Positions 1-64,000 of a stretch of 64,000 bases of DNA are shown in pieces. A program made the position numbers and the translations under genes. The notes beneath the pieces were generated by a model, which was given only the letters and a program-made list of their open reading frames with translations, made no database searches and was not told where the DNA came from. Each line of letters starts with the position of its first letter. Positions within the stretch are counted from its first letter, which is position 1. This DNA comes from Thelephora terrestris (taxonomy: Eukaryota; Basidiomycota; Agaricomycetes; Thelephorales; Thelephoraceae), in NCBI GenBank assembly GCA_015956445.1, contig WIUZ02000013.1, positions 496,001 through 560,000 on the forward strand, written 5' to 3'.

Positions 1-24
1 CAACCATAACTTTAGCCAGATCTT

Positions 25-1258
25 TGTCAGGGCCACTCTACCCCAACAACTACCAGTGCACTGAGCCGACTCCGCAGAGTACTCACTAGTCCAACTAGCT
101 TGTGAGAGAACGATCACGTCTCTATTCTTCTGGTAGGTTGTCCGAGGTCACTGCAAGTCAGGTCGAAATCCTAAAGAGAAACCCAACCTAAACCGTACTT
201 CGTTCGGTTTAACACACAAGGGTTTATCTCTACAACAGGATTGATGACTCCACCAGTTGATCGACTGGACGCTCGAGGTGTTCTAATATGAACGCGGGGG
301 GGGTTCTATAGTTACGAGGCACAGTTGACGCGCAGAGCGGGAGGGAGAGCAGATGGGGATGTCTTGAATCAAACAAGAAACTCTGACTTGGCCTTAACTG
401 CAACTGGGCTGAGAAGGGCAGAGGATTTCCTGAGGTAACAAAACTAAGGTACTACGATACAGCCACAGTTGCTACTTATACTAAAGGAGTGGCCATGATG
501 TCAATACCCTAATATACCCTTATCAAGCCAGAACAAAGGGAAATAAGGAGTGTGAGAACGCTAAGTAAGGGAAGCGAACAACGGTGACGCGTGAGAGAAT
601 AAAGGACAAAGGGCCTTACTAGCGTGTGAAAGATTGCATAAAAGATAACGAATGTCTGCATGAAACATAGGGGTAAAGATAACACTAGTCCTAAAAGAAA
701 TAGGGGCATGGGTCATGAAAGTTCGTACCTGGATCTAGACCACACCCAAGGGTCAGGTGAGCACCGTCTCGTGGCTTCTGCGATTGGCCAGAGATAACGA
801 AGAACTCTACACATCCCTTGTTGTCGGTAGGTGGTATGATACCAATGGACAGGCAGTAACCTGGGAGTTGCAGCCGTAATCACTTGATCAGACCCAGTCT
901 TGATTAGGCATAGCACCTGGGAATATCGTTCTTCCTAAGTGGCACCAGGGATTATATTCTTCGGCCGCCGTTCTCGGCTCGGGCCTACTCTGCTTCCAAA
1001 GCACAACTAGATCAGATAGGGTTACTATCTGATTAGAAGCACAGTGTCCAAATGTTGATACCCCATGCCCACGTGTGTGTTCCAGGGTCCAGGGTTGATC
1101 ATAATTGTAAAGTCATGAGGGGTCGTAAAAAGGGGTTCGTGATGTCATGAAGGGGTCATCAGGGTCTTGAGACCTATTTTTAGTGCACGCGCGTTCTAGG
1201 CGTTCCGGAACGAAGTTCTTCCAAGGCCGTCCCGCGGGCCGAGGTGTCAGCTTGATGT
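25..1258. other. Left non-coding arm of unit E1
   Basis: No open frame here looks like a protein. The only notable part is a 20-bp word at 811-830 that recurs exactly at 9072-9091 in unit E3, preceded in both places by CCAAGGGTCAG some 55-65 bp upstream. It may be a shared functional site or a remnant of a third repeat. Confidence 0.5.
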
Positions 1259-1278
1259 TGTCAGGGTTGTAGGCCTGC

Positions 1279-1902
1279 TTACTGTTTGTGGGGCGCTAGA
1301 GGATTAGCAGCGGGGTGAGGGGTGTCGGGTCTGACTTTGAAGGGAGTTCCGGGTGTAGAGACGAGGGGAGGTGGGATATCAAGAGAGAGAGGTGACTCGG
1401 TTTGATAGGGGTGTACGGGTGAGTGGTAGTCTTGGCAGAACTGGCTGAGTTGCTGCACAAAGGGTTCAAAGTCTTGGTCGCTAAGGCGTTCGAAATTGAC
1501 GAGATATTCTATAACCGAATAAGGTAATTCAGTAGGGACTTCCCACCAAAGAATGATGATAGCAGGAGAATGGGTATGGATGTTAGTGGTGAGGTGAACA
1601 CGTGGGGAGGGGAAGTAGAAGGCTGGGCTGATACTGAAGTAGACGGTCGCGAGGACACTCTCAGTAAGATCTGAATTCCAAAGGAATTGGTGATCTGCCC
1701 CTAGGAGAAAGGGAGGAGTGGTGACTCCGGCGTCGAGTGCTGCAAAGGGTCGGTAGTAAGGGAAATGGGTGAGTAAACCGGCGGTTCGGTTTACTTGAAG
1801 ACTTCTGATGAGTTTATACTCCCAGATAGATCTCCTAGCGTCAGGAATAACCGGGCGCTGAACTGGACTTGTAGAGGGGAAGGGATTTGGAGCACTGAAC
1901 AT
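1279..1902 (-). CDS. Gene X of unit E2, unknown protein
   Basis: This reads as one exon of 207 residues beginning MFSAPNPFPS. The copy in E4 has exactly the same length, start and stop, with conservative differences, which supports real coding. I recognise no domain. Visible features are a basic/aromatic N-terminal part (RRSIWEYKLIRSLQVNR), a middle with aromatic and small residues (FLWNSDLTESVLATVYFS), an acidic/aromatic segment (ELPYSVIEYLVNFERLSDQ) and a proline-rich tail. There is no signal peptide or clear membrane helix. A TATATAA box lies upstream in both copies, followed by a GTAAGC...AG pair that could be a 5' leader intron ending just before the ATG. It is divergent from Y and shares its promoter region. 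Function is unknown. Confidence 0.6.
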   Translation of the reverse strand: MFSAPNPFPSTSPVQRPVIPDARRSIWEYKLIRSLQVNRTAGLLTHFPYYRPFAALDAGVTTPPFLLGADHQFLWNSDLTESVLATVYFSISPAFYFPSPRVHLTTNIHTHSPAIIILWWEVPTELPYSVIEYLVNFERLSDQDFEPFVQQLSQFCQDYHSPVHPYQTESPLSLDIPPPLVSTPGTPFKVRPDTPHPAANPLAPHKQ

Positions 1903-2220
1903 ACACTAGCAGGAGGATTCCTGCTGAAATGAGTTTAGAAGGGGGTAAGACGTGAGAAGAATTCCTCAGCTTACTTTTATTCAGGTTGTGGTTAGAGGAG
2001 TACAGAAGAGATTGAGAATGGGGAAAGAAAGGAGCGAACGCTCTTCCTTATATACCCAATCCTCTACAGGAGTCATTATTCTACAACGAGTCAAACAGGA
2101 ATCAACATGGTCTGTGCGTAATTTAGGGCAGGGTGGATGAGTCGGAGGAGTGGAACTTCGGAACGACCAATAACGAAATGAAATAGGGGAACAATAGTAA
2201 AGGAGTTATTAGAAGCATAA

Positions 2221-2350
2221 TGGGGATTTCTCATGATTGATGGCGGTAATAGAAGACTGATGGGGATTTCTCATGATCGGTGGGGATTTCTCTCGTTTCA
2301 CGGTAGTAGTAGAAGGCGGATGGGGATTTCCCATGATCGATGGGGATTTC
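2221..2350 (+). promoter_or_regulatory. Phased TGGGGATTTC array between X and Y
   Basis: The word TGGGGATTTC occurs at 2221, 2261, 2281, 2321 and 2341, so the spacing is 40, 20, 40, 20 bp. Most copies continue TC or CC plus ATGATCGATGG-like sequence. The same word with 40/20/40 spacing is kept in E4. A spacing of two and four helical turns would put bound proteins on one face of the DNA. This is probably a regulator-binding array for the divergent genes; the factor is unknown. Confidence 0.55.
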
Positions 2351-2553
2351 TCTGAATTGATGGGATCGCGATTGGGGTTGAGGGTTCGTTTATCCTAATG
2401 AGGGCGTTAATGGATAATGGGTTTTGTTTTTCCCTTTTTGGTTTTCCTTGAGTCAGGATGTATTTAAGTCAGGGGGATTAATGATCGTTCTCCCTCATCG
2501 TCTCTTTTCCACTCCCATCCAACACCAGTACTACTCTCCCATCCTCTGCTATC

Positions 2554-3457
2554 ATGTCTGCTTTTGCTGCCGCCAATACCGTCCTCAACACTGCCGCCAC
2601 CCCCTTCACTCCGTCCTTTGAGACGGATGCTCCCTACAACGTGGAGCAACACCTGTACGATACTCCCGCCAATATCGCCCACGACAATCAGGTCGCCGTC
2701 GACTTCCTTACCACCCATAATGCTCCTGCCGAGTTCTGGGAACAGGCCGGTTTCGAAGATCCCAGACTTTCTGGGCCTGTGGTCCGGGCTCTACACCCTG
2801 GAGCCGTTCAGTTATTGGACGTCATGGAGAGGGATAGGGAGGATAGGATTGCGAAGTTGGAGAAACGGGTGGACCTCATGTACGTCATCATGAACAGCTT
2901 GAATGATGACTTCTCTCACTTTGCTTTGGAACATTGGGGACCTTTCCAGGCATCTCTCTTCCGATATTTCGGACACCAATGTCGCGGGGCTTATTGCACC
3001 GACCCCCCTTGCAAGTCCCCAGTCGTCCCTTCGCCACCGCCAGGATCGGGGCGTTCCTCTTCCTCCATCCCCTCCCTGGAGTCCTGCCCCAGTTCGCCAG
3101 ATGGTGGAGAGGTCCCAGAAGAAGAAGACCCGCAAGAGTCCGATGACTCGTTCTGGTCAACGTTGTCGTCCCTCCGACAAGTCACGTCAGGTGAGGATGA
3201 AGTTGAAGGTGGAGGTGGCGGGTCTCCAAGACCGCTATGGGTTCGCATTAGTGAGCGAGGCCTTGTCGGATGTGCGACGAGAGATGTATGACAGTCTCTC
3301 TCATGATGTGTTGGGGTGTAGGGAGTGTTGGCAAGATCCGATGACGCGAGAGTGGTCGTATTGTCCGGAGAGTATTCACAATCCTCACCACTTTGCTCAT
3401 TGTTGTCCTCTTCCTCAGAATTGCTCATGTGATGTTGACCCGTTTGTTCTTGTCTGA
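2554..3457 (+). CDS. Gene Y of unit E2, coiled-coil plus Cys/His-rich protein
   Basis: The start MSAFAAAN is preceded by a TATTTAAG box near 2459 and a pyrimidine-rich leader. The N-terminal region (about 130 residues) is shared with the E4 copy and contains a short charged heptad-like stretch (REDRIAKLEKRVDLMYV), then CRGAYCTDPPCKSP, then a Pro/Ser/Glu-rich linker. Both copies also keep a C-terminal part rich in Cys and His (LGCRECWQD, YCPESIHNPHHFAHCC), reminiscent of a small zinc-binding fold but not one I can name. I do not resolve the exact structure between about 3190 and 3260. The gene lies in a mobile unit, divergent from X. Function is unknown. Confidence 0.5.
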
Positions 3458-3544
3458 GTTTGTAGTTCTTCTTAGCCGTTTTTGTACTATTATGACTGCG
3501 AATGAGACCAATGTCTTTGATTATTTGTGAGATCTTGGCTACTA

Positions 3545-3562
3545 TGTCACGCGTTCGTGACA
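3545..3562. repeat. Quasi-palindromic inner end of E2
   Basis: TGTCACG CGTT CGTGACA has 7-bp arms and forms the very end of the unit. The identical 18-bp sequence, inverted, is the start of E4 (10528-10545). It may be the recombinase recognition site. Confidence 0.6.
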
Positions 3563-3735
3563 GATGTAGTAAGCCAACGATGATGGTACAGGGGCAGAAG
3601 TTGATGTGACCCGGACCAATGAGGTTCGTCGAGGTAGGTCACGTGAAGGATCACCGATCTAGGCTATAAGAAGGACGTCTTCTTGGAGCCATCCTTGATC
3701 AGCAACACCAGCAACTTCCCCATCATCTTACCAAA

Positions 3736-5475
3736 ATGTCTTTCCCCAACAACCATACCTACAAAGTTGCCAACGGCATCTCTACCATCTCCCGTATTGA
3801 TCGTCGTGCCGCCGCTCGCAAGACCTACGCCTGTGCGGCGGGGACTCCCTATACCACTGATGGCCAGGTATGGGGGAGACCTAGAGCTTTGTATGTTTGC
3901 ACTAACGCCTTCCTCTAGGTAGAGGCACGTTCTTTTAGGCGTTGATGTCAAGCTAACGGCTTCTAGATCTTAGAGGTCGTCACGGAAGTGGACGCCGAAC
4001 GTCTCAGGGAGACGATCCCTCACTTGATGGGATTGACCTGGGATGACGAGCTCTGGGTCCGTACGATTATTGCCGAGAAGGTGGCCTTCCAGATGAGGGG
4101 TAGGTTCGGGGAGCTGGAGCATCCGATCAAGAAGGAGCTCTGGTATACCCTGCAGAGGGGGATCTATGATCAGGACCTGTTGGAGCATGGGGCTACCGTT
4201 CCTCGGGCCGTCCGCCATGCCACCACTTCCACTAGTCTTTTGTGGTCGCTCGTTCGGGAAGGGGAGAGCCAGGTAGGTCCTCTGTTTGAATATTCGAGTA
4301 TGACTCTCGACTAATCAAACTGCCTAGGTTGAACGACTGGAGCGGGAGGTGAAAGAGGCGAAGGCAGACGTCCTTCGTCTATCAGCGGAGGGTCTTCAGA
4401 TGAAGGAGACCTTGGCAGCCTTTCAACAGGGAACGAACGAGGCGTTGGAGGCAATGGTCGCCAACCATCAAGAGTTGATAGCCGGGTTGAAGGTTCGGGA
4501 CAACAACATCAAAGGGGCGTTGGCCAGGAGAGATGAAAAGGTAGCTTTCCTCATCTCGAAGACGAAATGAGGGCAGCTGACACTTCTTCTAGACTGAAGA
4601 ACTCGAGAACGTGGTGGCGGTGTTGACGGCGCAGGTTGAGTCCTTGCAGGACAAGACCTGCAACTGTAAAGAGGGTCCCAAATTGGTTGGTCAGGGGACA
4701 GCCGATGTTCCGTTCGAGTTGGAGTACGCCGACGAGGTGGTACTCCCTTCGCCTAACCTGTTGTCCTATGCGACACCTCCGATCGAGAACTTGGTTCCCG
4801 TTCCAACTCCGGCTCCGGCTTCTACTTTGGCCACTTCCGACAAGGAGAACTGTGGGCGCTGTGTCTTGCAGCCGATCCATCAGTTGGTGAAGATTGAGGA
4901 TGAGGTCATGGAGGTTGACCGAGCTGAAGATGTTCCGAGGGTCGCCGAGGTACGTCCGGTGACTAAGGGGCAACGATGCAAACGCTCTCGACGCCGTCCT
5001 GCTCATCGTATGACCGCATCGGCTAATCCTTACCCTCGACCAGTTGAGTCAGATGGTGACCAGTCTGGTCGAGGTGAGGAGCGAGGATTCTGATATCGGG
5101 TCCACCGTCCTTACCAACAAGTCAAGTCCGAGATCCAACTCCGACACCAGCTTCGCCTCGCAAGGCAGGATCCCACCCAGGGGTCCGATGAGGGAGACGG
5201 AGGGTCGCTCGCCGACTACGTCGATAGTGCCGTCGAGCAGTCACCCGGTGATGGAGATGTGGGACCAGGTGTTCAGCAGTTCGGTGACATCTGGGAGGCT
5301 GATCGGTCCGCTCGAAGGCATCTCTTCCTATCGGCTTGAACTAGTCGTTCAGCTGAGTGCCGAAGATGGTGACGCCATGTTCGGGGAGGTCCTTGCGAGG
5401 AGGGGCCATCACTACGATCTCCGGGATGGACAGTTGATGACCTTTAGGCCTTCCGTAGATAGAGTCGATTTCTGA
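3736..5475 (+). CDS. Gene Z of unit E1, coiled-coil protein of unknown function
   Basis: I place five exons: 3736-3867, 3967-4272, 4328-4540, 4593-4949 and 5044-5475, all joined in phase 0, giving about 479 residues. The last intron has GTACGT, a GCTAATC branch site and a CAG end. A TATA-like TATAAG lies near 3664. The protein has a basic N-terminus (RIDRRAAARK), a domain around DDELWVRTIIAEKVAFQMR, then a long coiled coil over exons 3-4 (EREVKEAKADVLRLSAEG onward), a cysteine pair and an acidic motif KIEDEVMEVDRAED. The C-terminal 140 residues are well conserved in the truncated copy at 62196-62821. The acidic motif and exon plan resemble gene W. No enzyme or DNA-binding domain is recognised. 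It could be a structural cargo protein of the unit. Confidence 0.6.
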
Positions 5476-5870
5476 TGGGACGTTGATAGCACTTTGTATA
5501 GCCTTGTAGTTCTGATTCGCTGGGAATAGTACGCGTGTGTGTGTTTTGAATGATTGGTGTGAAGGATAAGGAGTGTGAAGCATTCAAACATAAGAAATGG
5601 TAAGAAGAGTTCGAAGAAAGAGTGTGTTATAAAAAGTTTAAAAATACCATGTTCCTGACAATCTTGGGAAAGCTCACTAATTCTGGAGTAACTTGAGTTC
5701 ACCATCTGGTCCCAGAGGCTCAAATTTTCACAGACAGGAATGAGCTCATGGAGGTTTGTCCTGGGATGAATTGGGCCACCGCAACTCTTCTGTTACAGTT
5801 TGCACGTGATGATGTAGCAAATGTTGCATCGACTGGATGAACCACTGTACGATATCTTGAAGTGTGGTGT

Positions 5871-6631
5871 ACCATTAGATGATGTAATTACAATGATGAA
5901 ACCACCCTTCTGCGTTTGCACAAGTTACCAACCACACAGCCTGACTGAGATATGCATAAACATCCCCTTCATTGTTAGGGTTGTCTCTCATAGAAATAAG
6001 AATTGGATTGTTTTCTCGCTTGATGTGTGCTTTGATGGCTGAAAATGCCAGTTTGATTGGGTTGAGGTCAGGGGAGTAGGGGGGCAGAAATACCACCCAC
6101 ATTCCACTGTCAGCCATTGAATCAGTGCTGTGATGATAGAGATATAAGGATGCTGTTCTTCAATCATCTCAATGATTGTCTGATCCTTATGGATGCTGCA
6201 GTTATCCATCACGATCACAGAGTTAGGTCCAGGATAAGCGTTCATGACATAGAGGAGTCCATCAATAAATTGTGCAAATTGTGCAGCATTGAAGGACCCT
6301 TCAATGATGTCTAGGCAGAGGATTCCATCAAGGGATAGAGCAGGTAGAAGGGAATAGCTGTACATTGAGTCAGAACATATACTATAGGTCATAGCTCAGG
6401 GGATGTACCATTTACCCTGCACACAGAAAGTTCAGCATGATGCCTGTTCACCTTCTCTTGCCCACCCATAGCTTCTACTTGCCATCCGACGGTCGCATGA
6501 TGTTTCATCAACAAAGACAAGCTGCTCAGGAGTATATGCATTGATTTTCTGAATGTACCGACTCTACTTCATCTCATTGCGTTCAATTGCTGGCCGCATA
6601 ACCTCATGAAATAATGTGAGCAATTGGTTCC
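5871..6631 (-). pseudogene. Tc1/mariner-like transposase, C-terminal part
   Basis: This is the DDE half of a Tc1/IS630-type transposase (DDE_3 superfamily), a cut-and-paste enzyme of DNA transposons. Reading on the minus strand, the first catalytic Asp is in LVFVDETSCD (near 6515), the second in VIVMDNCSIHKDQ (near 6200), and the third region is PPYSPDLNPIK (near 6040), where the usual Glu after NPI is Lys. With that change and interruptions near 6410 and 6570 it must be dead. Unit E3 is inserted at 6631/6632 and separates it from its N-terminal helix-turn-helix part, found at 9901 onward. Terminal repeats of the transposon were not identified. Confidence 0.8.
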
Positions 6632-7582
6632 TGTCAGGCCGACGTGACCTCTACAGTTCAATAGCACTCTTGCTATCCAAACCTATCACACTCAGGGGTC
6701 AAACACACAGTTATAACCCTGTTGCAAACCCAAGGATATCGGAAGTCTCTTCACAGACTAGATTTGGAGGAAAGGAGAAAGAAGGAGACAAGGGTCTTCA
6801 GGCACTCTTGCTCTAAGCACACAGCAGTAGAGGTCACGAAGAGTCTGATGTATTGGTAGTTACTAGCACTTCACTATCAACAAACTTCGTGATAACCTAT
6901 TTTCTACCAATGTCCTGGTGTCGTTACTGCTTACAGTTTTAATAGTGTTATCTGTTGTTTTTGGTCTTTTTGCATGATAACGCTATCGCTTGCGGAGATA
7001 GTTACCTCAGCATCCATGCTCTACCCATCCTCCAGTGCCACAGGTCCTAAGGGGCCTGCTTTTGTACAAGACCTCCGTCTCGCACTCTTGTACCATGTCG
7101 CACTGGCCACTGCCAATGGGACTACGTACTCAGCTGTCCTAGAGGGTTCCTAGAGTCACGGAGAATCTGATGATAACAAATCTAAGGAGTACAGGCTAAA
7201 CTACTCTGAGTATATATACTACTTAGATTTGTGACGTGACAGTGACATGTAACTACACTAATGATAAAAACACAGACAAACATGGTCCGTGCACAGCACT
7301 GCATGGTCTGTGCGTTATGTGGTGACTAATGCTACAAATCATCAGCTGATAAACGAAAGTGTGGCGGCCAATAGCAATTTGAGAGCATTACAAAGCAGTT
7401 ACAAAGCATGACGTATCCTGTGAATGTTCGGAAGGAATGTGGGTATGGCTGACTAACAGCCAATGGCAAAAGGGGAGCATATGACTAAGAAATAGGGGCA
7501 TATGATGTCATGTGGGTCATGCGCAGTAAACAATAGAAATGATGACTCAACTCCTGAGTCGTGGAAGGGGCGTGGCATTTGG

Positions 7583-7589
7583 TATATAA
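7583..7589 (+). promoter_or_regulatory. TATA box of gene W
   Basis: TATATAA lies 61 bp before the ATG of W, a spacing like that of gene X. Confidence 0.55.
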
Positions 7590-7649
7590 CCAAAGGGGGT
7601 TGGATGACTGGGTCTCTCAACAAACCTCCCTTTGTTACACACAGCCAAC

Positions 7650-8909
7650 ATGCCTCGTGCTCAAACTCATGTTCCCACCCGTCACTCTACTCCCTACTCT
7701 CCTGTTCAGGAGAACAACTTCAACATCAATCGTTTCTCCCATGCTCGTCATGATGCTTCCCGTCCTTATCCCACTTTGGGAAACGTCATGGACCACACCA
7801 ACACCGCCGACCCTAATGAGGGTTTCACCGATTTAGGTTCGGGATGCCGGTTGACATATTTGACATGTCTGCTGATGTTCCGCTTTAGGTTTCAGGGATT
7901 TTATCCAGGCTTCTCGTAGGGTGTCTCGGCGCAAGTTGGCGCGCATTGAGACGAACCCTTACGCGACCGAACTCCTTAACAGGGGTGTCGAGTTCGTCAC
8001 CGAGACCAATGAGACCTTCAACTCCGTGTTGGAGGCCAGCGTTATCCATACGGGTAACATTGGGTCTATGTTGATGGACGAGATAGCTCATGTCAATGAG
8101 CGAGTTGATGGTCGTCGCGAAGAGATTGAGAAGCTGGAGAAGGAGTTTCTTGGATGTCACAAGGGGATGTTGAAGATTGAAGATGAGCAAGAGCAGCATG
8201 GTATGGCGATCGACAGGTTAAAGGTAAATGTGGGGTCGGGAGATATTGGACATCTCTAACCTAACATTTCCTTTAGGGAGAAGTGATCACCTTGAAGGAC
8301 TTGGTCCGGAGTCTCGTTGCGAAGACCGGAGAATCGGAAGACGATAAGGTACTGGGGCTGGGATCAAAGATAATTGACATCTTCTAACCCTGTTCCTTTT
8401 AGGTCCGCCTTACTCGTCGTGTCTCCGAGTTGACCGGAGAAGTCCGGGATCTCCAGAGAAGATGCAACGAACCGGAGGTCCGTGTTGAGGAGGAAGAGTT
8501 GGAGGTTCCGTATCGGGCTGGTTCGCCGATAGTCCCTAATCAGGCTGAGTCGCCGCCCGCTCGTTTGTTGGTCCGTCATGAGAACAGGTTGGTCCCTGTT
8601 GATGATGAGGTCATTGAGATTGGGAGCGACGAATTCTACCAGAATGTGGGAGTTGTCCGTAGGGACACTCCTCATCCTGAATTCATGTCTACTCCTTGGG
8701 GTAGTCGTCGTCAATGGCCTGCCCTGGAGTATGACCCGTACGCCGAGTTCGTTCCCGATAGTGAACCAAACTCTGATACGGAGCTTCCAGATTACGATGA
8801 CTTGTCGAACGTGGACCCAAACGAGATTAGGGAGCAGAATTGGTTGAATGAGGAGTTGGTGAGATCGGCTTTGGAAGTGGTACAAAGGATTCGCAGAGAT
8901 ATTGATTAA
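7650..8909 (+). CDS. Gene W of unit E3, coiled-coil protein of unknown function
   Basis: I place four exons: 7650-7836, 7889-8223, 8277-8348 and 8403-8909, which keep one frame and give about 366 residues. The first donor (GTTCGG) is weak; the later ones (GTAAAT, GTACTG) and their TTTAG ends are good. The protein starts MPRAQTHVPT with a Ser/His/Pro-rich head, then a basic stretch (ASRRVSRRKLARIE), a helical region and a coiled coil (REEIEKLEKEFLG, then TRRVSELTGEVRDLQRRC), and an acidic C-terminus rich in Asp, Glu and Pro. The motif VPVDDEVIEIGSDE resembles KIEDEVMEVDRAED of gene Z, and the order basic head, coiled coil, acidic tail is the same, so W and Z are probably distant relatives. The hydrophobic-acidic motif resembles a SUMO-interacting motif, which is only a guess. 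Confidence 0.65.
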
Positions 8910-9312
8910 ATAACTCTTTTGTACTATTTGGCTTCCAATTTATCTTCTCTCTTGTCTATTGCGTGTGATCCATGAGGTGTAAAGCATAATGGTTTTCATA
9001 AGACCAATCCAAGGGTCAGATTAATAAGCTGATTGACTTCTGCGAGAGGTCAGCGCGCGACGCTTATTAATACATCCCTTGTTGTCGGTAGTCTGAATAT
9101 CTACTAGTCGTCCAGGGGCAACGGAGGGCCAGGTAGGGGGGATCTTCGTATGAAGGTCCGCCAGTACATGTTCACGTATTATACCTCGGGTCTTCTGGGG
9201 TATCTTGACTAGTAGCACGTTCCACGTATTGGACTTTGAGTCGTTAAGCATAGGGCATACTGCATAATAAACAGTTTACCGCCGTGTTTAGGGCAAGGCA
9301 CCAACTGACTTA

Positions 9313-9839
9313 CACTGGGGGCAAGGGCCCAAATACCCACCAGGTACATTGTGATTACATTGCGGTTACAGTCAACAAGTGATCCCAATGTGCCTGGTGG
9401 GTAAAAATCAGGTACGTTCAAAATGTGCCCAAAAATGTGAATTTAATATTACCGCTGGGCAAATACTGATCGCATTTACAATGTACCCAGTCATGTGACC
9501 ATAATGCACCAAAACGCATGTCCTAGGCATATTTTGAATACATTCGATTCACATTGTAAAATCGACGACATTCAAAATGTGTTCACAATGTACCCCACCA
9601 ATTCCTCCACATGTTGAATACATTGTGAATGTGATCATCGATCACATTCAAAACACTTTTTAGAGCAATTTTTGAATGCGATCTACATGTTTGGTGATGG
9701 CAAAATTTGATTCACATGATGGAGTACATTCAAAATGTGTTCACAATGTACCCACTGGGCACATTGGAGTCACTTTTTGACTGTGACCACAATGTAATCA
9801 CAATGTGCCCGATGGGTATTTGGGCCCTTGCCCCCAGTG
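9313..9839. mobile_element. CACTG foldback element 1
   Basis: Both ends read CACTGGGGGCAAGGGCCCAA inward, with a 3-bp duplication TTA (9310-9312 and 9840-9842). The interior is rich in words like ACAATGT and ACATTC in both orientations, so it can fold back on itself. No protein is encoded. CACTR ends with 3-bp duplications fit the EnSpm/CACTA (CMC) group of DNA transposons. It is inserted in the right arm of E3. Confidence 0.8.
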
Positions 9840-9900
9840 TTAGTGGTGATGAGTCGTTAAATAAAGGAAATAAAAGGGGGTAAACGGCAAAATCATCACA

Positions 9901-10090
9901 GTTCCCTATCAAACACAGAGATTGGTATCAACCTTCTTCATACTATAACCCAAACGTCGAAGTGACCACCAGATCCCAGAGAGGGACATCCCTAATCTAT
10001 ATTCTCTAACAGTTTGCGTTGTGTTTCATCCAGGAAAATATCACATCCATTGTGAACAAGCCCTAGGATGAACTATGATAGGGTTTTAGT
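9901..10090 (-). pseudogene. Tc1-like transposase, N-terminal remnant
   Basis: On the minus strand this reads peptides such as GCDIFLDETQRKLLENI and LRRLGYSMKKVDTN, which match the helix-turn-helix region of basidiomycete Tc1-like transposases (usual pattern TLRRLGYTMKK). Together with 5871-6631 it is one transposase gene split by E3. The outer limit near 10090 is approximate. Confidence 0.55.
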
Positions 10091-10527
10091 CAGCATAGCA
10101 CAAAAGACAAGTGCGCAAATCAACAAGCCTCGAAATCAGATAACAGTAGTTTTCGTGAGCAGCCACGTGTCTCCACCTCATGTCTTGTAACAACCCTACC
10201 AGTCCCGTCATATCGGCCTAGTATTCAGTAGACTTGGTGGACTGAGACCATGGTATAATCTGAGATCTCGCTGAACTAGGGGATCTTCTGATGAAGCTCT
10301 GTGGTGGCAGAGGATCAAGGCCCAGAGAGTTCCTGTGAAGGTGGGTCCTAGGTTGTACAGTGTCAAGGAACTCCAAGCGGCGACTGGGGAACAGTTGCGA
10401 AGAAAGCGCAAAGGTGGAGAGACCAGAAGAGAGCTAGAGACAAAGCAAGAAGAACAGAGAGATCACAAGAGTTCCGAGAGTTCCGAGAGTTCCAAAGGGG
10501 AGATTCGACGAGGGAAGCGGAGAACAC
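10091..10527. other. GA-rich stretch before E4
   Basis: The stretch is purine-rich with a short direct repeat of GTTCCGAGA near 10469-10495. A long plus frame runs through it into E4 but is low-complexity, and I do not call a gene. Confidence 0.4.
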
Positions 10528-10632
10528 TGTCACGAACGCGTGACATAGTAACTAAAATCACACAAGTCATTCAAGACATTGGCCTTATTCGCAGTAGTAA
10601 AAGTACAAAGACGGCTAAACAATATTACAAGG

Positions 10633-11527
10633 CTAAACAAGAACAAATGGATCTACGTCGCAAGTACAGTCCTGAGGATATGGACAACGATGAGCAAAAT
10701 GATGAGGGTTATGAACACTCTGAGGGCAATACAAATACACCCGAGTTACCAGGTCTTGCCAACATTCCCTACATCCCAACACATCATGGAACAGGCTATC
10801 ATGCATCTCTCGTTTCACGTCCGTCAACGCCTCGCTCACCAATGCGAACCCATAGCGGTCCTGGAGACCCGCTATCTCCACCTTCAACTTCATTCAAACC
10901 TGCCGTGACTTGTCGGAGGAACGACAACGTTGACCAGAACGAGTCATCGGATTCTTGCGATTCTTCTTCCTCTGGGACCTCTCCACCATCTGAAAAACTG
11001 GGGCAGGACTCCAGGGAGGGGATGGAGGGAGAGGAACGCCCTGATCCTGGTGGTGGCGAAGGGATGACTGGGGACTTGCAAGGGGGGTCAGTGCAATAAG
11101 CCCCTCGACATTGGTGTCCAAAATATCGGAAGAGAGACACCTGGAAAGGGCCCCAATGTTCCAAAGCAAAGTGAGAGAAGTCATCATTTAAACTGTTCAC
11201 AATGACGTACATGAGATCCACATGTTTCTCCAGCTTCGTAATCCTATCCTCCCTCTCCCTCTCCATAGCATCCAACAGAGGGGAAACACCAGGGGCGCGC
11301 ATAACCGTTCGGTTAGGGTCTTCATACCTGGCCTGGTCCCAGAATTGAGGAGGGGCATGGTGAGCGGTAAGGAAGTCAATGGCGACCCGGTTATCATGAG
11401 CAATGTTGGCGGGGGAGTTGTAGAGGTGCTGTTCAACCTCATAAGGACGGTCGGTCTCAAAGGACGGAGAGAAGTCGAAGGGGACCGCGTTAGCGTTGAG
11501 GGCGGTAGCGTGAGCGGTGGAAGACAT
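10633..11527 (-). CDS. Gene Y of unit E4
   Basis: This is the paralogue of the Y gene in E2, starting MSSTAHATALNANAVPF. Shared blocks include YEVEQHLYNSPANIAHDN, REDRITKLEKHVDLMYV, CRGAYCTDPPCKSP and, near the C-terminus, LGCRECWQD and NPHHFAHRCPYPQDCTC. Differences between the copies are mostly conservative. As in E2, the join between the linker and the Cys/His-rich end is unresolved. An opposite-strand frame that is open through the same region is probably a shadow of the Pro/Ser-rich linker. Confidence 0.5.
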
Positions 11528-11743
11528 AGTATGGGAAGGTTGTGTATGAGAGGGAAGGGTTGTTAAGTATTGATGAGGGTGGAAAAGAGGCGATGGAGAG
11601 AAAAGACCAATAATCCCCCTGGATTATATACGTCCAAGTCAATAGGACGACCAAAAAGGGGAAACAATAAAGCCATCACTCATTAAAGTCCCAATTAGGG
11701 TAAACGAACCCTCAGCCCCAATCGCGATCCCATCAAAACCCAA

Positions 11744-12143
11744 GAAATCCCCACCACACTTCTATTACTACCTTCCATCACTGGGTCCAGGGTAGAATAG
11801 GTTTTTGAGGATTATTCTAAACAATATTCTGAATATAATTAAAATAATAGATGTGTTATTTTTTAAACAGATTCTGCCCACATCCAAGGAATATCCAAAT
11901 GCGAATAAACTCTCAGCAGTGTTGGCTCTGGGCATTGGATTTGAATAAAATAATCTTGGGATATGGCAAGAATATGTTTAAAATAAGAAATGTTTATCAT
12001 TCTAATTATATTCAGAATATTATTCAAAATAATCCCCAAAAACCTATTCTACCCTGGACCCAGTGCATCCAGAGAAATCCCCACCGATCAGGGGAAATCC
12101 CCGTCATGCTTCTACTACTACCATGAAACACGAGAAATCCCCT
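11744..12143 (-). promoter_or_regulatory. TGGGGATTTC array in E4
   Basis: On the minus strand the word GGGGATTTC occurs with its edges at 11744, 12074, 12094 and 12134. After subtracting the inserted CACTG element and its duplication (290 bp), the spacings are 40, 20 and 40 bp, as in E2. Confidence 0.55.
11779..12065. mobile_element. CACTG element 2 (short inverted-repeat element)
   Basis: This 287-bp element has ends CACTGGGTCCAGGGTAGAAT inverted over about 60 bp and a 3-bp duplication CAT (11776-11778 and 12066-12068). The centre is AT-rich and non-coding. It has the same terminal CACTGGG and duplication length as the larger foldback elements but a different body. It lies in the regulatory array of E4 and adds 290 bp between two sites. 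Confidence 0.8.
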
Positions 12144-12310
12144 AAATACTTCCATCGACTCGTGCTTTTATTGTTCCCGCATTAGTAATTACTATCGACC
12201 GTCCTAAGTCCTTCCTTTCTGACTCATTTGACCTACCCTAAAGTACGCACAGACCATGTGGATCCCTGTTTGGTTCGCTGTAACAATAATGACTCCTGTA
12301 GAGGATTGGG

Positions 12311-12317
12311 TATATAA
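12311..12317 (+). promoter_or_regulatory. TATA box of gene X in E4
   Basis: TATATAA is conserved in the E2 copy. The ATG at 12465 follows about 150 bp later, leaving room for a leader intron from the GTAAGC near 12395 to the CAG just before TGTATG. Confidence 0.5.
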
Positions 12318-12464
12318 GGAAGAGCGTTTGCTCCTTTCTTTTCCCCATTCTCAATCTCTTCTGTACTCCTCTACCTACAACCTGAATAAAAGTAAGCTGA
12401 AGAATCCTCTTTGTGTCTTACTCCTTCTGACTCATTCAAAAGCAGGAATCCTCCTGCCCAGTGT

Positions 12465-13088
12465 ATGTTCAGTGCCCCCAATCTGTTCCCCTCTACTAGT
12501 CCTATTCAACGACCAAGTGTTCCCGACGCTAGGAGATCTATCTGGGAGTATAAACTCATTAGAAGTCTCCAAGTAAACCGAACAGCCGGTTTACTTACTC
12601 ATTTCCCCTATTATTGTCCATTCGCTGCCCTCAACGCCGGAGTTACCACTCCCCCTTTTCTTCTAGGGGCGGATCATCAGTTCCTTTGGAACTCGGACTT
12701 CACTGAAAGTGTCCTTGCGACCGTATACTTCAGTATAAGCCCCGCCTTCTATTTTCCCTCTCCTCAGATTCATCTTACTACCAACGTTCACACACACTCT
12801 CCTGCCATTATCGTTCTCTGGTGGGAAATTCCAACTGAATTACCTTATTCGGTTATAGAATACCTCATCAATTTCGAGCAACTTAGTCATCAAGACTTTG
12901 AACCGTTTGTGCAACAACTAAGTCAATTCTGCCAAGACTATCACTCGTCCGTCTACCCTTATCAAACCGAGCCCCCACTCGCTCTTGATATTCCCCCCAT
13001 CCTCACTCCCACACCCGGAACCCCCGTTCGAATTCGACCCGATACCCCTCATCCCACCACTAATCCTCTAGCGCCCCACAAACAGTAA
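12465..13088 (+). CDS. Gene X of unit E4, unknown protein
   Basis: It encodes 207 residues beginning MFSAPNLFPS, exactly the length of the E2 copy. Strongly shared blocks are RRSIWEYKLIRSLQVNRTAG, LLGADHQFLWNSDFTESVL and IPTELPYSVIEYL. The frame stays open upstream of this Met, but similarity to the other copy and the likely leader intron favour this start. The stop is followed after 20 bp by the end of the unit, so the gene fills the unit to its edge. Function is unknown. Confidence 0.62.
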   Translation: MFSAPNLFPSTSPIQRPSVPDARRSIWEYKLIRSLQVNRTAGLLTHFPYYCPFAALNAGVTTPPFLLGADHQFLWNSDFTESVLATVYFSISPAFYFPSPQIHLTTNVHTHSPAIIVLWWEIPTELPYSVIEYLINFEQLSHQDFEPFVQQLSQFCQDYHSSVYPYQTEPPLALDIPPILTPTPGTPVRIRPDTPHPTTNPLAPHKQ

Positions 13089-13108
13089 GCAGGCCTTCAA
13101 CCCTGACA

Positions 13109-14958
13109 AACACGAGGGGAAGACACTGAGGAAAGCAAGAAGACACTGGGGATGACGAGGGGACTAGAGCAAAGCTTCAGACTAGGAGGAGGGGAACATG
13201 GCTGACTGGACTTCAATAGGATGGAGCGCAATGATCTCCAGAGTAGCTAGTACAGGATATATATACTAAGGTCTGCTCTGAGAAGGACCCAGAGAAGAAA
13301 GGAGGGAAACTGCAAAATAGGGACCTATGATGCAATGGCGAAGTCATAGGGGAAGAGGAGAAAAGGGGAAAGTCATCATAAAGGGGGAACTAAGCAAAGG
13401 GGAAAGTCTTCGGGAGAAGAGGAAGCTCCGGCGAAGGAGAGGAAGCTCTGGCGAAGAGGAAGTTCACAAAGAGGAAGTTCGCAAAGAGGAAGCTCTGGCG
13501 AAGAAGAAGAAGTTCTGAAGAGGAGGAGGTTCCAAAGAGGAGGAGGTTCCAAAGGTTCTGAAGGGGAGGAAAAGCGAAGAGGAGGAATGAGGACTGAGGA
13601 CAGCAAACCTCAGAATCCCTTATTCCCAGAACTGGAGGCACTACATCGCTCGCTGACAAGCCTTTGGCTTTCATATTCACCACAATCCATCCTACATCTT
13701 CTGAAACCGGTTTTCCTTTCATTTTCTAGATATACTTCATCAGCCGCTATGGCTCCATGATAAAAATATGAGACACTGCATGAGGAAAATGAAGATATCT
13801 GGCAGGGAGAGCACCGATCAATAATGGTAGCTCGTGCCAACAGGGAGCACATAGACCCCCCGAGAATGCACAGAAACACTTCCTTGGATGCCATTTGGTA
13901 GTGTAACACGTACACTTTGATGACCGGTCCAAAAATGAGAGAGGGGGATGCAAGTTCAGTGAGAGGGGTGAGAAGTGGATGTCTTGACAGTTGTTGGGGA
14001 GCAGTGGAGTCCTGCCGCATGAGACCTTAGGGACATGTCCTGAATAAGATTTTTACTAACCAAGACCCGCCGTGTTTTGATGCAGCAAAGATATGAGTGT
14101 TCCGAGCAGAAAGAGTGGTGATCAGAGACGTGGCAATATGCACGTTGAAACTCGAGATTAACAGGAAATTGCTGGTGCTATGCCCTAGCCTGATGACCCA
14201 AGATAAAGGGGAGACGAAGTATTTTATGAGAGGTAGAGTATGCACAGAGTTATTCGTGTTTGTGGGTACAGTGAGAGTTAGAAGAAAGTGATCGGCGCGA
14301 CTCGCGCCTGCCAACTATTTCGCAAACGGCAGTAAGAGGCGTGGGAAAATTGATCTGCCTATTTGGTCTTTATATCAGTTACCAAATGGGGTTAGGCAGA
14401 TTGATATAATTGGAAAGAACCAACTCTAGAAAACCTTTATGTCTGGTAATTTATGTGGTTTGTGATACACAGTGGAAGATATATTCCCCACTATGGGTCC
14501 AACCATAGTGGGGATACAACAATGCACATGTTGTCAAGATTGTATCACCATCTGCATTTGCTATGTGTTTATGCACTCAACTCTCCATTGCAATGTGAAT
14601 ATGTTTTGGAAACCCAGAATTTCCAGCTGGTCATTCTTCCAAGATTCAATATAGAGGGTAAGGCACAAGAAAGAGGGATAAATGTAGTGATCATTTTTTC
14701 TGCAAACAGCTGCAAGCATTTTATGTTACAAGGACTAGTGTGCCACCAGTGCACAGCTGTCCATGGAACAACTGGGATCAAAGTTAATTGATCTAGGTTT
14801 GAAAACTCCTCACCAGAGACGAGATGCAAAGCTCAACAAAAGTGAGAATGAAGATGGGTAAAGATTACAAATGAAACAGGAGGAGACATGTCCGTGACCC
14901 AAACCGCAGAGGATAAACACGACGAAAAAAGGAATAAGAGAAGTGGTACAAACCACAC
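13109..14958. other. 1.8-kb stretch with no supportable gene
   Basis: 13,110-13,600 is GA-rich with imperfect direct repeats around GAGGAAGCTCTGGCGAAGAG (13425-13575). 13,600-14,850 has scattered short frames on both strands that I cannot match to a family. Two hairpins are visible, one near 14350-14405 and one at 14485-14514. Confidence 0.5.
14485..14514. repeat. Perfect 12-bp hairpin
   Basis: TCCCCACTATGG is followed after six bases by its exact reverse complement. It stands in non-coding DNA and may be the core of a small foldback element. Confidence 0.6.
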
Positions 14959-17900
14959 CTAATCAAACCCGCCAACAATCTTTTTCGTAGGCTTGAGACT
15001 GACGGGCCTTCGACTGGTGTTAAACTTCCTTGTAGACCCTTTCGCCTCCGAAACCTCATCCTCGGCACTCTCATCCGAATCAATCGAATGGTGTCCAAAG
15101 GAACTGATCACCTTCGAAGGGTTCCTCTGGAGCGACGTCGTCGTGTGATCAGGCGCTTGGTCGACCCGCAACGTCCTCTCGCAAACCGCAAACGCCCTCA
15201 TAGTCTCCTCGTCCATTTCCACATTGAACAAATCGAAAATGTACCTGCGGACCAGGAGCCGATACTTCTGCGTTGAGATGGTATGGAGAACTCGGTAGAA
15301 TAACTGAGGTGAACTGAAAATGCGCCGGAACTCTGGACGACCTTTCATTCTGAAGAGGTCAGCCAATGGATCAGTTGTTGCGTTTACCTCTCAGGGTTAC
15401 GGACACGCACTTCGCCAGGGCTCTTGAAGCAGTATTCGCAATTACGGTATTGGCGAGATTCGAAACCGCAGTCATGACCTCGACTTCGTTCTCGGACATC
15501 GGGGGCTTGAGCCTCATACTGGTCTCTTTTGGATGGGTAACCTCCCATGATGGTATCTGCAGGGGGAAATATCAGCCCGGATCTGCATGAGGTTCTAGGA
15601 AACGGTACCGAAAGGAATTTCTCGATGCTGGCTGGGATGCAGAGCCCCGTGGGCAACCCCAACGGAGACAACGTCGCTTCCCAACCATAGTCTTCGAGGA
15701 TCTCTGCGCCCTGTGGGGTCGAGGAGACCAAACCCAGAGCGAAGAAACACGTCCTAAGCGGGAAAGAGGGATATTCGTCAGGGCGCAATCTGAGAATCGC
15801 AGCAACGCCTCGACCCCACCCTCGAACAGAAAGCACTTGCGACTTCTCCGCGATGTTCAAGATGTCGGGGATGACTTCCTCTTCCTCCAAAAACGGCAGA
15901 CCCCCCTCAGTAGCCCCAATATTCCCCTAAAGTTTAGGATCTCTGTCGTTACCACGAGCAAAGTTATGCACGAAAGAAAACCGGGCTCACCACCGCCCAT
16001 AGTATACTCTTCAACTTCAATATGATATCAGGGTCTTCCTGTTCCAACCCGTGCTTCTTGATGAATTGCGCAAACTCGCTGAAATGACCTTTTTGATGAA
16101 GCACTTGACAACCGAGTTCAGTCTTGGCCATGACCCCATAAAAGTGGGGTGGAACTATCCCGTCAAACACACTGAGAGAAATGTCAGTCGATCGGAACTG
16201 TTGGTTGATTCTCATTGCCTACGGTACGTCATCGTCCCGTTCACCACTGTTGAAGTTGAAGTTGAACGCGCGGGCGAGGAAGATCTCAATCTCCACCACG
16301 TAGTGAACGTTCCTCGTCTGCAACCATCAGCTTAGCTTCTCACGACGAAATATACAACGCACATTAAACCAAACATCCATCTCCCGATCAATATAATCCG
16401 CTGAATACAGATAACGGAACCCGACCGGTGTCGACATGAACCTATACACATTTAGATCCACTTTCATAACGTCATGCACTTCGACTCACTTGAGTAAAAG
16501 AGGGTGTCCGATATCCCCAAGATGATCAAGCATTGGTTGCATTTCAACAACCACATGCAAGACATCGTTGACTTCACAGGCTTCCCGTAAAAAGGTCACA
16601 GCGAGCCCTCTCACTTCGACTGCAGGATCGTATAGTTGCGTCAGTAGCAACCTCAATGTCCAAGAGTTCGCAATTGGGCTAGCTCGGACGAGCTCTCCAA
16701 GGTGTTTCGTCGCGTACGAACGGATGTGCTACGGACTGCGGCTTCAGGATCTAAGATTTGATCGAAATTTACCGTGGCGGACCTTGTAACTGGACGTCAA
16801 AGCTTTGGACAGAACAATACGAGGGTGGCCATCGCTATAGAGTTCCGGGTAAGATATCAAGATTCGAGCGGAAACAACCGAGAGCCATGGGACCCACGTG
16901 CTGTAATCGAGGTTCTCTATTATGAGCTTCATTAAATCTTCCCTACTTCTGAGCTCGCTCAAGTGGTAGAATGCAGTGAAGATCTTGAATTTCTCCAGCA
17001 ATCTGGTGGTGGGGACACGCCAGTGCCGTCAATGGGAATTAACAAAAGATGGGAAACCGTAGCAGGACATACTCGATGCCCTCTTTGTGTTTACTCAAGG
17101 TTCCGAGCATCTCCAGGTACCCATACGTCAAGGTCTCAGCTATCCTTCGCTTTGACAATATCGGGTCTGAAGGTGGGAAACCGTTGAACTAACAGAATCA
17201 CATCAGCTTCACGCAAAAAAGCCAACAAGGCGTTGCAAATACCGGGTCTAGCTGAGCGAAGCTCGCCCTGATTTGCGGCAGGAACTCATCTTCCGTCGAT
17301 AACAATCTCACACCTTCCGGACTTGCGAGCAAAGTCGTGAGCATCGCGCACCCAAGTTTTACCCATTTCGCATTCCCCTACACGGAGAGGAGCGGGGAGA
17401 TAACTGAGCGTCATGTCACAATACGGACCGTATCGCACACCTTTCCCCTCGGGAGATCTGAAAACCTGTGACTGAATGGATGGAAGAACGAGGTCAGGCG
17501 TCTGGTGAACCTAGAGACTTTTATCGCTTCTTCCATCCTCTTCGGATTTAATAGCGGCCCTTCAATGAGGTCTAGAAGCGTATCGAAGTTCCATTTTGTG
17601 TGGTCCTTCGTCAGCATAACCTGCAAAAGTGTTGGGACGCATGGGACGGGGAGATTTAGATGACGCACATGTGTTTCCAATAGCGTCGCCCGGAACGCCT
17701 CCCCATCCATTTGCATGCCCATCTTAATCTTCACTTGCTCCACCTGGCGTTGCCCTCTTCTGACTGCATCCTCCGAGTTCGCCCTTTGTGGTAATCAATG
17801 GAACCGAGGTTTCATGTCGGCGGTTTCTCTCACTCACCTTGGCCTGGAATCTTTCACATTAGTCGCTGGCTCCAACTTCGACCTGTTTCTATTGAAGCTA

Positions 17901-20473
17901 TCGATTGCCGAGAGGGCCGAAGTTCCGACTATCCGATGTTCCCCATCGTTGTAATCAGCAGCCAAAGCGAAGATACGAGGAACCATCTTTAGTAGGAGAA
18001 CAGATAGTTGGGAGAGTAGAGTTAGACAGTGCACCACACAGAACGCTAGCGGGATTTCCAAACCTGGATCTTGGCAGCAGCGCTCAAAGACAAGACCTTG
18101 TTTCCCATGTGAAGAACTTCAGCCATGAGCAACGTGGCCTTCCGAGAAAGGTTTGTGCCAATGATGTTTTCCTCGCACATTGATGAGAGCGCCTATCAAC
18201 ATGTTATGGTTAGAGGGGGTCCTAGGATTCTGAGGAACACGTATGCACGGCATGCGTGCACTGACATCAAGCAAACCCGCAGCCACAAAAACCCTGATTA
18301 ACAGGGCGATGTACTGATCCGTCACTTTGAGCGTGGACTGCTGCTGTTTCTGGGCAGTGTCCGGTTCTTTGGGCTCTTTGGGCTCTTTCTTCTCCTTCGG
18401 GTTCCTGCGATACACTGAATTGCAGGAAGGGAGGTTAGGGCTTCCTGCGATCCGAATACAAGATGCTATTACGCACTGGTCAACCTCCTCCCGTCGATGA
18501 AAGTCTGGTACCAATCCGGCGGTTTGATGTTTAGAAGATCGAAAAACATGTCCAAGACTATTTCCTGATCGCACAACTCAGCTCGGGTATTACCGAAGCC
18601 CCGAAAGCGACGTACCCTTGTTTCCAACGAGGGTATTCTCAACGTGTCGATAACCGTCTTGATCGCTTTCATATCATCCATACAGAAATAGATGAGGCCT
18701 ATAAACTTGACATCGTGGTGAGCGAATTCTACAAGGGGTAAGAATACCACGAACCGCTCCAAGTTCGCAACATCATAGCAACGACCCTAGTACAAGCCCT
18801 CACCCGGTCCGAGTATTCGAGGCCCCTCCCGTAAGCATCCGTTACTCCGGTCAGTGCTATCTATAAGCAACTCAGTATCATCAAATGATGATATGGGAAG
18901 TGTGGCAACAAGACCTCAAGATCAGATCCCGGTCGAAGATAACCTCTCGTTCGAGGTAAGTCGACGATATAGAGGAAGGTGGAAGCAAGTAAGTGTGTCA
19001 GCTCCCCGGGGGCTTCCGCGAGACTATGGAGCAGAACTCGCAGACCACCACACCGGGCCAGTAGGTCGATATCGATCATCACTGTTGGTCCAAGTAGATT
19101 GAAGATCGTCAAGACAACTCAAATGTCGAAGCGTGCTCACAAATTTCTGCGAGGGTCAGAATACATATTTGGCGGAACGGTTCGTCAGCGTGCTCAGCCA
19201 CAGCGATGAATGCTCTTATGACGGGCTCGCAGATAGGCACTCTGCTCGCAACCGCTGCATGATACGGTGTTCGATGTTCGGCCCCTATCTGTACAATGGC
19301 CCGAATAAGTTTGATGACTTGTTCTTTCTCCACAGAGAATTTATTGTCCCGTGATAGAGATCTAGGAGATGTGAGGAAGAATTAATAGAAAAGAGGGAGT
19401 TATTTGACCCACTTGACTATGTACCAATCTATTGGGTGCTCCCTGAGCTTTTTGACGGTTTCGATATCGATGAGCGCGTGCCGAATGAGTCTGTATGTCA
19501 TCGCACGGCAATATTTCGTACTCCTGTCTCCAAGGCAGGGCAGAACGCTAAGTTGGACATAAGGTCTCACCACCGCGACTCTGGTGCGAAGGGTGTGCTT
19601 ACGCTTGCAAGAGGTCGTTGATGTTCAGTTCATACCTCACCCGAACATTCGTTTGCAGTATTGTCGTCAAGCGTGAAATCAACTCGGCTTTCGACGTGGG
19701 AATGGATTCATCTACTGGTGGCGAGAGAGAGGCAGCGATCGAGGTGGGAGAGCTCGGGGCCGAGCCAGAAGCGGGTTTCAGGTTGAGGGAAGAGAGGGTT
19801 TTGACCATATTCGTCGCATTCTTGAGGGCAGTGCGGAAGTCATCAACTGGTGGAATGGTGAGGGAGCGTAAGAAGATCTGGACATGTGCGCCGACCTTTG
19901 CGGAGCGAATCCCCCCTCTGTAATACCCCCCGCCGCGCTGGTGGCGAACCTCTCTGCCTTGCCAAAGCTCTCGTGTCTATCACGAAGATAAAGACAAAAA
20001 ACGATCATCCAGCTAAGATACGTACAGGCCTCGATATCGTCCCTGATTGCCTCTATCTTCTTCCGCGCAGTGTTCAGCTCAGACTGAACCTGGCCTCGGA
20101 GGGCATCCTGTACCATGCACCGTTATCCTACTAGAATTCTAAAGATAGACGCGGGATGAACCAACATCCAGATCCATGCTGAGAAGGTTTTCTGCGCCAT
20201 CTTTTATGCGGTTCTCAACTCGTAGGGTCTCTTGAAGGCTCTCCAGCTAGACGTGAAACGAACGAAGATTGGACTCAAGTCACGCTAGGCGATAACTCTG
20301 AAGCACACCTGAGTTGTTAATTGTCTTTCATCCCATTCCTCCGGAGCACTCGCCGTGACTCCAGTGGTTGTCGCAATCGACGCGGCACCGACTGAAAGGA
20401 AGCTCGAAGATTCAACGAGAGAGATGCCGTCGAGGTTCGTCATGGATTGGACATCTGTGCTTTGCGTCGGCAT
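14959..20473 (-). CDS. AVO3: Rictor/Avo3 (Ste20 of fission yeast), TORC2 scaffold
   Basis: Rictor is the defining scaffold subunit of TOR complex 2, which acts at the plasma membrane to activate AGC kinases and shape actin and lipid balance. The gene is split into many exons by short introns. From the start at 20473 (MPTQSTDVQS) come a coiled-coil segment (LESLQETLRVENRIKDGAEN near 20190), the RICTOR_N repeats (for example VIKLIRAIVQIGAEHRTPYH near 19300), the middle domain (HTKWNFDTLLDLIEGPLLNP near 17560, then FHPFSHRFSDL), and the RICTOR_V region (TELGCQVLHQKGHFSEFAQF near 16120, then SSTPQGAEILEDYGWEATLS near 15700). The tail is basic. Further Met codons upstream are not excluded. It is divergent from the uL22 gene. 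Confidence 0.9.
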
Positions 20474-20950
20474 CTCATGCGCAGTCGCCAAGGCCAGGAG
20501 GAGTCAGATCAAGAACATGACACGATATCGATCTTTCCTTATGTATTTGAAAATCGTTCATCGTTCACAATTGCGGCCGCCGACACACATCAGAATCTAT
20601 GCCGGAGCTGCCGGAGCGCCGCGCGTGCGCACGGCCTCCCTCCGAGTAGGTTCGGCCCCGCAGGACCCAGTCACCTTCCCATTCACTGAATCTAGGTTTT
20701 GGACAAGATACTGACTCAATCCAACCATAGCTCCACTTTGTCTGTATCACACTCTCCGACCGGTTCCCCGAGAACTTTCCAGACTCTCGTTGATCAAAAG
20801 GCAACCGGCAACCGCGCGTCGCAACCGTGAGACTTCCTCGGGAAAAAGGCACTCGGTATTATCCGATCAACTGTACAGATCGGGACAAGCCACAATCCTC
20901 CCATTCCCATCATCCAAGAGTCGTTACGATTGAGACCACCCGACGTCAAA
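20474..20950. promoter_or_regulatory. Divergent promoter region of Rictor and uL22
   Basis: This 477-bp region separates two head-to-head genes. I see no clear TATA box. It contains a NotI-like GCGGCCGC near 20575. Confidence 0.4.
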
Positions 20951-21811
20951 ATGGGTGAGCAAATGTTCGATTTTCTATGGAGACGATGCTCATTCGTGTT
21001 CAGTTCGATACGCCGCTGCCACTCTCGCATTAAACCCTGAAAAAAGTCAGTCGAGTTATCGTTATCCAAGGCAATTGGACTGAACCAGATGATTATCTGC
21101 GATCAGCCTCACGCGCGCGAGGAGAATACCTGCGCACTCACTTCAAGAACATGCGGGAAGTTGCTGCTGCTCTCCGAGGTAAGTTTCCGTAGCGCTGCGT
21201 GGTCGCGAGAGACTGAATACCACTGCTTTTACAGGCCTGAAGTTGACCAAGGCTTATAGTTACCTCGGAGACGTAAAGGAGCACAAGCAGGTCATTCCTT
21301 TCCGGCGTTTCAATGGTGGTGTTGGTCGTGCTTCACAGGCCAAACAATTCGGCGCCACTCAGGGTGAGTTTTCCGGTTGTATATCAATCCAAACATGCTA
21401 CTGAACGCACCGCCATAAATTCTAGGTCGCTGGCCGGAAAAATCTGTCAAATTCATCCTCAGGCTGTTAAAGAACGCTGAGGCTAACGCTGACTCGAAGA
21501 GTCTCGATCCCGAGGAGCTGTACATCAAAAACATCGTTGTCCAACAAGCCCCCGTATGTTGTTTGGATTCGCCTCGGAATCAGGTTTACTGATTCCACCG
21601 TTTCGATTAGAAAACCCGGAGAAGGACATACCGAGCTCACGGTCGCATCAACCCGTACCAAGGACATCCCTGCCACGTAGAGGTCATTCTATCCGTCGGT
21701 GACGAGGAGGTCGAGAGGAGCAAGGACCTGGACGGCGAGGAAGGGTCGAGGCTGGTCGGCCTGAACAGGCGACAAGTTGCTCGGAAGAGAATCGAAGCCG
21801 CGCGGGTATAA
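20951..21811 (+). CDS. RPL17: 60S ribosomal protein uL22 (L17)
   Basis: This protein of the large subunit lines the exit tunnel. Six exons: 20951-20954 (ATGG only), 21004 to about 21056, 21107-21178, 21235-21363, 21426-21553 and 21611-21811. The spliced protein begins [20 protein letters not shown] and contains [50 protein letters not shown] and [15 protein letters not shown], all typical of the family, with a usual-length C-terminus. The tiny first exon and phase-1 junctions at Gly codons are common in fungal ribosomal protein genes. It is an ordinary intact housekeeping gene. Confidence 0.95.
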
Positions 21812-22178
21812 CCGGCGGCCGGTAGTCACGCGTCGCTCTTGTGACTGTTCAGTCGTACTTGTTTTTCGGTAGGCATTGAGAATGGTATCACTTCGAAAGT
21901 ACCTGTGTACTCGTACGACAAAATCGCAGTGTATGGCCGATTTAGTTCTGAACGGAAATTCACTTTTAGAGTCTTAGTGCAGTGATGGCCGCTTGATGAC
22001 CGCGGGAATCGCTTGGGTGAAGGGAACCCGAGGAACCCGAGACGGTGGATTCATTGACCGTATTGATTACCCTCCGCAGCTGACTCACCGGGGGCCATCC
22101 TACCAATGCTTTTACTATTTAACGAGCCAAGTCGAACTTGCCTCCGCCCATCCACTCATTCCCCCATCCCACCCTGCG
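21812..22178. other. Intergenic, uL22 to ABC transporter
   Basis: This is a 367-bp spacer holding the 3' region of uL22 and the promoter of the transporter. A short direct repeat GGAACCCGA occurs near 22023. Nothing else is seen. Confidence 0.4.
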
Positions 22179-25100
22179 ATGAGTTCGTCCAGGGAGAAAC
22201 CCCGTCGCGGCTTTTTCACCAAGAAGTCCCCCAACTCCGCCAGTGGATTGGATGCCTCCGAGGCGAAGGGGTCCGGCGAACAGGATGCCATAGACACCGT
22301 CCCAACCCCCAAGGTCGACCAGGTCCCTCCAGTAGGATTCACAGAACTCTTCCGGTACGTTGTTGCTCGTCCTGCTCCTCCGTAACCTTCGTAGTTGACC
22401 TCGTCCTCCCTAGATTCTCAACTTGGACTGAGATCTCCTTCGATATCATTGGTCTGTTTTGTGCGGTTGGTGCAGGTGCTGCCCAGGTGAGTTTTGCATT
22501 TCTACTCCATGTGTTACAATGCTCACGTTTCTCTCCCAACAGCCGTTGATGAGCTTGATCTTTGGTAAACTCACTCAGGACTTCGTCAACTTCGAAATCA
22601 TTCGTGCCCAGGCCGAGCAGGGACTTGCGGACGGTATTTCTGCCCTCCCAGAGGCTCAAGCGAATTTCAGGAAGGACGCTTCTTTGGATGCCTCCTACCT
22701 CGTTTACATTGGTATTGTGCTTCCCTTAATTAATTTCCGACGACTGTTGTACCCTAATTCTCTTCACAGGTGTTGGCATGCTCGTATCGAACATGGTCTT
22801 CATGAGTATTTGGTCTCACACTTCTGAAATCGGCGCCAGGCGCCTCCGCGAAAAGTACTTCGCCTCTATTCTCCGCCAGGATGTCGCCTTTTTCGATAAT
22901 GTTGGTCCTGGTGAGATCGCTACCAGGATCGAGACAGACACACGTGGGCACTTCCCGCGCATCTTGGCGTTCTTTGGTTTTTAATTTTGTGCTTTTAGAT
23001 CTCTTCCAGCGAGGTATATCCGAGAAGGTCCCTTTCGCCACAAGTTTCTTTGCGGCTTTCGTCACCGGTTTCGTCCTCGCCTTTATCAGGCAATGGAAAC
23101 TCGCGCTCGCCATGTCCTCCATCATCCCCATGATTTCGATCACTTTTGGCCTCATGAACAAGTTCATTTCCAAGTACATGCAGGAATCTCTCAAGTGCGT
23201 TGGCGAGGGAGGATCCATCGCTGAGGAGGTCATCTCTACCATCCGGACTAGTCACGCCTTTGGATCCCAGAATGTGTTGCACGCGCTGTACCACAACTAC
23301 GTCCTGAGGGCTAAGGTGGTAGACCTCAAGTCTGCTGTCTGGCAGGGCAGCTCCCTCGGTGTCATGTTCTTCGCTATTTATGCCTCCTATGCACTCGCAT
23401 TCCAGTTCGGTACCACTCTCATCAATTCGGGGCAAGGTGCGGATTCTGTAGATCTTTCTGTGATTTTGACACTGACTCATCCCTATCAGCTACGGCTGGA
23501 GAGATTGTCAACGTCGTCATTGCTATTCTCATTGGTGCTTTCTCATTGGGGCTAGCGGCACCCGAGGTTCAGGCTATCGCACACGCGCGCGCAGCTGCTG
23601 CCAAGCTTTACGCCACCATTGATCGTGTCCCCACCATTGACTCTGCCGATCCAGGAGGGCTGAAGCCCGAGAGTTGTGACGGTCACATCACCCTAGAGAA
23701 TGTTCAATTCACGTACCCTTCTCGACCCAACGTCCCGATCGTTAAGGATCTTTCACTCACCATCCAGGCCGGATCCACGGTTGCCTTGGTTGGCGCATCT
23801 GGATCTGGCAAGTCTACGATCATTTCTTTGGTCGAGAGGTTCTATGACCCGCTGTCTGGGGCCGTTCGCTTGGATGGCATCAATGTTAAGGAACTCAATG
23901 TAAAGTGGCTGCGCAGCCAGATTGGTCTCGTATCTCAGGAACCCGTCCTTTTTGCCACCAGCATCAAGAACAACGTCGCCCACGGTCTCGTTGGAACCCA
24001 ATGGGAGAACATTCCCGAGGAAGAGAAGTTCGCTTTAATCAAGGAAGCTTGCATCAAGGCCAACGCTGATGGATTTGTGTCGAAGCTGCCAAACGGATAC
24101 GACACCCTGGTTGGAGAGCGTGGTTTCTTGTTATCCGGCGGACAGAAGCAACGGATCGCCATTGCTCGTGCCATCGTTTCTGATCCTCGTATCCTTCTCC
24201 TTGACGAAGCAACCAGTGCTTTGGACACTCAGTCCGAGGGTATTGTGCAAAACGCTTTGGATAAGGCTTCTAGGGGTAAATTAATCTTGCCTTCTCCTTT
24301 CGCAATTGCCACTGACTGACATTTTCAGGACGTACTACCATTACCATCGCTCACCGTCTTTCCACCATCAAGGATGCCAATTGCATTCACGTTATGGGCG
24401 AGGGTCTCATTATAGAAAGCGGAACTCACCAGGAACTTCTCCGTAAAAATGGGCCCTATGCACGCCTCGTTGCCGCTCAGAGACTGAAGGAGTCCCAAGC
24501 CGATGACGATGTTTCCGAAAGTTCTACAGTTGACGATGTGGAAGACATGGAGAAGGTTGCCCGCGAGGAGACTCCACATAGGCGTGGTGGCAGTACCCGC
24601 TCACTGGCCTCCGAAGTCATCGAGAAGAACAGGAAACAAGAACAAGGGCAAGAGAAGCATTACAGCATGTTCTACCTCTTCAAGCGCATCGGATCGCTCA
24701 ATCCCGCCGGCTACAAGCAGTACTTCATCGGCTCATGCGCAGCGATCTGCACTGGCATGGTCTACCCCGCGTTTGGAATTGTCTACGCCAAGTCTCTTGC
24801 CGGATTCTCCCTTGAAGACCCCCACGCACGCCGCCAAGCTGGTGATCGCAATGCTCTTTGGTTGTTCATTATCGCCATCCTGTCCGCCGCCTCGATCTCT
24901 CTCCAGAACTGGATGTTCAACCACGCCGCCGCCCAATTGTCGTCTGTTCTCCGTACCAGATCTTTCAAGGCCATTCTTTCTCAAGACATCGAGTTTTTCG
25001 ACAAAGAGGAGAACAGCACTGGAACACTTACGACTGGTTTGTCTGACAGTCCGCAGAAGATGTCCGGTCTCGCTGGAATCACTTTGGGAGCGTAAGCGTT

Positions 25101-26739
25101 GATATGGCACCTTGGCATGTTTCATCGAAGGCTGACATGAGGATTATAGTATCGTTCAGTCTATTGCTACCATCGTGGGTGGTTCCGTCATCGGTCTCGT
25201 GTTCGCGTGGAAGCTCTCCCTCGTTGGAATCGGTACGTGAACACGTTTTCAGCCTTGCTGCCGATAAACCCTGACGCGGTGCAATTTTGTAGCTTGTTAT
25301 CCGCTTGTTATTTCCGCAGGATACATTCGGTTGCGCGTAGTTATTCTCAAGGATCAGACGAACCAGAAGGCCCATGCCTCCTCAGCGCATCTTGCCTGTG
25401 AAGCGGCTGGAGCGATCAAGACCGTGGCTTCTCTTGGACGTGAAGAGGATTGCTGTCGGCAATATTCCGTTTCGTTGGAAGAGCCCCTTCGACACACCAG
25501 TAAGGGTGGCATGTTGAACGTCTTTATCTACGCTTTGTCCCAGTCGATGGGCTTCTGGGTCATCGCCTTGATCTTTTGGTATGGCGCGCAATTGGTCTCC
25601 AGGCTTGAGTTGCCGATGTTCAACTTCTTTGTATCATTGATGGTGAGTTGATCGATCTCTGACTTGATCATGCACTAAATCAAATGGGACTAGAGTACCA
25701 CATTCGGTGCCATCCAGGCTGGAAACGTTTTCATGTTCGTCCCGGATATCTCCTCTGCTCGCGGTGCAGCCGTCAAAGTCATTGAACTCCTGGATTCCAA
25801 GCCCGAAATCGATGCCGATTCGGACGAAGGTATTATTCCCGATAACGTCGTTGGGCGCATTCGTTTCGACGGCATCCACTTCCGCTATCCCACTCGCCTT
25901 GGTGTCCGTGTCCTTCGCGATCTTTCCCTCACCGTGGAGCCTGGATCCTTCGTCGCCATTGTCGGACCATCCGGTTCAGGAAAATCGACCACGATTCAAC
26001 TCGTAGAGAGATTCTACGACCCTCTGGCTGGAGATATTTACGTGAGTGTTTTTCGATGATGAAATGTCACGGGACAGTGGCTAATCTGCAATCACAGCTT
26101 GATGACACAAAGATCACGGAACTAAACGTCAGAGAGTATCGAAAACACCTAGCCTTGGTGTCTCAGGAACCAACTCTGTACGATGGAACGATCAGGTTCA
26201 ATGTTCTCCTAGGCGCTACAAAGCCGATGGAAGAAGTTTCACAAGAAGAGATCGAAAAGGCTTGTGCTGATGCGAACATTCTTGGGTTCATCAACAGTCT
26301 GCCAGACGGCTTCGAGACCAAGGTCGGTGGAAAAGGATCGCAGCTCTCTGGTGGCCAGAAACGTAAGTTTCATTTTCGTTTGGAAACGTCATCGGGTTAC
26401 GATATCATGTGACGCTGATCTGCTTGGATCATTCCTTTTGTAGAACGAATTGCTATCGCTCGTGCTTTGCTGCGGAACCCCAAGGTGCTACTGTTGGACG
26501 AGGCCACATCTGCTTTAGATTCCCAATCCGAGAAGGTTGTACAAGCTGCGCTCGATATCGCTGCCAGGGGACGGACGACGATCGCCATCGCCCATAGATT
26601 ATCGACGATCCAGAACGCCGATTGCATATATTTCATCACCGAAGGCGCCGTCTCCGAACACGGCACGCACGAGGAGCTGTTGGCTCTGAGGGGCGGATAC
26701 TACGAATATGTTCAGTTGCAGGACTTGAGTGGAAAGTAA
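22179..26739 (+). CDS. Full-length ABCB-type (MDR/Pmd1-like) ABC transporter
   Basis: This is an ATP-driven exporter in the plasma membrane, of the family of human P-glycoprotein and fission yeast Pmd1 (drug and toxin efflux, in some members lipid or peptide export). The layout is two repeats of membrane domain plus nucleotide-binding domain, with about a dozen short introns. The start [13 protein letters not shown] gives a cytosolic head. NBD1 has Walker [10 protein letters not shown] (near 23800), signature LSGGQKQR (near 24140) and Walker [13 protein letters not shown] (near 24200). The linker is acidic ([18 protein letters not shown]). NBD2 has Walker [10 protein letters not shown] (near 25970), signature LSGGQK split by an intron at about 26365, and [14 protein letters not shown] (near 26490). 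Both ATP sites look catalytically complete. The substrate cannot be told from sequence. Confidence 0.93.
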
Positions 26740-27197
26740 AGTCTTACCGTTATCTCTGTGTTCAGTTTATCTTGTGCATCGGGTTGGCGTTTTTTTAATT
26801 TTTATAGCCTGACCCTCGTTTGACCTTCGTTCTATTGGCTTACTTGCATTGATTATTCTCTTGACCTGCGCCCGTGCTTTCCTGGGCTGCTTAATTTTCG
26901 GTTTTCGGTTTTATCCAACTAACTAGAACTCACGGAGCACATGTACCTACGCTTTTACGCATAGACTGACCACGCCGATATCCTTATTTGTGCATACAAC
27001 CTCCAATGACATTGAACTCTTGTAACTTGCCAGTTGCCTAGTGAACTTGATGTGGGAAAGTGGCGGTGATGATTGATCCGGGGCTGCCGACCGGGATCAG
27101 GCGTGGGTTGCACGCGGCAAGGGTAATCGCTGGCTTGCCTTAACTGACGACAACTCTTTCTTCGACCAATCCAACCCTCTTCCTTTCCACTTCTACA
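26740..27197. other. Intergenic, ABC transporter to VAP gene
   Basis: This 458-bp spacer begins with a T-rich 3' region and has a CT-rich leader just before the VAP start. No gene is seen. Confidence 0.4.
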
Positions 27198-28514
27198 ATG
27201 TCGGTCTCCCTTCAGCCTTCCAGCACTCTCGGCTTTCCTAGTACGTACTTGCAACTTTTTTCTTCACGCGCCTTCGCCCTCTCATCAAAAACCAACTCCC
27301 CGGTTTTTAGGGCCGCTTACTCAGACTGTAAAACGCTCTCTTACGATCTCAAATAACAATGTCCAACCTGTGGCGTTCAAAGTTAAGACCACAGCTCCCA
27401 AGGTCCGTCTCCATCAGCGGGTTCTCTGCGCTCGACTCGGGGACCCTTATCGACTTCTTATGGTCCTTAGCTGTACTGTGTACGGCCGAATTCAGGTCGG
27501 GTGGAGCCTGGGCAGAGCGTTGAAGTCCAAGGTCAGTTGTGTGCTTCGTTGGAGCGCGCCACACATTCTCAACGGGGCGGTCTGTATTGTGTGGCGGGGC
27601 ACTAGTCATGCTACAGGCCATGAAGGAAGAACCACCGTTGGCGGCCAAATGCAAGGACAAGTTTCTGATCCAAAGCACGACTATCACGCCCGAAAAGGAG
27701 ACTCTGTCTCTCACCGATATCGTGAGCCCCAATTCTCTTCCGTTTCTCGCAAGCTGTCATTTGCCTTACTGACATCTGGACTTCCCTTCTCGTTTTGCGC
27801 AACGTTCCCGTTTACGTGATGACGACATAGTGGAACACTACCGATGGTGACACTCATTCGCAAAAGATAAGAGTCACCTATTTGCCGCCCGAAGGGACGA
27901 ACATTCCAGAGGAAGAAGAGCCGGCACCTGTGCCACCGGCCCAACCGTCAGGGTACAACCCTCCCGAGGTGAGTGATCATATGTCGCGTGAAACACGTCT
28001 TGTTGTGTAGCGCTCACTAACTCGGTTCTGCTCCTCGTTTCATCTCGCCTAACGACAGCAATACCACACCACACATGTGATCAACGGTCGCAGCGCACTG
28101 CCCATTCCAGACTTTGACGACACCCGAGACCACGCATCTTTCGAAGAAACGAACGAGGACGCGGACCCAGCACCAGTCGTGAACGTCGCCGTCCATCATG
28201 CGCCACCACCCCGTCAGCAAACACCTCAGCCTTCTCGGGAGCACGACCTCGATGAGAAGCTAGGCGAGGCGACGGCGGAGATCAATAGGCTGAGAGCTTT
28301 ACTAGCTGACATGCCAAAGCCAGAATCCAAGGAAGAATCCCGCAGCGAGCCAAGTGGTGTGAGACGAAGACACAGGTCTCCCTCTACGGTAACAGGAACA
28401 GAAACTGAAGTCAGCAGCTACGTCGATGAGCCCTATCAACCCGAGGGCGTTCCCCTGCAAATCGTCATCATCATTGCCCTCGGGGTGTTCGTCACCACCT
28501 ATCTCTTTTTCTAG
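27198..28514 (+). CDS. SCS2: VAP/Scs2-like ER membrane protein with MSP domain
   Basis: VAP proteins sit in the ER by a C-terminal tail anchor and bind FFAT motifs of lipid-transfer proteins at membrane contact sites. The start MSVSLQPSSTLGFP leads directly into the MSP beta-sandwich (VKRSLTISNNNVQPVAFKVK, then KFLIQSTTITPEKE), spread over four or more exons. After it come a Pro/Glu-rich linker, a short coiled coil (DEKLGEATAEINRLRALLAD), a basic segment (RRRHRSP) and a single terminal membrane helix IVIIIALGVFVTTYLFF ending at the stop. That order is the usual one for the family. The gene looks intact. Confidence 0.92.
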
Positions 28515-28960
28515 GTTTTTTTATCCGGACCTGCCACCTTTCCATGTTCATTCTCTCGATTCTTTTTATTTTTTTCTTACGCGTTCACTATCCATGTTTG
28601 ATCTCTATCATACCTCGCGTACCGTATGGTTTATGAAAGCCGCGAGGGTGTATTTACTCATCCCTGTCCCGATATTATACTTGCTGTTCCGTTTTCCATT
28701 CCTCGATTTTCTATAGTTCTTGTGATTATCTCACACGGCTCTCCATGCCGTCACGAAACAGAGATGACATATTTCATGGACAACGGACCATGACGGTGAG
28801 ATAACAGATATCATATAATATATCGATTACCTGAGGCCACGAGGGCGAGGGACGCGGAATTAAATCCGTGCGGTCAGTGGTGTCGTATCCCTGTTGTCGT
28901 CAACTGGCGTCATACATAAAGCGGCCTGGTTCGAACGCGGTAAGTTGTGCGAGTTTCACC
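28515..28960. other. Intergenic, VAP gene to DPP5
   Basis: This 446-bp spacer is T-rich after the VAP stop. No gene is seen. Confidence 0.4.
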
Positions 28961-31900
28961 ATGACCGTCGTGTCGTGGATTCTCTTAATCGCGCTGCCCA
29001 GCCTCGTCTGCGCCCTCTCCGACACTCAAATCCCGTTTCACAACCCCGCGGATAACATCATGGTCGCACATGGTACCAAGCCTGCCTTTAGGTTTAAGGA
29101 AGGATCGGACGTGTTCACGCCGAAGGACCTCGTTGAGTTGTCCAGACCCGGACCTGGTGTAGCGAATGTTCCTGGCGATCTCGTCCTCGTGTCCGTGTCC
29201 AAGTATTCGTTTGCAGACAACAAGTACGTCCGCGTTTCGTACATTGCTTATCCGGTTCATTCTCCCCAACCCTGACGCGTGCGTCCGGGGTGACGTGTAC
29301 GTGCTCTTGCCGCCCGATGTTCGCGCAACCACAGATATCAGGACATGAGGAGATGTGTCGAGAAACACGTTCTCTTTCTCGATCTTGCCGGATGCTGACC
29401 GCTTGATTTTCCATCATCGTGTAGGAACAACAAGGCGATCTATATTGCGCCCGTCGAAGTGACCGTGGAACCGTTGGAGATTCAGCTTACCAAGGGCGGT
29501 CAAGCGTTCTGGTTGGCTCCTCGTGTCATCGCACACGTTGTCTCCAACGAACAAACGAAGGTTCAAGACATCTACGCGATCTCTGTCGAATTCGAAACCG
29601 AATCATCGTCCGATAAGGCCAGGATCGCTACGCCAGACCCTCCGGTCCTGATCGGATCGTTCCCCACCTCGACGTCCGACAACTTCCGGTACATTCCCGA
29701 GTCTGGCGTCCTCGTGTTTTCGGATTCGGTCTACGAGGATGGTGAGTTGAAGGCGGTCAAGGAGGGGGATGAGCTTTGGGAGGGTAGGGGAAACACGGCC
29801 TTTGTTTATGATGAGACTTATGTCCGTCATTGGGATACCTACCGGGGACCGAAGCATTTGTCTTTGTTCTCTGTGAAGCTTGCTCAGCAGAACGGCATCT
29901 GGTCTTTGGGAGAGGATTTTATCAATTTGCTCGATGGAACGAAGCATGTAGGTGCTCGTGCGCCTCAATCATGTGTTCTGTTGATGGGACGTGGCTACTT
30001 TCTAGAGCTCTCCCGTCGAACCGTTTGGAGGGAAGGACGATTTTGATGTCTCCAAGACTCATGTTGTGTATACCACGTTGGACCCTGAGCTGCCTCGTGC
30101 ATGGCACACCAAGCAGAACGTGAGTTCGTTTAATCTCGTCTTTGCTTTTGATGACTAATCGGATGCAAAGGTCTACGTCGTCGATCTAGAGGGTAAGAAT
30201 CGTAAGGAAGTCACCTCTGGGAAACAAGGTGCCACCCATACCCCGGTCTTCAGCCACGGTGGCACCAAGGTCGCCTGGACTGAGCTCGCTCAGGACGGGT
30301 ACGAGTCTGATCGCGCTGTCATTGTCGTCTATGACTTGAAGAAGGATGAATCGTACAAACTGGCACCCCATTGGGATAGGTCCCCGGCCTCTCTTTCTGT
30401 GCGGTGTATGCGTTTGTTTCTCACGTGTTGGAACTCACGTGCTACTGTAGTTCTCCGAGGACGACAAGTACATCTATTTCACTGCCGGAAGTGAGGCTCG
30501 CGTCAAGGTCTTCGTCCTCCCGGTCCCGGATTCTAAGCCCGGTCCCGACAAGAAATCCGTGTCGCCATTCAAACTCACCGATCAGCACTCGACCAATACG
30601 ATCCAGCCCTTACCCGGCGGGCGTCTCTTGTATTCACAGACCGCCTTCACGAAGCCAAACGATGTCTACGTCATCCGTGGACTCGATCAACTCCCCTTAT
30701 CTTACGATTCCTGGAACCACGACACCAAGGACCTCAGCGCTCAGTCCTTCAGGGTAAGCCAGCTTACGAAGTTCACTGAGGAGGAGTTGAAGGGTAAAAC
30801 CCTTGATGCTGGGGAGGAATTCCACTTCCACGGCGCGGAGAAGGAGATTCAAGGTTGGATTTTGAAGCCGAAGGGGTATAGCAAGGATGATAGGAAGAAG
30901 TGGGCCCCGCTTTTGTTGATTCATGGTGGTCCTCAGGGTGCTTGGGAGGACGGGTGGTCGACGAGGTGGAACCCGAATGGTATGTCCTGGATGCATTGCT
31001 AAAGAGATCACAGGAAACTGACATGGACATGGGACATACAGTGTTTGCTCAACAGGGATACTTTGTCATCGCTATCAACCCCACCGGTTCGACCACCTTT
31101 GGACAAGGTAATTTTCCCCCACATTCTTCCTCCATTATGGCTAGTTCACTCCGATGGGGTTCTCAGAGCTCACGGACGCCATCGCGGAAGACTGGGGCGG
31201 AAAGCCGTTTGTCGATCTCCGAAAGGGATGGCAATATATCCTCGACAACTACCCTCAGGTTTGAACGCTCGCTTCTCAGCCGTTTTTGGTTGTTTAACTG
31301 GGTCCTACAGATTGACAAGGATCGCGCCGTTGCCGCTGGCGCGAGTTATGGAGGATATGCTATCAAGTACGTCTTTTCGTAGGTCTAAGGGATGGTGATT
31401 AGAGGCGCTCTTAGTTGGATTCAGAGTAACCCCGACTTTGGCTTTGGATTCAAGGCTCTCGTTTGCCACGATGGGGTAAGTGGCGATCAAGCGGCCCCAA
31501 ATCAAGAACTAACCCAGAGCACCCATAGGTCTTTGACTCGCAGTATAACGGATACTCCACCGATGAACTCTTCTTCGTGAGTCCCTGATCCGACGGCAAA
31601 CTTCAGCGTGGTCGCTCACATTTGACCCAAGTTTAATCACGAATTCGGTGGGCAACCATGGACAAACCACACCCGGGAACTCACCCAAAAGTTCGTATTT
31701 TATCTCACTCGTATCGTACCCTGAGAATCCCCACCTCCTGCCCACGCAGGTTCAGTCCATCAAATCACGTTCACAAGTGGTCCACTCCCGAGTTGATCAT
31801 CCATGGAAGCAAGGATTATCGCCTTCCAGAAACCGATGGTATCGCCGCCTTCCATGCTTTGCAACAGTGCGCTCTTATTCCATTTCATTGTTTTCCCCTG

Positions 31901-32065
31901 GCGCTGATAACGTGACCGTGATGACACAGGCGAGGTGTTCCAAGCCGCTTGGTGATTTTCCCGGATGAGAACCATTGGGTTCTGAACCACGGAAACAGCC
32001 TCAAGTGGCATTACGAAGTCCTCCGGTGGTTCAATCAGTTCGTCGGCGAGGATGACGGAAATTAA
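28961..32065 (+). CDS. DPP5: Dipeptidyl-peptidase 5 (S9 family serine peptidase), secreted
   Basis: DPP5 removes N-terminal X-Ala and similar dipeptides and in fungi is secreted. The start MTVVSWILLIALPSLVCA is a clear signal peptide. The N-terminal half is a beta-propeller (for example SFSEDDKYIYFTAGSEARVK); the C-terminal half is an alpha/beta-hydrolase with LLIHGGPQGAWEDGW (near 30920), nucleophile Ser in GASYGGYA (near 31345), Asp in HGSKDYRLPET (near 31810) and His in DENHWVLNHGNS (near 31980), so the triad is complete. It is split by about ten short introns, some of them close to catalytic motifs. Length and order match fungal DPP V. The likely role is nutrient peptide release outside the cell. 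Confidence 0.93.
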
Positions 32066-32724
32066 GAACGCCCGTTTGATGTTGCTCTTTTGACGAACGG
32101 AGAACGCTCGGTCCGGAATGAGGAGCTTGGACTTTTGTACACAAATTCTGAATAAATATCATCTCCCCGCAACCAAAGTACCTAGAGCACCTGGGTGATG
32201 AAGCTGATCCCTTTGGGAAATCCCGAGGGCGGAAACCGTGGAAGAAGCGCTCGCCCTTCACCCGAGGACTCTCGATCACTTCAAGGACAACGCCCCTCCC
32301 GATGATGCCTAAGTTCGTACCCAGTGGACGTTGGACCTCTGGGTTTCATTGTCGTGCAAGCCCGATTTGCGAGGTTCGAGGTGCCTCGTCCGCGACTTTG
32401 TCCACCATAGGCTAGACGTGCCTCTCACGTTCTTCCACCGAGTGATTTGACTGTCTAGCTGGCGGATGTGCCCCTTTGGTACGGGGACGGGCAGGACAAC
32501 CATCGCTTATGGAGACCACTCATCTACCCCTGGGTGGCGCACTTCCTTTGTGATACATTGTTCGCTCCTGAAGCCGTTTTTTCAACGCCACAGTCGGGGT
32601 CCAGCGTACAATGTGACCGAACCTATTGCCACGCAACTGGAAGCAACTGGGGACTGCTCAGTTATATAAAAACGCATGGGCTTGCATATTTCATCCTTAA
32701 TCCACCCGCAGACACCTCTCGGCC
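32066..32724. other. Intergenic, DPP5 to kinase A
   Basis: This is a 659-bp spacer. A TATATAA box at 32664-32670 lies 55 bp before the start of kinase A. No further gene is recognised. Confidence 0.45.
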
Positions 32725-34357
32725 ATGTCCCATATCTCGATATTCCAACCAGAAGAAGGTTTCATAAGCTCAAAGTCAACTCCCCTGCCACCCTCCTTTA
32801 TCGCGTTGAAGGAGGCGTGTGCCAGTTCTCAGACGTTGTTACCGAGTTTAGATGCATTTCTCAGGGGTACGGGACCCGAGACCCTAGCTAAGCTCATGGG
32901 ACCTGGAGCAACGGAGGTGGCAGATTTCTTTGACACGGTATGTGGACCAGACTTGACGATCATCTCGGGCTGCGGCTGACCAACCCTCCTACAGTTGATA
33001 ACGAACAAGTTGGGCGATGATCCCAAGTTGCGCAGGAGAACAATGCGCCTCTTACGGTCTCTGTGTGGGTCATGGGGACTGCTGCCTGCCTCGTACACAC
33101 TACAGGGGGAATTCACGGTCCAAGATTTTATACCATACGCCCGTGGAGGCTTCAGTTATGTGTGGCCTGCTACCATGGGAGACAAGAAGGTTGCAGTGAA
33201 GGTCATTATTACAGCCGACGCCAAGTTAAAGAAGGTAATTGTTGTGGTTCACCCAAATCCTCCGCACAAGGCTTACTTCACCTCTGTCCAGCAATTGTCT
33301 AAGGAGGCCATCCTCTGGAAACACTTTAAGCACCGAAATATCTTACCCCTTCTGGGCGTCTCCATCAAAATTAGTGGTAACAAAGCCAGGAACCCTTGCC
33401 TCGTGTCACCGTGGATGAAAAATGGTAGCATTTTTCTGTTTGCCAAACGGTACCCCTCTTTCAATCGGTTCAATTTGGCAAGTACTCCCCGCTTTTTATG
33501 CGACGGCGTGCTGACTTCTTACAGCTGATGGACGTATGCGACGGCCTCATTTACCTACATTCAGAGGGATTTACCCATGGAGATTTGAAAGGGGTTCGTC
33601 TTTGTCTGTTATTCTCCGTCCTGGTGCTCAGGTTTCCTGCTTTCCCACCCTAGGATAACGTGCTCATTGATGACGAGGAGAGAGCTGTTCTAGCGGACTT
33701 TGGTTTTGCAAGAATCGCACAAATATCCAACTGGAGCGATCCGGGAGGGACCCCAGCATATATGGCTCCAGAACTATTCAAGGCCGATCGATCAAGGTCT
33801 CAGCAACTCGAGAATGCGATCGACGTTTTCGCTCTCGGAACGCTCATTCATGAGGTACTATCTTGTTGCGTACTCGGATTTAGAAGTGCTTAGTACCCCG
33901 ACAGGTTCTCTCTGGGCAGAAGCCGTTTCATCATCGGAAGCCTGAGGTTATCAGGGCTCTCGCCATGGGTGGGAAAAGGCTTGAACTACCCTTGTGGACA
34001 TCGATTCCAAACCACTCCATCTGGGAGATGATAGAGAGATGTCGCACAAGTGAGCCAACAGAAAGACCGAAGCTATCCGACGTGCGTGGATGCTTGGCCA
34101 GCGCTTCTGCCGACCCACCGGAGGTGTGGCCATCGCCACCTACAAGCGATGATTCGCTTTGCGGTTCGTCCCCACAGGCCAAAACATTCGTCACAGGCAG
34201 CCCTTACCTGGCCTCATTCTCAACCGAACCTCCTGTAAATCAATACGCTTCCGCGACCGGCGAGGTCGGTATCACCTCAGCTAGTTCTCAGACCAGGTTG
34301 CCCTGTGGTTTGATTAGGGGGGGCAGTGAAAGGGGGAACGAGAGACGAGAACCTTGA
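32725..34357 (+). CDS. Kinase A, TKL-like protein kinase
   Basis: This is a multi-exon gene starting MSHISIFQPEEGF. An N-terminal helical region of about 110 residues (for example GATEVADFFDT, RRTMRLLRSLCGSWG) is shared with kinase B. The kinase domain then shows a glycine loop (YARGGFSYVW), the ATP lysine in VAVKVI, FKHRNILPLLGV, the catalytic loop HGDLKGDN, DFGFARIA, GTPAYMAPE and DVFALGTLIHE, so the core residues are present, with HGD in place of HRD as in many mushroom kinase expansions. The C-terminus is Ser/Pro-rich. Such kinases are often found in lineage-specific families; substrates are unknown. It is convergent with kinase B. Confidence 0.82.
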
Positions 34358-35234
34358 TTTGTGAAGAGGCAGATGTTGTAGTTGGGTAGTGAATCCATCT
34401 TATGTTTCGGTGAGGATGGCGCCCAAATTTGACGTTACGATGGATTTTTTTTCTTTGGGTTGTTTTGGGAGGGAGGCTCATAAAGGACCCAATCGAATTC
34501 CGCGGATGGCCCCAGCTTGTTTCCAATATGAATCTGGTCTTTATGGTATCGTGGTGTCGGCGGAAGGTGCTAGTTCTTACTTAAACTATGGAACCCGGTC
34601 ACCGGCTCCAACTGAGTTTGCAGCCTTCTCCAGGGGCTACGCCTCAGGCTTCCGCTTGAGCCAGATCCCAAGCAGTACTTCAAGATATTCAAAAGTACAT
34701 CCATGAATCACATTCATTCCCTCTCTCAGGTCTTAGAGGATGTTCACCCCTCAGAACCCTCTCAAAGATGGGAGGATATCAAAAAGATGTGCCGCTTCGC
34801 GGTCCCCGCTGGCCTCGTTCGGGTAGATTGCCTGAAAATCGAGGTTACTCTCATTCGGGTCTAGGAACCATGAGGACGTTGGAACACGCCGGTATTGCTG
34901 CAGTCCGCGGATCGGCTAGCCGCAGCAACGTGTGACTGGGCGTAAGCGAGGATCATGGATGTTCATACGCGAAAGAGTTAATCATCGTGTACATTCTCCC
35001 TAAATCCACTCATGTGTCTGGACCAACAGTCTTTTCCAGGGGCTGTGCTAATAACCATAAACTAGGGCTTTGACGAACATGGTCGTTGGCACAGCCATTC
35101 AAACGTCTGATCGTCACAAATTCTCCCAAGATACTGATTATTTACGCAAGAGAAGCAGTGTGGTCGGTAACACAGGTGCTAGGAGAGTGTTGTACGCGGA
35201 ACGCAAACCCGCCGCCATGAGGGGAGGAGTGTAG
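34358..35234. other. Intergenic between the convergent kinase genes
   Basis: This is an 877-bp spacer. Short frames are present but none resembles a gene. Confidence 0.4.
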
Positions 35235-36726
35235 TTAGCTGCTTATGGAGTCGCTTGGGGGAGAAGGGGATGCGGGCGTAACGGGCAATGGCCACACCAT
35301 TGGAAAGGTCATGCCTGGAGAAGTCAGGGTCTCCAAGATTTCAGCCATTTGCGGCCGCTTTTCCGGTTCGCGTATCCAACAGCGTTTCACCAGATCCCAG
35401 ATGGGATGATCCGGAATTGGCACCCATGAGGGCGGTTTAAGATTCCCAGTGATGGGAAACTCAACCACGTCACGCCATGACTGGTCAAAGGTGAGCACCT
35501 ACCAAAGCATTGAGTTCGTGCCATTGTATAACGTAGACTGTGCAAAATTACCTCTAAAATGAGCGTCCCGAGTTCGTGCACATCGGTTGGCTTCCTTGTC
35601 GGGGCAGCGGGTGACGCAAGTCGTTCTGGCGCCATGTAGATCCCCGAGACTGAAAAACCGTCCAGGGTGGTTGTCGCAGGGAAGTACGCCTCCGAGAATC
35701 CGAGAGCGCCTCGGAAACAGAAATCTGCCAGGCAAGCCCTCTGCTCATCATCCACCAGGACACTTTGCTACCGTATGATTTGATGTCAAAGGCTAGACCG
35801 AGTGCGAAGAAAGGAAAGAACGTACCCAATCCAAGCAACCATGAGCGAATCCTTCCGAATGCAAGTAGTTCAAACCTTCACATACGTCCACGAGCTGCGG
35901 ACGGTCAGCACAAAATCGCGTGGTTGTGATGATTACTTGCTAATTTGAACCGGTCGAAGGTGGTATTTTTCCTCACAAAATCACGAATATTGCCATTCTT
36001 CATCCACGGCACCACAAAACAAGGGTATGGATGTTCAGTGGATTTGCCGGAATCGGTGAACTTGACTCCGGCACAAACACCGTACAGGGGCAACAAATTT
36101 CTGTGTTTCAGGTGCCTCCCGAGGATGGGCCCCATGGACAATTCCTACGAGATAGGGATGAGCATAATGCGAGACCTGGGGGAGACTTGCAAAAGCGTAC
36201 TTTCTTCACATCCCTAGCCCAATGAGAGGCGCCTGGGTGCATGACCTTTATCACGACCTCCTTTGACCTCCAGGTTCCCCGTCGTAGCTCACAAAAATCT
36301 TCATGGGCCAATGAGGGTAGTTCCGTAAACTCGACTTTTCCCTGGAGCGTGCACGAAGCAGGCAGTACCCCCCATGATCTACATAGGTAGCGCAGGATGT
36401 GTAGCATATGGCGTCGATCCCTGGACCTGCCGTTCAAGGCCGTGGTGATTAACTACAAGGAGGTCTATGGGCGTCGGGACGGTCAACACAATCAATTTGC
36501 GCACCTCATCCAGAAAATCTGCCACATCTGCCGCTGCCGAGCCCCTGAGCTTTTCGAGGGTTTTCCATTGCTTGTCCTCAATAAAACGTTGCAATACCTG
36601 AGAAAACTGCGCAGAGCCTGGCGCGTTCTTCAACGTGATGAAGCTAGTGGGTAGGGTTATCGAAGAGTTTGCGGTGTCACCCTCTGGCTGGAATACGCAG
36701 ATGTTGGTCAACTGAGATGAGGACAT
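35235..36726 (-). CDS. Kinase B, probable pseudokinase paralogue
   Basis: The start MSSSQLTNICVFQPEGD matches the head of kinase A (MSHISIFQPEEG), and the following helical region is also shared. The lysine of the ATP site seems kept (EVVIKVMHPGA), as are LKHRNLLPLYGV, YLHSEGFAHG and YMAPERLA. However, the catalytic loop reads HGCLDW where kinase A has HGDLKG, and the metal-binding DFG reads DFC. Both acidic/glycine essentials are therefore altered or missing, so phosphotransfer is unlikely. The frame still seems maintained through several introns, which suggests a retained non-catalytic role or recent decay. A TATATA-type box lies about 45 bp upstream of the ATG (36770-36776). Confidence 0.72.
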
Positions 36727-36769
36727 GATGGACAATAGTTTGTGAGGACCAGGGGAAAAAATGCGCACA

Positions 36770-36776
36770 TATATAA
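36770..36776 (-). promoter_or_regulatory. TATA box of kinase B
   Basis: TTATATAT-like sequence lies about 45 bp before the start, matching the TATATAA box of kinase A in place and form. Confidence 0.5.
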
Positions 36777-37781
36777 GGACCTGGGCATGGCCATGCCAGG
36801 TGGCAGGTCCAGTGGATGACTAACGGGTCATCGTTGCCGCGTAACCACTCCCGTATCGATGACAAAGCAGAACAATAAGAAATATGCATTGGTTTGAGCC
36901 TTGTTCGATAGGTAACAATCGTGCCATACATTCCGTGTTGCGCAGTGGGCACGTCTGCCGCCCGGCTCGGCAACGGGCAGAAAGGGCAGGGTGATGAGGA
37001 CGAAGTTGTGTAGAGTTCACATTTACCGCGAGCTGACCTCTCAGTAAGGCAGGACCTTGTGAAGTCAAAGCGGTGCGCACAATGACGATCTTCCTAGATC
37101 GCCATGCATGTTTCAGGGCTCAGGACAAAGAATAAAGTTGCAGTGCAAGAGGACGTTCTCCAGGTTTCTTGGCTAAAGGGTGGATGGACCCATTGTCCTA
37201 TGAGAACTGCAGATCTAAGTCAATTAATTGTGCGAGAAGCGCCCGACCAGAGTGATACATGGAGCGAGAATGACAATATGAACCTATAGTAAGTTAACCG
37301 CGCTGGACAGCGTGTTATTGTATCAAATACTCACACCGTTGTCCTGTGTTCCATGCATAGCACATCCGTGACCTCCTTCATTGTCGATATGTTGCCGGTT
37401 TACGCACTGACCTACTTGGTCAGGGAAACACGCGTCCCCCGTTGTGAGAACCGCTGACGAATGTTGGTGAGCACCGATGTGGCGGCGGGAGGCCGCCTAT
37501 TGTGCATTTCGGCACTGACGAATACCCTGAATCAGCGCTGGTGGGCATATCGATACGATGTCGACGTCGGGGACCAGTAAGAAGAGTATCAGTACCGGAC
37601 GGTGCTGATCGGTGCTGAACAGACATCATCATTTCTTGACCTATCTACTTCGCTTGTATATACACTACTTGTACTGTAGATATCTCTCAACTTCAGACTG
37701 TGCCTCAGTCGCATGGCAGAGGGACCCTTGGCTCCTGGATTCCTATAGAAAATGCGAACAATAATAGGGGACCACTATCAA
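36777..37781. other. Intergenic, kinase B to MRT4
   Basis: About 1 kb with no supportable gene. A few short frames lack family resemblance. Confidence 0.4.
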
Positions 37782-38761
37782 TCACTCATTGTTATCCTCT
37801 CCATCTTCATTGTCGCTCTCGTCGGCCGGTGTATCGCCCTCATCTACAATGGGTTCCATGGTTACATTCCCAGTTTCTTTCTCCCATCGCCCCAGCAATT
37901 TGACCTTGAACTCCACAGTCTTGTACCCCAGTAGCTTGAGCAGTTGACTCTGCTCAGGCGTAAGTTTTTTCCCCTGTTCGCAGATCTTGTGCGGTACATC
38001 TAACGTTGGTACACCCCTGTTCATCCTCGTGGTCAACCCCAGTTTCCTCAACTGAGGTTCTTCGTTGTGGGGCATAGATTCAGGGGGATCCGAGTGGTGC
38101 TGCATGACAGGACCAGCGGGGATGATGACGGTTTTGGGGGATTGAACGCCAGCACGGGCGAAATCTGGAGGATGGAAATCGTCGAACCAAGCAGTGACTT
38201 CTTCGGGAGGGGAGTTGGTAAAAAAGAGACCAACTTGGCCTTTAATATGCTTTCCACGACTATCAATATCTAAACAGCAGTCGGAGATGAAGACGCACTC
38301 GAGATAACAGATGTAAGCCTGGCAGGTGCTCCTCCTCAACGGTGTTGCCGAGTCCCTTCGCCATAACAGCGCCCCGTCCAAAAAATATTCGACCGGAGCT
38401 ATGGAGATGAGTTGGGACCTCCAAACGCTTCCAAAGGCGGGTGCTCACTCTTTCCAGAGTTTCCGGACTATTTTCAGATGGCCGTTCCTCATGTTCCCCA
38501 CCTCGAACAGCCAACAGTACTTCCACTCATCGGCATGAACTCGAACCTACATCAAGTTTCCTTATCAACGGAGGCTGAAGTCATAACGGGCGCGGTTGCA
38601 TAAGAACGAAATTGGCGTACTTCAGTGATCAAACTCTCTTTATGTTCCTTCGTCTTTTTGGCGACTTTTGTCAGCGAGACTGCATCGAAGCATAAGAATT
38701 TGTGAGCACAGTGGTAAGAGGCGACTGACTCACCAACTTTAGCTCTTTTTGACTTGGGCAT
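37782..38761 (-). CDS. MRT4: Ribosome assembly factor Mrt4 (P0-like)
   Basis: Mrt4 is a nucleolar paralogue of ribosomal stalk protein P0 (uL10) that holds the stalk site on pre-60S particles until P0 replaces it. The first exon encodes MPKSKRAKV and splices to VSLTKVAKKTKEHKESLI, the typical head of the family. The middle exon has LHSSGRIFFGRGAVMAKGLG, and the last part has GQVGLFFTNSPPEEVTAWF, ending in an acidic tail (DESDNEDGEDNNE). Several short introns are present. It is head to head with VPS41, 134 bp apart, so they probably share a promoter. Confidence 0.9.
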
Positions 38762-38895
38762 CCCGCAGAAATTTTAAACGATCGTGATAAAGGGAGGTGG
38801 AAGTGGTCGTGGGAAACTCACTTGGTTGAGACCCGGACGCGCTTCAAGTCCAGAGCCTGGGGCCTGTTCAACTGCACTCCCCCTCACTGTCACCG

Positions 38896-41800
38896 ATGTC
38901 GGACGTTCTGACTGTCGACAAACAACCGAGCACAAACGGCAGTCTAACCGCGGTCGACTCTACCAACGGTGATCACGAACCCGATACCACAGCAGTACAG
39001 ATCGACCAACCTGCACACGACGGTGAAGAGGAGGGCTCCGATGACCGGGATTACGATAGCGAAGACGATGATTATTATGATGAGGACGAGGAGGACGAGG
39101 ACGAGGAGCCATCGTTGAAGTACGAGCGGTTAGCGGGTTCAGTTCCAGACTTATTACTGAAGGATTCTGCGTCATCGTTAGCTGTCACCGATAAACTCAT
39201 TGTGCGTACCGTGCAGTCGCTGATTGGATACAGCTGACATGTCGCAACAGGTGTTCGGAACACATGGGGGCATCGTACACGTTGTGGATCTCACCGGAAA
39301 GCGACTCAAATCGTTTAAGCCCCATATGGCTTCTGTCGTGGATGTTGTTGTAGACCCATTGGGGGAGTTCATCGGCACGGCTTCGATAGATGGTGTGTCG
39401 TGTGAGTGCGTAAAACAATCAATGGCTAATATCCGTCTAGGGCAGGTCGTTATACAATCACTGAACACTCCCGAATCCTACTCCTTTGACCATAAACGCC
39501 CCATGCGATCCCTCGCTTTGGAACCAAATTTCTCAAAACGTGGGACGCGATCCTTCGCTTGTGGAGGATTGGCTGGTAATCTAATTCTTCACGAGAAGGG
39601 CTGGCTTGGACATAAAGAAATTATATTGCACAACGGCGAGGGTCCTATCTGGCAGGTTCGATGGAGGGGAACACTGATTGCGTGGGCGAATGACGTTGTG
39701 AGTAAAAGGTGTCGGTGTGCTCAGCCGACCTCACTCTCCCTCATTAGGGTATCAAAATCTATGACACAGCGTCCTCATCACGTATCACGTTCATCGATAG
39801 GCCCGCTGACGCCCCTCGTGCCGACTTGTTCAAGTGCAACATGCATTGGCAAGATGATTCCACTCTCTTAATCGGCTGGGCAGACCAGATCAAAGTTGCT
39901 CGTATCCGAGCTAGGCCCCGGACCGCAACCTCTTCTTCTCCCAATGTTCCTCCGCTGCTTGTGGAAATCACAGCTGTGTTCCAACTCGACTGTATGGTCG
40001 CCGGTCTTGTCCCTCACCCCTCTGGCGAAGAACCTCTCTCATTGACCTCTTTTTTAATCGTCGCATACACTCCTCCTGACACGTCATTCTATGACGAGGC
40101 CACGGAAGATCGAGCACAACAAGCCAGGAAGGTTGCGGAGCGTCCCGAACTGCGGATCATCTCCCGTGCAGGCGAAGAGCTTGCTGCGGACGCACTTGGA
40201 ATCAGCGGCTTCCAATCTTGGAGTTGTAATGATTACGTCCTTGCTGAGATAAAACCTGAGGGTGCTACTGGGAGATGTTACATTGTTTTGAGTCCTCAAG
40301 ACATCGTCATCGTCAAGCCGCGAGACAGGAAGGATCACATCGATTGGTTGGTCGAACGGCAACGATACGAGGAGGCTTTGGAGGAATTGGAAAAGTTAGG
40401 GGACTCACAGGGCGGAGATAACAATGCCTCTGAGGTCGGTCAGATGTACGTTGAGCATCTCGTGGCGGAAGGTGAGCCGATTGTGGCTCCGTGGATGAGG
40501 ACATCAGGGTTGAAGTATGCTACAGGTCAATTCACCAAGGCTGCGCATTTGTGTCCCAAAGTGTGTGGGCAGAATGTCAAGCGGTGGGAAGACTGGATAT
40601 TCGTCTTTGTTCAGAAAGGCCAGATCGACGTTGGTTTTGTGCTTTTCACGCCTTGAGCTCTCTTAATGTCACTCTCCAGGCTATCATACCCTACGTGCCC
40701 ACAGAAAACCCGAAGCTGGGTCATTTGGTTTACGAAATGATTCTTGCGCATTTCCTGGGTCACAGTTGGGAATCTTTGCTGAAAACGATCAAAGCGTGGC
40801 CGAAAGATATCTACGACATTCCTTCTGTTATCGTCGCCCTCGAATCGGAGTTGGATAAAGCACCGTCATCGTCGAAAATGGCTTCCAGCGGTCCAGACGC
40901 AAGAATCTTGATGGAGTGTCTTGCTGAACTGCGAGTATTTAGATAGCAATACCTTGCAACTTTGACTGACACTCTATCAGGTATATTGCGAATCGTCAGC
41001 CGGGAAAGGCGCTCCAATTCTTCCTACGGCTGCGGCGGCCCAACGTCTTTGACCTCATCAGGGAGAACAACCTCTTCACGGATGTCCGTGACCAAGCTCT
41101 GCTTCTGGTCGAGTTTGATCAAGAGCTATTTGAGAAACAAATGAAAGACAAGGAGGCGAAAGGCGTTCAACTCGATGCAGAGGATGCAACCAAAACGCCG
41201 GGGATCACTTTGTTGGTTGACCACACTCACTCCATTCCGGCACGTTCTCCTCCAATATCTCTAGAGTTGTGCTCACTCCGGTCTAGATCGCACGAGTAGT
41301 GCAACAGCTACAAGCTCAGCCGTATTTTTTGTTCTTGTACCTTCATGCTCTTTTTACGAAAGATCCGCTCTCCACCGTGGGATTTGGCGACACGCAAGTC
41401 AGGTTGTATGCGGAGTATGCCAGACCTCGCCTGATAGACTTCCTACGTGGTAGTAACTCCTACAACCTGGAATTGGTGCGTTCCGGTCCATGATTATCTT
41501 CCATCCCGCACGCTGAAGGCTAGTACACAGGCGTATAATGTTTGTCAAGACCGAGACCTAGTTCCAGAGATGGTCTTCCTGTTGGGCCGGATGGGCAACA
41601 ACCGCCAAGCGTTGACGATCATTATCGAAAGGATGGGTGACGTGAACCGGGTAGGGTCTTCTTGTCGTGCCCCTGCATTCCGGGGACTGAAGTTGCCTTA
41701 GGCTATCGACTTTGCAAAAGAGCAGAACGATGACGATCTCTGGGAAGACCTCCTGAGGTATTCTGAGACACGGCCAAGTAAGTATACTGCCCATATATAG

Positions 41801-42454
41801 GGTAGCGTTCCGCTCATTTTCGTAGCCTTCATACGCGGGCTACTGGAGAATGTTGGTGCTGGAATCGATCCAATTCGATTAATCCGCCGCATCAAGAACG
41901 GGCTTGAGATTCCTGGCCTAAAACCCGCGTTGATTAAGATCCTGCAAGATTTTAACCTGCAACTCTCACTACTAGATGGTTGTAAGACAATCTTGGGCGG
42001 AGACTGCGCAGACCTCGCGAAGAAACTCCACGAGGACCAGACGAGTGGATTCTTCCTGAGTGGTACATCGGTTTCTCACTTCGATTCGAGAGACCATATA
42101 CTCACACGATCGCTCAGGCAAGACCGCATGTCCGATATGCACCCTATCGCTACAACAGCACCCGCAAGGACTTGTTTTACTCTTCCTTTGCAGGCACGTA
42201 GTACATGCCAAGTGTGCTAGAGGCGGTGATGGGCTACCTCATCAATCAGCTTCGACGGTCTTCGAGATGAGGATTGGCAGCGGGCCATCGACAAGCTCGG
42301 TGATCAGCGGGAAGATTGCATTGTGCGTTTATCGCTCTCTTCTTTCTCGTCCAATACTTATATGATAACCTGGTGTAGTGCTTCCATGGTAAGGTCGAGG
42401 ATACGGGACGGTTGCCCCGTATGCCATCGAAACGCCGAGGGTCAACGGACTTAG
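38896..42454 (+). CDS. VPS41: Vps41, HOPS complex subunit
   Basis: Vps41 is the HOPS subunit that binds the vacuolar Rab7 GTPase and AP-3 vesicles for fusion at the vacuole. The start MSDVLTVDKQ is followed by an acidic run near residue 60 (YDEDEEDEDEEP), then a WD40-type propeller (for example FGTHGGIVHVVDLTGKRLK, GPIWQVRWRGTLIAWANDVG), then the clathrin-repeat solenoid (for example LVPEMVFLLGRMGNNRQAL, DIDPIRLIRR-like end), and a C-terminal RING-like zinc site: CPICTLSLQQ, CRHVVHAKC, and a last exon reading GCPVCHRNAEGQRT to the stop at 42454. About ten short introns split it. It looks intact. Confidence 0.9.
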
Positions 42455-42548
42455 GGTATCCTCGTCGTCACGCATTTTATACCCCTGTCCTTAGTTAGCG
42501 TTAGTTTTACGCGGTCTGAGTTCCACGGATAATCTTCCTCGCCCCACT

Positions 42549-44026
42549 ATGCTGCCAACATACATCGGTGGGCGGCCCGGCATCTGCCGAGTTGTCACTT
42601 CAACCCTTGCTGATGCAACGACTGAACGTCGTCCTCGAACTCGGGATCCAGGTTTGTGTATTCTTGATAACACTGTAAGCGACGACGTCACAAAAGCTTC
42701 GATGAGGCTCAAACCTGCTGCTCATAAGCTTAGGATGGTACATTGCTGTTGTTGAGGTGGGAGGTGAGGCACCCTTGCCCACTGGTTAGTGCCAGCGCAC
42801 CCTAACTCTCTTGGCTCTCGTGCGCAGTCAACTGGCTAATTAGACACGAACGACGCATCGTACTGGGTTGTGTGTGCAGGCAGCGTTTCTGCTGGTTACA
42901 GGTCGATCGTTAACTCACCACAGTCAGCTACGCCGGGTTTATGCAAGTGGCCTTACTCTCCATTCTCGTGCTGTACGTCCAGTTATGCCAAGGCAAAACG
43001 ACCCACAACGTTCCCCGCTATAACCTCCCTGCTCGAGAGTCGATCCGTGGATCATACGAGTGCACGAACGAACAGGGAGATCTCAAGGTATGTGACAAAG
43101 ACGGATGTTCCGGCTCTTGGAGACCACCGCGGGCGCACCATTGTTCTACGTGTGGCGTATGTCGGTTAGATTTTGACCACCATTGTTCATGGGTACTACT
43201 TATATCCATCCTCGTCGAACAACTCGCTCATATGGCATCGTGAAATCACAGCTCGGGAACTGCGTCACTACCACCCGAATTCAACGGTTTCTCTGTTTAC
43301 TAGCGCTTGTCCCCGTGTCCGCGACCGTTGGTTGGTTACCTATCCTTCCTCGCGCCTTGGATCACATTTCCCTTGCCCTGTCGGTGTCTCGGGCTGATGA
43401 GTGGTGCAGAAAATTCTGGTGGGATCCATGGTATTCGTGGATTTTTATCGGGGGACCCCCTGGGAGGTACATCGTTGGATCGTTTCTTGGGTTCCGCCTG
43501 CTCAAGAAAGAGCGTGGACCGGAAGACAACTTTCCCGGGAATGTCATTGAACTTCCGCACTTGCGGCTAGTTCTAATGCTTTTGTTTTCTGTAATATTTG
43601 TCGCTCTCTCAATGGTATGTCGAGGGTCTCCCCAGGGATACGGGCAGCTCATGACCCATATGCACATTAGGCTCTTCTGATTTCTACGTTCCTCAACATC
43701 TCACGTGGGCAGACGACACTCGAAACTCTGAGAATAAGAGGAAAGATGAATGCTGTACGCTACATCTACGTACCCAGTGATAGGATAGAGGGTTCGGAGC
43801 ACAACTTGGGTGAAGTGTTCACGGTTGATTGGAACGAGCGGATCTACGACCTCGGGTTTAAGGAGAATTGGAGGGCAGTTCTGGCGAAGGATAGACATCG
43901 GTAAGCGTAAAAAAAAATCTATCCTGGCTCTTGCATTGATACTCAGTTTGTCTGCGCAGTGATGCAGAGTACTCGTGGCCGAGACTCAACCCCGAGATCA
44001 TCCAGATGCTTAGGAAACAAACATAG
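42549..44026 (+). CDS. DHHC-type protein S-palmitoyltransferase
   Basis: These integral membrane enzymes attach palmitate to cysteines. The zinc-finger core is clear: CDKDGCSGSWRPPRAHHC, STCGVCRLDFDHHCSW (about 43085-43190), where the DHHC catalytic motif is preserved although DFDHHC replaces the more usual DPHHC. It continues after an intron as GNCVTTTRIQRF, then a membrane segment (LVLMLLFSVIFVALSMALLI) and the family-typical end NWRAVLAKDRHRDAEYSWPR. The C-terminus ends at 44026. The first exons are less certain: an open stretch from 42549 (MLPTYIGGRPG) is the best candidate, followed by pieces such as WYIAVVEVGGEAPLPT. I cannot assign it to a particular yeast Pfa protein. Confidence 0.78.
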
Positions 44027-44337
44027 AGCGTTAACGTTAGATAGTATACCACCCACCGTTCGGACTTGTCAACACTTTGACCCTTTGCTCTCGAAAAAGA
44101 ATCACTGGCCTTAGACCTACTGCCACACAACTCATATCATAAGTTGCAACTTACCTACTGACGACTTATGAACTCTTATTGAAGCTGTTGGCGGGCCCTG
44201 ATCGGATGTTCTGATCCGTCTATTCATCCGTCACGTCACAGAACTGTACAGCCGTTACGTGACATCTCCCGACGGTCAACGCTATCATCCGGAGGCCAAG
44301 GTACGGGAAGTCCGCCATCTACGAATAACTCTCCAGC
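44027..44337. other. Intergenic, DHHC gene to uL1
   Basis: This 311-bp spacer presumably holds the uL1 promoter. A motif CGTCACGT near 44230 is CRE/E-box-like. No gene is seen. Confidence 0.35.
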
Positions 44338-45201
44338 ATGAGGTTTGGTTCGGTATTATGCACCTTCTGGGCGGTACTAAACAGATTATAGTGGTAGCAA
44401 ACTCTCAGTGTCAAGCGTGCGGGGCTCTGTCAAGGAACTCCTTGCTGCCTCATCAGAAAAACGCCGCAACTTCGTCGAGACCGTCGAACTGCAGATCGGC
44501 CTGAAAAACTACGACCCCCAGAGAGATAAGCGTTTCTCTGGAACCGTGAAGTGAGCAAGGAGGTCGTCGCGTCCGTCATGCAGGGTCTGATTCACATCTA
44601 TAGACTCCCAAATGTCCCTCGGCCAAGAATGTCCATTTGCATTCTCGCCGATGCCGCTGACATCGATCGTGCTAAACAAATCGACCTGGAGTACATGTCC
44701 GTCGACGATTTGAAGAAGTTTGTGCCAAGGCTCTCTCGTCCTCTTCGTTAGCGTTGATCTCGTGACCCAGGCTCAACAAAAATAAGAAGCTCGTCAAGAA
44801 GCTCGCCAAGAAGTACGACGCTTTCCTGTCCTCTGAAGCTTTGATCAAGCAAATCCCCCGTTTGCTCGGACCCGGTCTCTCCAAAGCTGGAAAATTCCCC
44901 ACCCCCATCTCCCACGCCGAGGATCTGTCCAACAAGCTTACCGAGGTTCGTTCGACGATCAAGTTCCAGTTGAAGAAGGTTCTTTGCTTGGGTGTCGCTG
45001 TCGGCCATGTCCAGATGACTGAAGACCAGGTCTTGGCCAATGTTATGCTCGGTAAGTGTTTGACCTCTTCCTCCCTCGGTTTGGTATACCAACTATCTGC
45101 CAGCCATCAACTTCCTCGTCTCTTTGTTGAAGAAGAACTGGCAAAACGTCAAGTCCTTGCACATCAAGTCTACCATGGGCAAGCCCGTACGACTCTTCTA
45201 G
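44338..45201 (+). CDS. RPL10A: 60S ribosomal protein uL1 (L10a)
   Basis: uL1 forms the mobile L1 stalk near the E site. Five exons: 44338-44342 (ATGAG only), 44398-44550, 44604-44717, 44771-45051 and 45104-45201. The spliced protein starts [20 protein letters not shown] and contains [54 protein letters not shown] and [20 protein letters not shown], ending GKPVRLF as expected. The five-base first exon parallels the four-base first exon of uL22 in this window. It is intact. Confidence 0.95.
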
Positions 45202-45513
45202 TCGACCCTCCTTGCCTACGGTAGGGTGGACGCGGTTAGGAATTCATTCATAATGTGGCAGTAGTGTGCTGGGCTGGACAGCCGTAATGCATAACATGAA
45301 GCCCCGCACGCTTGGACCAACGGCTCTTGGGGGTGAACGGAGTCGATTGGGAGCTGATGCGGCTTACATGTCCAGTATTGCTATCGCCCTTGTGGATGAT
45401 CCTTTTCCGTGGGTTTCACAACTTATATGATTACAAGTGACGTTTTATGTAGCAACATGGGTGTAGGATTACAATATATCTATACCTTTGCATCTCATTG
45501 AGAAGATCGAGTT
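45202..45513. other. Intergenic between convergent uL1 and amidase
   Basis: A 312-bp spacer between gene ends. Nothing is seen. Confidence 0.4.
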
Positions 45514-46752
45514 CTATATTGTCCAGAGACTGATACCTTCCTCGTCCTTGCCCATGGCATGTGTCAGTCTCGGTTTCCCGAGAGAGACGCGCATTTGAAA
45601 GCTGCAGGAACTACCGCAAAATTTGCTCCCTGGATATCGCGATACTTGAGCTCCACCACGTAAGCAGGGGACATGAAACCCACCATTCTCCTTCCCCGTC
45701 CGATTGCAAATCACGACGTTCGTCTCTCCTCGATCGTCGCTGGATTCTCCTTCTCGCGGTTCCCATAACGGACGCAATCTATGCGCCCAGAAATTCATCG
45801 TTGACCATGCGGTGTCTTCGCCAATATCGTCAGGTGATTCTAACCAAGCGTTCAATAGGATGAGGATATTGGACTTTTCTGCAATACAGTGGGAGGCGAT
45901 CTCATATGGCCCTTCAACGGAGGTCCACTCGAGGGGTCGTTGCACGTTCATATCCATGCATATTCCAAGGCTGACGGAGTTTAACGGTGGAGGCAAGTGG
46001 AAAGTCGCGAATCCCGTTCCTACCAATCCAGGTTGTCAGCGGGATGACGTCGAACGCGAAGGTAAGGTAACTCACCTGGTTTAGCCCACGTCGTGTCCGT
46101 CTCGAACAAATTCGTCTTTCGATACTTCCCCACGCATCCGCCGTCAGGTCCAAACAAGATCGCAGAGTTCGCGCCGACCCTCGTGATGTCGTTTCCCCAT
46201 TCGTCGACACCTGGCTCTATCTCTTCGTCAGGGAGACGCTCTGGGTATCCGGCGACGACGTGGCATCGGAGGCGGGTGGCTAGTTCCGAGGAGAATCTGG
46301 ATGTTGGACCTGTTATGGGCTCTTCTAGGAATGGTTTTATGGAGTCGGCGGTTGGGAAGACGTAGCCTGTGAAGATGCGTTGCGGAATGAGACTCATAGG
46401 CTTGGCTTCCTTAGCTCAATTTACACACCGGTGAACACCATCTCGGGTAGACAAACGAGGTCTACAGAACCCGGAGCGAGCCTTTTTCGAATTATCCGGG
46501 AACGGTCGCATGATCACTGACGACGATCTTGACGGTGATTTAGAGACTTCTCCAGCTTACCCATCGCACAACCCTTTCACTTTACTCATGTTATCATCCA
46601 CTTGACCTACGGGCGAGAAGCACCTAATTTCAGTCTTGGCATGCACGACTGAGGGAAGAACGCCCGATGAGGTGGGCATGGCTGGACGCACAGTATTTTG
46701 GGTCGATTTGCACGACGGCTATTCGTGCGCTGGAGACGCGGTTGGAAGACAT
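45514..46752 (-). CDS. NTA1: Nitrilase-fold protein N-terminal amidase (Nta1-like)
   Basis: Nta1 deamidates N-terminal Asn and Gln of proteins, feeding them to the N-degron pathway. The start chosen is MSSNRVSSARIAVVQIDPK, which matches the beginning of the C-N hydrolase fold. The three catalytic residues are visible: Glu in VDLVCLPEMVFTG (near 46450), Lys in GKYRKTNLF (near 46105) and Cys in LGICMDMN (near 45965). The family-specific end reads FCGSSCSFQMRVSLGKPRL then MGKDEEGISLWTI. At least four short introns split it. Similar genes in mushrooms are usually annotated as carbon-nitrogen hydrolases; Nta1 assignment rests on the CMDMN motif and C-terminus. Confidence 0.85.
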
Positions 46753-47616
46753 GACTGCTTTCGGAGGTTTCCTCCGTAAATGAGAGAAGAGGCGGAGGCC
46801 GCGAATCGTGGTGGTCTCGGACAAGCTTATGGAGGGCTCTCGAGTGATTGCGAACCTAAAGCGATCGACACAAATCTCTAAAATAAGCTGTCACCCTCCG
46901 TTACCCCCAGAAAGATGCACCGAAAATTTCCCCTTGACAGGCAGTGCATACGCGCTTCTTTAAATCTCCTACCTAGGCATCGATCTTGTGAGAACGAGGT
47001 GAAATGGAAGGCAGAAGATGGGTACGCGCAGCAAGTAGAAACGGAGAGCAACCCTCGTTATTCACTCGAAAACCGTTGGGGTCATTGCACTCCAGGACAG
47101 CAGAGACCTCCGGCCACGAGTTGGGGTGGACGGAAGGCACCCACAGGGACTTTGGCCATGCAGAGAAGCAGCCAATAGTTGCGGCCGATGCAGTGCGTTT
47201 ACAGCATGAATTGCTCCCGCTCACAGAGACCAGTTCCCCCTGCCAGTGCCCCTAAAATGGTTCCGCATTGGCGCTCAAACTTTAATGTTAACATTCAAAA
47301 AGCCGCGTGCCCCCCTCATGCGTCTCCTGTCCCATCAAACAGGCACAGAACAAAAACCCACTTAACAGTCAGCGTGATCGCTTTCGACACATCTGACAAC
47401 GAGTGAGTGTGCCAACGGCCAGCATCGACGGACACATCTGACTTTCCTCTCTCCCCATAGGTAGTCCAGGTGTCGAGATCTACCCACAAGAGCAAATAGA
47501 TAAAGCGTCGCAGACTTGAAAGGTTTCATCCGACAACCCCGTTCGTGAATTCCCTACCCCTCCGCCCCATGACTAAGACGTCTAACCCCTCCATTTTCAC
47601 TTTCTTTAGTCCCACA
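46753..47616. other. Intergenic, amidase to eIF4G-like gene
   Basis: This 864-bp spacer lies between divergent genes. Short frames are present without family resemblance. Confidence 0.4.
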
Positions 47617-49455
47617 ATGAGTAAACCTTCAACGACACCTACGCCAAAGGTTTCAACCCGGCCACCGCGCAAGCCAGCCTCGGCAAACCGTCATCCACAA
47701 GCTGAAACATCGATCTCGACGCCCTCTAAAAGCTCTCAGTCGCTTACTTCGCCTTCCAAGAATGCAACAAACCAACTCGATCAGAAAGATATCGCCACAA
47801 TGGACGGGATTAACATTCCTCCTCGGGGTAGTATCGGCGCTTTGAAATCAAGTATGTTTTGCTTTATCCCAGATGACCCCGGGCTCGCTCTGGCACCCAG
47901 GTGGTGCCGGAACCTTTTCCGATTTCATCTGAACAGGGGGGCACGGGATGCTGGTTCTGCAACATCCCCCTTTTCCGCATGACGAACATCTTGTTTCTCT
48001 CTAGATTCTGTGACTTCTGGGTCAACCAACGAGGATTCTACGATGTTGCCTACATATCCGGCTAACGCGTCCTCTGCCAAGACCGAGGATATTAAATCGT
48101 TTGAACCCGTACTAGTGGAAAGTTGTGGCGGTATGCCGTTGCCTTCTCTTTGGAACCAGCAGGCCAGGTCGTCGTCCCTCAATCAATCAAGTTCGACCTC
48201 AAACCCCCCTCTTCCTACATTCATCTCTCCCGCCACTGCGAAGCTCGTCGTTCCTTCATCGCCTGACACAGGTTCGACCACGTCCAAAGTCGACATCCTC
48301 TCTCTTTCACCAACCCCCTCACGAAAAGTCAAGAAGCTTACCAGCAAATTTTCCCAGAAATCCCCTCCCTCCCTTTCTATCACACCCCAAAGGAATCTCG
48401 ACCCTCTACCGCCCGACCCCTCCACCGCCTTTCCGACACCATCATCGGGTCTCATACCTGTCTTTCGAAATCACCAGGATAACCTCCTCGCTTTGAACGT
48501 TGTATCGTGCCTGGCTACAGCGAGGGTCATCGAAGATTTGAGCCAAATCTCATATCCCGAGGGAGTTATGGGTCCCAAACCAGAGTTAAACGTGAAATCG
48601 GAGAAGGGAAAGTTCAGGTGGGATCGACTCCACCAGTTTTTTTCCGGTGCATGCTGACCATTTGGTCAGATACGACCGGGAATTCCTTCTCCAGTTTCTA
48701 GCGATCTGTACCGAGAAACCAGACATCCCGTTGGGTATCATTGGTTCCGAGGGAAACCAGCCGCACGTTTTGACGGTCCGTCAAAGTAAGCCGCGCACTT
48801 CCAGTGGATCCACCATGGGAACTTTCTCCACTCCTTCAAGCAAGATGACGAGCGAAGAGAGATTTGCAGCAAAGCTCAATTCGGTCCCCGATCGAGGCAA
48901 GCAGCAGAACCCCTTGACCGAGACAGGTGACCAAGGTGTTCCGCGAAACAACCGTACGAGGTCCAAACGAGGTGGTGCACGCAACAAGGATCAAGCCCCT
49001 AATCTTGCGCTCCTCGCGCGGTTGAAACCTTCCATGGAAGAGGTCGAGGCCGACGGTAGTTCTAAAGTCGGCTCAAAAGATAACAGCGGCGATAGGCCCC
49101 CTCAAGCGATGTTTGAGGATGAGGCAAACAAGGAACATGAAGAGGACGTCAAGGACCTCTTTTCGGCCCGTAACATCGGCGAGCTGGAACAATATCTCAA
49201 CAAGCTCCCTTCGGAGCACCACCATCGGCTCGTTGGTAAAACGGTTTCTGAGGCCATGAAATCGAAGGAAGTCGGTGCACGGGAAGTTCGTCGCTGAGGC
49301 GTTCGCGAGAAGCGCTTGTGCTCCACTTCTGCTTTTGAGGGAGGAAGGGTTCCTGCCTGTTGCTGAGTTTCCGGATGGCCTTCCAGATCATGGCTACCGT
49401 GATGTGGCGCGCTCGGCTAGATAAGGACGAGGAACGACGAGCTAGGTTAGACTAG
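47617..49455 (+). pseudogene. eIF4G-like gene lacking the MIF4G domain, decayed 3' end
   Basis: Three exons can be followed: 47617-47850, about 48004-48617 and 48670 on. The start MSKPSTTPTPKVSTRPP and the Ser/Pro-rich first half resemble fungal eIF4G. The third exon contains FRYDREFLLQFLAICTEKPD, a canonical eIF4E-binding site (YxxxxL-hydrophobic). It then goes through MTSEERFAAKL and RTRSKRGGARNK, which in full eIF4G precede the MIF4G domain, but that roughly 230-residue HEAT domain is absent. After some 60 residues an MA3-like segment follows (HEEDVKDLFSARNIGELEQY, LPSEHHHRLVGKTVSEAMKS). The frame stops at 49297; the rest of MA3 continues in another frame (FVAEAFARSA, GFLPVAEFPDG) and again in a third (LDKDEERRARLD) to 49455, so at least two frameshifts have hit the 3' end. 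The intact 5' two thirds could still make an eIF4E-binding protein. Confidence 0.75.
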
Positions 49456-49744
49456 AAGTTGACGAACAGCGGTAAGCCGCTAGAGCTGCTTGCGTAGATC
49501 TTAATTCTTTCTTGTGTGCTCCATGTTGTGTCACTCCCTTCATTGTTAAACCGACATCGTTTCCGTTCGTTCGCCTCATCCCGATCACCTTTGGCATTTT
49601 AGCGGTCCTACCAATGTATACAACGGTGTTACGCTTTCTCTCAAAGACGTGGTTAACGAGTGATCTCCACCAAGGACCTGAGCAGCTAAGTGGCTCGGTT
49701 CCGAACCTTCAGAACTCCTTCTCGAAAGCTTTCTTCAACAAATC
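49456..49744. other. Spacer between eIF4G-like and BTB1
   Basis: Convergent gene ends; nothing is seen. Confidence 0.3.
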
Positions 49745-50517
49745 TCTTCATTGATCTCCTCCAACCTTTTGGCGAGAAACTGGAAGCAGGTCCTGATTAA
49801 CGATAGCCGATACGGACAGCTGGTAGCGTAGTGATCGTCCCCTGAGTCCACACAAACAGGAAGAGGATCGGGTAGCGAGTTAGGGATCGCAGCAAAATTA
49901 CCGTGCACTATACGTGAGTCGATCCTGAGCTCGTGCTGAAGCTGCCGTTCCAGTTTTCCGTAGAAGTCACCGTGACCCCGCCAGTGCTCGCCAGGACAGG
50001 GGTCGAAGTGGTCCTCAAGGTGCGAAAGAGGTATATTTCCGGATTTCTGCCTCCCTCATGGTCTCTCTCGTCTGGCAAAACCACAGCAAGTGAAAGAGAT
50101 CGACGCCCGAGGTGCGCTGGATGCCTCTCTCGTCGTCCTCCGATAAGATGATCGAGTTCCGAGTTGTCATCCTGGCCGCCGCTTTCGCCTCCTCAAGCCG
50201 CCACGAACAGAACGGACAGGATCGATAGGGTCGGTGAATTTTGGGAGCTTGACGCCCTGGATATGTGAATCGTAGAATCGTATCCAGAGTTTGCGGAGAA
50301 TCAGGGACGTCGATGATAGGGACGTTGGACTGTCCGATCTGGTTTTGGTCGGGCGGTTGAACATGTCTTTTAAGGCGGAGGATGCTGGGGAGAGGATTAA
50401 TTCGTGGGCGCAGGAGTCGTGCCTCGGACTCTGCTTTTGGCCAGCGCGCGGTATGACGTCCCCATCCTCTGTGGAGAAGAAGGTCGAAGATATCGGTGGG
50501 GGAGATGGTGGTGGCAA
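49745..50517 (-). pseudogene. BTB1, broken BTB/POZ paralogue
   Basis: It starts MPPPSPPPISSTFFSTEDGD and has the BTB pattern (GDVIPRAGQ, HELILSPASSALKDMF), close to intact BTB2. After the first 50 codons the similarity moves to another frame (PIIDVPDSPQTLDTILRFTYP, then LEEAKAAARMTTRNSI), with a block of roughly 60 residues missing in the middle, and further on to a third frame (HGDFYGKLERQLQHEL, down to RLEEINEEIC at 49745). BTB proteins are protein-interaction modules, often adaptors for Cullin-3 ubiquitin ligases. This copy is a clear pseudogene. Confidence 0.8.
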
Positions 50518-50821
50518 TTAAGCATAAGCCTGCATAGTCCTGGAAATCCCGGGCTTTACCCCTACAGGGGATCCATATGGGGGCTGACCAATGTTGCACC
50601 GTGTTCAAGTAAGCGTCAGTTGATACTTACTCCCGAAGTACACGCCACAGCCCAATCGACTTGTGTAGTTGGCAGGTCTGGTTTCCGAGATAGAGGAATC
50701 ACATTGAGCATTTTGTGATGAATTACTTTGAACGAGGACAAAAAAATGCGCTGTGAAACGTCTCAGCATAACAAAAGGCGCAGAGTAAGTGGCTAACCTT
50801 AGAAGTTCTACTGCCCCCAAA

Positions 50822-51721
50822 TCACTTCTCAAAATACCGATTGAGCAGCGAGCGTTCAGATCCGTTCAACTGGCCAACAACTCCCTTCAAGGTGCCTCGA
50901 ATAAATGTCTGCACAAGCGGACAAGGGAGATCTCCAACATCATCCTCATTCCATTCGGCCGGACTTGGAGGCGGTTCGCATCCATGAGGAGGGTCTGGAA
51001 CCCTGTCCAAGGCTACCAACAGGTCCTTGAGCTCCAGACACGGACTTTCGGTGAATTCTTCTTGGACCACTTTTGTTAGACGGGTGTAAAAATCTTCGCC
51101 TTTATCGCTATTGTGATGACATGATTTTCCTGGTACCAGGTACCAGCCAAGGCGAGAAGCGATGATTCTACGGCCGGTGCTTTCCCTTTCTTGAACGAAC
51201 CGGAAATATCGATAGAGGTCTGGACTAGAAATGTGCTGGACCGCTTCGCTGTGGTCCCCCCGCAAGATGCTCGACGTAGTCGACACCCTCGCAGCCTCCT
51301 TCGCCTCTTCCAACAGACCGAACCGACATGCGATAACGTACACCTCAAAAGAATCGTGAGGCAAGAAGGACTTCATGGACTCCTTCAAAACCGGATTTAT
51401 GGATGTAATGTTGTATTTGTCAGCTGTGGAGAATAAAGCGGCCAAGGTCGACACGTCTGGTATCCTTGGAGGCTCGACCCCTGGATAAATGAATCGGAGG
51501 ATTATATCGATGACTTCGGGAGAATCGGGGACGTTGACAACGGGTGGTTCAGTGTGAGTTTGGTCGGGTGGTTCAGGAAGGGTGAACATGTCTTTGAAGA
51601 CGGAGGAGGCGAGGGAGAGGATGAATTTGTGAACGCGGAAGTCGTGTGTTGTAGTGGGCTCCTGAGTAGTCCGTAGGATGACATCCCCGTCGTGGGTGGT
51701 GAAGAAAGAAGTTGAGGGCAT
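50822..51721 (-). CDS. BTB2, BTB/POZ domain protein
   Basis: An intact single exon of 299 residues starting MPSTSFFTTHDGDVILRTTQ. The BTB core shows DFRVHKFILSLASSVFKDMF, VVNVPDSPEVIDIILRFIYP and LAALFSTADKYNITSI, followed by a helical BACK-like region (YVIACRFGLLEEAKEAARVS) and a C-terminal part of about 120 residues shared with BTB1 and BTB4. Such genes form large families in mushrooms. Partners are unknown. It belongs to a tandem set of five on the same strand. Confidence 0.85.
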   Translation of the reverse strand: MPSTSFFTTHDGDVILRTTQEPTTTHDFRVHKFILSLASSVFKDMFTLPEPPDQTHTEPPVVNVPDSPEVIDIILRFIYPGVEPPRIPDVSTLAALFSTADKYNITSINPVLKESMKSFLPHDSFEVYVIACRFGLLEEAKEAARVSTTSSILRGDHSEAVQHISSPDLYRYFRFVQERESTGRRIIASRLGWYLVPGKSCHHNSDKGEDFYTRLTKVVQEEFTESPCLELKDLLVALDRVPDPPHGCEPPPSPAEWNEDDVGDLPCPLVQTFIRGTLKGVVGQLNGSERSLLNRYFEK

Positions 51722-52111
51722 ACACGCGTGAGGTAGCGGTGATGCTGGGTGTCTATGTCGAACAAGGTTGGCATTAGTTCCGCGGCTTCCAAAATCCTCC
51801 TACACCCGTTGTATTTGGTGTTGTTATCGCATGAGTCGTGCAGGGGGGATCAAGATCATTAAGTTTAACAGTTGCAGCCACCAGGCCGGCTTGCTGATGC
51901 ATACCATGGGGGGTCTCAATTACTCGCACCCTCTGAACGTCAACGCATGCGTGTTTGTTTTATCTATCTAGAAGCAACAGTAAACACCATCATATCACTA
52001 GCAAATCGTAGAGAAATTCTCTCATCATTGGTGGTATGAGCTGAGAACGTGGTCAGGGGAGGCTCGAACGGCAGGGAGTCGGCCTTTGCGTACCACAGTA
52101 CCCTACCGGGA
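51722..52111. other. Spacer between BTB3 and BTB2
   Basis: 390 bp with no gene recognised. Confidence 0.35.
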
Positions 52112-52984
52112 TCATTCCCACATAAATTTATCGCACACCCTTTCTCTCTCTTGAAACATGCGTTCGAGGAACTCCTTGATCTTTGTAGCCGCGACAGAGC
52201 AATCATCGTCGGTGCATGCCGATCTGTAATACTGCGAACGACCTTCGAGAGCCACGAGGTACACCTCTTCCATCCAGATATATGGCGTCTTGAGTTGTTT
52301 TTTGGCGCATTCATACAAATCTTTACGATTGAAGTTGGCCGGCCTGCATTCGCACCAGTCAGTGAGCAAGGCCCAATTTCTCTCGAGGATCGGGTGGAGT
52401 TCGTTGTCCCTCGCAAACAGGAAGGCGATTAAACGATGGTAGGATGCTGAAGAGATTATATCCAGACCATCGTTCTTGGCAGTCTTAACGACTGTTAGTA
52501 GATCGGCATTCCTCGCGACGTATTTCGCCTGATCGTCAATTTCGCACGCGCACGCGATCGCATAGAGATGTAAGGGGTCTTGTTGAATGAACGCGCGGTT
52601 TTGAAAGCTCTTTTTGTGAGAGTGAATGACAAAGTGCATGTCGTATTTCTTTGCCGCAAGGAGGAGGGATTGCAGGTCGTCGAGACTATTGATAGTCGGA
52701 TTCGGCATGGGGTAAATCGTTCGAAGGATATTTTCTCATGTCTTCGGGGACTCCTGGACGTCGACGTGTGGTGGCGTTTCGGGTGCGGCGGAGGGCGGTT
52801 GCGGGAGGGTGAGCATGTCTTTGAAGAACGGTGACACGAGCGATAGGATAGCTTTGTGTACACGGAAGTCGAGGGTCCCCGTGGCGCGGATAATGACATC
52901 CGCGTCATCGGCGCAAAACTCAGTCGATACGGGAACGGAGGCGGTGGACGTGGTTTCTACCGTGTTGTGTTCTTTAGATGGCAT
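52112..52984 (-). pseudogene. BTB3, BTB/POZ gene with one in-frame stop
   Basis: It starts MPSKEHNTVETTSTASVPV and contains ADVIIRATGTLDFRVHKAIL, VSPFFKDMLTLPQPP and VDVQESPKT, then a TGA at about 52736 where the paralogue BTB5 has Trp (SPKTWEIILRTIYP). Beyond the stop the same frame goes on without a break (ENILRTIYPMPNPTINSLDD, then FIQQDPLHLYAIACACEIDD) to a normal end at 52112. A single TGG-to-TGA change thus separates it from an open gene. Either a young pseudogene, a sequencing error, or stop read-through; I favour a young pseudogene. Confidence 0.75.
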
Positions 52985-53163
52985 GGTGACGGGGAGGAAC
53001 TGGCAAAATCCCCAGAGTTCACCCAGAAAGGCACTGATCTCGGCTCGAAATCATCCTGACGCCCACGAATTTTCTCGCTCACCGCGAGCCGACAGATTTC
53101 ATACACAATGAGCGAGAAACATACATCAAGCAAAAACTACACGGGCCAACGAAACTCGAAACG
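52985..53163. other. Spacer between BTB4 and BTB3
   Basis: Short spacer, presumably the BTB3 promoter. Confidence 0.3.
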
Positions 53164-54093
53164 CTAGATAGGTAAATCCCCGTCCATTGCCTTGCCCAGA
53201 TACTTTTCGCAAATCTGCTCCAAGCTACAAGCAAGAAGATCAAGTTGGTAAATGATGTTTGTCGGCCGGAGGGGACAATATATGGTGAATTCCTCTCGTT
53301 CCGGGTGCAACTCGTCATCATCATCGCAAAACCCGTCGTGCGGCGGGTCTCTTGCCCTCTTTGAAGCCATAACCATATCCCACCTACCCAGACAGGGGTT
53401 GCGGTCGAACTCCTTCATAATCTGCTCCGTCAACCCATCGTAATATTTCCGAGCCTCATCGCCACTGTGTTCGCCGCAGTAGAGAAACCCATGGTCCTGA
53501 TTATCGACCCAGTCCGCCGCTAACGCTCGGATTCGGTCCTTTGTTTCTTCTCCCCTCTTTTGCATAAACCAAAGCAACCGAAGGAAATCTTCCTTGACGA
53601 GGTTCAGAGGGTCCCCCGAAAACGGGGATTCGCTGATTTTAGCGAGGGTTATTTCCCGGGCGGCCCTCTTTGCCTCGACTGTAAATCCCCAACGACGCGC
53701 AATGATGTACACACCAAAAGGGTCGCCCTTCAAGACCCCCTTATCTGCTAGCCTTCCCCTCACAATAGGAGGGATCGTCGGGATGTCGTACTTGTCCGCA
53801 ATCGTGAGGAGGGTGGCCAATGTGGCCAGGTCGGTGATCGTAGGGGGCACGAACCCAGGGTAGATAAAGCCCAGAAGTAAATTCATGGCATTAGGAGAGT
53901 CGGTGACTGAGATGACGGGGAGGGGATCTTCTTGACCGCCATCCGGTTGGGCGGTTTGAAATAGATCCTTGAATACGCGGGACGCGAGCGAAAGGACGAC
54001 TTTGTGGACGCGAAAGTCGTGTTTTATGTCAGGGTTTGAGCTTGCGCGTATTATCACGTCGCCGTCTTGAGTGGTGAATGGGTCTGGGAGCAT
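53164..54093 (-). CDS. BTB4, BTB/POZ domain protein
   Basis: An intact single exon of 309 residues from MLPDPFTTQDGDVIIRASSN. The frame is open further upstream, but alignment with BTB2 (MPSTSFFTTHDGDVILR) favours this Met. The core shows HDFRVHKVVLSLASRVFKDL, VTDSPNAMNLLLGFIYPGFV and LATLLTIADKYDIPTI, then a BACK-like region (VYIIARRWGFTVEAKRAARE). It is closest to BTB2. Function unknown; probably an adaptor. Confidence 0.85.
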   Translation of the reverse strand: MLPDPFTTQDGDVIIRASSNPDIKHDFRVHKVVLSLASRVFKDLFQTAQPDGGQEDPLPVISVTDSPNAMNLLLGFIYPGFVPPTITDLATLATLLTIADKYDIPTIPPIVRGRLADKGVLKGDPFGVYIIARRWGFTVEAKRAAREITLAKISESPFSGDPLNLVKEDFLRLLWFMQKRGEETKDRIRALAADWVDNQDHGFLYCGEHSGDEARKYYDGLTEQIMKEFDRNPCLGRWDMVMASKRARDPPHDGFCDDDDELHPEREEFTIYCPLRPTNIIYQLDLLACSLEQICEKYLGKAMDGDLPI

Positions 54094-55337
54094 GAGTGAT
54101 TTGGTGTACGAGGTCAGTGGAGCAGTCCAAGCTCGAGGGGGCGCCTGAAGGTAGAGACCGCGAGTGACTTGTCTTATCTTACGTTCGGGAGTTTCCGAGG
54201 CCAACCGAGTTTGATCAACTCCTGCCCGCAACACTCGTGTAGGAATCTCTTCGAGCCCCCCCCCCCTGGAAGCTCGTTGTGATCAAACACGAGCACTGGG
54301 ACGAGGGGGCCCACCTGTTTACCGGACTCCTTCATCCCCTAGATACGAACATGTGAAACTGCGGGCCGGGAAGTGGGGACAAGATGAATGAACCGACCTC
54401 CTCTCTCATTTATCCGCATGTGCGCGGCAGCATCGGCAAGACGGTTCATCCGAGGTCTGAGTTCATGAGAAATCATAACGAACACCGGTGAGTAGTCGAC
54501 CTTCTCGACACTGGTCAGTCCCCTGGGCACTGAGACCTACACGCGTCGGTCGCGCCAACATGGCGAAGAACCCCGAAAATACATACCTGGTAAAGGGTAG
54601 GATTGGCTTGCAATCTGCAGTGCTGAACCAACCCAAAGCACCGCTCAGCCAAGCCGGCCTGTCATGAAGCTCATTTCCAGGCGAATTTGGGGCTCAAATA
54701 GAGGCATCCAGAAAAAAACCTTCACTTGCATCACTTTGACGAGAGTCGCACCACATCACTCGGTCTTCCGCATGGACGATCCCACCATCTGCACGCTCAC
54801 AACCCCAACCTTCTTGATGTTCTCGGCCGATCCCCCGCCTTTTGCCTCTAGGGATATGCACCCACTGTGGGAATATGACACTGCTCTGGGAGGCCGCAAC
54901 TACTAGAACCAAAACTCGCAATGGCCGAATCAACGGTTGACGATGACGAACAAGCAACAGGTCACCAGTGATGGCCAATGAAACAAAGCTCTGGGAATTG
55001 TGGCGACCTTCGTTTGCTCGTAGAAATCACGACCAGTGGCGTGGCTGCAGCAAAGTAGGCCGCTGGTTAGGATACACCTACGCGACACCATCATTCTCAC
55101 TTCCCAAGGATGTAGGAGGCGGTGCAGGCTCACAATGCTTTCTGGCTCGAGGTAATGAATGGAGTACAATACGCACCACAGAGACATAGGACCTGCGTAC
55201 ATCACCCTCGAAAGCATGTTATATACAAGAAAAATACAGGATTTTGATCAGAGATCTCGGCGATCAGCGTACATGTTTTGCGCAGCTGTGCAAATGCTCC
55301 AGCCCGCTACGAAATCTAACACCCCCTTACTCTCCCT
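54094..55337. other. 1.2-kb spacer between BTB5 and BTB4
   Basis: A C-run (about 54257-54266) and several short frames are seen; none resembles a known protein. Confidence 0.4.
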
Positions 55338-56233
55338 TTACAAACCTGAAATTGATGTCAATGGAAGGATTTGGACGAATGTGGTCATGCGTTTACAGTA
55401 CCATTTAGCAGGTTGAAACTTGGCATTTACCTCCACCTTCTTCATCATTACCTCAATAAAGCGCTTGATTGCCGGATACCGCCGGCATTCTCCTCCGCAC
55501 CCCGACCGATGCTCCAAGACGTTGAGGTAAACCTCCTCTGCCTGGGAATGAGGGCGGTGGAGGTCTTTTTTAACGTTGTCGCATAGTGTATCACTTTTAC
55601 AGCCGCAGTCGTAGACAGCTGGGTACCTAGTAGATCGAAGGATTCGATGCCACTCGCTATCCCTCTCAGCAAGGAAGGAAACAAGTCTACCATAAGCACC
55701 GAAGGTGAGCCCCTTCAGATTACTGGGATCGAAGCGTCTCGTGAACTCCATGAGTTCGGCATTCCTAGCCACGTAGGTGGCCTGGTCTTCGAACCCACAC
55801 GCGCATGCGATGGAGAAGAGATGCAGAGGGTCTTCCAATATAAACGCCCGATTTTCAAAGGCCTTTTTATGTACCTCGATGACACACTCCATCTCGTACG
55901 TCTGCGCCGCGGATAGGAGGGACTGCAGATCGTCAAGGGTATCGATGGTACGGTAGGGTAGATGGTTCGAAGGATGATTTCCCATGTCTTTGGGGAATCC
56001 TGGACATCGACGTGTGGTAATGTTTCGGGTTCGTCGAAGGGTTTTTCGAAGGGCGGTTGTGGAAGGGTAAACATGTCTTTGAAGACCGGTGACACGAGTG
56101 ATAGGATGGCCTTGTGAGCGCGGAATTCGGGGCCCCCCGCCGGACGAATGACCACATCTGCACCATTGGCACAGAAATCGGGCGACGGCCAAACGGCGGT
56201 GGTCGCAGCGGTTTCGAGGTCTCCAGAGGACAT
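55338..56233 (-). pseudogene. BTB5, BTB/POZ gene with a frameshift
   Basis: It starts MSSGDLETAATTAVWPSPDF with NGADVVIRPAGGPEFRAHKA, VSPVFKDMFTLPQPP and VDVQDSPKTWEIILRTIYP. Immediately after IYP the similarity to BTB3 passes to another frame (YRTIDTLDDLQSLLSAAQTY, then FILEDPLHLFSIACACGFED). Between the conserved IYP and the LDDLQ blocks BTB3 has 15 nt where BTB5 has 8, a net 7-nt loss that shifts the frame. The rest is open to 55338. BTB3 and BTB5 form one subfamily with a helical C-terminal half; BTB1, BTB2 and BTB4 form the other. Confidence 0.72.
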
Positions 56234-57306
56234 GGTGTGGGTGGGAGATGCTCTCAGAGGATGTGCGATGTGGCCGAGAGGCACCGGAGGCAGATCTGGA
56301 AGAACTGTGGCGCGGTCACGTGGAGGGCGCAGGGGAGATTTTTCACATTTTGTGGCGCTGATCGCAGAAAGTAAACCTCAAGGAAGTGATCTATCTCGGT
56401 TTCGTTCGGAATCATTCTGACGTTTGTCACAGTCCTCAGACCTGCAGGGAACCATGAGGCATCCACCAATCCTTCTCCCAAATCCACCGTGACCACAACC
56501 ACTTCCCAGTTCCCTACCTGTATGGTGCAATCTACTAGAGCGCTCGCCACGCAGTCGCAGCATGTATAAGGCATAGGGCCGACAAGCGGCAGAGCCCGGG
56601 GCTGAGCGCTGCATGCTTTGAATTGGGTGGCCTAGCATAAACCACTCTGAATATATTTTCTATAGCTTATATCGGCGATACCCCAAGTACAAAATAGGCT
56701 ACACGAAGAAGCCCGGAAGATGTTTCCCCACATTTGAGGTCGTGGTGATCTAATGCCAGGTGAAATATCGGACAGCTGGTCCAACGAGTCTTCAATCCTT
56801 GAGTGACTGTCCGCAGGAATAGGTTAGACAGCAAATACATGTATCCGCCGTAGAAGGGTGCCGGTTCCCGCATTTCGCGGTGTTCCTGACCCTCCAGAGT
56901 CCAGAGCCTCAAGCCCAGTAAAAAGTTCGTTCGGCACTACCCGACTCCACGCGATCGAAGGAACAGGGGTCTTTTGGGGTCGCTGACGGTCGCGAAATTG
57001 ACCTAACGCACGACCAGGAACGACCAACTTGTAAATAAGTAGATAAATGCGATTTTATTCAATAGAATATTGTCAAACGGAATGATTCCCAGCGACCCGA
57101 CACGACTTCGAGTGACCGTGAGCGGCGTGCTGCGGCGTGTGGCGACCAGGTTTTGAATTAAGCGGCTTCTTTATAAAAATCAGATCAGTCGATTCGTGGC
57201 GATTCGGGACGATTTGATATGATTCAGGGCGATTTACAACGATGTACGACGACTTGTACAGAATGTCTGGTGCTATAATTACAATTGTCCGTTTTTCCTT
57301 TCCCCT
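56234..57306. other. 1.1-kb spacer with degenerate CGATT repeats
   Basis: No gene is recognised. At about 57180-57260 a degenerate 10-13 bp repeat built on CGATT runs 6-7 times (for example GTGGCGATTCGGGACGATTT). Confidence 0.4.
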
Positions 57307-60300
57307 CTACTTGTTCTGGGGGCGGGATTTCTGTGGGAAGACGTAAGCAAAATAGTATGACGTGATGTGATGGGAAGAGCGTACGAGTTCCTTGATTTTA
57401 GCCTGTTGACAAGATCAGTTTTGTTAATAGATAAGCGGAGTCCAATATCTTACCGCTTTCATCTCGTCGGTGACTGTATCGCGTAGATACCTGTCGAATG
57501 CAGCTTTGGTACGGTTTTCGCCAGGTGCCGACATCCATTCGGCACACCACATTTTCCTGCATTGTACATTGTTAGTCCCCTTCTTGTTGTATAAGTTCAT
57601 AGCACACGTACCTCCATGGGAACCACCCTTGGGATCCTCCTGCCTTCCTCTTCTTGGCCGGAGGAGGCTTAGGGGAGCCAGGGGTAGCTGTTCCACTATC
57701 GCTGTCGTTGCCACTCGACGGAGTGAGGGTCACAATGATCGGGCTGATGACGGGAGGGGTGGTGGCGGCAATCGGGGCCCTAATGGGAGGGGAGGGATCC
57801 ATGGGAGCCACCGAAGACTCTGAGTGCGTGGGGGAGCTCGGGAAATCAAACCCATCAAGCGCAGCCCTGATTTGAGTAAGTGGGCCTGGAGCGGGAGATG
57901 CGGAAGTATTAGAAGTTTTGCTAGCCGTGTCAGATGTTTGCTGAGGACGAGGGGGAGAGGAATGGCGGGTCCCGCTCCCTGATGCAACGGGAGTGTTCTG
58001 TTTCTTCTGCAGGTTAGATTATACATTAATACCACCCTAAAATAAACTTACTTGAACTGGCGGAGCCGGCGGAATTGTCTGCACGATCTTGACATCTGCG
58101 CTAGGGGGGGGGTCAGATTTCTCATGTGTTGGCACAGTGAGAGAACTCAATACAATGGATCTGCCTGGATGTTTTCAGTAAGATTCCGGCAAGCAGAATG
58201 TAATACAGGACTTACCTTTCCCATTTTCGCAGTGATCTTCTTCTTGGGCGGCGCCTTGGCAGGATGGAAGTCAGAAGCCAAAGGCTTCCCTTTGGATCTC
58301 TTGGGCGATTCTGGGCCCGGATTATCGCCCGCATCTTGACGGCCACGCTTCAAGCCAACCGAAGGGACTGCCAGAGTACCGGTGGGCTCGATGGGAGCGC
58401 TTGCGGGAGCCACGGGAGTGCTTGCAGGCACTGGGGGCAAGGGGTCACTTACCCAGCGATTACATTGTGATTACATTGTGATTTTTTAGACAATGTGTCC
58501 AGCCTGTGGCCAGGAGGTACATGTTGAGTTCTTTTACAAAGTACCCATCAATGCAACCACAATGTGGCCAGTGGGTCCATCTTGATCACTTTTACAAAGT
58601 ACCCATCAATTCGATCACAATGTGCCCTGTGGGTCCATGCAGGATACATTGTAAAAGTATCCATCAAAGTGGCCACTGGGCACTTTGTGAAAGAAGCCCT
58701 TGGTTTCTTTCACAATTTTGTTCACAATGTATCCTACTGGGTGCCTGAGCCACTCATTGAGAGTTCTTTCAAAAAGTGCCCAGCAATGCAACCACAATGT
58801 CCCCAGGGGGTTCTTCTTAATGTTTTCACAATGAACTCTCAATGTGGTTGGATTTCACAACAAACTCTCAAAAAAACCATTGAGTATCTGGTTGAAAACT
58901 TTGTGGACACATTGCTGGATACTTTATGAAAGAACTCTCAATGAGTGGCTCAGGTGTATGCTGGACACATTGTAAGCAAAATTGTGAAAGAACACAGGGG
59001 TTTCTTTCACAAAGTGCCCAGTGGCCACTTTGATGGATACTTTTACAATGTATCCTGCATGGACCCACAGGGCACATTGTGATCGAATTGATGGGTACTT
59101 TGTAAAAGTGATCAAGATGGACCCACTGGCCACATTGTGGTTGCATTGATGGGTACTTTGTAAAAGCACTCAGCATGTACCTCCTGGCCACAGGCTGGAC
59201 ACATTGTCTAAAAAATCACAATGTAATCACAATGTATCTGCTGGGTAAGTGACCCCTTGCCCCCAGTGAGGGGCTGCGATCTCTGTGTCCGACGAAATTA
59301 CGATTGTAACTTTCTCCTTCGAGGAAGCCCGAGCGCGTTTCTTCAAAGGTTGGGTGTCTTCGCTGTCCGTAATAATATCAACTACAATTGGCACCAGGGG
59401 ATGATTTGCAAATTTGATCTTGAGCTCGGGGTCGTTGTCGATAATCGCGGCAATCCTGGTCTTCTTGTAGTGATTAACCCAGAGCTGGCGTACCTTCCAG
59501 TGCCCTTCGCAGAGCTGGAGCCAGGGATATTTTCCTTCCATCGTTAGGCGAAAGTCCTCCCGATGCTTGAGACCGAGGCCAGAATAATGGACCGGCACCT
59601 TACCTTCGTGGAGCATGTCGACCCAGTACGCGGTCATATCGCCGCGGACTTCTTCTTTGACTTCATCAGAAACCATTTCGCCGGATTCATCTTCAAAAAA
59701 GAGGCTCAACACGGGTGCCTTGCTGTCTTTGGGTTTTGCCTTTCTACGGACCGCCAGCCATGCACTTTGGGGCCAATACTTGAGGTTTTCGTAGTGGATT
59801 TTTTTGGGATTGAGCGGGATGCCGAATGTTTTGATGCCGGGGATCTCCCCGGTAGAACTGACCGCGATATGGCCCGCGATTTTCTGAATGTCGTCCTTAG
59901 TGTCATAGACGACATCGCGCAGCGCCTCGAACATTTCCTCGTATTCCCTGACGACCATGTAAGTGATATATATATAATGTGAGACATAAGAATACATACA
60001 GAGAGGTCTTCTCACGAGCTTCAAGTTCTTGAATTTTTCGCATCAATTTTTCATTGATGGCGCGTAGCTCGAGAAATTTGATGGTGTCAGAGTCGGTGCT
60101 GTCATCGTCGGGAGAAGCAGGGGCCTTAGCGTAATGGCCTTTGTAATTTTTAGAGACGTGGGGACACCCAGAATGAGACCCAGAGTTGCGAGAAGCGTGA
60201 TCATGTCGAGAGCGAGAATCAGAGGAACGAGAAGGGCGAGAGTCAGCGGGACGAGAAGGGCGAGAACGAGCAGAGGCAGAATCAGGGCGGTGCGCAACAC

Positions 60301-61138
60301 GAGGCTCGCACTCAGTAGGCTCCTCATCAGGAGAGTCGGAAGCATAAAGCGACTCGTATTCGCCATTTTCAGGAGAAAAGGCATACGGCCGAGCACTTCT
60401 GAAGACAGACACACTGGGGGCAGACCCCTACTTACCTGGCAGGCAAATTGAGGGTTTTTTAAGAGTTTTTCAACAATTTACTCAGATTTTACCCAGTGGG
60501 TTAATTGTGAACAAATTCAAAACTTACCCACCACTTTGCCCACACTTTGATCAGTGGGTAAGTTTTGAATTTGTTCTGAACAAGTTTATCAGTTTACCCA
60601 TGAGGTACTTCTTTGACAAAGCTCCAAGGGTTCTTTCACAAATTGCACAAAATGTGTCCACCACATTATCTGAGCCACTCACCCAAAGTTCTTTCACAAA
60701 TTACCCAGAAATTTACCCACAACATGTTCAATCATGTACACAGTGGGATTGTTGAGAGTTTGTCAAGAAATTGAGTATATCAAGAGTTTGTTGTGATTAC
60801 ATCAAAGAAAACCTGGTGGGTATGTTACTGAGTATGTTGTGAGCAAGTTTTGAAAGAACTCTTGATGAGTGGCTCAGAGCATGTGGCGGGCACATTTGGT
60901 GCAATTTGTGAAAGAACCCTTGGGGTTTGTCAAAGAAGTACCTCATGGGCAAACTGATGAGCTTGTTCAGAGCAAATTCAAAACTTACCCACTGATCAAA
61001 GTGTGGGCAAAGTGGTGGGTAAGTTTTGAATTTGTTCACAATTAACCCACTGGGTAAAATCTGAGTAAATTGTTGAAAAACTTTAAAAAAACCCTCAATT
61101 TACCTGCTGGGTAAGTAGGGGTCTGCCCCCAGTGACAT
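57307..61138 (-). CDS. Gene V, unknown multi-exon protein struck by two foldback elements
   Basis: The start ATG (61138-61136) is separated from the rest by CACTG element 4 inserted after base 4 of the coding sequence. Removing that insertion and one duplication copy restores MSVFRSARPYAFSPENGE. The head is Ser/Arg-rich (SARSRPSRPADSRPSRSS), then a short coiled coil (ELRAINEKLMRKIQELEARE), and after an intron a conserved-looking block: ALRDVVYDTKDDIQKIAGH, YENLKYWPQSAWLAVRRKAK, GHWKVRQLWVNHYKK. CACTG element 3 then interrupts the exon after SSDTEIAAP; the exon resumes ASTPVAPASAP. Later exons are basic or Pro/Ser-rich, followed by GGSQGWFPWR, KMWCAEWMSAPGENRTKAAF and a last exon ending FPQKSRPQNK at 57307. 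I do not recognise the family; a nuclear, DNA- or RNA-related role is only suggested by the composition. Without splicing of the inserts it is disrupted. Confidence 0.6.
58429..59268. mobile_element. CACTG foldback element 3, 840 bp, in an exon of V
   Basis: Ends read CACTGGGGGCAAGGGGTCAC inward from both sides, with a 3-bp duplication AGG (58426-58428 and 59269-59271). The two halves are near-perfect inverted copies with arms of roughly 350 bp, so transcripts would form a long hairpin. The matching frames found in each arm on opposite strands are a by-product of the symmetry. Read through from gene V, the element adds about 13 codons and a stop. I could not find an in-frame splice solution for it. 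Confidence 0.85.
60412..61134. mobile_element. CACTG foldback element 4, 723 bp, in codon 2 of V
   Basis: Ends read CACTGGGGGCAGACCCCTAC inward from both sides, with a 3-bp duplication ACA (60409-60411 and 61135-61137). It is a near-perfect foldback and its centre shares words with element 3 (for example AGTTCTTTCACAA, GAGCCACTCA). In the orientation of gene V it offers a donor CAG|GTAAAT at 61103 and an acceptor TGCCCCCAG| ending at 60414, at the terminal repeat. Confidence 0.85.
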
Positions 61139-61215
61139 GAGGATGAGATGGATGGAAAGAGAGGGAGATGGATGGAAAGCGAGGGAGATGGATGGAAAGC
61201 GAGGGAGATGGACGG
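61139..61215 (-). repeat. 20-bp CT-rich tandem repeat upstream of V
   Basis: About four copies of a unit GAGATGGATGGAAAGCGAGG on plus, read as CT-rich sequence in the putative leader of gene V just before its ATG. This could be an initiator-type pyrimidine tract. Confidence 0.6.
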
Positions 61216-61322
61216 AACGAAAGAAAGAGAGATAAGATGAAGATTTTTGAGGGAATGGGGTTTATCATCATCACGGCTTCTCGTTCTCGATGTATGTCGT
61301 CATGTTGGTTCGAAAACATATT

Positions 61323-62023
61323 TTAATTGTCTTCGGGGTCGTCTGCCTCAGCTACATCTAGTCCCATTTTTTCTATCATAAAATACTGGTCGCCATGTCC
61401 GTCGATTGAGAAGGGGAACGGAACCATCGCAACCACTGAGAGGATCGATTTAACCCCAATGACAACTAACGACCTCTCCCCACGATACCTACAAACGGCA
61501 AGAGTGGTATTAGTGTACTTAAGAAGATATTCATTTGGAGGGGAGTAGAGCGACACGAGTGCAAACGCCCGCGACTCGTTTCCAATCATCTTGACAAAGT
61601 AGAATTTGATTTCGCCAAAGTGAATGACGTCCTGACATAATATCTGCAGGACCTTTAGACATAACGTACAATTTTGAATTTAATCAAGTCGCGTACCTTG
61701 ACATTTCGATCCATCCGGGACATATCTGAGCATCGCTCACTTTCCTTCCACCGAGATCTGCCAATCTGCTTCGTGGGAAGCTTGAGACGTCCCCACCGCT
61801 GGGCAGTATGTCGGTCAACATCTTCAGCACCTGGGTAGCCGGAGAAGAACACTTTGAACACCTGTTGTTCATCGGGAGGGAGGCGATACGGAGAAGTGTC
61901 CTTAGGTCTGAGTAACAGATAGTCGTCGCCTAGATCTTTAGATCCACGAGGGTCGCCGGTTTGTTTTTGTAAATCGGGCCACATAGCGATAAGCGCGTTG
62001 GTGTGCGCAACTGTCAGGAACAT
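61323..62023 (-). CDS. Gene U, small two-exon protein, start supplied by unit E5
   Basis: Two exons, 62023-61698 or 61697 and 61643-61323, joined over a 53-bp intron (GTACGC...TGCAG), give about 215 residues. Visible blocks are IAMWPDLQKQTGD, PPDEQQVFKVFFSGYPGA, ILCQDVIHFGEIKFYFVK, RAFALVSLYSPPNEYLLKYT and YRGERSLVVIGVKSILSVVA. The second exon resembles a domain I have seen in agaricomycete proteins near DNA transposons, but I cannot name it. The first four codons (ATG TTC CTG ACA) are the end of mobile unit E5, so the gene was probably longer and lost its original 5' end to the insertion. No TATA box is obvious. Confidence 0.5.
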
Positions 62024-62821
62024 GGTATTTTTAAACTTTTTATAACACGCTCTTTCTTCGAACTCTTCTTACCACTTCTTATGTTTTGAATGCTTCACAC
62101 TCCTTATCCTTCACACCAATCATTCGAAACACACACACGCGCGTACTATTCCCAGCAAATCCACAACGAGCTATACAAGTGCTATCCCCATCCCATCAAA
62201 AGTCGACTCTATCTACGGCAGGCCTGAAGGTCAACAACTGTCCATCCCGGAGATCGTAGTGCTGGCCCCTCCTCGCAAGGACCTCTCCGAACATGGCATC
62301 ACCATCTTCGGCACTCAGCTGAACGACTAGTTCAAGCCGATAGGAAGAGATACCTTCGAGCGGACCGATCAGCCTCCCAGATGTCGCCGAACTTTGGAAC
62401 ACCTGGTCCCACATCTCCATCACCGGGTGACTGCTCGACAGTACTATCGACGTAGTCGGCAAGCGACCCTCCGTCTCCCTCATCGGACCCCTGGGCGGAA
62501 TCCTGTCTTGCGAGTCGTAGCTGGTGGCGAAGCTGGATCTCCGACTCGACCTGTCGGTAGGGACGGTTGACTCGATAGCGGAACTCTCGTCCCCCACCTC
62601 GACCAGAGAGGTCACCATCCGACTCAACTGGTCGAGGGTAAGGATTAGCCGACGCGGTCATACGATGAGCAGGACGGCGTCGAGAGCGTTTGCAACGTTG
62701 CCCCTTAGTCACCGGACATACCTCGGCGACCCTCGGAGCATCTTCGGCTCGGTCCACCTCCATGACCTCATCCTCGATCTTCACCAACTGATGGATCGGC
62801 TGCAAGACGCAGCGCCCACAG
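62012..62821 (-). mobile_element. E5: truncated unit of the E1 family with part of gene Z
   Basis: The end TGTCAGGAACATGG at 62012 is the reverse complement of the right end of E1, and similarity to E1 then runs without large gaps up to 62821, within exon 4 of Z, where it stops abruptly. It therefore holds the 3' half of a Z gene (coding up to 62196) and the right end only. It is broken; its other end is not in the window. Confidence 0.75.
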
Positions 62822-63890
62822 CAGTAGTCCTTATTAAAAACATTAACGTTTTAGGAGTTTTTGTCGCAAATTTGAATGATTTTTCTCATGAGTTTTTGAA
62901 TGGCCTGAGGGGGGATATTTTACTCATAAAGTTTTAATGGAAATTATGGGGGGGGACTGGGACCCAGCTTACTGGGCACTGGTGCTCCCAATTAGGCAGG
63001 TGCCGACAGTGTGGGTGGCCCGGGAGAGTGGATTACTTATATAATAAAAATTAAAAAATTCAGGGAAATTCCAGAAAATTCTGGAAAAATTCCAAAAATT
63101 ATTAGAAAATTCCCACGGGTGTCAGGGAGGGCAGAAAATGAAAAATGGACTGTGGGAATTTCCGATCAAAATTTCCCAAAAAGGAAATTTTTGATGGCTT
63201 ACATAAGCAACTCAAAAATGATTTTGATATTGAATTTCCTTTTTGGGAAATTTTGATGGCTGACATAAGCAGGTCATGTGACTGAAAAAAGTGGGTGTTG
63301 CTTATGTAATCAGGTCATGTGACCAACCAAAAAAGGAAAGTTTTGATGGCTTACATAAGCATCTCAAAAATGCTTTTGGAGGGGTCTTTCCTAAAAAGGA
63401 AATTCCTTTTTAGGAAATATTTGATGGATTACCAAAAAAGGAAATTTTGATGGCTTACATAAGCAGCTCAAAAATGCTTTTTGCAAAAATTACTAAAAAA
63501 GGAAATTTCCTAAAAAGGAAATTATATGCTAGAAAATTCGGAAAAATGCCAGAAAAATCCTAAAAAATACTGAAAAAATTCCCACACGTCTAGAAAGTGC
63601 CCAAAATGGTAAATTATTCCCAGAAATATTCAAAAAATTGTTTTTCTGGCTGGAAAAATCAGGAAAAAATTCCAAAAAAATTCCAAAAATTCCAGAGTAT
63701 AGATAAATATTTTATAAAAATTATTCCAATTTTTTCGGTCCATTGAATAGCCCATAATTTCAATATTAATATATTTTTTGCCCAAAAAATTCATAAAAAT
63801 CTCCAAAAATTAGATAAAAATAGGAAAATACAAATATATCTGTAATATTCATTATATCATGAAGTACAGACCAGTTTGTGGTCATAAACT
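62822..63890. other. AT-rich non-coding block with short repeats and palindromes
   Basis: The base composition shifts sharply to AT. A motif near GATGGCTTACATAAGCA recurs at about 63193, 63254 (variant), 63338 and 63450, each followed by CTCAAAAATG-like sequence. AGGTCATGTGAC occurs twice (about 63269 and 63312). A 31-bp palindrome TTTCCTAAAAAGGAA/TTCC... lies near 63390-63420. Runs of AAAATTCCAGAAAATT-like sequence fill the rest. No gene is seen. Confidence 0.6.
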
Positions 63891-63899
63891 AGCCCTAAA

Positions 63900-64000
63900 C
63901 CTAGTCCTGGACCTAACCTAACCTAACCTAGCCTAACCTTAACTCTAACCCTAACCTAGCCTAACCCTAACTCTAACCCTAACCTAGACCTAAACCTACA
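63900..64000. repeat. Degenerate telomere-like tract
   Basis: About 100 bp of imperfect CCTAAC, CCCTAA and CTCTAA words. It reads C-rich on plus towards the right edge, so it is not a right-hand chromosome end in this orientation. Confidence 0.7.

What the first reader, a model, noticed from the sequence alone, without database searches (positions are those of the whole stretch)
25..13108. A family of gene-carrying TG...CA units with 5-bp target duplications
Seen directly: four units begin TGTCA and end in CA with perfect 5-bp duplications (ATCTT, GATGT, GTTCC, AACAC), and similarity between the two X-Y copies ends exactly at the termini. They carry genes X/Y, Z or W and no polymerase or integrase. 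Known: such ends and duplications are made by retroviral-type integrases of LTR elements or Ginger-type DNA elements. Inference: these are either very long solo LTRs that encode proteins or a non-autonomous integrase-mobilised cargo system that may not have been described.
Basis: partly seen in the sequence, partly recalled or inferred. Interest (0 to 1): 0.88.

Follow-up and report, generated by a model that had tools for sequence, protein, structure and literature searches.

The report
Fungal retrotransposon LTRs carrying antisense genes
These repeated units look like leftover end repeats of Ty3/gypsy retrotransposons in the root-symbiont fungus Thelephora terrestris, and the end repeats themselves carry conserved genes, at least one read in the direction opposite to the retrotransposon's own genes, which is an unusual place to keep a gene.

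The parts
25..5660 (.). Z unit: solo LTR (about 3.3 kb without the nested XY1) of a Ty3/gypsy chromodomain element; Z gene reads +, gag-pol of its family would read -
   Evidence: TSD ATCTT 20-24/5661-5665; LTR pair around gag-pol at C1; further Z LTRs joined to internal sequence
3736..5339 (+). Z gene, exons modelled at 3736-3867, 3967-4272, 4328-4540, 4593-5339; coiled-coil protein; this copy has a stop in its last exon
   Evidence: homologue with the same three introns in a second element; dN/dS 0.06 against a paired LTR
1259..3562 (.). XY1 unit, nested in Z; LTR-like, TSD GATGT
   Evidence: 14 of 14 un-nested copies elsewhere standalone with own TSD
1279..1902 (-). X gene, 207 aa, uninterrupted ORF
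   Evidence: dN/dS 0.02-0.07 in 11 comparisons
2554..3457 (+). Y gene: two overlapping open frames (2554-3291 and 2903-3457); conservation moves from the first to the second around 3100-3200, so an intron or frameshift may join them
6632..9900 (.). W unit, TSD GTTCC; LTR-like; positions 219-520 of the unit are absent from three other copies, and 9308-9845 is a later insertion
7650..8909 (+). W gene, exons modelled at 7650-7836, 7889-8223, 8277-8348, 8403-8909, 366 aa
   Evidence: dN/dS 0.14 and 0.19
9308..9845 (.). MITE-like insertion with 96-bp inverted ends (88.5%) inside W; absent from the C2 copy of W
10528..13108 (.). XY2 unit in reverse orientation, TSD AACAC, with an unrelated stretch of about 320 bp at 11754-12070
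10799..11527 (-). Y of XY2 (first frame)
12465..13088 (+). X of XY2
62012..62821 (-). terminal fragment of another Z LTR

Best explanation
[not shown]
Against: No full-length element with XY or W LTRs was found; these searches rest on motifs, on 11 other pol flanks and on three copia neighbourhoods and could miss them. W and Z proteins show no detectable similarity. No tRNA-type primer site directly follows the LTR; a conserved motif starts 14 bases in. No expression data. The Y comparison with L051 (dN/dS 0.33 at dS 0.06) does not separate the true frame from wrong frames (0.35-1.98), and one reverse frame gives low values throughout. Database models of Z vary at the first intron and splice the last exon into another frame than the one mostly conserved. 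Only two elements were checked at both LTRs; the C4 copy lacks about 0.9 kb before pol.
Confidence: 0.8

Rival explanations
1. XY and W are not LTRs but complete non-autonomous elements that carry genes and are inserted by a retroviral-type integrase acting in trans; X/Y/W are needed for their own mobilisation.
For: All 16 XY and 6 W units with both ends seen are standalone; no full-length partner found; sampled XY copies mostly have an intact X (27 of 32) yet come from long-separated lineages: nearest-neighbour pS 0.07-0.29 in 23 of 33 rows, 0 in 6 (two of them one locus entered twice), above 0.45 in 4; pN/pS 0.06-0.13 in every distance bin with differences.
Against: The same picture of diverged lineages is seen in Z LTRs joined to internal sequence (mean pS 0.273), so it needs no separate replication of the units. 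Ends match the LTR polarity of Z. If roughly 5% of LTRs sit in full elements (rough: 8 junctions against about 300 Z-type proteins), finding none in 16 is unremarkable.
Confidence: 0.12
2. Ginger-type or other cut-and-paste DNA elements with TG...CA ends.
For: TG...CA ends and 5-bp duplications.
Against: No integrase or transposase domain in the unit ORFs scanned; Z units occur as an LTR pair around gag-pol.
Confidence: 0.03
3. Host genes caught by chance in LTRs and passively multiplied.
For: No Pfam family reaches its cut-off; a captured gene could look like this.
Against: Purifying selection over dS up to about 1; homologous gene with introns at the same places in a second element whose LTR DNA no longer matches; searches with Z and W proteins found only T. 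terrestris proteins plus one weak match over 6% of the query, though I did not check that each lies in an LTR.
Confidence: 0.05

Closest known systems
Antisense additional ORFs (aORF-3R) of plant Ty3/gypsy elements: maize Grande gene23, rice RIRE2, Silene Retand, PvRetro13 (review PMC7264820; passages and section 7 seen)
   Same: Antisense to gag-pol, conserved, no clear homologues, function unknown; PvRetro13 ORF2 has an SMC-type match, and Z and W are coiled-coil proteins by prediction.
   Different: The review places those between pol and the 3' LTR; here the gene is inside the LTR, so it is doubled and stays in solo LTRs, and it is modelled with three introns.
Boty-like elements of Botrytis cinerea with the antisense gene brtn (Zhao et al. 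2011; title seen in the reference list of PMC8365987, placement from PMC7264820; the paper itself not seen)
   Same: Fungal LTR element with an extra antisense gene.
HTLV antisense promoter inside the 3' LTR (mentioned in PMC7264820) and MMTV sag in the LTR (recalled only)
   Same: LTR-based antisense transcription, or a protein encoded within an LTR.
   Different: Retroviruses; from recall, in neither case a multi-intron antisense gene contained in the LTR.
Solo LTRs of Ty3/gypsy chromodomain elements in fungi (general knowledge)
   Same: TG...CA, 5-bp duplications, more solos than full elements.
   Different: LTRs of 2.3-3.3 kb that encode conserved proteins.

Membership tests
Ty3/gypsy LTR retrotransposon (Z and second family) | Two near-identical LTRs around the internal region, one outer target duplication | tested here: met
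   one element of each family: Z; second
Ty3/gypsy LTR retrotransposon (Z and second family) | gag and pol in order PR-RT-RNaseH-IN | tested here: met
Ty3/gypsy LTR retrotransposon (Z and second family) | Chromodomain after integrase (chromovirus-like) | tested here: met
Ty3/gypsy LTR retrotransposon (Z and second family) | tRNA-complementary primer site next to the 5' LTR | tested here: inconclusive
   No adjacent TGG; CCAGCCGGTACC shared by both families 14 bases in
Ty3/gypsy LTR retrotransposon (Z and second family) | Polypurine tract before the 3' LTR | tested here: met
   AGGAAGAGGA and AGAAGGAGGA, three bases before the LTR
Ty3/gypsy LTR retrotransposon (XY, W) | LTR pair around gag-pol | tested here: inconclusive
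   none found; the 16 XY and 6 W units read at both ends are standalone
aORF-3R antisense accessory ORF | Antisense to gag-pol and conserved | tested here: met
aORF-3R antisense accessory ORF | Located between pol and the 3' LTR | tested here: not met
   gene lies inside the LTR
Ginger-type DNA element | Own integrase-like transposase in the unit | tested here: not met
   unit ORFs scanned

The most novel reading that the evidence does not exclude
XY and W are a new class of gene-carrying units that are the mobile entity themselves: LTR-like DNA with two termini and one or two genes, inserted by the integrase of Ty3 elements acting in trans, with X/Y/W as their own mobilisation proteins; Z would then be the same kind of unit that has come to flank a gag-pol.
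Probability: 0.1. Interest if true: 0.88.

Novelty: new variant of a known kind. Interest (0 to 1): 0.64.

Why it matters
Antisense genes of LTR retrotransposons have, by the review seen, no known function. Here one is under strong selection, is present in many copies and two diverged families of one genome, and sits where it outlives the element in solo LTRs. That makes it testable what such proteins do and whether solo LTRs go on affecting active copies. It also suggests that many 'hypothetical proteins' of T. terrestris (318 and 171 member sequences in two searches; not each placed in an LTR) are LTR genes, which bears on gene counts and orphan-gene claims.

Full report
WHAT IS THERE. The window is G000:C5:496001-560000 of a 40.6-Mb genome in 60 contigs. 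A protein search with X returned a Thelephora terrestris protein (BJ322DRAFT_1105300) on a contig of 2,721,652 bases, the length of contig C23 here, and further proteins match other contig lengths, so the organism is the basidiomycete T. terrestris (lineage). All four units and their 5-bp duplications are real. XY1 is nested in Z, and the Z LTR of the C1 element gives the empty site with an overlap of just the 5-bp duplication.

Z IS AN LTR. The first 100 bases of Z recur at least 40 times at 100% identity (40 of 413 candidates were scored). I fetched six same-orientation pairs 8-13 kb apart. Of 10 Z units readable at both ends, 8 have their own perfect 5-bp duplication and are solos; the other two form a pair, C1:546891 and C1:556209, with GATTA only outside. 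The two copies of that pair differ at 2 of 3301 positions. Between them, on the other strand, are a 484-aa gag with zinc knuckle and a 1272-aa pol with protease, reverse transcriptase, RNase H, integrase and chromodomain. Pol has 8 copies at 98-100% and 3 at 63% identity, one of each with a stop (36 of 161 candidates scored). The junction motif CCTGACA-N-ACCAGCCGGTACC occurs 10 times; 8 carry Z LTRs and 2 the second type. Only the C1 element and one of the second family were checked at both LTRs.

SELECTION. In pairwise comparisons with wrong-frame controls, dN/dS is 0.06-0.15 for Z (9 copies against one paired LTR), 0.02-0.07 for X (11 copies), 0.14 and 0.19 for W, and 0.18, 0.17 and 0.33 for the first part of Y. 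The tail of Y is conserved in the second frame: 0.09 and 0.05, one comparison saturated. For X, Z and W four of the five wrong frames give 0.86-15.4. The fifth, a reverse-strand frame, also gives low values (0.07-0.32), always above the true frame and with 12-22 stop-bearing codons, as expected where its silent sites coincide. The Y pair with L051 (dS 0.06) does not separate frames: wrong frames give 0.35-1.98. Of 32 distinct XY copies examined for X (33 rows, one locus twice), 3 are cut by nested units and 2 have small lesions. These copies are the top hits to XY1, so biased to similar ones.

SOLO OR SELF-MOBILE. Five Z LTRs joined to internal sequence differ from each other nearly as much at silent sites (mean pS 0.273, 10 pairs) as ten solos do (0.336, 45 pairs), but far less at replacement sites (0.0077 against 0.0373). 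That fits selection in full elements and decay of solos after formation, though part of the solo excess may be subfamily differences. It implies many co-existing element lineages. That selection persists despite many gene copies elsewhere suggests an action favouring the encoding copy, or silent solos (inference).

XY AND W. The XY units checked at both ends are standalone, 14 of 14 (chosen as un-nested from 30 fetched loci) plus two in the window. So are W units: 4 of 8 (the other 4 showed no end in the stretch), one at C2 and one in the window. Searches for full-length partners by the junction motif, by polypurine patterns, in 3' flanks of 11 other Ty3 pols, near copia reverse transcriptases and at C3/C20 found none. 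I still file them as LTRs with less confidence: all end in CCTGACA when Y/Z/W are set antisense, and W and Z (then antisense) have modelled introns while X (then sense) is an uninterrupted ORF, as expected if the genomic RNA is reverse transcribed.

DISTRIBUTION. X: 9 clusters, one named T. terrestris, six from JGI records on short contigs, down to 70% identity. Z and the second type: 75 clusters, 319 member sequences, 74 clusters named T. terrestris and one (P0084) matching 6% of the query, treated as chance (only the 8000 candidates sharing most words were scored). W: 72 clusters, 171 members, all named T. terrestris, 44-94% identical. No Pfam family reaches its cut-off for the X, Y, Z and W proteins scanned; the nearest is a coiled-coil family, CENP-F_leu_zip, in one W protein. 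Z has a confident helix at about 131-250 only.

LITERATURE. The review PMC7264820 (12 of 19 passages and section 7 seen) describes antisense ORFs in plant elements and in Boty, between pol and the 3' LTR, of unknown function, with suggested nuclear or regulatory roles. PMC8365987 (12 of 35 passages seen) cites brtn of Boty. PMC7550596 (12 of 15 passages seen) covers the T. terrestris genome and TE content of mycorrhizal fungi; the passages shown do not mention LTR genes. In the listings of ten searches I saw no report of such genes inside LTRs.

VERDICT. A real and selected feature: antisense, intron-bearing genes inside retrotransposon LTRs. It is a new variant of a known kind, with a small remaining chance that XY and W are something newer.

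Noticed in passing
window 5988-6392: A Tc1/mariner-like transposase remnant lies between Z and W: the ORF on the - strand matches DDE_3, E 6e-9.
   Followed up: partly
L069 and L070: Two near-identical copies of another Ty3 element differ by an XY unit inserted in one, a natural filled/empty pair.
   Followed up: partly
C23:1032748 and C23:1042058: Two Z-type LTR-internal junctions 9,310 bases apart in the same direction, about the LTR-to-LTR spacing of the C1 element, as in a tandem that shares one LTR.
   Followed up: no
C4:73889-75136: A Z-type element with 100% pol but about 0.9 kb less between the junction and pol than the others, so part of gag is likely missing.
   Followed up: no
Z unit positions 1-150, 301-600, 1051-1350: Blocks of the Z LTR before the gene are 97-99% identical between copies, more than the 150-base windows across the gene (76-94%), pointing to cis-acting sequences.
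   Followed up: no
window 3545-3562 and XY ends elsewhere: The XY end reads TGTCACGCGTTCGTGACA, a 7-bp perfect inverted repeat containing a second TGTCA; its last 15 bases are identical in 13 of 14 copies checked.
   Followed up: no
C31:37742 and C6:235959 (L025, L027): Identical X genes in the same nested arrangement on two contigs, perhaps a segmental or assembly duplicate.
   Followed up: no
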